Shown in pieces: positions 1-64,000 of a stretch of DNA of 64,000 nt. This DNA is from Cheilinus undulatus (taxonomy: Eukaryota; Chordata; Actinopteri; Labriformes; Labridae), in NCBI RefSeq assembly GCF_018320785.1, contig NC_054877.1:20752329-20816328 (forward strand), given 5' to 3'. Below the pieces are notes generated by a model that saw nothing but the letters and a program-made list of their open reading frames with translations, did not search any database and was not told where the DNA came from. Made by a program: the position numbers and the translations under genes. Every line of letters starts with the position of its first letter. Position 1 is the first letter of the stretch.

Positions 1-124
1 TACCCCCCTTTAGAACTGACTTTTTTGTGGAGCAATTGCACAAACCACTGTTGTGCAATGATGTACTTCAACTTTCAAATGACCACAGCTTGTAAAATTA
101 AGTTAAAACTGAGGTTTATCTTTA

Positions 125-545
125 CATTTGCCATAGAGACGTTGCTTATGTTTGGAGAAAGAAGACGTATCACCCAAACAACACTGTCCCCACAGTGAAA
201 CACGTCAGTGGGAGAATTATGCCGAGGATGTTTCTGGAACTGAGAAAATTGTAAAGGTGGAAGGAATAATAAAGACAGGATATGTAAAGATTTATAAAGA
301 AAAACTCATTGCTTTGTCGTCCAACACGACAACAACCCAAAACATATGTTGAAGAATTACATCTAGAAAACCAAAGTGAACGCCACTGACTGGCTGCACA
401 AAGCCCTGACTTAAATCCCATTGAAAATCTGCAGGGTGAACTGAAGATCAAGGTCCATGCCAGATCAGGAGAAGCTTGAGAGAAAGAAGATTGGGCTGGG
501 ATTCCTCAAGAGACGCATCTGAGACTTGAGGGCAAAATTATTAGC
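125..545 (+). mobile_element. Decayed Tc1/mariner transposase fragment
   Basis: Plus-strand translation in shifting frames gives pieces of a Tc1-type transposase. A stretch around 170-250 resembles the 'TVKHGGGS...WGCF' region in decayed form. Positions 405-480 read like the catalytic-domain block 'SPDLNPIENLWGELK', and 480-540 like the C-terminal 'WAGIPQE' segment. Frameshifts and stops separate the pieces, so it is dead. The element's ends were not located; the left one may lie outside the window. Confidence 0.75.
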
Positions 546-1754
546 CCCATCTGTATGATAACAAGGCTGTAAATAAAAGACAATTAATGTAGCACATTTC
601 AACACCCAAAGTGAAAGTTTGAGACAAAACTTTGACTTTCTTCCACAGGTATTTATTTAGTATATCATGTAAGAAAATAAGACAAAGAGATGTTCCACTT
701 CTCACATTTTCTCTCAATGGCACACAAGGTGAAGGTGTTAAGTTTTTTGGCAGAAAAGAAAAACAAGAAAAGAATGAAAAAAGAGTGAAATTTGACTTTC
801 ATGTTCAATACTCAAGAACTTAAGCATCTGATGATGATGACACCACAAATCAGGGGAAATAGCGTGACTATTACAGAACTTTTATCTTGACGTCATGTTG
901 AACAAACTGTAAGCATAGGCTTCATTTGCATAGCTTGAAGATTGAATCAAAATGTTAGAACAGAACTGCTTTCATATGGGCTACATTTTCTATCAACAGT
1001 GTTGCTACCTCAAGATAAAAGAGAACTTTTGATGACAGTAAATGTACAATAAAGAAAAGCTCTTGAGTGCAGGAAGGTGTGCCTTTAACCAATATCAAAT
1101 GAGAACATCATCAAACATGAGTCATCCATTCTCACTTTCATATCTTGGATTTGAATAAGGCTTCATTTTGTCATACAAAGACTGGAAAATGACAAAAATA
1201 CACAAGAACATCTGGCATTTTACACTCAAAGACTAAGTAGTAAATTAACTGGTAAACAACATGTGGGTAAAGCCACATTTTTTTCTGTGGACAGGTCCAT
1301 TCTTGTAGCATTAGCTTTATCAGTAGTCACATCTTAAGGCTTAGAATGGGTCCCCACACTGCTCCACAGCTTCAACAAACTAACTATGCGATCAATGAAT
1401 GGAGCAGCAACATTGAAATAAATCTCAAAGAAATGCATTGCATCTACAGAAAATTGTCTTAACACATTTTGGCATTCAAATATTGGCATATTTAAAAATA
1501 ATATTCCTATGTTCTGATTTGTACGCTTTGTATTAAAGTACATTCTCCCCGTTTGCGATGGACCAAAGGAAGACTTGAAAAAGTCAACACTGTACTTTTT
1601 TTCTAACCTCTTTATGAAAAATACGACAAATACAAGACTCTTCAAGGCTTAACAGACATCAGGAGGGATTCAGTATTGTCATAAAGGAGCTACAAAGTCC
1701 TGACTGTATATAACAGCAGGTCACAAGCACACAAGTCCCTCTATTGTTTTGGCC
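546..1754. other. Intergenic stretch without recognised gene
   Basis: AT-rich sequence downstream of kdsr. A 103-codon open frame on the minus strand (1334-1645) has no motif I recognise and no splice partners. I see no RNA gene or clear repeat. Confidence 0.4.
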
Positions 1755-1760
1755 TTTATT
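1755..1760 (-). terminator. Candidate poly(A) signal for kdsr
   Basis: TTTATT on the plus strand is AATAAA on the minus strand. It is the first canonical hexamer I found downstream of the kdsr stop and would give a 3'UTR of about 1.28 kb (3039 to about 1740). Inferred from sequence only. Confidence 0.35.
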
Positions 1761-3039
1761 GTAAAACAATTCTCTAGCGCCCCCACTAGACCTACAGTGA
1801 CATGACTCGAACCAGCAAGTCCTGCCCTGCCCTGACTTACACCACCCCCGGCAGATTCTGGATCCCACTTGGATCTTGACTGGGGTGGCTTAATATGTGC
1901 ACTGACACGTAAAACTGCATGTTAAAAAAATACACTTCCTTTCAAGTGTCCAAACTTGGTCAAATTCACAGGTTTGAAGTGAAATTTCCTGTGCTGATTT
2001 TATGTTTCTCCCATGTTTTTTCATGGCTTCAACCCATAGTACCTGCTTCCCTTTCTCATTGGAATAAAATTGGATTTTGAGAAAATAATTTGGTGTTTTC
2101 ATTCCCGAGACGATAAAATCTAATGGCTTTTTTTCTCCCCAGGGATTGGCTCAGTCACAGCATACACACAAACACACAATCCTTTTACCTAGGGCACCCA
2201 AACGTCTTCGCCCCAACGCTGCGCCAAAGATTTTGAATATTATCTTACTGGAATTCAGTTTTTCTGTTAGTTAAACCTCACACATGCTCTCTTTATCACT
2301 TACTGAAGAGTTCTGTCATGACACATCTTGACTTGGTTCACACACACACAGCACAAAAACAACATTCTACACAAAACACAAGTAGCTGGAAACATGTAGG
2401 TCACTCAGTCAAACAGGAAGGTGCTTTGCCCGCAAAGACTTGTGGTATGAAAAAGGTAGAAAGGAAGGGGCCTTGTTTAGTGACATTCTTTCAAGGTGGA
2501 CCTAGTATTGAAATACATGTAACAATATGAGATAAGCTAAGAGTTACCATTCTGGTTTCACTTCAGCCCCAGTGGGAAGGAACTCTGAGCCATATTTAGC
2601 ACAACCGGTCAGACAGGCTACCTGCTGCTTCCTCTCTCTGACTAAAAAAAAAAAGACACTACATGTAAAGGTAGGAGGGCCTCTACACAGCAAAGCATTC
2701 CTACTTTATATCAGGCTATGAGATGTTTAGTCTGCCCTCTTCCTCTTAAATCAAACCGAACCCCACTGTAAGAAGTAGTTGGGCACATCAAACCTGAAAT
2801 ACTCCGAGAGGGAAAATAAAATAAAAATGAAATCTGTGGAGAAGCTACATGACCAGACGAACAAAGAGTAAACATCTGCCACTTTCTTTCATTCCACCTG
2901 TTAGGCTGATATCAGAAATGCACTCAAAGCTTTTTCAGTCTACGGTTGTGCACTAGTACACCTGGAGGAGAGGAAGTGATTGTGGGTAGGGGTTGTGGGT
3001 GAAGGGGAAGGGGCTGTGTGTGGCAGGGTAAGGCTGCTG

Positions 3040-6000
3040 TTACTCCCTCTTGTCAGCTGCTTTCGACTGCTCCCTCTGAATCATGCAGCGGCGCACGATG
3101 CTGTCAAAACTCCCCAGGTAGAAGAGGGCGATGGTTCGAAATAATCCCATGGTGACAATCTGATAAAGGATCAAATGAGGTAGGTAAGGTAGGTTCAGTT
3201 TACCACAGAGTGCCATTTATATATTAGGCATTACAACAAAAAGCATATAATGTTAGGGCAATTAAAGATATCACACTGAGCACAAACAAGCCATTAAAAT
3301 CTGGAATATTTTTAAATACAGACAAAAAATAATAATTTAATAAATCTACATTAAACAAAGTTAAATTAAAATACAAAATACATTTAAATATCCTCTAGAT
3401 CAGCAATTTCAGATCTGAAAATCTTCATTCAACCGTAACATCTTATCTTTATTTCCTAAAGAGAGGATTTCAAAGAAAATTCCCAATTTTCAGAGACATG
3501 ATTGCCATAAGAAATTATTGGCATAGTCATTAAGTACAATTAATGAGCTACCGCCGTTTACTTTGTCTAAACAGGCAAATGGAAAGTCATCTATGTTTTC
3601 TTTCCAAATGTTAATCTCTTAAACTGATGTTATGACTCCATAAACCCTTTCCTCAACATTAATGTAGCATAGTCAAAGGACTACTGAAGCATCACCATTT
3701 AATTCAGCGCCAGTCATGATGAAAAGGCAGCATGCAAGTTAAATCTTTGGGTTGTGTTTTGTTACTTCTTCGACGTTAAAAAGCATTTTGATATGTCATC
3801 AAGTTAAAAAATGGTTTTAATTTTCAAAATTATATCAGTGGTTTTTCATATAAGGTAGGAGGTCTCTCACAGCCCACCACTGGGCCCTGGTCCATACTTT
3901 GGGAAGCACCGGTCTGATTGGGCCATTTGTTCAGCAGGCCTCACAGGTATAGTTCCTTGAAGTTTAAAGTAAAGGTTATAATAGCTTTGGATTTTTCTTT
4001 AGTTTTTATTTTCACTCAGTTTTAACTGTTGGTTAAAAATTTAATTTTAGTTTTAATTTGTTTTAGTGTTCGTTTTTTTGGCAATATGGCATACTTGTCA
4101 AGGATGAGACCCCAAAGGGCTTTTCACTTTTCATTTTATTGATTCAACTTTGACGTTTGTATAAAACTAATTGCCATTGCCATTGTGTTAAAGTCTTCTT
4201 CAATCCAATCAGGCAATTTTCACTCTCCAGGCTTGGGTGTTCAAGTCAGTCAGTCAACTGCTGTCAAAGAAATAAACAACAGAGACTGTGTGGCTAATTT
4301 TAGTTTATTTTAGCCAGTTTTGTAAGCACAGAATTAAGTTTTAGTTCGTTTCAATTTTTATTTGGTTTCAGTGAACTAAAACAATATTTGCATTTTAATT
4401 GTAGTTATTTAGTTAGTTAGTTTTGGTTAGCTACAATAACATTGGTCCCTGTTCACAGGGTCTTACATTCCTGACAAACACAGACTCACTTACGGATCTA
4501 GCCTCCTCAAAACTGATTTTGTAAAAAAATCTAAACCAGAACATCTTCCTTTCTCAAAGATTTATTCTGAGGCTTTTTGGGGCTAATTTGGTAAAGGCAG
4601 GTAGTGAGTAGCATCAGAAATCTAGGAGAGAGAAGGGAATACCATGTGGAAAAGAGGCCACAAGTCAGACTCACACCCTGGCTGCTCCCTTGAAAGACTA
4701 GTTTCTGTATAAGGGGTACAACCTAACCACTAGGCCATTTGCACCTCGAGAACACCTTGTTGTTCCTGTAGCAGCAACAGTAAAAAGTTTATCTTGTGAT
4801 GAATGCTTCTTGCCAGTAGCAATGAACTAACATGCTTTTATCAAGGGCTCACCAATACTGGAAAGATTGTGATTGACAAGTGGGTTCAGTTTTAATCAAA
4901 CGACACAGAAGTAGCAGCATGATTTCTTTCATATTATGTGCTACTATAGTCCTGTGATGAGACAGCTGAGGATGCACACGACTATAAACCAATGCATCAC
5001 TCAGCCCTATGGTTACCAATTCCACTTGAGCTACTTGACTACAAAGTTCTCCATTCCCTACAGACATAGTCACCCCCTGGTCTTGCATTAGTCAAACGGA
5101 TTTTGTATAACAATCCATATCAGTGTCTCTCTTAGGATTTAGGCTGCACCGTGTCAGCACGGCCCTAAGCTGCCCCAGAGGCCCATGCAGAGGTGCTGTG
5201 GTGGTAAAGTCCAAATTGAGCTTTGAATAAATCACACTACAAAACTTCTTCCTTCATAACAATTTAGTGCATGTTTTTACCTGCTGGAGACCCTCTGTGA
5301 TGGAGGTGACAGGTGACATTCCACATGTGAGAGCTGAAAGCATGTACCCATCTGGTCCCACAGAGCTGTTGAAGTTCCCCTGCTACAAAAACCAAAGAGA
5401 GATTAACAAAACCTTCCAAAATCACTTATATACTGTTTAAGTCTAGACAAGAAGCAGTGTAGGTCAGAGTTAGGGTTTTACCACTGCATCTCGAACGATG
5501 ATTTTGGCCACTTGGTCTGGCTGGCAAACTCCAGATGTTTCAGAGATTAATTTAGTCTCTAGAGGCTGTTTAGGAACAGAATAAAGGGAAAAATTGGCTT
5601 TAAATGGAGAAATGAATTGGGATAAATTACAGCATTATGTCATGGATATGTTTACCTTTGTCTTGTTTTCTTCAGCCAATCCTGGAGTGTCTGTGTCAGG
5701 AGGGTAGGCCACAGTCACATAAATGTTGTATGGCTTTATCTGGAGTTAAGAGAACAGATGCACTTACTGAGCACAAAGTCCTACCAATCATGCATTAAAG
5801 GAGACATATACCATTTTAAGACAAGCTTAAATTGGTCTGAGGCCCCTAAAAACATGCCTGTGAAGTTTGGTGCTGAAAAAACACTCCAGTATAGGATTTT
5901 TGTACGTTTAAAACCCCCTCTGTTTCAGCCCTTCTCAGAACGAGCCGTTTCTGTGTCTGTGGCTTTAAATGGTAATTGGCTGTTTGACTCTGCCCCTGAC

Positions 6001-9000
6001 CACACCCCTCTCAGGAAATGGATGCAGTACTCCTGTTACTACAGACATTTTTATCCAAAAGTTAGAACTTGACTGGGATTTGAACCATGAACCTCCCAGA
6101 CTGTAGTCAGCAGGATAACCCACTGAGCTATACAGCATCTCAGCTGGTAGTGGAGAGGATCAGTAGAGGAGGGCAGAACTTTCCTCCAAGTGGGGGAGGG
6201 CAGACCAAACCTGGGGGCGGGTGCTTACGCTCCTGGTGAGGTCACCAGGAGCTAAATCTGAGAACAGCTTGTTTCAGCGCACATTTTCTGAAAGGTAGAG
6301 AAAGAGAGGGGGAGAGGGAATGGATTTTTCTGGTATTTGAGGGGCTTGTGGACAGACCAGGGGCACATATTTGTGTTAGAAAAGCCTGAAAAAGTGATTT
6401 TTGCATAATATGTCTCCTTTAACAAGAATTCCCAAGTGCAAAATTGTGGACAAATATGAAAGTTAAAAGCTATGTTGTTTTCACTCAATGCATTATAAAG
6501 GTAGTGTTTTTTCTGTTTATTTGTTTTAGATGCAATAAAGATTTGCAAAATATGGATTGACACACAAGAGGCTAAATTCTCACCTCCATCTGCAGTGACT
6601 CTGCTAAGCCACGCAGGGCAAACTTGGATGGGGAGTATGCCGTGTATCCAAACAGTCCGATCTGACCTGCTTGTGAGGACACAAACATGATGCGACCCAT
6701 TCTTCGCTCCTTCATGGTGGTAATGACCGCTCGTGTTGGGTAAACGCTGCCCAGGTAGTTCACTTCCATCAGTTTCTGTTGGAATTGAGATAAAATTTTC
6801 ACATAATATTATCACTTCGTCATTTGTCAGTGGTACATCAAGGCAGAACATTTTATAATGTACTTTCTGATACACAAAGTGAATTATTTCAGGACTTATT
6901 TTCTTTTAAACCTTGATGATTACAGCTCATGAAAAATCAAACACCCCATACGGGGGAATAAAGGGCTGACCTCCATAGGCCCAGCCAAACTGGGGGCCCA
7001 ACACACATACATTAATATGATCATAAACCAAAACTGTGGCGTGCCCATTCTCTGGGATTGTGGGCGGGCCTGCCTCAAAATATTAGCATATTGAATAAAA
7101 GTCCAATTTCTTATCTGTTATTTCAGCCCTGAAAAGAGCTCTAATCAGCTACTTGACTTACAACACCTTTAAAGGTTTCACGAACCTTTAATTTCTTACT
7201 CAGTCCAGTACACCCAACCACAATCATGGGGAATACTAACTTAAAATTGTCTATAACAGCCTTTCTCTGCCTTCTGGCATTGTGTGGAGTGCCTTTAAAA
7301 CACTTCAAATTTCCTTTTCCTGATATCATGTCAGCATCAGAGTCAGCAAATGAATTGGCTTACAACAGTGCACTCTGCAAGAATCACCCAACAGGTATGT
7401 TAAAACGCATCAAAGTGTTTCTAAAGGCCTCAACGCCATTTCTTGAAACTATAGGCTTTTTAATTATTTAAAGAGATTGCTTTTGGGATTACCACCCAAA
7501 ATCCTCAGTTGTCATAGGAACATTTACTGTTCCTTTTATTATCAGTTCAAGTTGACTGAGGTGACTAGAGATTTTTCAAATTTTGTCAACGTTAAAAACA
7601 CTGGTCTTGAAGACAATCATTTCCCCCCTTCACAAGGAAGGTAAGTCACAGAAGGTCACTGATGAAAGACCAGGCTGTGCTCAGAGTGCTGTATCAAAGA
7701 ATACTTATGGAAAATTGACTGGAAGAGAAAAGGTTGGAAAGAAAAGCTGCACAAGCAACAGGGTTGAGCTCAGCCTTCAGCAGATTGTCAACCAAAGCAG
7801 ATTCAAGAACTTAGGAGAGCTTCAAAAGGACTGGAATGAGGCTGGAGTCAGTGGATCAAGAGCCACCATACACAGGTGGTATCTAGGAAATGGGATTAAA
7901 GTATCATGTTCCTGGTGTCGAACCACTGAAAGTCTGTATTTCTGTTTAATAAATCCTTTTAGTTTGTTGTAATGTTCTATTTTTTTTAGATAGCAGATTT
8001 TTAATTTCCATGAGCTGTAAGCTGTAATAATCAAGATTAAAACAGAAAATCTTGAAAAATTTGTACTTTGTAATGAATTAAAACTATATGGAAGTGTCAA
8101 TTTGGCAGAAAAATATTACCTTTTTCCATGATATTATAATTCTTTAGATGCACCTGTACATGCTGATTAGATTGTCTTCTTTTATATCTGCCACATTTAA
8201 ATTTATCCAGTGTATATAGTAGAACTGAAAATTATTTGTTAAAACAATTAAAGTACATTTAAATCAAAAATTCTGAACATAAACCTAACTGTGACTATGT
8301 TTTAGATACACAAAATACCTACTTTAAAACGGTCCACCTCCACATCCTCAAACTTTCCAGAAATAGAGGTTCCAGCGCAGTTCACTAACATGTCAACAGG
8401 TCCTAGCTTCTCTTGAGCCTGCAGGACAGGAAAAAAAGCCACTTTAACCCTTCAGCACTAAATTATTAAAGGGATCTAAGGTGCTCCATAGTTGCCAAGA
8501 GGGTAACCTTACCTGTTTAATCACACTTTCCACCTGGCTATAATCACTGGAAACATCCACTGATATGCAGAGAACCACCTGAGTGACAAAGTCACATTAA
8601 CCAGTTCAATTAAATGGATGAACACATACAGTCATAACAGGAGCTAAAAGACAGCATCTGAGGAAAAATACTTTAATACTAAACACAAACCTGCTTGTCA
8701 TTGATGGCAAATTTCTCCACTTCTTTCTTTGCTTGAAGCAATTTAGCCTAAGATCAAAAGAAAATGTTTGATGTAGTGTCACCAATTTACATATTTAAAG
8801 TTAACTGGAAACAAGTCAAAAACTTTGAACACTTGTGCATACATGTACTTGATTTAATACCAAAGGATGTACACTGCATGCAGAGAGAAATCAGAACCCT
8901 TTCACTTTTTTCAGTTGGAGCCTGATGCTACAGTCTAAAAAAATCATTTTATTCATACTAATCTATACTCAGTACCCAATCATGACAAAGTAAAAACAGA

Positions 9001-11131
9001 ATTAAAAAAATGGAAATTAATTAAAATAAAAACAGCAATATGATAATGTCACAAGCATTTGGATCCTTTGCAAAACACCTAAAATTTAGCTCAGGTGTCT
9101 CCCATTTCTCTCAATCTTTGCTGAATGCTTCTATTCCTTGACTGGAGCCCACCTATGGTAAATAAATGGATTGGGCATGATTTGAAAAGGCATACACCTC
9201 TCTAAAGAAAAACTCACAGCCGACAATAAATCAGATCAGAGCCAAATCCAAGCCATGAGGTCAAAGGAATTGTCTGCAGAGCTCAGAGACAGAGTTGTTG
9301 CAAGGCACAGATCTAGAGAAGGCCTTAGTAAGAGAGGTAACCAAGCCAAGTGGGCTTTCATGCGTTTTGCAATTGGGGGGGCTTCAGTCTAGCCATGCTC
9401 CCATAAGACCAGGTTGGTGAAGGGCTGTAGAGGTTGTTGTCCTTTTGGAACTTGCCCCATCTCTGGAGCCATCGAGTTCTTGGTCACCTCTTTTCCTAAG
9501 GCCCTTCTCCCTGATTGCTTAGTTTTGCTGGGTGACCACCTCTTGGAAGACTCCTGGTTGTGCCAAACTTCTTCTATTTGAGAATCATGGAGACCATTGT
9601 GCACTTGAGAACTTTCAGTGCAGCAGATATTTTTGTAGCTTCCCCTAGATCTGTGAATTGCACCAATCCTGTCTCTGGGCTCTGCAGGCAGTTCCTTTGA
9701 TCTTATGACTTGTTTTATGATCTGATATGCACTGTCAGCTGTGAGGCCATCTATAGAGAGGTGTGTGCCTTTCAAAATCATCCATCCATCTATCATCATC
9801 CGCTTATCTGGGGTCGGGTTGCGGTGACAGCAGGTGAAGCACATCAACCCACACCTCCCTCTCTCCCACATCTTCCAGTTCCTCCTGAGGGATTCCAAGG
9901 GACTCCCAGGCCAACTGGGAGGAGACACTGAGGCAGACCCAGAGCTTGCTGGAGGGATAATCTATCCTATCTGGCCTGGAAGTGCCTTTCAATTTCATGT
10001 CCAATTAATTTAATTTATCACAGGTGGACTCCAGTCAAGGTGTAGAAACAACTCAGCAACAACTGGTAGAAATGGGAGCCACCTGAGCTAAATTTTGAAT
10101 CTAATTTGCATTATCTTTTTAAATTTTGTTTTCACTTGTCATGATGGGGGCATTGATTGCAGATCAATGAGATTAAAAATGTATTTTTATCTGTAGCATG
10201 AGGCTGCAACAAAAGAAAACTGAAAAAAGTTAGGAGGGTCTGAATACTTTCTGATGCACAGGAGGAGCATATTCACCAACAAATGATTGGTTTACTATGG
10301 ATTATGCTGACCTCATCCCGAGCAACCAACGTGATGAATGCTCCTTGTCTGTAGCACTCAACTGCAATGCTTTTACCAATCCCACTTGAGCCACCTGTCA
10401 CCTGAAAATCCAAAAGGGAGAGATCAAAATGCCAAATTTGGAAATAATGAGGATTGTAATTTGAGATGACGTTGGAACTGTACTATATTTAATTGTAAGT
10501 TTCCTAAATCAAATGATGGCTAAACAATGATGCCTGCTAGTAACAGAAACAGAACATTTAAAAAGGTATAACTTTAAACAACTCGGACAATAATGAACTT
10601 CTTTATTTAGTACCTTGTAACTTTTGTATAGTAATTCCAACAATAAAAAAATAAACAGCAAAACATTTTAAGAGGCTGTTGAGGCCTTGGGGTTAATATA
10701 GGTTAACGGTAACAGTAACGTTACAAGTTAACGTTTACTAATGTGGGCGTGACACTGCTTAAAATTTGACAGTTGGTCGCCGTTACATCTGTGGAACTCC
10801 ATAAAAAACCTTAAGAGCTCAACATTGATTTTTAACGTTAACTCAGCCAGCTTTATACCTCAAGTTAGCTTTAAGGCTATCGTTAATATAACAGCAAGTT
10901 TTGCTACAAGAGCAGTTTACGTTAGCACTCTGGTGCACTTACCACGACGTGGGCCCCGTTGAGTTTAAGAGGTTTGGGGCTTATGAGAGGCGATATCATG
11001 TATAACAGTAACACAAAGGCAACAATGAAGGCGGCAACTACAAGGAGCATGATGAATGGCAGAAGAAGCCACCAGGAATTGATAAAAAGCCAATCCGCGA
11101 TCGTTGAGCTCAACCCTTCTTCAGAGGACAT
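3040..11131 (-). CDS. kdsr: 3-ketodihydrosphingosine reductase (ten coding exons)
   Basis: Reduces 3-ketosphinganine to sphinganine with NADPH in de novo ceramide synthesis, on the cytosolic face of the ER. Coding exons on the minus strand: 10943-11131, 10312-10401, 8691-8747, 8513-8578, 8323-8418, 6584-6775, 5656-5739, 5482-5565, 5281-5382, 3040-3159. All have GT-AG introns and all junctions are phase 0. The product is 359 residues from the upstream ATG, or 332 (the human length) from the in-frame ATG at 11050, which starts MLLVVAAF like the human enzyme. Visible parts: N-terminal membrane segment, Rossmann motif TGGSSGIG (65-72), NCAG (147-150), catalytic S200, Y213 and K217 in YSPSK (Y186/K190 in short numbering), and a hydrophobic C-terminal stretch. 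No frame break. It lies in tandem with vps4b, as in human 18q21. Identity is near certain; the start codon is not. Confidence 0.96.
3965..4445. mobile_element. Possible degraded MITE in kdsr intron 9
   Basis: A T- and A-rich block bounded by weakly inverted ends: GTTATAATAGCT on the left, and GTTATTGTAGCT when the right end is reverse-complemented. The interior has repeated TTTTAGTTT-like motifs on both sides. No coding potential. The assignment rests on the ends alone. Confidence 0.4.
4545..4757 (-). repeat. tRNA-derived SINE in kdsr intron 9
   Basis: Read on the minus strand, the sequence begins with a tRNA-like head (A-box-like GGCCTAGTGGTTAGG, then a B-box-like GTGTGAGTCTG). It continues with the pyrimidine-rich body typical of a common fish SINE ('cttgtggcctc...ttccctt ctctctcc') and ends in an AATAAA-rich tail near 4545. 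The promoter boxes are eroded, so it is an old copy. Confidence 0.65.
4792..5041 (-). pseudogene. Relic copy of kdsr exon 2 inside kdsr intron 9, split by an insertion
   Basis: Two minus-strand blocks match kdsr exon 2 (10312-10401). Block 5013-5041 matches the exon start: TCAAGTGG(A)ATTGGTAA is 16/17 identical, corresponding to the SSGIGK codons. Block 4792-4844 matches the next 53 bases at roughly 80% identity, including TGCTAC and AGCATTCATCAC. The blocks are split by 168 bases (4845-5012), flanked by near-identical TTGGTAA/TTGATAA, as after a transposon insertion with target duplication. CTTTGTAG precedes the first block where an acceptor would sit. The blocks contain stops, so they cannot be a coding alternative exon. 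Confidence 0.7.
5799..6418. mobile_element. TTAA-flanked MITE filling most of kdsr intron 6, with tRNA-like core
   Basis: Ends are perfect inverted repeats AGGAGACATAT...ATATGTCTCCT, each flanked by TTAA (5795-5798 and 6419-6422), the target duplication of piggyBac-type transposition. At 6060-6140 the minus strand carries a tRNA-like segment (TAGCTCAGTGGG A-box, GGTTCAAATCC B-box). No transposase is encoded, so it is non-autonomous. It makes up about 620 of the 844 bases between exons 6 and 7. Confidence 0.75.
6060..6145 (-). repeat. tRNA-like segment inside the TTAA MITE
   Basis: On the minus strand it starts GCTGTATAGCTCAGTGGGTT and reaches GGTTCAAATCCCAGTCA about 50 bases later, so both internal RNA polymerase III boxes are intact. 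No clean acceptor stem is seen. It is more likely a SINE head or captured tRNA than a working tRNA gene. Confidence 0.6.
6584..6775 (-). CDS. kdsr: kdsr coding exon 6, catalytic exon
   Basis: Encodes 64 residues with the short-chain dehydrogenase active site. VSSQAG carries the catalytic Ser, and [10 protein letters not shown] carries the Tyr-x-x-x-Lys pair 13 residues later. [14 protein letters not shown] is close to the human sequence. It is flanked by AG and GTGAGA splice sites. Confidence 0.95.
6776..8322. other. kdsr intron 5 with unassigned repeat-like sequence
   Basis: Holds a truncated Tc1 transposase (7583-7905). The block at 6930-7130 is more GC-rich than its surroundings ('ggcccagcc', 'gtgggcggg') and looks like inserted repeat, but I cannot name it. 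The rest is AT-rich intron. Confidence 0.35.
7583..7905 (+). mobile_element. Truncated Tc1-like transposase, N-terminal part
   Basis: The plus-strand open frame contains [20 protein letters not shown] followed by [18 protein letters not shown] and, later, [20 protein letters not shown]. This is the paired helix-turn-helix DNA-binding part of a fish Tc1-type transposase. The catalytic DDE part is missing, so it is a 3'-deleted fossil in kdsr intron 5, antisense to the gene. Confidence 0.8.
8872..10260. mobile_element. Foldback (long inverted repeat) Tc1-derived element in kdsr intron 2
   Basis: Both ends carry the Tc1-type terminus (ACTGCATGCAGAGAGAAATCAGAACCC on the left; GGGTCTGAATACTTTCTGATGCA on the right). 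The inverted arms run far inside. The transposase start region appears in plus orientation at about 9215-9345 and in minus orientation at about 9400-9700, where [17 protein letters not shown] and [12 protein letters not shown] are readable. Thus a 5' transposon half faces an inverted copy of itself. No full transposase exists. A LINE fragment is inserted in the right arm. Confidence 0.75.
9776..9981 (-). mobile_element. 5'-truncated LINE 3' end inserted in the foldback Tc1
   Basis: A 206-base insertion flanked by the 11-base direct repeat GTGCCTTTCAA (9765-9775 and 9982-9992). The minus strand encodes [20 protein letters not shown], a common C-terminus of fish LINE ORF2 proteins. The sequence ends (left side, plus strand) in a (TCCA)n tract, the LINE's 3' tail. 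The clade is not settled from this fragment. Confidence 0.75.
10943..11131 (-). CDS. kdsr: kdsr coding exon 1, ER membrane anchor
   Basis: Encodes 63 residues. A first ATG at 11131 adds 27 residues (MSSEEGLSS... then a Trp/Leu-rich stretch) before the ATG at 11050, which matches the usual start. The exon carries one long hydrophobic segment (about residues 19-48), then [13 protein letters not shown] leading into the NADPH-binding fold. The donor is GTAAGT at 10942-10937. Confidence 0.9.
11048..11050 (-). promoter_or_regulatory. kdsr: Alternative, family-standard kdsr start codon
   Basis: The in-frame ATG at codon 28 of the long frame gives a protein of 332 residues, equal to human KDSR and beginning at the equivalent hydrophobic residue run. 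The ATG at 11131 would add a short acidic/polar leader and a second hydrophobic run. The choice cannot be settled without transcript or conservation data. Confidence 0.6.
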
Positions 11132-11602
11132 GGGTAAAATCTGGCAGTCGTTAGCTTGTTTGCTAACTAGCAGGCCAGCGTCTGGGGTCCGATAACGGAG
11201 CTACAAGGCAGACGACGGTCCTGAAAGGGGGTGGCGAAACACAGAGGGTGGAGGAGGAGCTGTTCCAGGGTCTGGCAGAGAACGAAAGCTGTTGAACGGT
11301 CAGGTTAAAATACGGCGGTGGACCTTGGCTCCCCGTGACAAAGCAGTCTGCATAAACCAAAACAAATCGAACTGTGCACTCTAAACGGACACTTAACGGC
11401 CGTACTTGGTACTTGTAGTTACCGAGGCTAAAGCGTTCCATTGGAAAACATACCCTGGTAGACACAGCATTAACAACAACTCCCATAATGCAGTACTCCC
11501 CCGCCCTCATCGTCGCATCCGTTTCCAGTTAGCCACACACCTTCTGCCCACACCCACCCAACCGGCTACTTGGTATGTTGACAATTTAAGACTTTAAACA
11601 TT
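11132..11602 (-). promoter_or_regulatory. kdsr: kdsr 5' flank and likely promoter
   Basis: GC content and CpG density rise over 11160-11560 relative to the flanks, as in TATA-less vertebrate promoters. It lies between the kdsr start and the vps4b poly(A) signals, leaving under 600 bases of intergenic space. No TATA box is seen. The transcription start cannot be placed. Confidence 0.45.
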
Positions 11603-11719
11603 TTTATTTACACTTCTGTTGATGAGCTTACACCTCTGATGTAAATAGCTTTTCACTGTAGTGGCTTTGCTTCAAAATAAAAGCACACAACTTTTTATTA
11701 TGTAGCTACAACTTTTATT
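11603..11719 (-). terminator. vps4b: Cluster of three vps4b poly(A) signals
   Basis: AATAAA on the minus strand occurs at 11714-11719, 11694-11699 and 11603-11608 within an AT-rich tract. They are the natural 3' ends for vps4b, giving a 3'UTR of roughly 1.4 kb. Confidence 0.55.
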
Positions 11720-13093
11720 TACATTACAGAAATGGAAAACAGAATCGTATGACTGGGCGACCTTTTACACAAAATAAAATGCTGTTGTGTATATGTAAAG
11801 ACATTTACAGAAAAGAAAAAAAATCTTCCCCAACAAAACTTGGACAGTTTTCACACCTTATGAATAGAAGAGTACAGCTGTATACAGTCTCTTTGAGAGC
11901 TTACATGAAATGTGCAAGTATTATACATGACTTAGGTGTAGTGACAAAGCACTGGTTACATATGCAGTATAATCGATTTAGAAATAAGCACATAAAAAGA
12001 ATCTTGCAAGCTTTTCTAGAAGGCACATGATGCACACTGCCACTTATGGCTACATATATAGCTCATGCTTGGAGATGCATTCCTATGTAGTAGAAGTATA
12101 CAAGAAGATGATCCCTTTACATGAGCCAACAGTATTCCCACTTCAACACCTCAGTTTTGTTTTCATAAACTTTGCAATGTGACTTTATCTTTATATAAGG
12201 CTTAGTTTTTTGCAGTTTGTATATTAAGTATTAATCAGCAAAGCCTTGGGATAGTAACAAAAAGTATATGAAAAGTAGATTGCAGAAGAAAACTGTGAGC
12301 TAAGAAAGAATGGTATTCAAAGCTATTGGGTCCTTGTAAAGTTATGTTGGTCTGGCACCATTGGTGATCAACCCTTGAAGACAATTTTTAATTCTAACGA
12401 CTGAGTCCACAAATACAATGGTCATTTAGAAAGAAACTGAGTGAAGAACCCTAATTTACACAGGTCCTGTGATGCAGCTCTCATCCTGAGAATTTGAATG
12501 TCTTCCACATCAAGACATTAATGACATTTCATGCCTGCTGATCCTATGAAGTCAGCTTCACTCCTCTCCAGCCCAATTTTAACATTCCACAAAGAACAGT
12601 ATACATTATAAAATGCTTGTTTCTATAATTTCTAAGTGATATGTTACTTGCCGAGCAAGACTTATTCTGGCTGGAAGAGAAAGACACAACAGCTAATCCT
12701 CATCTTAAATTATCTCAATTCCAATATCTGACTTGCATTGAATGTTGTGTGTTTCTGCCATAAGTTTCTGTACGTCCCTTGGGTATTCTACTCATCCAAA
12801 CCTTTGGTCTTTAGTGCATACGTCAAACTTAATTCCCTCTATCATAGTGATATTTTAAAGGTCAGCTGCTGATGGAAAGTCTTTCAGTCTTTGGACAATG
12901 GTAAATATCTAATAAAACAGGTCCTCAACCTCGTGTGTGGTTATCAAATTGGCAAAACAGAGCAGTAATCTTGCCTATGTTTGATAAACCATCAGGCCTG
13001 GTGAATGATTACAATAAGACAGAGAGAGAGAAAAAAAAAAGAGAGACAATCAGAATTCCTTTGCTTTGGTTTGGTTTGGCTCAGCGATCCCAC
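11720..13093 (-). other. vps4b: vps4b 3'UTR (inferred)
   Basis: AT-rich, repeat-poor sequence between the vps4b stop and the poly(A) cluster. The 93-codon plus-strand open frame at 11749-12030 is antisense and shows no family features. Confidence 0.5.
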
Positions 13094-18152
<5,059 letters not shown>

Positions 18153-18640
18153 AAGGCCCGATCAGTCGTCCAACAATCGAAAAGGAAACAACAGCGCCGC
18201 GGGCAAACAACTTTTAAACAAACTGTTTCAGAATTAAATCTTAAAATTAGACTTTCTGCGAGACCATCGATGTTTTACAAGGCTTGTTTTCGTTTCTTGG
18301 ATCGCTCCGAATACGACCGAGGAAGGAACTTCCGCATTGAAAAGTCGATACTTGCGTGTACGGAATGCGGTGACGTCAAGACGTATGCAAGATACAGCTC
18401 AGGGCATAGACTCGCAGATGAGGTTTTATTAACAGTCAATCGATAAAGCAAAGGGCCGACTTTTTAATTTTTAAAGATTGTATATCTAACACTACGACAA
18501 AAAATAAATTAGACTACTCTGTAATTCGATCGATAATATGTTAAATTCACTCTGAGAGCAGAGGACCTGCTACTGTCAAGGACTGTTTAGATCAGCGGTT
18601 CTCAGCTGGTCAGTTCCTGATGTACTATGGTCTTATTGGA
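18153..18640 (-). promoter_or_regulatory. vps4b: vps4b 5'UTR and promoter
   Basis: CpG-containing sequence directly upstream of the vps4b ATG, without a TATA box, as expected for a housekeeping gene. It includes the full palindromic cAMP-response element TGACGTCA at 18371-18378. The TSS probably lies between 18180 and 18350, but this is inference. Confidence 0.5.
18371..18378. promoter_or_regulatory. CRE/ATF palindrome TGACGTCA
   Basis: A perfect eight-base CREB/ATF site about 220 bases upstream of the vps4b start codon, a typical distance for a promoter-proximal CRE. Function is inferred from the motif and its position. Confidence 0.45.
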
Positions 18641-18642
18641 TG

Positions 18643-20072
<1,430 letters not shown>

Positions 20073-20690
20073 TAATTAGTTTTTTTTCAATGATTCCAAT
20101 GAACCACAATTCAAAGGCAATGCCTGGTTTCACATTAGTTGATTTTCACTACATTTTTATTTATTATTACTTTTGTCATTTCAAGTTATTTCAGTAACCA
20201 CTGTGGGTTTTAATGGAAGCGTACTAACAACTTTTTCCATGTGTGTTCATCGATACATTTTATTTTACTCTGATTTTCCATTGAATTTTTTTTTTTTTTT
20301 TTTTGCAATATCTAGACTCATATCACGCCTTTTCTGGGGGGAAACAAAACTGATTTTGTCATTTAATGTGTTAATTGCTCAAAATATCAAGAAAACAACC
20401 ATCATGGAGAACAGAGGTAAATACAATGTATTCATTCATGTTAATTTAAGGTTTCTATAACCTCAAGCATGTTTCATTCTTTAATTCAGTAATTTTTTGT
20501 TCCATAAATGATATAAGCTTTGATATTCTTTGTGAAATTAATTTAAGTTGTTGAAAATGTCCAGAGTTTTGGTCTCTACTGCTCATTTTCTGAGGCTTGA
20601 CCTGACAGAATAACTGTTTTAGATCACTTTAACTGTTGGATCGCACAAAACTTTCTGCAACTAAATAATTCAAAATCTGAAATTATATTA
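20073..20690. other. AT-rich intergenic sequence
   Basis: Includes a T tract near 20288-20305. No gene or recognisable element. Confidence 0.35.
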
Positions 20691-21785
20691 TTCAGTCCAC
20701 AACAGCAACCTTGGTCACTGTGTTTTGAATATCAAACCTCAAGCCTCATTCATTATATTACATTACATTACATTACATAACATTATATTATCTTATTCTG
20801 TATTTTATAATATTAAATAATATAATAAAATATTATATTATCTTAATATTATATAATATAAATATTATATTATATTAGGCTTCTCATTGGTGTTAACAGA
20901 CACCACATCACCTCAATTTAGCTTCCCTACATTGGCTCTCAGTTAATTTAAAACTGATTTTAAGATTTTACTAATTACTTTTAATGCATGTATGGGTCTG
21001 GCTTCAAGCTAATATCTGAATTATTAACCCCCTGTGAGCCAGCCCGCAGCCTTAAATCCTTGAGTTGGGGCCTCCTTTTGCTCCACAGTGAAGACTTAAA
21101 ACCCAAGGTTATCAAGCATTTTCCATCAGGGCCCCTTGACTTTGGAATGACCTATCTGAGGATATACATCATGCAGAATCAGTAGCATCTTTAAAATCAC
21201 TTTCCAAACTCATTTTTTACAGACTTGCTTTTATGTGATGTCTTCTTATTTTGTTTTTATCTTCTATCTTCCTGAATCTAGGCATACTTCAACTCCTCTT
21301 AATATTTTACTTGCGTTTGTTCCTTGTTAATCTCAATTTATTTCATGTCCTATTGGCTATGTTTTAATTGTTATTGCCATCCTCTCCCAATTTTTGTATC
21401 TCTTTTACTGTTTTACTTCTCAATACCTTTGCTATTATATTTATTAATTTTACTGACTTTATGTTTATAGACCTATTTTATTTGGATTTTTCCCTTTATA
21501 TTTGACCAATTTACTGACTTCTCTTGTGAAATTGTATTGCCTTTTACTGATTTTATCTTTCTTTTTCATTGTATTTATCTTTGTTTCTCTTCTAATTTTC
21601 CACATCTTCTTAGTTTTGGTCCTCTCAGTCTCTACCTGTACTGATGTTGTTTGTGTCATTATTCTGCTATCATTGTCTTTTGTTGGGTTCTGTTACTTTA
21701 TTCCTCTGTTTGCTTTTTCACATGTCAATGTTCTTTGAAAACCCTTGTTTTTAAAAGTGCAATTCAATTAAAGTTATTATCATCA
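20691..21785 (+). mobile_element. Decayed L2/Rex1-type LINE 3' end
   Basis: Plus-strand translation gives SELLTPCEPARSLKS and nearby LYLKDLLHP-like remnants, which match the end of the reverse transcriptase protein of fish L2/Rex1-like LINEs. It ends in 'aattaaagttattatcatcat', a tail of the type these elements use. An AT microsatellite interrupts it at 20756-20875. It sits where the missing 3' exons of the MIT-only gene copy would be expected. Confidence 0.65.
20756..20875. repeat. ATTAC/TATAT microsatellite
   Basis: Tandem ATTAC units followed by an irregular ATATTA tract, nearly pure A and T over 110 bases. Confidence 0.8.
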
Positions 21786-22099
21786 TAAAATGAAAAACTG
21801 TGTGTGGTGCTTTGGACAGCTAATTTGAGATTGACGAACGGCTTTTCTTACATTTGCCTTCTGGTTGTGACGTATTTCTTAATAGAAAACCTATGGGTCA
21901 TACACCCAAATTAAATTTGTTGAGCCTCTAAAAGTGTTAAATTAAAAACATAATACCAGATTATAGATGCACTGTTATTATCCTCATTTTGAAATGAAGC
22001 ATTAGCTATGACACACTGGAATTAGCTCTTCAATTTAAAAATATCTTGAATGACTTTTAAAATGTCCGGTTCAGCTTATCAACTCCATCTGGAACCTTT

Positions 22100-22105
22100 T
22101 TTAAT
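22100..22105 (-). terminator. Candidate poly(A) signal ATTAAA of the MIT-only gene
   Basis: The minus-strand ATTAAA lies 36 bases beyond the stop codon at 22141. It is the most common variant poly(A) hexamer and would end the message with a very short 3'UTR. Confidence 0.35.
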
Positions 22106-22140
22106 AGGACAAAAACTAATTATAATTATTTGTGGAAAAA

Positions 22141-24978
22141 TCATATATATTTCATTCTTATTGCAACCTCTTTCTTGTCTAGGTACTCTTGTAGTTCCTC
22201 CACTCTGTCCAGGTATTGTTTGCATTTATCTCTGAGCTTCTGGTTGCCATCTTTACCCTGTGGTTCACCTGTTGAGATGAAGAGCACTCATTAACATCAT
22301 TCTGCAACATAATTATTGTCAAGACCTTTTATAAACTATTGTAGCAAGTTATGAGTGCACAAGTTTAGGCTGTCACATACACAGATAAAAACATATTAGT
22401 TACTACTAATCAATACAGACTGTTAGGATGACAGGAAAGGCCCAATTTATTTTCCATAATGTTTAAGAGTGAATCTTGGGAGCATTTTCCTCTAGCCATG
22501 GTGACGTACGTTTTATAATATGGAGGAAATATTTGACAGCATGCTGGTAGGAGAGGATGGCCTCTTCATAGTTCCCAGCCTCATCTTCCTGTGAAGCCTT
22601 CTGTGCCACTGCAATAGCTTTCTAAAAAGACAGAAAAATTAATCAATAGGTCAGATACCTTTGGAAATCATGTTTGTACAAAAACTCCCAAAATACAGGA
22701 TCCTCAAACTTAGCGAGATTACATTACTTCAGACACTTACAGACATAAATTGCAGCCAACACAAAAATACAGACTTTCAGTGCCTATAAAAAGTATTTAC
22801 CCTCTTAGATCTTTTACTTGTAGCTCATTAAGAGGCCACCAAGACACTTTTGACTACTCTGAAAGAGTTGCAAGCTTCAGCAGCTGAGCTGGGAGAGACT
22901 CTACATGCAACTGTTGCCCCTGTTCTTCACCAGTCTAAGCTTTATGGGAGAAAGGCAAAGAGACAGCCACTGATAAAGAAAACAGAGTTTGCCAAAAGGC
23001 ATGTGGGAGACTCCATGATCTTTTTTTTTTGGATTAAAAATTTTTATTGGTTTTCATTTAACATTGAATACATACAGACAGAATCCTTCCCCAGTGCCCA
23101 CCCCTGGTCATCACTATGGATACAATCAGTCTTGGTTGTAAGCCTCGATAACTTTCCATCTTAAACATGGATGTGTTAAATTATCAAAATAAAAACAGAA
23201 GATTCAGACCATACTCCAATAAAACAGGAACAGTAATGTTAGAACAATAATGATCATAATAAAATAGTCTTAAAGAAAAAATGAAAGAAAAGTAAAATGT
23301 TCCCTTGATAGTTGTCTTCTTCTGTACAGTAGTATTAAAAAAAAACAACAGGTAGATAAGAAATGTATAAATTAAAAAATGATTATTAAATAAAAGCTAA
23401 TAATAACTAAAAAAACTAAACTAGAAATAAATAAATAAATACAGACATCTCATGGAATATGACCATCATCATAAACCCCCACAAATTTCAAATATAACCT
23501 TCCAAACTGTTTACAGGACATCCTTTCAAATGCTGCCACTCGGGCCGTTTCAGCAGTCCATTCTTGGAATGAGGGCACAACCTCCATCTTCCACCCTCTG
23601 ACCAGAATCTGTCTGCCTATCAGGACACTTGTTTGAATCCAACTTTTAACATGTTTTTCATATCCATTTAAAACTGAGTCATCAACTAAAACAAATAGTC
23701 TGGGACAGAAAGGGATTTGAATCCTTGTAATATCACTAAAATTGTTATGTATTCTGTCCCAAAATTCTTGTACTTTGTCACAGGACCATAAAACATGCAA
23801 TGGCCTAAGACTCCATGATCAAGTAGAAGAAAGTTCTTTGGTCTGATGCGATCAAAATGGTGCTTTTTGCCCATCAGACAAGACGCTATGTTTGACTGAC
23901 ACCAAACACTGCACATCACAACAGACACACCCTCACCACTGTGAAGCACGATGATGCTGCCACCACCGTGCTTCACCACTGTGAAGCACGGTGGTGGCAG
24001 CATCATGCAGTGGGGATGCTTCTCAGGAGCATCATGCTGGCGACTCTTTAATATTTTCTTATTCATCACATTTAATATTGTTATCACAATATACCCCCAG
24101 AAACCACAGAAATTTGGGGTGGCCAGATGGGGCCACTGAAAATCTTGGGGTGGCACAACAAAACCAATATCCATGACTGAATAATTTAAAAGTTTCTGCA
24201 ATGCTTTTGCATGGACTATATTTAAAAAATTCTATTAGGAGGGATCTGTGAAGGACATAATAAAAAAGATTATCAGGTTATTTCTTTTTTTCATAAATGG
24301 TCCTCTGCCTTTGTTACTGTCATCTGTCCAGCATCTATCTTTTTTTTACCATTACCAAGGTGATGGTCAACATGGCTGAAGCCCCCACTGTGTTCACCCC
24401 TTTGTACACACATTAATCCTTTTATTTTGGAAATAAATTGTCAGCGCTTGTAAGGTGTTGGAACTGTTAAATGTAGTCTAAGTCCACTGTAGGCCTAGAA
24501 TATATCTGTAGCCTATACAACATTTCCCTGAATAAAAACAAAGAGAAACTCTGATCAGCGTTATAAGCTTGATCTAAAAATGATGGCATCTTATTTTAAA
24601 CCACTTAATAAAGTAGACAAGTTTTCACAGACTACCACTGAATCTGTGGAGTTGCTGTGAAACACTATTTATGTTCAGTGATGGAAGAAAATGAGCAAAT
24701 GGAAATAATGACCAGTAACTCCTGCTCTCAATCTAAGGATTGCTAAGACTTTTACAACAGCAGAAGTAATACTGAGAACGCACAAAAATACATCAAGAAG
24801 GTCTTACATTGAATCCTAATGAAGCACTTGCCAAAATGAAAGCTGTCAGACATCAAACAGCCGATAGCTCAAGGCTACACGATACGTTTGAGTTAAGTTA
24901 AAGCGGCACTCCGCAGACAAACTAGAAGCTTTCAGTTTTAAAAAAAGGCTACCCTACCTGTAAATTAGTAGGCTCCAT
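22141..24978 (-). CDS. MIT-domain-only tandem duplicate of vps4b (three exons)
   Basis: Minus-strand exons 24958-24978 (MEPTNLQ), 22510-22621 and 22141-22268 give an open 86-residue frame with GT-AG splicing. Exon 2 is 112 bases, as in vps4b, and the junction phases are identical. About 42 of 71 aligned residues match vps4b, including [19 protein letters not shown] and the helix-3 run [16 protein letters not shown], which in VPS4 docks ESCRT-III tail motifs. Eight codons later (VAIRMKYI) comes a stop, so the linker and AAA ATPase are absent. No AAA exon is found between here and vps4b. GAG followed by GTTGCA at 22168/22167 could alternatively be a phase-0 donor. It may be an isolated MIT protein that binds ESCRT-III, an alternative 5' end of vps4b, or a pseudogene that has kept its frame. 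The first intron carries Tc1 and L1 insertions. Confidence 0.7.
23021..23807 (-). mobile_element. 5'-truncated L1-type LINE nested in the Tc1 remnant
   Basis: A 787-base insertion with a 13-base target duplication AGACTCCATGATC (23008-23020 and 23808-23820) and a 10-base poly(T) on the left, which is the poly(A) of a minus-strand element. The minus-strand open frame 23450-23800 reads [16 protein letters not shown], the cysteine-containing end of L1 ORF2. Truncation is at the 5' end, as usual for L1. Confidence 0.85.
23951..24006. repeat. Perfect 26-base palindrome with 4-base spacer
   Basis: The arms 23951-23976 and 23981-24006 are exact reverse complements separated by CACT. The sequence is the transposase segment encoding VKHGGGSIM in both orientations, with a further partial direct copy just to the left (23930-23950). 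It can form a long hairpin. Confidence 0.9.
24046..24957. other. Remainder of intron 1 of the MIT-only gene
   Basis: Unassigned sequence, part of it (24090-24160, 'ggggtggccagatggggcc') GC-rich and repeat-like. No exon resembling vps4b was found in it. Confidence 0.35.
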
Positions 24979-25437
24979 TCAGAGTCCTGTGAGAATCAAC
25001 ACACAAAGCAGTCACACCGTGTTGCCCGCCTGTCTCATGTATGTCACTGTAAAACAAGTTCCTGTTTGCTTATCACTCCCTCTGCTCTGACACGAGCGTC
25101 CCAGAAAAAGAAGCCTGTTCAGTCCGAGGAATGGCAACAATGCCGAAACCCTCCTGCAAGTGAGTCACGGCGTCTAATTGTTGTCGCACAAGTTACAGAG
25201 ACAATGGAAGTTGCTGAGCCATGTTTTAATAACCATAACAGACTGACGTAGGCTAAAATGACTAAGGTAAGGACTCTCGTTGACGTAACAGTAACACGAA
25301 ACGTAGAACAAGTAAGACACTATCTGTTGCATGTGTAATATAATATGGTAGCTCTGATTACCGACTGCAACGTGACATGTAAAATCCGCGACTTTTGATG
25401 AGAACCAAATTCCACCTTGTTGTAATGTCTGGTCTCT
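24979..25437 (-). promoter_or_regulatory. 5' flank of the MIT-only gene
   Basis: Moderately CpG-bearing single-copy-looking sequence upstream of the minus-strand ATG at 24978. No TATA box. It faces lama3 head to head. Confidence 0.3.
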
Positions 25438-25451
25438 CCACTAGATGGCGC
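25438..25451 (+). promoter_or_regulatory. CTCF-like core motif
   Basis: CCACTAGATGGCGC fits the vertebrate CTCF core consensus CCASYAGRKGGCRS at every position. It lies in the intergenic space between the MIT-only copy (minus) and lama3 (plus), where a boundary element would be sensible. Binding is not shown. Confidence 0.5.
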
Positions 25452-25498
25452 CATAAGCTAATTGCAAAAGTGCAGTCTGTCTGTAAGATACCGCCTTG

Positions 25499-26042
25499 TA
25501 GTGATGGGAATTTAGTGTCCTTTAAGTGATCCGCATCATTTGGTTCGGCTCAGGAAGAAGAACTGACTCTTTCGGCTCCCAAACAGTTCTTTTTTCAGGT
25601 GCAAGTTATGCTCATTTAACCAGCCAGATTTAGCAATGTCATCACATATGGTTATTTGTGCCTGTATTTTAGTCCAGTTGTTCTTAGTTTTTTGAATTGA
25701 TGAAAATACCATGCTATTATTTTATTAAATATACTTTACTGCCCCCCCCCAAACCCCTTGTGGGTCAAATTAAATCTGCTCACTAGCTGGAATGTATGAA
25801 ACACCCAGTATAATTAATGTTGTACCATCAAGCTTATCCCTACTGTGAGATATGCCTGTGGAAGTTTGTAGAAAAGATTATTCCTGCTAATCAATCAGAT
25901 ATCACAAAAACAACTTACATAAAAATAAAACCAAAAATTGTTACAATGATATAAAACGGCTCTCAAACGGGATCCGGCTCTTCTCGGTCACATAAAAGAG
26001 TCTGCTCTTTGAACCTGCTCGTTCATGAACGACCCATCACTA
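25499..26042. mobile_element. hAT-type MITE
   Basis: 544 bases with inverted ends TAGTGATGGG...CCCATCACTA and 8-base flanks CCGCCTTG/CCACTTTG (6 of 8 identical), fitting an aged hAT target duplication. It carries the 'ttcggctc...' / 'gaacgacccatcac' sub-terminal sequence seen in fish hAT MITEs. No transposase. Confidence 0.75.
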
Positions 26043-26818
26043 CCACTTTGGCTTTTGATTTGGAGCTCGAGGGACCATGCTTAATGAGGTAAAAAAAAAA
26101 AAAGGAAAGCACTTTAAAAAAAGGATGACAATTAAGGTTTTACAGTTAGAGGCTTTACTAATTATCAAGTCATTATCGTTCAATTTTGTGTTCGCAGTTC
26201 TTAACCAGCCATTGCACTTGCATTTAGCCTACAGCTAAATTTATAAGGCTATAGCTTAAATAGTAGGGAAAATAGGCAAGAAGCTGCGCTTTTTGAATTT
26301 CAAGCCTGTAAAAGATATAATTTTAAGATTCTTTATGACTACATTTTAAATAATATGAAAGTTTTGTTTTGTAAATGTTATCATTTGCACACTAAACGTG
26401 TATATTTTTTTCTTGTGTTTGAATGTCAGAGATTTACGAAGTGTTTAAAGAAAATAAATTAGGCGTGCAGCTGGGTGACGCAGTGTAAACTGTGATAGGA
26501 GACCTTTGGCCCCCCTCGGTGGATTAGCATCGAGCTCCGACCGTCGACAGCCTGACACCTGATAGCTGCAGAGTGGCGCTCAGTCTGCTCAGGAGGAAGA
26601 AGGAGTTGGTGTTAGTTTGGAAACATGCGGCGGAAAGAGAGCTTACCGCCAACAGAGGAATACCAGCTCATATCTTTTTCACTGACTGTAACCAACGTGC
26701 TATCTCATTGAGAGAGCCTCGCGCAGCCTATTAGGCGTATTTTATGGAGAACTATAGATGACAAGACCTGCACGCTGCGGGTTGCTCTCAGCATCTACTG
26801 GGATCTTTACTGTGGATC
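26043..26818 (+). promoter_or_regulatory. lama3: lama3 5'UTR and promoter region
   Basis: AT-rich up to about 26440, then noticeably GC- and CpG-richer to the ATG at 26819 ('cggtggattagcatcgagctccgaccgtcgac'). The 5'UTR probably begins after 26500. No TATA box is seen in the CpG-rich part. The TSS is not determinable. Confidence 0.4.
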
Positions 26819-27067
26819 ATGGCAAGAGGGATGACGGGAGCTCATCTCCTCGCTTTATTTTTTGCTTTTTCAGTAACACTTTTCAGGGAAACAGATGGAC
26901 AAGAAACAGGCTATAGTTTGAGTCCTCCGTATTTCAACCTCGCTGAAGGGGCGAGTATCTCTGCCACAGCAACCTGCGGTCAGGATGAGGCTGGGGCACC
27001 GAGATATGATTTGTACTGTAAGCTGGTCGGAGGACCTACTACCGGAGTTCTTACTCAGAATATACAG
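26819..27067 (+). CDS. lama3: lama3 exon 1: signal peptide and start of LN domain
   Basis: 83 residues. A hydrophobic leader runs to about residue 22, with a likely cleavage site before the QETGYSLSP stretch. Then come the first LN strands with SATATCG and DLYCKLVGG. The donor GTATGA follows CAG. Confidence 0.92.
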
Positions 27068-30000
27068 GTATGAAAATCTTGTTTTCACTTATGCCACACA
27101 AATGAAGATGAATTACAATGGAGTTGGGAATGCATGATCACACTTTTACACTTTGTTTAAACTTTATTACTAATGCCTACGTATTTTGTAGATATGTTCC
27201 CGTATGACTCACGTTGTTTCGTTGTAAAAGCTCTGCCTGCAAAGTTGAAGCTGCCAGAAACTATTTTACTCCATTGTACTTGAGTTTTGTTCAGGAAATG
27301 GCCTTTTCAAAGTGCACTAGTCCCCTCAGGAGTTTCTCTGAAAGGCCCCGTATTACTGTAAGAACAGCAATTTGACATGCACATACAAAAACTTAAGTTT
27401 GTCCTGTGGGTGCAATACTTTTTAGTTGGGTTAGATATCTGCCAGTGCCTGTCTTTTCCTTTCATTCTAAACCTGCATGTAGTTGTTCTGCTGTAATTAT
27501 TTGGGTGTGTATGTCTCTGAATCTAAACAATCTGACAACATTCAGGGTCAGTTCTGTGACTACTGCAATGTGGCTGACCCTAACAAAGCCCACCCGGTGA
27601 CCAACGCCATCGATGGGACAGAGCGGTGGTGGCAGAGCCCTCCTCTCTCCAGAGGGCTGGTTTACAACGAGGTGAATGTAACCCTGGACCTTGGACAGGT
27701 AAGATTATCATACTTTACTGTGCTGTGAACAGCTGTTTACCTGCTGCTGCCTGCACTGTGAATAATGATTGCTGTGTGGTGACAGGAAAATGTAGCACCT
27801 GGATGTTGCAAAGGGGAGTGAAGGAAAGTGTTGGCTATTGTTTTGTTGGCACCTTCACTGCTGTGAGATTAAACATTGTGATATTTTACATCTGATTCTG
27901 CCTTGTTTTGACCTTTTTTGCTGCGGTTTCTTTAAGCTAGGTGCTTATAGGGAAGTTGTTTGACAGATGTTGTTTCATTCACAAGTGCTCCAAATGTGTT
28001 ACTAGATATTATTTTCAGTTTGAGCCTCATCACCTCAGCCAGCGGTGATCATGTGATTAATGTGCTGCAGTTGGATGCTCGCCAGGAATCAGATTCACGC
28101 CCCTTTGGCAGGCGAATATGCTTCCATCACGACCCGTGTCTTTGGCAGGACTTTGGCTTACGGCCCATAAAATTGCACCTCACGCTGAATTATCCACTGT
28201 GAGGAAAGAGAGGAATTCTGTCTTGCGATTAGGGATCAGAAGAAATCAGATTGGAGGAGTGCAGGTGGAGGCCTGGATCTCTTGTGTGAGGAGGGTTTTG
28301 ACTAGCTTTGGAGTGGACTACAAAAAGAGAGAGCTACAAAGGCGCTCCTATTCGCACGTGTTGCATATTTGCCTCCCAGTGGGCGCTGTGTCTGACAATG
28401 GGTGGCGGCTTTTCTGTCTCTGTTTTTAGACAGACTGGGCTGAGCAGAGATCCTCCACGACTAAATATAGTGTGGGCATACAGGAGGATGGACACATGCA
28501 GGGCCTTCAGGGATGTCTGACTTTAATACGTGGTAATGCTCAGTTTATTTGGGAGTGGGGAAAGCAGCATTATTGCATTACAGTGTGCTAAAAAGAGCAT
28601 GGCTAGATCTTTGGCGATGGCTACCAACTGCATATTACAGCCCTCCCTCATTGTACCACCACCTCATGAACAAATAAAAACACACACACCTGTCACACAC
28701 ATTTTTCCCTTTTTGGTGTCTCATGCAACAACCAGGACTGTAAACAATGCTCACCTGCTACTGTTTCATTTGAAGCCGCATGGTTGTTGTTGTACCAAAG
28801 TCTTACATGCGTCCTGTAAATTCAGAAAGTAGTAGTTGGGTCTTCTGCATATATTCTCTAAAGGAAAGATTTAAGCCAGAGCTGGGAGAAATAGTGGCTT
28901 CTGCAGTTAAAAATGTGTGTGTTTGCTTTCCTTCATTGCTCTCTCCAACTTTACAAATGTAAGCTCATCCATTACCCAAGCCAGGACTAAAGCTGTCAAG
29001 CTTTTCTACTGTTCAATGTGAAGCTTTGATTGCTTTGTTGGCTTTTTTCAAATCCACAGGATAAATGATGTGTTCATGGAAATATGTGGGCTATATCCCA
29101 CTGAATGGGTTTGTGGTTTCTTTCAAGACAGATGCAGGTGGCTGTTCTGGTCTGTTCCATACAGTGCTCAGTACATGTATTATAAAATGGTAGAGTTGAT
29201 GTTTATGTTTAAAAGCTGAGGTTCAAAGAGAGAGGCTTTTTTTTTTTTTAGAGATGTTTCCGGTTTGTCTGTCAGGAGGCTTGTTTCAAGCCAGGTAAAC
29301 TAAGTATAAACTCATCTAGTTAAAAGCAATCTCAACATGAGTCTGACTTACACATTAAACCAAAAGTGAGCCAAAAAATAGATTTTGAGCCAAAGAAATC
29401 TGTGTTTAAATTCACTAATGATCTCTCTCAATATGGAAATGTTGCCCTGTGCGTTTATCTGACAGTTTGGTTATCTCTGGATTGTATGGACCACCTTTAA
29501 ATGAGTTGTCACAAAATTATGTAAAAGCAATCATAGTCCCCAGATGATGAATCCCATGGCTCTGAAGATTCTCTGCTAACCTCTCGTTCCACCTTAAAAT
29601 GACACATTTAAGTCGTAACCAAATGTTTCAGCAGCTATAGGAGGGACTGTTGTAAATTATTGGGACTGACATTCATGCCACCCAGAGGATACGCTGTAAT
29701 GACTTCATTGATCCCCTGGTGCTCCATCTTGCACCATATTCTTGTCAAAAAGTTTAATTTGAAGGCACTTTATAGATATTCCCATCCATCAGCTTTCTAC
29801 TTTTTGGTAACATGATTGACAGCCTGCATGCAGAACATAAGCATGTTTTTATTGCATGTTAGCTTACAGGAGTTAGCATTTGCTGCCTAGCACTGCTGTG
29901 CTCTGACAATGATTCTAGCAGGGCTGTAGACTTAGCTTTGGTTTTGCTGAGTTTATTCTCAGTAATAATCTTGGTGCAGTGACTGAGATTGTAAATGCTG

Positions 30001-33000
30001 CTAAGAGTACAAGTGTAAAGGTTACTATGGTAACTATGACAAAAGGGTGGGGATCTCAGGGTCAGTCACAATCTAAATATATGATGTGATGTTGCACAGT
30101 GCAAGCCAGCACTAAACACAATACCTTTCCCATGATACAGCAATTCTTTACCAAACAATATATTGCAAAAAAAATCATGATATATTACAATATCTGATTA
30201 ACAAAGTATAAAATGCTTGAAATATCTTCCTGTAATAAATGATTATCTTATCCTAAAAGATAAGGAGCAGGATCAGTGTATTTATTCACTGTGATCTGGT
30301 GTCAGTTTCACCTTTTATCAAATCTCAATCAACTTCTTTTCACTGCCGTCCAACAACCAAACTACGCTGGGGGGCTCAGCTTCTCTTGGATACAGGTAGT
30401 GGGAGCTCCAAGGAAAAATAGTTGGGAACCACTAGATTTGCTCTTTTATTACCTATCTTTGCCCTAGAAAGCTTGCATCTCTGATACTTAATCTGTGGTT
30501 GGGCCTGTGGTGATTGTTGTGAAGTTGACAGACACATAGTCTGCTTGTCGCTCTCCTTTCGTCTGCCTGTCGCTTTATGGCTTTAATTAAGGAGTCTGTC
30601 CAATCAAACCAGAGCTCCATAAGTCTGTGAAATCAGTCTGTCAACAGTCTGTCTTCAATCTGTCACACCTGACAGAACTGGTGAATAAGACAAGCACATT
30701 GCATGCAGCCCAATAATTGTTTAATCATAATTGTGGGAAGCCAAAAATGTGATTGAAATCGAAAATCGATAAATTGCCCAGCACTAGAAGACAGTGAAAA
30801 GTAGCACATCCCCTGTTGGCCTGGTGTGTGTCACTTTGTATCACAGAACGTTATGTTGTTGCTTGCAAAACATAATGATGACTGGAAATGGTACCAACGC
30901 GCATCTGTTTAACATTGATATCGGCCCTCTTGATAGATAGTCGTCATCAGCAAATAATGTGGGAATGGACCAGCTTCAGTAGCAGATCTTTATTGTGTCA
31001 TTTGAGATTAAGTATGCAGAAAGTCTGCTTCCAAGGAGAGACTGACTATTGGGCACAAGGAGTGACGTATTAGACAAATTCTGTTCTGTTTTTGTGGTCT
31101 AAGTGGAAATGTTGGCATGTTGTAGTGTTACATCAAAAGAAGTAATGAAAAACACAGCATCAAAATCAGTGCAATACATTCACTTTTTGTGTTGGTACAT
31201 CTCTAATGAATGGGGGAGAATTTTTCAGGGCCATAACAGTGCTTTTTCTCTAGTGCTTTATATTGGTTCACCATTATCTAGGCTACAGTGAAGTTTTTAG
31301 CTGAAAACATAGGGATTGAAAATTTGTCTTATACACAAGATCTATTTTATTTTATCACACAAGTCAGGATGATGATATAATGCTGCTTTGATGTTTTGTC
31401 ACACCCCTACTATGGCATGTTTGGTCATAATAGAGTGTTGTGAAAAGTATTTGCCCCCTTTTTGATTTCTTATTTTTTGCATATTCATCACACTTAAATG
31501 TTTCTGATCATCAAACAATTTTAATATCTCACAACCCAAGTAAATATCGAATGCAGTTTCTAAATAATGATTTTATTTATTAAGGGGACAAAATCCAACC
31601 CTATCTGACCCTCTGTGAAAAAGGAATTGCCCCCTGAACCTAATAACTGGTTGTGCCACCCTTGGCAGCAATAACTGAAATCAAGAGTTTGTGAAAACTG
31701 GTGATGAGTCTTTCGATTCGCTGTGGAGGAATTTGGCCCACTTTCTTCACAGAAATGTTTTAATTCAGCCATATTGGACACACCACAGCATCTCAGTTGG
31801 ATTTAAGTCTGGACTTGGACTTGTCCACTCCAAAACCTTAATTTTGTTTTTTCTTGAGCCATTCACAGGTGGACTTGCTGATATATTTCAGGTAGTTGTC
31901 CTGCTGCATAACCCAAGAGTGCTTGAGCTTGAGGGCCAGATGTTCTCCTTCAGGATTTTCTGGTAGACAGCAGAATTCATGGTTCCATCAGTCACAACAA
32001 GTGGTCCAGGTCCTGAAGCAGCAAAGCAGCCCCAGACCATCACACTGACACCACCATGTTTGACTGTTGGCATGATGTTCTGATGTTCTTTTTATCAAAT
32101 GCTGTGTTATTTTTACTCCAGCTGTAACTGGCTGCACACCCTCCAAAAAGGTCCACTTTTTTCTCGTCAACCAGAATATTTTTCCAAAAGTCTTGGGGAT
32201 CATCAAGATGTTTCTTGGCAAATGTGAGACGAGTCTTTGTGTTCTTTTTTGTCAGCAGTGGTTTTGGCCTTGGAACTCTCCCATGATGCCATTTTTGCCC
32301 TGTGTCTTTCTTATGGTTGAGTCATGAACTCTGACCTTAACTGAGGCCATTGAGGCCTACAGGTCTTCGGATGTCTTTCTAGGTTTTTTGTGACCTCCTG
32401 GATGAGTTGTCGTTGCTCTCTTAGAATAATTATGGTTGGCCGATCACTCCTGGGAAGGTTCACCACTGTTACCAGTTTTCTCCATTTGTGGATAATGGCT
32501 CTGACTGTGGTTTGCTGGAATCCCAAAGCCTTGGAAATGGCTTTGTAACCTTTTCCAGACTGATAGTTTTTAATCACTTTGTTTCTCATTTGTTCTTGAA
32601 TTTCTTTGGATCGTGGCATGATGTGTTTCTTTTTGAGATCTTGTAGCCTACTTCACTTTGTCTGACAGCTTCTATTTAAGGGATTTCTTGATTCAACATA
32701 TCTGGCAGTAATCAGGCCTGGGTGTGGCCAGTGAAACTGAACTCAAAGAACTGTGGTTAATCACAGTTAACTCATGATTTAACAAGGGGAGCAATTACTT
32801 TTTCACATAGGAAAAGATAGGGTTGGATTTTTTCCCTTAATAGATAAAATCATCATTCAGAAACTGCATTTTGTTTTTACTTGGGTTGTATTTGTGAGAT
32901 ATTAAGATTGATTTGATGATCCAAACATTTAATTGTGATAAATCTGCAAAAAGAAAAAAAAAAAAAAACAGGAATCAGAAAGAGGGCAAATACTTTTCTT

Positions 33001-36000
33001 GCTTACTATCTTTGTCTGCCTTCTGCCACACAGTCAAACAGGTATGAATAATGACACCACACCTATGTGCTAACTGCTGCAGATAATCTAATCCAAACAG
33101 GAAATGCAATGTAAGAAATACTTTTTCTTGGTGCTATATTTATGATCCTCCTCGAAATTCTGGGTACTGTAATGGCATAGGTATTATATAGTGCCCCAAG
33201 CTCTCAAATCTCCTCTGGATAAGCCCTACATCTCAGTCAGCAAGTACAAGATAGCTGCTCCTTGTTTTTCTGACTTCTTGGCTTTTGACCTGTGACCCAT
33301 GAAAATCAGAACTTGAGACAGGAAATTATCTCATCGACCTTTGGTTGGCTTCTGAGTAGAAAGCAGTTATATTAGCCATGTTTACTCCAATATATGTAGG
33401 TGTTAAGCGTGGATGTAATTTATTGCTTTTAAGTTAAGATTTATGTACTATATGTTTACTCTCATACTATTTGTCAAACCAAATGCATTCATATGTCCAC
33501 AAGCCAGTAAACATGTCTTGTCAGCTCTGTTATAAATGTATTCTGCATGTCATCACCAAAATACTGGCAACTTTTCCAGGAACTTTTGCCCTCGTTAAAC
33601 TATTTACAGGACACAGTAGGCAAGCCATTGTTCTGGTAAACATTTACACCATGTATCAGACTACCAGTCGCTCCTTATTTTCTGGGGAATGTATTTTAGG
33701 AGCCCTGACCACATGTGCTTATCTGCCTGAGTGAGCCCCGAGTCAGCCATGTGAGTCAAACATAGCAAGGCTTACTGCTGTCTGTCTCCAATCTGATGAG
33801 ACTGAGCTGTTTTGGTGTCAGGCACTGAATCAACATCAAACAATATCAGTTTAGAATAAGGTCTGACCAGTTGGATAGATCAATGTCCAAGGGACTTAAA
33901 TTGTATTTTTACTCTAAAGTTAAGGCTGAGGATTATTGCTGCTGGTGACAGGTGTTTATTGTATTGTTGATGGATTTTTGTTTCATTGACTTTGCGGCTG
34001 TAAAAGGCCAAATTTCAAAACACGATTGCTGTTTTTGAGTGAATTATAGGTTATCGTTTGCTCAACATATTGTTATGTTTGGTTGTAGGAGATGTAATAA
34101 GCACAAGAACACTGGCATGCTAAATTTAGAGAGGGATCTGGTTCAGGTTAGTGCAGTGTCTTTGGCACTGGTTAAAGTTTTGCAATCAACAAGAGACAAA
34201 GCTTCCAAGAACTCAATTTTTAGAGACATTCTCCTGGAACCTAATCTCCTTTTCTCAGGGGTCCTTCTCCCACTAAAGTTGGTTTGAATGTTTTATTTGC
34301 AGCCGTCGCCCCCTTTTGTGTCCGAATCCTTCCAGGCAGTATTGTGTGACATCCTTTCTGCGCTCCCAGACTCTCACAGAGGTTTGGTTCTTTTTAAGCC
34401 CCTCTGAAAGTGACCTAGCCCTCTCATTTCACTTAACAAATGGATGGAAATGAAGAGGTGGTGTAATTTGGTGGTGAGAAAGTACTTAAACAGAAAACAG
34501 ACACACAAATGCACAAGTTTAAGGCTAAAACCCTCCACTTTCCCTTGACATTTGTCCTCTCCTGAGTTACAAGCGTGTATAATGCTTATGCATGTATGAT
34601 CTTGGCCATACAGACTTACTAACAGGTTAGTCTCCTTTTAAAGCGTGTGTTTTAGTCTCCTTTTAAAGCATGTGTTTCAAGCGTAATCTTAAAAAAAACT
34701 AAGACAAATGATAGATCAAGTCTTTTTTTATAACCAATATATTATTTTTGTTAGTGGAAAGGTTATTACTTATTGAAGTTATTATTTAGCCTTTATTTAA
34801 CCAGGAAAACTTCATTTAGACAACAAAAATCATATGCAAGAGTGCCCTGGTTGTAAAAATTATTGATAATTCAGTGCCTTTCAGTACCATCTCATTTAAA
34901 AAGACTTTTACATCTAAAAAATCTTTCAATATTTAGCCATATTTTTAACCAGTGCTGACACTGGAGAACAACTAGAGAGCATTGTCTAAACTGCAAAAAT
35001 ACATTGCCAATATTTGAGAACAGAATCTTTGCCAACATATTTCTGCAATTTATGCAGTATGCATGGTTTTCTTTGCAATTTTTGATGGTTAAAAACAAGA
35101 AATGACCTAATATTGAATGACTAGGACTCATATTTGTTGCCACAGTATTAAAACTGGTTTGATTTTAAGTGGAATTGTATGAAACAAAAAATGGGGTATT
35201 GTCACAGCTCTGATGATAAAGATTTGTTCATACACTGCAGTTTGCTCAGTCTGGCAGCAGAGACAAAACCCATCCCATCCTACAGCTGAAAAAAGAAAAA
35301 AGAGCCTCTCTTTAACCAGGCTGCCTGAGGCGCCAGATATTTACCACTTCTCCAACAGCCACTTCATGCTAGTTAGCTGTATAGCAGCCCCTCTGTTGGA
35401 CTGCAGTTCCTCCTAAATCTGGAGCCTCTATGTGGGAAAACTTGTGGGGGTTAATGGGGGATCTTTTCACCTTTTCAACACCCACGTCACCCGTTCATAT
35501 ATGGAAATGCTAATCAGTGGTCACAGGTTTACTGACGCAGGCATTGATGCAGTGGGATTTGTTGTAAAGCAGGAGTTGTCCTAGAAATTTGATGAGGTTG
35601 TTTTATTAAAAGTAGTATAGCCATTTGCCTGCTTTGCTTAAATTGACTGATCCTTCATAAATATGCAAAATTTCTAAAATTATGTTTTCACTTTGTCATG
35701 ATGGGCACTGAGCTTAGATTAATGAGATAAAAATGATTTTTTTCAACTGAGGCATCAGGCTACAACATGAGAAAAACAAAAAAAGCAAAGGTGGTCTGAA
35801 TACTTTCTGTATGCACTGCAAATGTGGTTCAGGCTTAAAACTTAAGTCTCTAAAACACACTTTAAAGTAGAGGAATGAGGATGAACAGCTGATGAAGGTG
35901 TGATGGTCCTACCTAAAACTCCACAAACTTAATTGTACATACGGTCGATATTAACAGCCAGTATAGGCCAATATTAAAAGCTGTTTAAATACCAGTTATG

Positions 36001-39000
36001 AACTTTTATAGCTTATATCTGCTGATGCTGATATCATGCCAAAAATATCTTGCACTCCTAATTTATTTTATTAAGAGAAACAGCATTGTTGACAAAAAAC
36101 AATAAAAAAAAACATCATACATTGACTATTGATTAGAGTTGTCTCGATTCCAAAGTTTAATCACAGTTACGATACTAGCAGAAATCAAATGATGTTGATA
36201 CCTCACAGGGGCGTATCAAGGGATTTTGGGCCCCCAGAATGAATATTACACAGGGCCCACTTAACTAACCAAGCAACAAAAGTTGCATCATTTTTACAAA
36301 TGTCTATGTACTTTAATTTATTTTGAACCATATTTCCCCATTTATGAGCAATAGTTTTACTGTTTTTAGATTAAATTTACTTGGATTATTTCGCAGCACT
36401 GGACTACACCATTTGGAAATTCTAAGGAAAGAGCAGGGGCCTCCCTGTATTTTATTTAACTCTGTTTGATACAAATTTTGGTCCATCAACCAATTCCTTT
36501 AGTCGCTTTTGATTCAATAATGACACTAATTACAAAAAAAAAAAAAAAAAAAAAAAGCTGATTTTCATTGCAGGCTTATCAAGGGCCCCTCCCTACTGTG
36601 GGCCCGGGTAATCAGTCCCCTTTTTCCCCCCTGTGCTATGCCCATGACACCTCATATGAACTGAACTGAACAAAAATAGAAGTCCTGGGCACCTAGTTTC
36701 TTGTTTTTAATCACCAACAATTGCAGGCAAACTCTCTAACACTATGCAAAATTGCACTTAATACATTTTGTGTTTCCTGTGATTTTTGCAATTTAGATAG
36801 TTTGCAAGCAACTATTGATGGATTATTCTTCTCCTACACATCTGCCTTATGATATATAGCTAGTTTCTTTTAAGTTTTGTTTTTCCCACACTGTTGATTA
36901 AAATAAAGACTGTAAGGCACATGGGATAAAAAAGAATCCCAGTATTGAGGAGTTTTAAAACCTTAGCTCCTGATAATCCTCAAAAATTGATTTTCCATTC
37001 ATTTTACATTTTAGGCTTTTTTGAAAAATCCATAGCTTCTGAGAAATGTGTAGTTGTATGGAGTGACATCACTCAATCAGACATATTCAGAAATAAATAA
37101 AGAAGAAAATCCCTTGGCAGCTGCTCCTCAAACTTGTATAATGTAAAGTACCTGTAGAAACTCATGTATCCTGTGTATTCTGCAGCACCTACAGTTAGCT
37201 TGTGACTTTTTGCCTACCTCTCTTTGTTACCACATTACTAATTCTGTCATGGAGACAGAGTAAAATACACCAGACTAGCCCTCGCCCCTTCCCCCGCCCA
37301 CCTGTTGCACAAAGACAAACAGTTGTACATTGCACACTGTCCCGGAGAGGAGGGCTGCAGTGTGCTCTGTCTGTCTGGCAGGGCTGATCCACCCCGACAG
37401 AAGGGGATGCCTCCTCACTTTTAAATTGCATTCCTGTGATCTCACATCAGACTCTCAGGAGCGTGCTCAGATGGCTTCTAGGTGTCAAGACTCGGAGCTC
37501 ACTGTAGATTTAGTCCTCTTGGCCATGAGGCACTCTTTGGTTGGATTAGGAAGTTCAATATTTGTTTCTTGACTGCGCCTGCTTAAAATGTGCTCATTAA
37601 TGCTTGCTTGCATTTCTATTATGTTAAACATGGAAGATTTAATGTGAGATTTGGACAGGAATAGAAAGTGTAATCTGTACTGAAAATGAGAAAAAAATGT
37701 TAATGAATTAAAATAATTCCAAACAAATATGCATGGTTAGGACTGTAAGCAGGGTTTGACGTTAACTTTTTTGCTCACTGGCTACTGTGGCTACTTGTTT
37801 TTGAAAAGTTACTAGCCACCGAACATTTCCACTGGCCACAATTGTGTTGATAGGAAATGGTGTTACATGCCAAATTGGGTATGTCCAGTATGAGATGAAG
37901 CACATACTCCATCTCCTTCTTTAATGGATACCTAGTTTATACAATTATTAAAACATTGACTTTAAATTAACTTTATTCAAAAAATCAGAAATGCAGATGG
38001 TGTCATCTTATTCTCACTCAGACAAATATCCACCAGAGAATGCTAAGGTTGTGACACTGATAAATTCTAGTGGCCAAAGTGGCTAGTTGAAGTCAATTTG
38101 GTACCTGCCACAGCTGAAATCAACCCGCATTTGGCTAGTTGGCCAGTGTAAATGTCAAGCCCTGACTGTAAGACATGAGGATAATTTTCTTCTCTCTGTA
38201 CTTGGAGCTCAATATGTGTACTCATACTGAACTTCTGCTCTTGGTTTTTTTTTTTTTACCCCAACCAGCAGGACAGCTTTATGGTCGACCAAAGCAGTTA
38301 CTCTTTTTTCTCTTCATCTGTGTTCTGGTTTAGCATTTCAATTATATTGAACTTATTATTTGCTAATGTATAGTGAATTTGATATGTATATACTTGAAAT
38401 GCGCATAAGATATTACAAATCTATTGGCTAGAATCTTATGGTATTAGATTGGGTGGACACTTGGGTTAAACTATTTTACAAAGAAGTAAAGGAATTAAAG
38501 GAATATTTTGGGGTTTTTGAAGTTGGGTTGTATAAGGTACTAGTGGCATTAGCCTCCAGGGATTTCAGGGGAAGCTAGGTTATACAGTGCTACAGACAGG
38601 TACAGCTGCTCCACATAAATTATCGAGTTTAAGGTAAAAACAGGCAAAAACAATTCTGTGGCATGAGATCTCATCACACCCCTAGAAATCACTGAAGGCT
38701 AATGCCACCACTATTGCCAAGTACCTCACACAACTTAACTTAAAAATTACTGAACTATTGGCCTGTGAGCAAAGGTAAAATTTTTGTCTTGAATAACACT
38801 CAAAATAGTTCAGTGATTTCTGATGTCTTTATCCCTTAATATATTTATGTTTTGATAAGATAGGTACACACCCCATCATCTCATATCAGCACGCAGCACC
38901 TGCTATTAAAGAAAAACAGCCTCATTATTGTATTAAAGATTTGGAACATGAAATCAAAAACAATGTGCGTATAAGACACTTGGCACCTTATCGAGAAGGC

Positions 39001-42000
39001 TGTGAGAAATTCCTCACTAGTCCTTTTACAGCACACTTCATTAAATCAACACAATGAGATTATAAACGTGGCAGGCACAGCAATGAGAGAACCTGGAAAA
39101 GGGTCACGCAATCTAGTCGAACTTTTTTTTAGGAAACTCAATTCTGCAGCTTGATAATTTGATGCACGGGGACGTTAGAGAACAAGTAGAGGCAAAAGCA
39201 CTACAGCAGTTAACACTTAAGAGTGCACATTTATCACTCAAGCTCACACATTTTGTGTGGGCTGTAGGGGTCACTACTTACACTACTTACAGCTATAAAA
39301 GTGTATCAGTGGACAGCAGATCTCCACAAGATGTGTTGGGTGGCGTGTTTTGGGTCGGGACCATGTGGGACTGGGACAAATGCATATCGCTTAAAATAAA
39401 TCAGAGTTGAATCTTTCTCACTGCAATTGCAGCATCCAGGTTCAGACTGAAATGCCCATAGTGGGAGAAGGGCTTTCCCAAGGGCTTATCTAAGTCGTCT
39501 CTCATTCTCTCCTCCCGGTGTTGTGTCTGTTTCCCCTCTGATATGTGTTTACCCTACCTTAACCTGCCCTGCCTTACCCTAAGTTAACATTTACCTCAGC
39601 TTCAGGGGGCAACTGGCCGTATTACAGTCAATCTGGTGGTAAAGACTACAAAATGGATACAATCATCTTGTGTTGTGTTTTGCTTTAATGGACATATTGG
39701 TGTTGTCCCAATACAAAGAGTTTCTGCTTCAAAGTTGGACCACACTTGGACTTACAATGGCTTGTTTAAAACATTAAATGTTTCCCTGATTTACTATTTT
39801 TTATGTTTAATATGGATGTTTATAAAATAAGAAAGTGTAAAATTGGATTGATGGACCTCTCAGACCATACAGTAGCCCGGTATATATGGATATTGACATA
39901 AAAAAATAAAACAAACAGTTTTTCTTGGAGACTGAATTCTAATATACTTAAAGGGACCACTCAAACAGGAGCTACAAAGAGATATTCAGGCTTACATGGA
40001 GGAAAACGACAATTGGGAGGTCTCCCCAAGCATACTCTGGGATGCCAGTAAGGCAGTGATGAGAAGAAAATAATTGCAAGATTGACACACTTAAAGAAAC
40101 TTAGGCTAGAAAAATTGAACAAACTCGAGCAAGAATTAAACAATTTAGAAAGAAAAAATAAACGCAATGTAAATGTTGACACTACTCAAAAAATTACAGA
40201 CATTGAATGCCAAATAAATGAACTATACTCATTAGAAATACAGAAAAAATTGCTATTCATGAAACAGCGATACTATGAGGTTGGAAGCAAGTCTGCAAAA
40301 TTTTTGGCTTACAAGCTAAAGAAACTTCAAACAAATAGAGTAATACTCAGAATAAAAGATCCAATTAATAAACAGGTAAAGCACAAAATCCAAGATATTC
40401 AAGGCTGTTTTGAATCTTGTGATAGAAATCTATACACTAAAAAGACCAGTAAAGGAGATTCTGATGCAGACACACTCCTAAATTCCCTGAAACTTCCTGT
40501 AATCTCAGATGAGCAAAATACAGCTCTGTTGGCAAAAGTGACACTCAAAGAGCTGGAAAGCGCAATAAAAAAAACTTAAGACAAACAAATCTCCAGGATC
40601 TGATGGATTTAGTGCTGAATGGTACAAACCTTTAAAGATGTATTATCACCTTTATTGTTAAGAACATTTAATTGGATATTAGAAGAGGGGGACACGCCTC
40701 CCTCCTGGCAAGAGGCCGTCATTGCTGTATTACCAAAAGAGGGGAAGGACAAGCTAGAATGTTCAAATTATAGGCCAATTAGTGTTTTAAATCAAGATTA
40801 TAAACTGTCTACCTATATCTTATTTAAAAGACTTGAAACTATGCTACCTGACATTATCAACTTAGACCACACAGGTTTTATTAGAGACCAACTAGAGACA
40901 ATATCAGACGTACTTCACACATAATTAACAATATAAAAATGAAGAATATCAAAGCTGTAATACGGGGAACAAAAATGGCTAAATGAAAAAAAAAAACATT
41001 AAATGGTATTAAATGCTTATCATGGCCTTTGTTTAACTGCTTTGAAATTGTCTTACCTAGGCCAAGTGGTAATCTGTGGTGCAAAAATGTTGCCAGTGTG
41101 GAAGTGCACAAATCTGCAGCTCTTCGAGTATTCCCTAGATGTTGGATTGCAAAAGAGAGGGTCTGTACAGGGGCTGAATTGTTCTTATAATACATGCATA
41201 ATGCAACACAAAGGCTAAAAGTTGGATATAATTTGGGTGTGGCTGAGGTGACCGACAGCAGGGCATGTTGTTACTGTTTCCTAGAGGGTTCAGGACCCAC
41301 CAGCACCTTCTCTTTGCCTATTTTTACACTGATTGACTTCTGGCACTAATCCAGGTCACCCACAGAGATGCTTCCCAGCTTGGCTGATCACTTTGTCTTG
41401 AACTGAGGAAGGCCTTTAGTGAGCTATAAGATTAAATTATTGACCAGTATAGTTTTCTTAGTGATTATTTTTGACTTCACATGGGAAGGAAAACTGCTTG
41501 TAAGAAGTGATCCCACAATCCTGGTCTGCATTGCAGGCTACCCCAGCATTATAATAGCCCCCCTGAAAAACTCCTGAATTCAAGGCAAAAAAGTGAGCTG
41601 CAGAGGAGGACAATGCGCACTTAACTTGGATTTGTGCAGTGTGTCTTCATCAACAGATTTCCAAATTTCTAGTATGGAGGCCACCATCATTGACCCTCAG
41701 AATGTCTCTTTAGAAACCAGTGGATGATATCACGATGACTATGTTCATGTATTTTACAGTCTTTAACCTGAACACGAAAGTCTAAATGAAATTATGATTA
41801 AAAAACACATTAATTCATAGCAAAAATAAAATTATTTTGTGACAAAGGCCTCTATTTATGGAAGCCTGCTTAACTTGTGCCCCACTTGTGGCTGGTAAAA
41901 AAGTTGAGGAGTTAGCACTTGTCAGAGGGTTGTAATGGTTCTTGAGTGTGGACTGGAATTGTTAGTGAACAGTGGTCACAGTGGTTATTCATGCTCAGTC

Positions 42001-45000
42001 ACTGCTTGTGTCAACAGTAAATCTCCATTGGCAGGGTAGGGGCACAGGACATTGTAACAGGGCTTTTGCACTTTTAGTACGTACTAAAAGCGGGGTTCCT
42101 CCACCGCTGCGTATGCACATATAGCCTAAATGCGCAAATGTGGGGACATTGTCACTTAGATGTACTTGTCAATTGACTAAATTCTCTAAAATTTAAGGTT
42201 TAAGCTGTGAGGTTGATGGTTTGGGATGAAAAGAAATACCAATACAGGCCCAGTTATTTGTACCAGGGCTGAAGGATTTTGAAAATTATCTAATTGTGAT
42301 TATTTTAACTTGCATTCAAATTCAGTATGAAATGTTGTATTGAAGAGAATGATAATTTCCATGCTATTCCCATTTTGTTTCAAAAACACGTTAAAAATAA
42401 GGAAAGTAGTTCCACCTAACACGTCAGTCCTTTCTACAGTGACTCAGGTTATAGAAAGTTTTATGTGACGCTGTTTACTGGCAGCCATTTTATTTCTCTT
42501 TTTTTCTTTTCTTTTTCTCATTATGGTCATGTGTTTGTTTTCTCATTGTTCTTTCGTTGTTTGGTATTGTTCGGTACTTATTTTTTACATACTTTAAAAC
42601 TGAAAATTTAAATAAAATATTTTTAAGAAAGAAAAGAAAAAAGGAACGTAGGACTTTTTTAAAAAATTAGTGCCTGGTGTTAGTTCAGGCAGGGTATGGA
42701 GTCAAGCGCTGCCATATAATTGAGATCTCACGTAAGCCCTTGTCAGCTGATGCCCAGCTAACTCACTCTAAGCATGCTATTGGCTAATCATTCTCATGCT
42801 GCCATATTTAACTGCTCTAGCCATGCTACGCTTTGCTGCTCCCTGTGCAAGCCATTTTTTGCAACCCTACTCCACCCCAGCTCCTCCTTCATTCTACTTC
42901 TGACTTAATTAATGTCATTCTGTTGTCACTGATGTCTGCTCTGCTCTGGGCTTTTTACTGCTTCTCTCCCTGCCTTAGGGCTTCCTTGCCTTGTGTTTCA
43001 CTGAAATTGCTCAGCCATAATTAGTACAACACAGAGAAGTCAATGAAATACATATATCTCTACTTCAGTAGGAACACACAATCTCAGCCACAAGACTTTA
43101 CAAATCACAGAGATGTAAAGGTGCACAAAAATATTAGTCAGTATGATCCTCTAGTAAGAGATACACATACACATAGAGACATGTATGTGCACTTGCACAC
43201 ACCACTGAACACTCGATATCCTCCAGGCTAATGCCTTGTGAAGATAACACACACAAACACACAGTTGGTGTTGAAAGTCAGGGGTCAACAGATTTAGGAA
43301 TGTGTCTGTGTGTTTTGTCAAGATTGTATTCACACGTTGCTACATGTGTATTAAAAGAGAAAATGTGACGCTGTTGTTAAAATGTGTTTGGTCATAAGGG
43401 ACCTGTTGTACTATGTTAGTCTGTTGTTGTGTTAATTGGAAGCCTGGAGGAAATGTGGATACTTTATACTTTGTATATGTGACACTATTATAGAGGGACA
43501 AGGTCAAGAATTTGAGATGGGGTGAGAAGGCAACAGGGGGTTGGGTGTCAAACGGTCCGTACCTGTCACAGCTCAACCCCTGACCTTTTTGACACCCACC
43601 CACCCATCCATAGCCTCCTCACTAAACCTCCTGGCATGACACCCTGGTTTGAAGCCTCAAGGCTGTAGATTCAGGGAGAGGCAGTGGATGAAGCTGCTCA
43701 AGTGTTTTTGCCACAAGCTTGTCAATCTGTTTCATGTCTCTGTACGTCACTGGAATCCTGCTCTGGTGTACTTAGCATGCCGTTGCAATATTTCATTCTC
43801 CCTGCAAACAAAATGTAGGTGCTGGGCATGTTTTAAGAGTATGTGTTTATACTGGCAGGACACAGTGATAGAGACAGGCTTGAATTCAAGGAAAGCTGTG
43901 CCAGGACAGGCCCTGCCCTCCAACAACTCTCAGTCTGTAGAGACAAAGAGGGGATGACTGGCTGCTTAGTGGGACTTAAGTGGAAGAGTTGTAAAACAAA
44001 GTTTGGTGCTCTTGGAGAACAGGAGGAAATAATGTTCAATATAAAAAGAGGAAACCAGGCACTCCGCATGTATAAAATATGGAAGGAAATACTTAAGAGC
44101 CTTTATTATAAAGGGCCAATCATTTAAGTCATTGTTTCAACCATGTTGGTCTTCATCAGGGCTCACAGACGCCTGTTCCATTTATACTGAACCTCAGTTG
44201 TTTCTGACTAGGGATGGAGATAATAATACCCATAACAATTCCCCTTATTGAGCTGAATCCTTATCAGTACCACTCCTAATGTTTGTTGAGAAGACAAAAA
44301 TGGTTATTACCCCTGGGGTTTGAAAAATACAGAACCAAGTTTTATACTGTACATATTGGGGATGGAATTGTAACGATAATAAAATTTCATTTCTTGATAG
44401 TCATGGCTTGAAATCTCATGGTTATCGAGATTATCTTGGTATTGTTATAATTTGCTGTAAATCTACAAAAAGATACAGATTCATCATTACAAATCATTCA
44501 ATCAGGTTTTATAGAAAACCCCCACTATGATTTAGATTAGCTGCATTTGGCTACACATGTTTTGTTTGTGTAGATATTAAAAGTAAATATGAAAACCCTA
44601 TCAAATGTGCATTAACAAACGCACTTTTTAAAAATGTCAGATTGTTTTTACTTTACAGTATTTTTTGATACCATATGCTTTAAATGACAATCATCCATTT
44701 TTACTTTTGATAGGACAGGAAAGTACCAAAGTTACCAACAAAAAACAGATATACAAGTCATATTTTCAATCCAAAGCTCATCTGTCTGAGTCCTTACCAA
44801 TAGGATACCTTGATCTGTGTTTTCCTTTATTTGATGAAAAGACAAAAAACAACAGCCCATTTTAAACTCTGTGTCCTGCGTTGTTGTATACGGCAAGAAG
44901 AGACACATGTTAATCAAGGTTAAATAACTTTTGAACCATAATTCATAGACACTTGCTTGTTAAGCTGTTGTAATGACACTATCCACCCCTACTTAGCTCT

Positions 45001-48000
45001 TAGAGAAGCCTTGAACTTGGGTGACTTTCTGGGGTCTTAAATCCACTGGTATTCCCGATATTGAACATCTTTTTATCCATTTGTAATCAATTTTGATCGT
45101 TGATCATTACTGCCATTAGCTTTATCTTTAGCCCCCATATCTATTTTCCACAATGCTTTGTCACAGGCTGTGGCAACCAATGGCCGGCTGTTCCGTCACC
45201 ACATAATGTTTTGCCAAACAGCACATGTGTAAACACTTTGTAAGTGGAGGAGAGTCTGAGTGACTCATAAAGGACAGAAAGAGACACTGAGAGGCTGTGA
45301 TGTGTCCCTCTGTGTCACTGCAGACAGGAACCGTTTTGAATAATGACTCAGAAGAAGCCAATTACAAAAAGTGCAAGGAATTTTTTTTTGTAAATATGTG
45401 ACTCTTTTAAAGACCTTTTGTCACAGAAGGGTTTTTTTTAATCCTTTTGGTCCCAAAGAGATGGGAAAAGAAGTTTGTGGAGGGAAAAAGCCCTAGTCAT
45501 CAGTGTTTACTGTGTGTAATACATAAAAATCTTTGAGTTTTAATTTCCGTTTAGTTTTTCCTTTTGTCTGTATAGTCCCATAAAATTTTAAAATTCAAGT
45601 GACAACACGCAGCACACATATTCTTAAAGCCCAGGTTGTCCTGGAAAAAGGATGTTTTGAGCTTAACTGTGCACCACAGGGTTGATGTTTTACAAGCTGT
45701 TTCAGGCAGAAAAGTCCAGGCGAGAAAAAATGGTTAAAAATAGAATATGTCTCAGATTAACATTTTTAAGTTCAAAAGTTCATGATTCGATCAGTCATAT
45801 CAATTTTATATTGCTGAAAAACAAAAAACCCATTTCACATCCTTACAACTGTATTCATTTGAGTTTCTAGTCAAAAACGTAATTTTCAATTTCTTGATGC
45901 TAGATTTGAACATATTGTGACCTTTTATATAGTTTACATTTGCGTTAACATTCACTTTCACTGTCTGTTACTGCATCATGATGTAACTGTAGGCAGCTTG
46001 TTAATTGAGCTAATTAACATATATTGTGCCAATTGCAAAACAGATTTTCACATTGGATTCATATTTTTTTTCTTAAAAGGACTTTTGAAATTTGGGAGCT
46101 TTTTCATGTGGCCTACTTTCTGAGCGAATGAGGAGCAATGAGATGATTAAGTGCATATTACTACCAAAGGTGCTACATTTGGTTTAATCTTATTCATGAT
46201 GTATTTTGAGCATATGAAAGTGCTCTTCATGTCTACTTGTTTGTCCATGTCTGACATCGCAGTGTGTGGTGCAGTTGTTAGAGCAGAGGGGATGAACAGA
46301 GATGCCTCCTCCTCTTGACATGTTCTTTACGTCCCAGGTTATCCCCATTCACCTCAGTAAACAAACCTAGTTAACATGCTGTGAGGGCATTTTTTAATGC
46401 GATATTAGATTGTTGTTAATAATAATGGGTTTCATGATAATAAAGATATATATGGTGTGTGGGGAAATTTATTATGGTTATCATTAATACTGATAGCCAT
46501 TTCATCTCTAACCCAGGGTTCGATCTCATCCCTATTTCTGTCTGCACTAGCTTTGTTTTTGGAGCATTCTTCTCTGCTAGGGCTGTCAAAATTAATTGCA
46601 GAAATTGTGATTAACTAGGGTCTACTACTAAAGCACATATTTTTGAAATCAGGATTAATCACATGATATATTGACCCTTAAAACATACTTTGGTCAATCC
46701 ACTGAAGCGTCTCCCTGCAGCCAGTGATTAAAGATAAGCACACCACTTCTACTTAATGACTCACTTTACTTTAATACTTGCAGACAGCTCAGTGGACAAG
46801 TCAAAACTTATCATCACCCTGTGTTATCAAATATTAACCTTTTGGTTGTCCTGTTGTCCTCTTATCTTCTTTTCAATCTATCACAAGTTTCTTTTTCCAT
46901 GGTAAAGTTAATGTTAAATCTTGGGTCTGGCTATAAAAGTAGGCCTGTATCCATACAGGAAGTTAAGGCCAGCTCAGACTACACGAATTCAGCCAGATTT
47001 AAGCCCGACTGTGACATTGCAGCTTGTCGTCAAAACTGGGGCCTGATTTTGAGAGTCGGGAACGACAAACCGTCTTGTAGTGCGACATAATTAACGACGC
47101 GTCCAAGACTCCTTACGATTCCTCACGACCATGATTCAACAAGACTAGCATGTCAGAATTTTTCGTACATCGTCGTATAGTTTGACACCCTGACCTGACG
47201 TCAATGACGTGAATCCTGATGTCTAACAACAGGAGAACATTTGCTCCTTATCTTTGCATCATCATTCACAAGATTTACCACTTTTATCACCTTTTATTTC
47301 CTAAAACTATGTGAATTTTGGTTTTTTCACATTGTCACATGCATACCTTAGGTTCTATCTGAAGGAGAGCCGGTCCATATTGTCCTCCCCTCGATACATC
47401 CATACTTATTATCCATAATTCAATCTGTCATTGCTTCTTATTTTCCTTTTTTGAGCAAAAGACCACTATAATCACAAGGAGCGCTCCTGTTGTAGAGTGA
47501 TTGACACTCTTTGGCCCGCCCCCGGACAACCTGTGAACTTGCACTCAGTCGCGGAGACGGTGGTGACGTCAGCATACACTGAGTGGTCTGGATCACTCTT
47601 GTAGTGTGGCCAGGCTGTCGGCCAAGATGTGACAAGATTTTGGTCGCATAGTCTGACATGGTGCCATCGTGAACAACCAAAAAAATCGTGTAGTCTGAGC
47701 CAGCCTTTAGTAACCCTTAATGTAAGACAGTTGATAAATTAAAAAAATGACACAACAGTTTTAAATGCAAAACAGTGGAATTAAAAAAAAGCAAAAGGGA
47801 TGTGATTAATCATGATTGACTGCAATTCTGAGATTAATCGCAATTTAAAAAATGTTTCTTTTGACAGCCCTATTCTCAACATCACTCAATTACTGCATTA
47901 AGTTAAAGCTGGAAACACCAGTGATTAATGTTGCTATATATGAGCTTCAGTGGTATTTATTTGGTTTTATTTGTTTTCGGGGGTCTAACACAACCATGTC

Positions 48001-51000
48001 TTCTGCAAAAAGCAAAAAAAAAAAATTCTTGTGCTCTTAAGATGCATCATAAAGTCTGCTCCTGACCTTCAAGGCCATCCATAACCTTGCCCCTCCATAC
48101 CTTTCTGGCCTCCTTCACATCAGCACCCCCTCTCGCACTCTCAGGTCTTCCTCCTCTCTCCACCTCACCGTTCCACCAGCCCGTTTGACCATCATGGGCT
48201 CCAGAGCCTTCAGTCGCTCTGCTCGCAGACTTTGGAACTCCCTCTCTCCAGACATCCGTAATATTAACTCTCCCTCCATTTTTAAATCCCATCTCAAAAC
48301 CCATCTTTTTAAATTGGCATATTCTGTCTGACTGATTTCTTTCAGCCTACCTACACTGTTTCACACATTTTTTTTAACTTATTAATAACTTGTGTAACTG
48401 AATATTTTGTAGACTAATTTTATTTCTCTTGTTTTAACCTTTTCTTGTAAGGTGACCTTGAGTGCTTTGAAAGGTGCCTATAAATAAAATGCATTATTAT
48501 TATTATTATTATGATAAAATTTGAGTTACTGATTTAAGAATTAGGATAAATAAAGCTAATTAAACAACACCAAAGGGCTTCAAGCCAGCTCTACAATCCT
48601 CTAATTTCCTATTCTTCCAGAAGTAGAATCAAACAATGTTTGGCTGATAATTGTTGAGCACTGGGAGAATCCCTCATAGTCACCATCTTTGTCTGTCACC
48701 ATGACAAGTGTAGGAGGAGATTTTCACTGCTGCGTGTCGCTGTCAGCGACAGGTTCCTGAAAGTAGTGGCATGCTCTGCGTCGAGGGCATTAGGAGGGAA
48801 GAGGAATGTGACGCTATGTTTGGAATCTGAGATGGGTCTGCATGCCAGCCAGCACGTCTCTAACCACCCCTACCTCCCCCTCTACCATCTCTTTCTCTCT
48901 TCCCCTGGCCCTCCCTTAACGTCACGGCTGCCCGTGTGAACTGAACTTCCTCATGGTCCTCAGCAGAAACAGATTATTGATGGAAGGCCACTCTTTTTTT
49001 AGCAGGATGACGGCCCACGGCTTGTTTGCTTGGCGTCCACTTTGTTTTTTTTTGCACATCCTGTTGCATGTGGGTGGAATTGGCTTCTGATTAATTTCAA
49101 GACACACCCCATTCAAGCGTAGCAAGAGTTTTTAAGAGCCATTTTATGAACTTCCAGACTGTTTTGCCCCCTGGTGATCAAAGGCAACTCAAAAGGTGTT
49201 TTTTTGCCTAATTTCATCTCATGGGATAGTATGTTTTTAGTGATTTTAACAGTTTACAGGGAACAAGTTCAGACAGATTGCCCTGCTGACCTTTCTCACC
49301 ATCCATCAACTTAAGAATGGCTTGAACTTGAGGCTACTGGTTTTCATTTCTTGTGAGCAGAAATCCATCAAGATAAAGTGTATCCTTTTTGACACACTCC
49401 ATTACTCCACAGCAGAGTCTTTGCTTGTGTTTTCTACTGCTTTGATTCGAATGTTAGCTTAGCTCCCCGCCTCACTCAAGGAGAGATAGCATGCTGACTG
49501 TTTCGATTGCTGGCAGGGGTTTTCATCAAGGTGCTGAAGGATGCTAGACGAGTGTGGGCCTGCCTTCATCCCTGTCAAAGGGAACACAGTCTATAGAGAT
49601 GTTTTTCATTTACATAGCATGCAGTATTTTTGGTTAAGTTTTTTGTTCATTCTATCCCACAGGAAAGTTTAGCAAAAATTCCTACAGTATCCTGTTTTGT
49701 AAAATTTTCAGTATCTCTTTGAAATACCAGCACACAGACCTGTGTTGTAGCCTCATAAAAACATGCCAAAGGTGCGGTGATTAGGTGAAGGTGAGGCTTT
49801 TATTGATAATGCAGGTGTCACGTGCACATTAGTGTCCCAGGGTTTAAATTTCAACGACACAGACTCCATACCAGACCATAACAAAGAGAGCTATGACTGT
49901 CATGATTTACCTTTCCATTGTACAATGGTCAATCAGGCTGAAGTCACCCGCTTTCAAGCCTTGATGAGGATGTTGTTGATCTGCAAAGGAAACATGCTGC
50001 ACTAAGCCTGACAGAAAGCTCAGTGTTAGCAGAAACAATCATTGGCATCCTCTCCTGCCCTTGTATGGGCTGTATGTTGTGATGATAGCAGGAGATAGAG
50101 AGCTCTGAGAACAGACGTGGATCATGAGGGCTTAGCTGATGTCTTTATAGCAACCGGGCTACACCACATTTATTGACTCTATGCTGACAAATGTTGGTGA
50201 ATTGTGAGTATTTTACTTGAATGGCCACGGAGAAGTGAAACTGCAAGAATAGAAACTCAGAGCAGAAAGCATTGACCTGGATTCAGTCCAGTGAGTAGAT
50301 TCACAGAAAAGTAGGGGTGTGGATCTCTCCTTCTCAAGACGATTCAATTCACAGACTATGATTCATTAAAATACAAAACAATTCGGTTCTGTCCGATTCG
50401 ATCTGGTACAACCTTATAATAGAATTAAATTTTAAAAAAAGTTTGCTTTTACAAAAATTAGCAAAAAAGAGGAAAACAAGGTAATTTCATAATAATCTAA
50501 GTTTATTTGATCTTATTTATAAAACGGACTAAATACGAGGCCTCCTGTGCTAAAAACCTGAAATTATGTTTTAGAAAATTTTCATCACACCCAGGTGCCC
50601 AGATGTCTTACTTTGACATTAAATTGAGAGATAAATATTAAAGTGAGTTTTTACTGGTACATGTTTGTCCTTCTGTACTTATAACCTCCTTAGCATTATT
50701 AATCCCAATAACAGTACAAAATAAATATCAAATTTTCCAAAGAAGCACAAATTAAAATGAACTAAAAGTCACAAGGAGATTTTTATAGACAATATCAGTG
50801 GGCTAAGATGTATTGATTATAACACCAAATCAATCGCTCCTAAAAACACGTTACGGTTGTAAACCCCGTGAATAAAGGGGCTGTTGTTACAGTGGTAACT
50901 GAAGACCTCTCTGAGTTTTAACTCAGAAAGTGTTAATGGTCATGTCTGTTTGTACTGCGTTTAGCGTTAGCATCTTAGCTAAACTCTAGCTCCACCTTCT

Positions 51001-54000
51001 CAACAGGTGAGATTTATGAGCTGCCATAGTACTTAATCACTTTTCTCCAAAGCATACAGAAAGGCAGACATTTCGAAAGTTAGCCTTCCTTCAGATAAAG
51101 TCCACGACTTTTTCCTGAGGTGCAGAACTAAAAGACATTTAGGTGACGACCAGTGAAACACATCCAGCTACCTGGTGAGTGCCTACGGCAAACAGAACTC
51201 TTGTTTAAAGGTAAAAGGTCATGCGAGATAACAGACGCTGAGCCAGAGCATGGCGGAACGAGCTCTGAGAACAAGCAGGAGTACCTCAGTGAATCGATCT
51301 CTAACGTTAAAAGTGGTCCAAAGACTGGTTCATGACACATTTTTACCGATCCAGGGCTCTGCGGACCGATACACTTGGACCGCTGACGTCACAGACCACT
51401 ACACAAAAGTAATTTACCTCCGCCAAGGAGTTTATAGTATCGGCAGGGTTCGTTAGTTTGTTTGTTAGTTAGTTGGTTTGTTTGTTTGTTAGCAACATAA
51501 CTCAAAAAGTTATGGATGGATTTTGATGAAATTTTCAGGAAGGAAATGTCAGAAATGGCACAAGGAAGAACTAAAAAGATTTTGGGAGTGATCACCGTCT
51601 GGATCCAGGATTTTTTTTTTTTTTTTTTTTTTATTAAGATTTATTTTTGGCCTTTTTGCCTTTATTTGATAGGACATTGGATAGAGTCGGAAATAGGGAA
51701 GTGAGCGGGGAGAGACATGCAGGAAATAGTGCCACGGGCCGGATTTGAACCCAGATTGCCCACATACATGGTGCGCACCTTAACCACTCCACCACTGGTG
51801 CGCCCTGGATCCAGGAATTTTTTAAAGGATTCTTTACTGTTGGGGGAGACTGAGCTGCCTTGTTGGAGGTCTGCGCTCTCCAAGTGCTTTTCTAGTTTCT
51901 TCTGTGGTGATCTTTTGCATGGATACAACCAATCTCTTTGTTGGGCACACGCTCACACAAGAATGGAAATAAGAATATTTCAGAGTGGCCAATCCTTAAC
52001 TGAAAGTACAAAAAGAGTACAGGTTTATCCATTATGCCAAAAGAGTGCTTTTTATTCATCATTTTCTTTTTGTTATCTGGTTTTCAGCTCTTCCATGTGG
52101 CATACGTTCTCATCAAGTTTGCTAATTCACCTCGCCCTGACCTCTGGGTGCTGGAGCGCTCTATAGATAACGGGAGGACCTTCACACCCTGGCAGTATTT
52201 TGCACGTAAGTTCCCATATGAATTTTAAGTGTTGAAGTCTTTATTGTATTTTGAATAACGACACAGTGCTATGTTTGCACTTTTTAAAATTTTGACCAGA
52301 TGTTTCCAGACATCTCAAATTGAAAACTTAAGGACATGCTTAGCTTAACATTGCTGCATGAGAATTAAAGTCAATGAACAGGGGGGGGGGGGGGGGCATT
52401 TTCTAGGCTGATATACAGTGCATTTAGAAAGTATTCAGAGCCCCTTCACTTTTTTTTGCATTTTTCTTATGCTATAGCCTGATGCTACAGTAAAAAAAGA
52501 AAATCATTTTTATTTCCATTAATCTAGTTTAATCCCCATCATGACGAAGTCAAACAGAATTTTAGAAATTTTACAAATTTATTAGAAAGAAAAAAAAAAC
52601 TGAAATAACATACTGGCATTAGTATTTACAACCTTTACAAAAACACTTGAAAAAAAGACTAAGTTAAAACCTAGTATATGGCTGACCGCAACTATCTGGG
52701 ATGCCTGTTGAAATGCCTGACTGAAATGTGTGTTCTGGCAGAGTGAATTTGTCATGATTGTTAGTCGTTTATTATTTTTAGCCAAAGTTATAGTAAGTGG
52801 TTACTGAAATGTAAAAAGCTACATGTTGCCCTGTCTCTCTCTGTCTGGCTTCTTCTGTGTGTGTGGAGATGAACCCTGAGCAGCGTCATTTGCCCTCCCT
52901 TCCTGCTTTTCTTCACTGCATCTGAATGGTTAAACACAGACACGTATCTACTCAGCTGATGCTCTTTGTATTCTTTGCTATTACTGCGCAAATGGAAGAC
53001 AACGCTACAACAAAAGAGAAAAAAACTTCTCCTCTGCACAAGACAAGCTGTCGGTGTGGCTCTGTGCTCTGGTTTCAGCAAGAACAGCGGTCCAGGTTGG
53101 AGTAAACTGCAGCTGTCCTATTGCAACACCCAAGCTAAAAGCTAACGGTGGACTACACTAGACAAGTCCTGCGCCATGGAAGAAAGACCAGGAGTGGAGA
53201 GAGAACTTTTTTTTTCTGTCACAGAAAGCTTTCAGTGTTGCTCTCTGCACTTGTTTGGATTTAGACACGTAGTCTGGTTCAGACAAAAGTGCCGCTGCAG
53301 CTCAGTCCCGGCTAATGACTCCACTAGCAGGCCTGCTAGAGTCATTAGTTGTATACAACAGCTAACCCTGTCCAAACTGATGTTTGTAACATAAATGAAT
53401 AAATCCTCCTGTTCTCTCAAACCCACAGTGATGGTAACTTAATAAGAACGTAACATTAAGGTTAAATGATTAAAAGTAAGCCTGTTCCCTAAACATTTCT
53501 TTGGTCTCACAGTATGTAAAAGTTCATGCAGTTGGACTGTTCCTGACTGTAACAGTTCTCTCCTCATCTCTCTAAATACATTGCTGTCTGTCCTCTACGG
53601 GAGGAATTATAAAGCTAACTGGTACTTGGATGTAACATCGTAAATATTTCAGGGTTTGGTAAAAGTTTGAGTCCATTTAACTGGAGTTTGAAGCCTTCGA
53701 GGGGTGAGTAGGTCTTTAAGTTAAGTCTGAAGTCACAGACGTGTGCCTTATGAACAGACACACCTCACTCTCTCTGCAACTCCTCAGGAGAAGTAAAATA
53801 ACTCGTAGTTAGTAGTACTGCCCCGTGTTTAGCTATGTGATGTTTGCAGGTGTTTCGTGTAGCTGCTCTGATATGCTGTTAATGTTTGACAGGGGGCAGA
53901 TGAGTGTTTGTGAAGTGAGGCTCGAGTTGTGCTACACTTTAGTGATCCCTGGAACATATTCCCAAGATATACGTTCCTTTTTCTAAAAAAAACCCCAGCA

Positions 54001-57000
54001 TTTTAGTCCAATTCAGTCAATTTCCGTGATTTCTACGTTAAATATTAGATTCCGTTTTTATTGGCCAATTACGCAATTACGCTAACACAGAAATCATAGG
54101 GCCCTTCATACAGTTCAAAGGAACTGCCTGCAGAACTCAACAGGATTGTTGCAAGGTACGGATCAGGGGAAGGCTACAAAAAATGTCTGCTGCTCTGAAG
54201 TTTTGTTTTGAGTTTGCAAAGAACTCCATGTGAAAGCCAAGTGGGCTTTCATGTGTTTTTCACTGAGGAGGCTTCTGTCATGCCACTCTGCCATAAGGCC
54301 CAGATTGGTGTAGGGCTGGAGTGATGGTTGTCCTTCTTTTACTTTGTTCCATATCCATCCATGATCTCTGGAGCTCAGTCAGAGTGACCATCGGATTCTT
54401 GGTCACCTCTCTTAATAAGGCTCTATTCCCCCTGATTGCTCAGTCTGGTCAGGTAAGTCCTGGTGTGCCAGACTTCTTCCATTTGAGAGTTATGGAGGCC
54501 ACTGTGTTCTTGGGAACCTTCAGTGCAGCAGAAATTTGTCTGTAGCTTTCCCTATATCTTTGCCTTGTAACAATCCTGTCTCTGAGTTCTGCAGGCAGTT
54601 CCTGAAAAAAATGAAGGGGATCTGAGTACTTTCTGATTGCACTGTATGTAATGCACTACATCTTTGCATGCCACAAATCACTTATTTAGGGATGTCGCCC
54701 TCAAGTTTAGGATAATACAGCTTAGCTAGTTGCCAAATCTTAAATTCCAGGGATTTGCACATTCTTGACACAGACTTTTTCTATTTTTTGATTGTAAAGA
54801 AAGAGACTTGAGGCTGCTTTAGTCTGGTAATTGTCAGAACTGTAGGGGAACATCAGGATTCATGGTCATAGTTTTATACAACATTGCCACTTTAGTCCAA
54901 AAGCCCCCCTTTGGTTTCTCTCTGAAATAAGCATAGAAGTCACTTGCTCTGCTTTGTCACCATCATGGTTTGATGTTTAACAAAAAATGTTTTCCAAAGG
55001 ATAGTTAAGGTCAGTGAGGCTCAGTAGTAATTTGCATATGGTTCAGGAAAGTAATACTATTAATTACCATTAAAACTAGCAATAATGGCCCTAAATTAAC
55101 CATACAGGATTTTATGTTATCATTGGAAACTTTGAAATAATAACAAAAACATTTCCAGCATGGTATGGGATGAAGATTTTGCAGCATCCACATAAAATCT
55201 GCCAGAAAATACTTGATTATACTGGCAGGTGTTTAGTGCAAAAACATAATGGGCCCAACCCCTCACTAAACTTGTAAATGCCACAAAAATGCAGCTTTTA
55301 TTTTATTATTATCCAATTTGAGCCTTTTTGAAGCCAGATATGGCTTGTGATATATAAAAAATGTGCAGTTGTAATTAATGACATTAACACAGACCCTCTC
55401 AGCCATGCCAGAGATACTGCATGTAGAGTGCCAGAGCCTGTGAACTGACACTGCTGAATGAAAAGCAGCCATCTTTGATTCTAATTACACCTGTGTTTTT
55501 TCCTGCTGTGACGGATCCAAATATTTGCTTTGAGAAAGACCCACTGGGTGCTCTTTTGTGAAAGAGGAAATCAAAACTTAACAACACAGCTTTCCAACTT
55601 TAAATTTATACCAGGATAATTATGAGGTTTTACATTTTTGGAGTGTGTGTGGGTGTGTGTGTGCGTGTGTGTGTAGGTTTGGGGTATCCAAACCCTAAAG
55701 TAGCAGGCGGTGGCATTCCTCACAACACCATCAGTCCTTAAAGCTGGACATGAGGATCAGTTTTCCTCCACAAGCACCTTGTCATTACGTTAAGACATAC
55801 AAGCTGATGTACTATGAAATATAAAAGATTTTAGTACATTTACTCTGTATTGATTTACCTTTCCACTTTTCTTTTACAAATCCTGAAAGCATTCTAATTC
55901 ATTCCAACAAATGGGAAAAATCCTCACCTTCAAATTGCACAAAAAGAGTTAAAACTCTAGATGATGCAGGACCATATATTTTATAATACACCATATACAC
56001 CATACACCATATACATTTACACTATAAAATATACACCATAAAAATTACAGTTATTTATTTCTATAAATACACATATACATAGATATATAAATGTAGACAC
56101 CCGCATATATTTATATATATATATATATATACACATATATATATATATATATACATACCCGCATACACATACAAATTTATATATATATATATATATGTTA
56201 AATTAAAAAAAAAAAGGAATATACCGCCTTGCTCATAGTAGTGCAATATATCACAAAATAGATATCGGCACTCCTGTATCACAATATGTATCATATTGAT
56301 TGACAGATTCTTGCCAATACTCACCCCTATTGTAATTACTAGTTTGTAATGACACACCATTCCCAAACTGCCTGAACGACTTACTTGGAAACATACTCTT
56401 GACCTGATGATTCCGAAGAATCTGATTTATGATGTATAATATCCTGGGGGCACCTGAGTTCACAGACTTACTGCACTCAGCTGTGTCATCAGGCTGATAA
56501 GCTTATAGTTTGTCTTTGCAATCGTTTTTACTTGATCCAAGTTCATGTTTTTTCAGGATTACTCAAGTCATTACTTTATAGTGCCTGTGAAGGCTTTTTG
56601 CTTCCTCTTGCACAAGCTCTATAATCAAGTATTTCCTCATAGTTTGCATATTACGCCTGATTTATTTTCAAATTAGATAGATTGATAGATCAGTAAAGCA
56701 ACTTTATGTTCATGATTGTTTAAAACAACAGCTACCATTGTTTCAATTTCTAGTTATCAATGTGTTATACAGTACTGACAAGTAAAAGTGTAGCTCAGCC
56801 AAAGCATCCTTGTGATATCACCACCATTGCTCTAATACATAAAATGACTATAAAATAAGGCAGACATTAAAAATACCTTCAGTTTTTCTTTTCTCTCTTT
56901 TTTATTTTGGTAGATTCAAAGCGTGAGTGTATTGAAAGGTTTGGTAAGCAGCCCAACATTCGTATATACAGTGATGATGACCAGCTCTGCACAACAGATT

Positions 57001-60000
57001 ACTCACGGATTGTTCCCTTGGAAAATGGAGAGGTAACATACGTTTCTGGAAAGCTTATCCAAAATGGCTTTATGGTATCAAAAAGCAATCTTGTGAATAA
57101 ATGTGTGTTGTCCAGATTGTAGTGTCTCTGGTGAACGGTAGGCCAGGGTCCAAAAACTTCACCTACTCACCACTCCTGAGAGACTTCACGAAGGCCACAA
57201 ACATCCGCCTGCGCTTCCTTCGAACCAGTACCCTCCTGGGTCACCTGATCTCAAAGGCCCAGAGAGATCCCACTGTCACTCGCAGGGTGAGTCTGATACT
57301 GCACATCTTCTCACAAAGGTGTTATGTTGGAAGAGTCATGTGTACCATTTGGACAAGATGAATTTACAACTCAGCACCTGCTCTTCTGCTTACTTTCTGC
57401 TGACACAAACACACAGACTCATCTTTGTTTAGGTCCATCGCCAAATCTGTCTGACTATTCCTCCTGATAACTAATCTTACTTAAGACTGGAGTAGATATT
57501 TCCAACAGGTGCATAATATGACCTTTTTATTTAAAGCAAAACAAAATTTGACATTAAAAACCCTGCAGCCTTTGATCTGAAATCCTCTTTAATTCTCTTT
57601 TTATTAGAACAAGATTCAGAATGTATCATTCAAGCTTTGTAAAACGTCACATTAACATCTCAGTTTTTTAAACTATAACCAACAATTAAAGAAAAAAAAT
57701 CAAGATATGATCAATTGCTTAAAAAAAGATGCTATAACAACCTTTGACTCTAAGTCACAAGGACTTGTTTTGATATTTTTTCCCTTTAACTAGGTCAAAT
57801 AATAATTACAGGTCTGTGCTATTGAAAAACTAGAATGGCCGTCTGAGGCGGCAGACCCATGCCTAAGCAGCGCCACTGAGGAACTCACGCTCCCATTGAT
57901 TACTATGGTGTTCAAAATTGGAAGTCCGAGAAAAAACGAATCTAATTGATTCTTCCCTGTCATGATCCCAATATTCCCTGAAAGTTTGGTGAAGATCCGA
58001 CTTTCCATTCTCGAGTTACCTTGTACACATACAAACAAACAAACAAACAAAGAAACATACAAAGATATGGAACCTTTTACATAACCCCCTTGCCAATTTC
58101 ATCAGCATGGGTAATGATATGAAATTTTACATTTAAAGTACAGTGGGAAAAAAATCAAGAAACAAAAGACTAAAACAACACAAACACATACTAATAATTT
58201 TTACATTTTTGCTGTGAACCTAGGGGATCTACAAGAGGTTATTTTTGTTCTTGATCTTAACTCAGTTAAAATCGGTCTAATCGATGATATAAGCTCAATC
58301 CAGTTTTTCACACAACTCAAAACTTGTCCAGCTCCAGTCTATGAGAAAAAGTTGACTTCTATATAGTGTATCTTGTATAACTGTTTATCAGTCCTCCACC
58401 TTGGGTGTATCAGTCTTATTCCAGTTTTTTTGTTATGGCATTTTTACATTTATTTAGCATAATCCTCCACATACATTTGTTTGCAGTACAGTTTAGCTCA
58501 GGGTTTATTTTTTTCAAATAAAGTACTTCAAATAAAGCTGTGATTTTCATCCTTAATACCTGTTCCATTTGTGTACTTCAGCCCAAAACAGCTTAAGTGA
58601 TTTGAAATCTTGTGCTTTGGTTTATGTGGTAGTAGCTTCTTATCTCCTGTAAATTAGTTTGATTTCAACAGTGAAATAATGCCACAGGAATCTATTGTAG
58701 ACATTATTCCAGAAATGTTACTCAACATTCCTGTCTCTTAACCTCAGTCTTCTTTATTTGACATGTTGTTGGCTGTGCTATCAAGTGCTTTATTGTGTCT
58801 TATCTTTTCTAATGCACTGATTCACTCCATAAAAGTTGCCTTAGCTCAGAGCTAGTTGACGTTTGTACTTGTCAATGTATGTGACTCACGTCTTCTTCCA
58901 GACATTTTTTCTAGCATGGGTAGAGATATTTTACTATAATTTATCCTGCATTAATAATGATGTCTATAAAAAAATGTCCTTTTTATGTTGACAGTATTAC
59001 TACAGCATCAAAGACGTCAGTGTTGGTGGACGCTGTGTCTGTCATGGTCATGCACAGGTGTGTGGTGGAGAACGTAACCGGGACAACTCGAACAGGTAAG
59101 TTGCTTTTCGAAAACAGTGCTACCAGACACATTTTGAAGCATTTTTCATTACTCATTAATCTCTACCTTACCTGCCGCTTCATAAGAATTTTAACGGTTA
59201 ACCTTAAAGGTAGACTATGCGATTTTTTTTTCCACTAGGTGTTGTAGGAGAGCAAAGCCTTGAAAATGTAAACAAAGAGGAGTTTTTGACACACCTCTGC
59301 CACTTTGAAGCCTCCCCCTTTAGCCTCTGTTGATCCTAAACACCGATCATGTACAAGTTTATATGTAACGTTCAAGGCAAACTTTACTGCTAATATCTTT
59401 TTTTAGCTGCAGTAAACCATTTCACGAGCTCTTCTTATCCTGGCCGGTTATGTAATAGCATCAATTCAACATGAAAACATCAGCTTCAAACAAGACTTGG
59501 GTGATTTGAGATAAACAAAGTTTGAGACACTACCTGATTTGAGTAGAGCTACCTCCGTCTGCAGCCTCCATTTATTAGCAGCAGGCTAACATTAGCACGC
59601 CTAGCTTCCATTCATTTGTACCCCACATTTATTTCAGCCGCGCTATCACACTCAGCTTAAATGTCCAACCATAAGAATAGTGCTGTGTCAATAAATCAAC
59701 ACTGGACAAATGTTGAGACAGTGCGCGCAATGAATGAAAAGATGTAGCCTACTTAGGCATTCACGACAAGCAAAGCCAGTTCTGAGTCATGCAAGAGCTT
59801 TTTAGCGTCGCGTAGGGCTCGCCACCGAGGAAAAGCAAGTCCGATATTAACTCTAGTTTTACCTCTCGCTTTGTCAGAGGGTTTCCTAGACAAATGTCGA
59901 GGCTTTTTAGGTGGAGGGGAAGTCAGTGGCAGGCCTTCGGTCGGCCGCTTCGGACTGGAGTCTGCCATTTACACTCCTCTCAGCTGTTTGGGTGAAACAT

Positions 60001-63000
60001 TTACCTGCAGCAGCACTGCTGCCCCTGGGGACGGATCTAGGAGGAGAGGGGCATGTGCCAGAGGAGAAGGTTACCGCCCCAATCCGGTCCGGACAAAATT
60101 ATAAACATCCCATGTAAACAAAACTACAGGGTACCGAAGTTTTAATTCAGTGTGTTGATACTGTACTCAGAAAAAAACATTTACATTGCATATGTTTGAT
60201 TTTTATTATATTTAAGTGTAAAATGTCAGATATTCTACCTTTAATGTGTAATGTTAACTAGCTAATGTTTCATTTGTTCATTCATTAACAAGGAGAAGAC
60301 TATTTTTTTTCCGAGGACTCCTGTGAATAACTGATATACAGATCTGACTCAGTGCTGAAATCAAAAATAAGCTAAAACCACAAAGATAATCCTACATTCA
60401 ATGATGATGGTGACATTGAATTGTTCTCAGGAAGTACAGTTACCTCACATGCTCCTGCATTGACATCACCAATCTGATTAGAAGACAGAGACAATGGAAA
60501 TAGTTTGTAAAACGGTAAGTTATGGACAAGCTTTGTACCACAGCTAAACCACAAAACAAGATAACATTCACAGATGCTTCTTTTGTTCATTGTTTGCTTG
60601 CAACTTTGGCATTTTAGATACATTTGAACTGTTTCAATTAGTAATTACAGCAAACGGTCAAATGACTGCACATTTAAGCTTCTGTTGTCAAGCTGTTTTG
60701 GTTTACCTGCCCTGTGATTTACCTTTTTTAACCCTTTAATACCTATGCCTCAAAATTTCTGTCTGGAATCTTTTTCTGATTTTAAGCATAAAAAGCCCAG
60801 TTAATATTCTGTCAGTGAGTGCCTTTGCTCATTTTTGTAGAATACTTAGAACCTTTAATTGTCTGGTTATTTATATATTTCCACATGTTGGCTGTAAAGC
60901 ACCGTTTTCTCAGCTTTCAGAAACCACTTGAATTTTTCCGATCGCACAAACCATTATGTGATTTTGGTAATGCAAAGTGTGCTTGCCCAAATGCGTCGCC
61001 GCAACACAATAGGTAAAAAACGGTTAATTATTCTTATTGATGTTGTTTTCTGAAATCAACATTCAAGGTTTGTTTTCAAAAAAAATATTAAGATGTAGCA
61101 CTTCCCATGCACAAGATGACAATAACACAAAGTTAGCATAGGCTTGCACAAAGTTAGCACTAGCTCCAAACTTAAAAACAAAAGAGTGCATAAGTCAAAT
61201 GTCTACAAGGGGGGTGCGGCTGAGATTGCTTTAGTCTATCAGGGAGAGATGTGTATTTGAGATGTAATTTTCCTTAAAATTGATCATACAGTGTTTGTTT
61301 AGGCAGGGGTCAAGTGCTGCCATTATTGAGATCAAGTGATCCTGGCCGTGTCAGATGCTCTGATCTCAGATCAGTAAAGTGCTGTTTTGTGTGATTACAC
61401 GGAAGCAAGGTTCATATAGGGGACAAACAAATGTAGCTCTAGACACAGGATGTCCTAATGCGGGACAGTTGACAACCCTATTTATAGGGTAGACAAGTCA
61501 GATTATATGCAGTTTATGCAAAACATGAAAAAACACCAAGTGTTCACTAACTACTGGTTTAGTGTCTGAGACAAAAACTGTAGGCAGTATGGTTAACTAA
61601 AATACGTGCCCAATAACTTTTCTGTTTTGTTTTCATATGCTGTATAAAATCCAGCTACTTTCTATCATGCCTATCATGAAGTTGGTAAAAAAGTAAAATA
61701 TTCATGCCTTGTTTGCAACATGTTTGCTATCCACAAGTGGTTGAAGAATTAGCCCGTTTATATTTCAAGAAAGAATTTTGATTTTGAGCTGCAGATTGGA
61801 TTTTAAGCATCACTAAGCTTACAGGCATCTACTCTCTTCTTAACAGGCTCCAGTGCGAGTGTCAACACAACACCTGTGGGGAGTCATGTGACCGCTGCTG
61901 CCCTGGCTTTAACCAGCAGCCATGGCGTGCCGCGACTGTTGACAGCCCCAATGAGTGTCAACGTAAGTGAACATGTTCAGTGGGTTCATTCAACAAGTAA
62001 ACAAAACCACAGTGTGCTACTCCCCACGCTGCTGGCTCTTTGAATTACAGCCCCCTGAGTGGACTGAAGTGTCCTCTTGCCTCTGATATTCAAAGCCTGT
62101 TGTGGATGCCCTCATATGGTATTGTACAGAGTCTCAGTGAAGAGCTGAGAGGACATTCCTCATATGGTATGTGTGATGATCAGCATAGCACACAGCTAGC
62201 TCCAGGATTGCTGCTTTCTTTACCTTGCCCTGTTAGCCAGGTAGCTAGCTATGCCCACTCTAACTCACTAAATAGTCCCCCTTGCCAGCTTATCTATGAG
62301 CTAACCAATCCACCAGCACAGCCTGTGTCAGCTGGAGTCTAATTGCTTTGGACTGTTGACAAAATTTCCCCCTTATGAAACATGACCTTGAAGCAGCCAC
62401 AAAAGCAGAGAGTGAAAAGATGAAGAAGACTTATAATCCAATCAGTGCACTCATGCAGTGGAAATGTAGCCTAACCCTTCATAAACATTAATGAGACACA
62501 GCAGTGGTTCACAGGAAGAGGATGTGCCCCCTTGTTTAGTTTGGATTTTATAGTTTCTCTTAATACTTAACAACCAGAATCCTTTTTGGAGAATTAGTAG
62601 CTTAAGGTGCTTAAATACAGACGGGGGAGGTGATTTGCTGAGACATATAGAGTAAATCTGTGTATGTGTGTGTGTCTCGGGGGTTTCCTCCTCAGCCTGC
62701 CAGTGTTTCTCCCATGCCTTTGACTGTTATTACGACCCAGAGGTGGAAAAGAGGGGAGCAAGTTTAGACACCTTCGGCAGGTACGACGGAGGAGGAGTGT
62801 GCATCAACTGCCAGGTATGAAATGCATGTCAAGTCTAAACTGATTCCAGTGTCTGTATGTGTATGTGGTTGTGGGGGGGAGGAGGGTAAAAAAAAGGGAA
62901 AAATTCCATGTTGTCTGTGCATATTTTTATGTTGTACTGCATAGAGAATTTGATACTGTATTATTAACACTGCAGCTTTAACAAGTGGATTCATGAGGCT

Positions 63001-63290
63001 AAAACAGTCTTTCATTGACATGCATTATTTCACACAAGCAGGACATTTATTCTATAACTTTTTCTTTTAGCACAGTAAAGCTGTATCATTTTCTTTCCTT
63101 TAAGACAAAGGGGCCCCTGTGCTCAACCAATTTAATAACTTCTCCCATTAAACCTTTTATACATGATTTTTTTTACAGTATGTTTGTGCTCTTCTTTAGC
63201 ACAACACTGCTGGAGTGAACTGTGAGAAATGCATTGAAGGTTTCTACAGACCTTATGGAGTTCCCCCTGAGTCTCCCACTGGATGCATAC
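26819..63290 (+). CDS. lama3: Laminin subunit alpha, alpha-3B-like, 5' part (nine exons, continues past window)
   Basis: Secreted basement-membrane laminin chain. Exons: 26819-27067, 27546-27698, 52088-52205, 56914-57032, 57116-57286, 58995-59095, 61847-61962, 62696-62814, 63200-63290. All are GT-AG with matching phases, giving 412 complete residues so far. Order: signal peptide (about 1-27, [20 protein letters not shown]), laminin N-terminal (LN) polymerisation domain from [10 protein letters not shown] (about 31) to about 282, then cysteine-rich LE repeats from RCVCHGHA onward. [33 protein letters not shown] and FYRPYGVP match vertebrate laminin alpha-3 better than alpha-5, its closest relative; alpha-1/-2 are more distant. 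The LN domain marks the long (3B) form; a shorter 3A form, if present, would start outside this window. Alpha-3 versus alpha-5 is judged by recall, not alignment. Exon 9 ends in phase 1, so the frame continues to the right. Confidence 0.9.
27546..27698 (+). CDS. lama3: lama3 exon 2: LN domain
   Basis: 51 residues with [20 protein letters not shown] and [16 protein letters not shown], the signature block of alpha-3/alpha-5 laminin LN domains. Followed by a 24.4 kb intron. Confidence 0.95.
27699..31438. other. lama3 intron 2, left part
   Basis: No exon or well-defined transposon was found. Open frames here (for example 28118-28429) lack family features. A G- and C-richer block at 28030-28460 could be conserved non-coding sequence. 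Weak hAT-like scraps occur near 30700-30790. Confidence 0.35.
31439..32999 (-). mobile_element. Tc1/mariner element with long (about 200-base) inverted ends
   Basis: The outer ends GAAAAGTATTTGCCC (31442-) and GGGCAAATACTTTTC are inverted repeats, and sub-terminal similarity (ATTTAAGTG..., AAACTGCATTTTG / GAATGCAGTTTCT) runs about 200 bases inward. The minus strand encodes [20 protein letters not shown] (32619 leftward, DNA-binding part), then [20 protein letters not shown] (32073 leftward), in different frames because of small indels. Essentially full-length, with its frame recently broken. Confidence 0.9.
33000..36205. other. lama3 intron 2, middle part
   Basis: Mostly unassigned. 34785-34850 resembles the widespread 'tttatttaaccaggaaaa' repeat. 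35680-35819 is a lone end of the foldback Tc1 family ('gtctgaatactttctgtatgcactgc'). Confidence 0.4.
35680..35819. mobile_element. Solo terminus of the foldback Tc1 family
   Basis: Matches the right end of the 8872-10260 element over about 135 bases (CTTTGTCATGATGGG..., ATCAGGCTACAACA, GGTCTGAATACTTTCTG). The opposite end was not found nearby. Confidence 0.65.
36206..36646. mobile_element. hAT-type MITE
   Basis: 441 bases. The ends CAGGGGCGTATCAAGGG and, inverted, CATGGGCATAGCACAGGG are flanked by the 8-base duplications ATACCTCA/ACACCTCA (7 of 8). The interior is non-coding with a poly(A) run at about 36533-36556. Confidence 0.7.
37750..38164. mobile_element. hAT-type MITE with intact 8-base target duplication
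   Basis: 415 bases, starting CAGGGTTTGACGTTAAC and ending (inverted) CAGGGCTTGACATTTAC. The flanks are perfect ACTGTAAG duplications (37742-37749 and 38165-38172). The interior repeats 'actggccac/gtggccaaagtggctag' in inverted form. Non-coding. Confidence 0.85.
38173..39839. other. lama3 intron 2, unassigned
   Basis: Nothing recognised. The open frames are short and featureless. Confidence 0.35.
39840..40990 (+). mobile_element. L1-type LINE ORF2 fragment
   Basis: Plus-strand frames read MDLSDHTVA (end of the endonuclease domain) and [13 protein letters not shown]. Next is a coiled-coil-like stretch at 40082-40579 ([20 protein letters not shown]). After a frameshift near 40580 comes the start of reverse transcriptase ([44 protein letters not shown]). 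Truncated on both sides and broken, so not active. Confidence 0.85.
41000..46577. other. lama3 intron 2, unassigned with repeat scraps
   Basis: Includes the hAT-like scrap 'cagggctgaaggattttgaaaattatctaattg' type near 42260-42310, a dispersed repeat at 42675-42735 that recurs at 61295-61340, and a CA-rich tract at 43165-43320. No exons were found. Confidence 0.35.
42675..42735 (+). repeat. Dispersed repeat shared with 61295-61340
   Basis: Both places carry GTTNAGGCAGGG, then TCAAG(C/T)GCTGCCAT and ATTGAGATC in the same order and orientation. Family unknown. Confidence 0.5.
46578..47872. mobile_element. hAT-type element split by a nested element
   Basis: The ends TAGGGCTGTCAAAATTAATTGC and, inverted, TAGGGCTGTCAAAAGAAACAT are flanked by TTCTCTGC/TTCTCAAC (6 of 8). 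The sub-termini share 'gattaatcacatgat' / 'gattaatcatgatt'. The interior is interrupted by the insertion at 46966-47706. Confidence 0.75.
46966..47706. mobile_element. PIF/Harbinger-like MITE nested in the hAT element
   Basis: 741 bases with inverted ends AGGCCAGCTCAGACTACACGA and AGGCTGGCTCAGACTACACGA (2 mismatches in 21), flanked by TTA on both sides (46963-46965 and 47707-47709). This is the three-base target duplication of PIF/Harbinger elements. CpG-richer than its host. No transposase. Confidence 0.8.
48040..48513 (+). mobile_element. L2-type LINE 3' end
   Basis: The plus strand encodes [18 protein letters not shown] and [16 protein letters not shown], the conserved C-terminus of fish L2/Maui-type reverse transcriptases. 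A 3'UTR and an (ATT)n tail follow at 48492-48511. 5'-truncated, as usual. Confidence 0.85.
48514..51404. other. lama3 intron 2, unassigned
   Basis: No exon found. A region near 50315-50420 ('gtaggggtgtggatctctcc...cgattcaattcac') looks like the end of a hAT-type element, but the partner end was not located. Confidence 0.35.
51405..51905. mobile_element. Dispersed element 'cctccgccaaggag...ggaggtctgcgctctc', interrupted by a SINE
   Basis: A widespread fish repeat by its sequence: a GTTTGTTTGTTAG tract, 'aactcaaaaagttatggatggattttgatgaaattttcagg', and the end 'ggaggtctgcgctctccaagtgcttttctag'. The start CCTCCGCC and the inward-facing GGAGGTC are inverted. Class uncertain. Confidence 0.55.
51611..51804 (-). 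repeat. tRNA-derived SINE with target duplication
   Basis: A 194-base minus-strand insertion beginning GGGCGCACCAGTGGTGGAGTGG, with A-box and B-box (GGTTCAAATCC). It ends in an AATAAA-containing tail and a 23-base poly(T) on the plus strand. The flanks are 12-base duplications CTGGATCCAGGA (51599-51610 and 51805-51816). A young-looking copy inside an older repeat. Confidence 0.9.
52088..52205 (+). CDS. lama3: lama3 exon 3: LN domain
   Basis: 39 residues plus one base: [20 protein letters not shown] then [19 protein letters not shown], one of the best conserved LN segments. Confidence 0.95.
52381..52396 (+). repeat. G16 homopolymer
   Basis: Sixteen consecutive G in lama3 intron 3, 175 bases downstream of exon 3. 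It may fold as a G-quadruplex in the transcript or be length-variable. Confidence 0.85.
52416..54644. mobile_element. Foldback Tc1 family member in lama3 intron 3, with about 1.4 kb of internal sequence
   Basis: The ends CAGTGCATTTAGAAAGTATTCAGAG and, inverted, CAGTGCAATCAGAAAGTACTCAGAT are flanked by TA. The right arm (54115-54600) repeats the 9200-9700 pattern: a plus copy of the transposase start (GGAACTGCCTGCAGAACTC) faces a minus copy (GAGTTCTGCAGGCAGTTCC at 54582). From about 52660 to 54110 the interior is not Tc1 and is probably another insertion that I cannot name. Confidence 0.7.
53312..53348. repeat. Imperfect 37-base palindrome
   Basis: CTAATGACT, a three-base offset, then the perfect palindrome CTAGCAGGCCTGCTAG and AGTCATTAG. 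Could be an inverted-repeat remnant or a hairpin in the pre-mRNA. Confidence 0.75.
54645..56913. other. Right part of lama3 intron 3
   Basis: A (GT)n tract at 55641-55675 and (TA)n tracts at 56106-56200 account for the low-complexity parts. The rest is unassigned intron. Confidence 0.4.
56106..56200. repeat. (TA)n microsatellite
   Basis: Several runs of TATATA interrupted by short ACACATA and CCCGCATACAC spacers. The minus-strand open frame over it (56061-56366) is tyrosine/isoleucine repeats and not a gene. Confidence 0.9.
56914..57286 (+). CDS. lama3: lama3 exons 4 and 5: LN domain
   Basis: Exon 4 is 56914-57032 ([10 protein letters not shown]...[20 protein letters not shown]). Exon 5 is 57116-57286 ([15 protein letters not shown]...[18 protein letters not shown]). 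They are separated by an 83-base intron. Exon 5 is phase 0 on both sides. Confidence 0.95.
57815..58065. repeat. Dispersed repeat in lama3 intron 5 with (CAAA)n tail
   Basis: Sequence of the type 'agaatggccgtctgaggcggcagac...cattctcgagttaccttgtacacatacaaacaaacaaac' is found widely in fish introns. Class uncertain. The remainder of intron 5 (57287-58994) shows nothing else I recognise. Confidence 0.45.
58995..59095 (+). CDS. lama3: lama3 exon 6: LN end and first LE repeat
   Basis: [20 protein letters not shown] closes the LN domain and opens LE1, followed by [13 protein letters not shown]. The GG between the Cys and the charged run is less conserved than the rest. Confidence 0.92.
59208..60240. 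mobile_element. TTAA-flanked MITE-like element carrying a small ORF
   Basis: The ends AGGTAGACTAT and, inverted, AGGTAGAATAT are flanked by TTAA (59204-59207 and 60241-60244). It occupies 1.03 kb of lama3 intron 6. The interior is CpG-richer than the flanks from 59740 to 60100 and encodes a 71-residue minus-strand frame. Confidence 0.7.
59753..59968 (-). CDS. Small transposon-borne ORF, proline/lysine-rich
   Basis: 71 codons from ATG to stop inside the TTAA element. The N-terminal half is basic and proline-rich ([25 protein letters not shown]). The C-terminal half has [20 protein letters not shown] and [10 protein letters not shown] recall similar 'RVNIG.AF.RWR.L...K.L..D.ELA.FLL' stretches at the N-terminus of many uncharacterised fish proteins, which suggests a repeat-encoded domain rather than a host gene. 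This copy ends in VVNA where the family seems to continue, so it may be truncated. Function unknown. Confidence 0.5.
   Translation of the reverse strand: MADSSPKRPTEGLPLTSPPPKKPRHLSRKPSDKARGKTRVNIGLAFPRWRALRDAKKLLHDSELALLVVNA
60245..61846. other. Rest of lama3 intron 6
   Basis: Contains the second copy of the 42675 dispersed repeat (61295-61340) and otherwise unassigned sequence. Confidence 0.35.
61847..61962 (+). CDS. lama3: lama3 exon 7: LE repeat
   Basis: [19 protein letters not shown] and [20 protein letters not shown], with the eight-cysteine LE spacing intact across the exon 6/7 join. Confidence 0.93.
61963..62695. other. lama3 intron 7
   Basis: No exon or clear repeat. The 100-codon frame at 62040-62342 has no recognisable features. 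Confidence 0.35.
62696..62814 (+). CDS. lama3: lama3 exon 8: LE repeat
   Basis: [20 protein letters not shown] and, downstream, [11 protein letters not shown]. The FSHAFD stretch replaces the usual HGHA-S/Y in alpha-3/alpha-5, but all cysteines are kept. Confidence 0.92.
62815..63199. other. lama3 intron 8
   Basis: 385 bases, AT-rich, nothing recognised. Confidence 0.4.
63200..63290 (+). CDS. lama3: lama3 exon 9: LE repeat
   Basis: [20 protein letters not shown] followed by [10 protein letters not shown], ending after one base of the next codon. The donor is GTAAGT. Confidence 0.93.
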
Positions 63291-64000
63291 GTAAGTTGAT
63301 GCTTGGAACAATGTATACATATACAATGCATAAAGTTCCCCCTTTTTTGTGTTTTTTCATTTTAAACTGTTAAAACACTCTTAACATGCAGTAAAATGTG
63401 TTTTATCCATGTTAATTATTTTTCCGTCGTTGAGTTATGGTTATAAGGGTTGTCTCCGTTTTTTAAACTTATTTGGCCAGGAGCTCCTCGTTTTAGCTAT
63501 CTACAGTCTCATCTACAAAGCAGAAGTCCCAACATGCAGTAAAATGTAAATAACTGCCATATATTAAAAGTTCTAAGTATTGTGGAAAAATGGGCAAAAG
63601 CACCTACTCACAGGACATTTTCAGGGCCTTTTATGGTTAAAATAAGAAAAGAGTCCAGAAACTCAGGTTTTAAAGCGTTAGCAAAGGAAAACACCAGAGA
63701 AACTCGGGAACAAGACAAATCGTATTCTGGGTCATGACAAGATCGCGAGCCAGGCTTTCTTGTCCAACATCAGTGCCTGACTTTATGAGTGCTTTACAGC
63801 AGTATTTCCCAAACCTTTATCCTGGTAACCTTCTTGTAGATGGTATAAGCCATCATGACCCAATAATTTAGTCTGCTGTACATTATTGCTCATCAAGTCT
63901 GCCTTCTATGCCATCGTTGGTTGATTGGTTGCGCTGATGGCAAGTGCTAGCTTGGATAAAGTTAATTCCAGCCTCAATCTGGAACTGACCTGGCTCTTTC
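63291..64000. other. Start of lama3 intron 9
   Basis: No further exon was seen before the window ends. The next LE-repeat exon should lie to the right. Confidence 0.4.

Follow-up and report, generated by a model that had tools for sequence, protein, structure and literature searches.

In the 1.17-Gb genome of Cheilinus undulatus, the window analysed here (64,000 nucleotides of contig C13, NC_054877.1) carries on its minus strand kdsr, vps4b and, upstream of vps4b, three small exons that resemble the beginning of vps4b and end after its MIT domain. This arrangement raises the question of whether the MIT-only copy is a gene in its own right or what is left of a complete duplicate. The neighbours on either side we take to be kdsr and lama3, following the preliminary description of the locus. 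The kdsr-named gene has a short-chain dehydrogenase match below the Pfam cut-off, and the laminin gene starts at about 26.8 kb on the plus strand. Since vps4b and lama3 are, in the accessible portion of a yellow catfish study, also listed within one sex-linked region (PMC9945428), their linkage is not peculiar to Cheilinus undulatus.

The three exons of the copy (Table 1), of 21 nt, 112 nt and 128 nt including the stop codon, join into an open frame of 86 codons, the translation of which is unbroken over all 86 residues. Both introns are of the GT-AG type and interrupt the frame in phases 0 and 1, the phases of vps4b, and the length of exon 2 is identical in the two genes. Exon 1 terminates in AATTTACAG directly before GT, as does exon 1 of vps4b, and exon 2 is bordered by the acceptor ...TTTTTAG and the donor GTACGT. 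Within the 4 kb upstream of exon 2 there are 31 candidate mini first exons of phase 0 and 15-39 nt, amongst which only the one at 24978 ends in NLQ before GT. Detectable homology to vps4b stops at 22168, within exon 3, and the last eight residues of the product, VAIRMKYI, form a private tail before TGA. Of the marks of a decayed pseudogene (frame breaks, stops, lost splice sites) none is found in the 261 nt of coding sequence and the four splice sites. Measured from the start codon of vps4b, the stop codon of the copy lies 4.0 kb and its first exon 6.8 kb upstream. The preliminary description had reported three exons on the vps4b strand, about 4 kb upstream, with the same exon-2 length and phases and no frame break, all of which, coordinates and figures included, could be re-derived from the sequence; its identity of about 59% over 71 positions corresponds to 42/71 relative to the neighbouring vps4b when NLQ is excluded.

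Table 1. Features of the window around the MIT-only copy (positions counted from the first letter of the window).
Feature	Positions	Strand	Remarks
vps4b coding region, MIT and AAA exons	13094..18152	-	start codon at 18152, stop codon 13096-13094
Decayed Tc1-like transposon (named by inspection)	18701..20200		between vps4b and the copy
ATTAAA, possible polyadenylation signal	22100..22105	-	about 36 nt past the stop codon; pattern only
Exon 3 of the MIT-only gene	22141..22268	-	end of helix 2, helix 3, VAIRMKYI, TGA
Exon 2 of the MIT-only gene	22510..22621	-	112 nt; MIT helix 1 and most of helix 2
CpG-rich promoter-like stretch	24701..25700	-	over exon 1 and upstream; o/e up to 0.90 (400-nt windows), 1.01 (300-nt windows)
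Exon 1 of the MIT-only gene	24958..24978	-	ATG and 6 codons (MEPTNLQ), donor GTAGGG
ORF with start of divergent laminin gene	26762..27073	+	Laminin_N below Pfam cut-off here, above it in the next ORF

The product of the copy matches the MIT profile PF04212 over its full length (profile positions 1-66 of 66; 80.8 bits with a cut-off of 30, E 7.5e-23), and in PDB it is matched best by VPS4B chains (E 1e-26). The N-terminal MIT domain of VPS4 type and the shared exon structure are present, whereas no AAA ATPase cassette was found: exons 4-11 of vps4b, searched against the window at E up to 0.1, hit nothing but vps4b, and a more permissive search of 18701-26700 for a remnant gave 18.8 bits at best, inside the range of 16.8-21.8 bits obtained for 30 shuffles. 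Hidden AAA exons near the copy were rejected on this basis, in agreement with the earlier observation that the frame ends after MIT helix 3 and that no AAA exon precedes vps4b. No Rfam match was obtained in 18000-27000. We file the copy as a VPS4-derived MIT protein, neither a VPS4 ATPase nor a retrocopy of the retroCHMP3 type. The gap in which its AAA exons would be expected is occupied by the Tc1-like element, the inverted ends of which span about 160 nt and are 78% identical (27 mismatches and 5 gap openings in 161 columns); given this position, the loss of the AAA exons probably predates the insertion. Intron 1 of the copy holds a perfect 26-nt inverted repeat with a 4-nt spacer (23951-24006), possibly two abutting transposon ends.

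We also searched the genome at the protein level. The nine candidates scored contained four VPS4-type matches, namely the copy, vps4b on C13, a further vps4b on C7 and vps4a on C9, and no second MIT-only VPS4 copy. The same four account for part of the 11 Pfam MIT matches in the genome, the other seven of which we leave unnamed, and no relative was found in viral and prokaryote sequence collections. The C7 vps4b is apparently full length, with recognisable exons 1 to 11 (exon 2 at C7 50030251), and a search for a twin of the copy in 120 kb around it gave, apart from the C7 gene, no match with E below 0.05. Its MIT exons resemble those of C13 less than most of its AAA exons do. Gene order gave no proof that the two loci are partners: the only ORFs to receive a name from Pfam were an ankyrin ORF, PIG-X and CEP19, the latter two about 36-40 kb beyond C7 vps4b, and one ORF that is presumably PLEKHB2 had no Pfam match. 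The interpretation of C13 and C7 as a genome-duplication pair fits the four VPS4B and two VPS4A genes given for trout in the consulted part of PMC12603132.

The copy shares 45 of 74 ungapped residues with C13 vps4b and 40 with each of the C7 and C9 genes, and among PDB chains 47 and 48 with VPS4B and 41 with VPS4A. C13 vps4b differs from the second PDB VPS4B chain at six sites (23, 30, 34, 50, 61, 65). At none of them does the copy have the C13 residue; at three it retains the PDB VPS4B state, and at 61 it has Lys like C7. Comparison with the first PDB VPS4B chain adds position 76 as a seventh site, with Lys in the copy, in C13 and in the second chain alike. The split between the copy and vps4b therefore looks old. 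It likely predates the C13/C7 pair as well: an approximately unbiased (AU) test over six chosen trees, seven sequences and three models rejected the copy and C13 as sisters (p 0.009-0.012) and rejected the copy and C7 equally, although for the former pairing the KH (0.07) and SH (0.09) tests did not reach 0.05. The C13 states at 34, 50 and 65 also occur in C7 and hence are not unique to C13. The Ser 34 common to both is encoded by TCT and AGC and may be a parallel change, which weakens it as proof that the copy split off before the C7/C13 pair. In a four-gene codon tree the topologies were nearly equal (lnL -788.80 to -789.37). The origin of the copy as an old tandem duplicate, as first proposed, is supported with respect to its age; recent derivation from today's vps4b is disfavoured by the lack of any shared departure and by the AU test (p about 0.01; KH and SH above 0.05).

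The dN/dS check that had been suggested was run on the paralogues and gave an omega of about 0.1 or less where time was held equal. In this equal-time codon model, in which the tandem paralogues are given the same time and some other branch times lie at the upper bound, the copy as sister to vps4b has an omega of 0.10 (lnL -789.26), with neutrality (omega 1, lnL -802.89) 13.6 log units worse; with the copy older than the C7/C13 split, omega is 0.03 (lnL -791.00, as compared to -818.43 for omega 1, a gap of 27.4). The free-time fit, in which third positions are saturated and several branch times are at the bound, separates omega 0.13-0.15 from 1 by only 0.7-0.8 log units and leaves room for a neutral phase of the copy of about 0.27 substitutions per site. 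Omega is 0.01-0.02 in the remaining VPS4 branches (free fits).

Neutral evolution was also simulated, with 400 runs at each rate. At 0.20 changes per site, 46.8 residues were kept together with 19.2 third-position differences (95% range 13-26), and at 0.75 changes per site 16.7 residues (11-23) with 43.5 third-position differences. The copy, as compared to C13 vps4b, combines 45/74 residues with 41 third-position differences, a combination that the simulations did not produce, which disfavours a neutral copy. The chance of encountering no stop under the amount of neutral change needed is 0.13-0.15, and that of frame, stops and splice sites all remaining intact lies between 0.007 and 2e-5 if indel ratios of 0.02-0.15 are assumed. 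Using the Tc1-like element as a yardstick, a neutral copy would have stayed whole since the insertion with p = 0.003 if the ends began identical, and with 0.012 or 0.05 if their initial divergence was 5 or 10%; the uncertain indel count by itself widens this probability to 5e-5 to 0.026. Three further tests show nothing of the kind: the copy changes at 13/45 invariant and 10/29 variable sites (p 0.62), without favouring the tolerant ones; where all three paralogues agree, the copy is changed in 10/54, 7/62 and 2/11 columns at codon positions 1, 2 and 3, without significant trend; and the mildness of the replacements is not significant (p 0.08-0.11). The argument of the preliminary description that an intact frame speaks against simple decay thus gains from the equal-time model, the simulations and the yardstick, but nothing from the site, codon-position and mildness tests. 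Our reading is that constraint on the copy was long and real, yet looser than in the other VPS4 branches, and that it may or may not act today.

A CpG-rich stretch covers exon 1 of the copy and the sequence upstream of it. Across the window the CpG o/e in 400-nt windows has a median of 0.25 and a 95th percentile of 0.74, and a trough divides the exon 1 peak from that of lama3 at 25801-27300. The main peaks from 10 to 30 kb coincide with kdsr, vps4b, exon 1 of the copy and lama3, with a minor peak of 0.62 inside vps4b, and from 38 kb on there are twelve more peaks of at least 0.55, one of them over a repeat. That peak, at 46701-47900, reaches an o/e of 1.01, and translations of the repeat share, for the most part, about 80% identity with a stretch about 50 kb from C7 vps4b. 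For 24.1-25.5 kb no repeat match was found within the locus sequences compared. CpG depletion being a proxy, the exon 1 peak is suggestive only as a sign of a promoter; a bacterial promoter scan of this region is not meaningful for fish.

Taken together, these observations lead us to think, without great assurance, that an MIT-only protein is produced and has a role. The best reading of the locus, which we hold tentatively, is a real gene, the product of which is a free MIT domain competing for ESCRT-III tails. Long constraint is silent, however, on which protein was constrained, and the main rival is a complete tandem VPS4B that was long constrained, lost its ATPase half by deletion fairly recently and persists as a pseudogene, expressed or silent, with MIT exons not yet hit. 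The end of homology inside exon 3, as after a deletion, the lack of bias towards tolerant sites and the neutral interval permitted by the free-time model would all suit such a relic, which we nevertheless regard as rather unlikely: an AAA remnant above the level of shuffles was not found, and the expected AAA position is held by a Tc1-like element with diverged ends, since the insertion of which neutral intactness has the low probabilities given above (0.003-0.05).

Location on the same strand and upstream would suit alternative first exons of vps4b, exons 1 and 2 of the copy being spliced to exon 3 of vps4b to give a full-length VPS4B with another MIT start, as exon 2 ends in phase 1 in both; exon 3 of the copy would then be a cryptic end. 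That vps4b owns a CpG-rich promoter region and that exon 3 of the copy keeps an in-frame helix 3 behind its own acceptor, for which this model has no need, make it a poor prospect. Hardly credible to us is a copy that was a neutral pseudogene from birth, since the equal-time model is at least 13.6 log units worse under neutrality and the simulations fail to give the joint identity and third-position pattern, even though the free-time dN/dS and the missing codon-position trend in columns invariant in the paralogues are compatible with it.

According to the preferred reading, that of a gene for a free MIT domain, an early vps4b duplicate would have lost the linker and the AAA ATPase to become a stand-alone MIT protein of 86 residues and about 10 kDa, which would be transcribed and fold as a three-helix MIT domain. 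VPS4 MIT domains bind the tails of CHMP1, CHMP2 and IST1, VPS4B more weakly than VPS4A, as stated in the consulted text of PMC9477494. By analogy, the monomeric free MIT could bind the MIM tails of these ESCRT-III subunits and, having no ATPase, compete with VPS4, so that filament disassembly would be slowed or tuned. In VPS4A, the relevant part of PMC11218997 reports that L64D abolishes MIM1 binding and V13D MIM2 binding; the copy retains L64 and has Ala at position 13 as in VPS4B (numbering from the alignment). Helix 3 (residues 53-78) has a net charge of -0.2 in the copy as compared to +2.8 to +3.8 in six other VPS4s, which, together with changes at 13 otherwise fixed residues, means that ESCRT-III binding may be altered or lost; judging by this charge, the tail preference may differ from that of VPS4. 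Catalytically inactive VPS4 acts as a dominant negative blocking HIV-1 budding (PMC10748027, as excerpted), and the free MIT would presumably be a milder competitor, although against competition stands that a single MIT domain is without the avidity of the VPS4 hexamer. The decoy and antiviral roles, and the analogy with retroCHMP3, are inferred. The fullest version, in which an early ray-finned-fish vps4b duplicate, possibly older than the teleost genome duplication, was kept as a host competitor for ESCRT-III tails that tunes or blocks disassembly by VPS4, perhaps against viruses, with the recharged helix 3 conferring a different tail preference, is in our view unlikely as a whole.

The copy has the MIT domain, exon 2 length and phases in common with VPS4B and VPS4A, which possess a linker and AAA ATPase; in the copy neither was found and the private eight-residue tail follows instead. 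MITD1 and other MIT proteins that lack an ATPase resemble it in offering an MIT domain that could bind ESCRT-III tails, but in PDB MITD1 is a weak match (E 3e-7, versus 1e-26 for VPS4B), and MITD1 has a C-terminal domain beyond the MIT, while the product of the copy ends there. RetroCHMP3, which according to a title referenced in PMC7618577 blocks virus budding without blocking cytokinesis, is likewise a truncated extra copy from the ESCRT machinery; both might work by competition. It is an intronless retrocopy of a filament subunit, whereas the copy is derived from the hook of the ATPase and retains two introns at vps4b positions, and any antiviral effect of the copy is hypothetical. Isolated MIT domains serve as laboratory reagents. 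If our reading is true, a natural free MIT preserved over a long time would provide the cell with its own brake on membrane scission and would parallel, on the side of the host, the truncated ESCRT-III inhibitors; it may grip the cutting filaments without the ability to take them apart. Among the literature matches listed there was no MIT-only VPS4 gene; in the portions of the sources consulted, a trout 'protein 4B-like' proved to be DENND4B (PMC3647546), and a pipefish VPS4B-like entry had a database match with an E-value of 0, hardly possible for 86 residues (PMC3853555). The MIM2 mimic of HCMV pUL71, described in the same part of PMC11218997, also acts at the VPS4 MIT-MIM interface, with the difference that there the virus supplies the MIM side, whereas here the host would supply a spare MIT.
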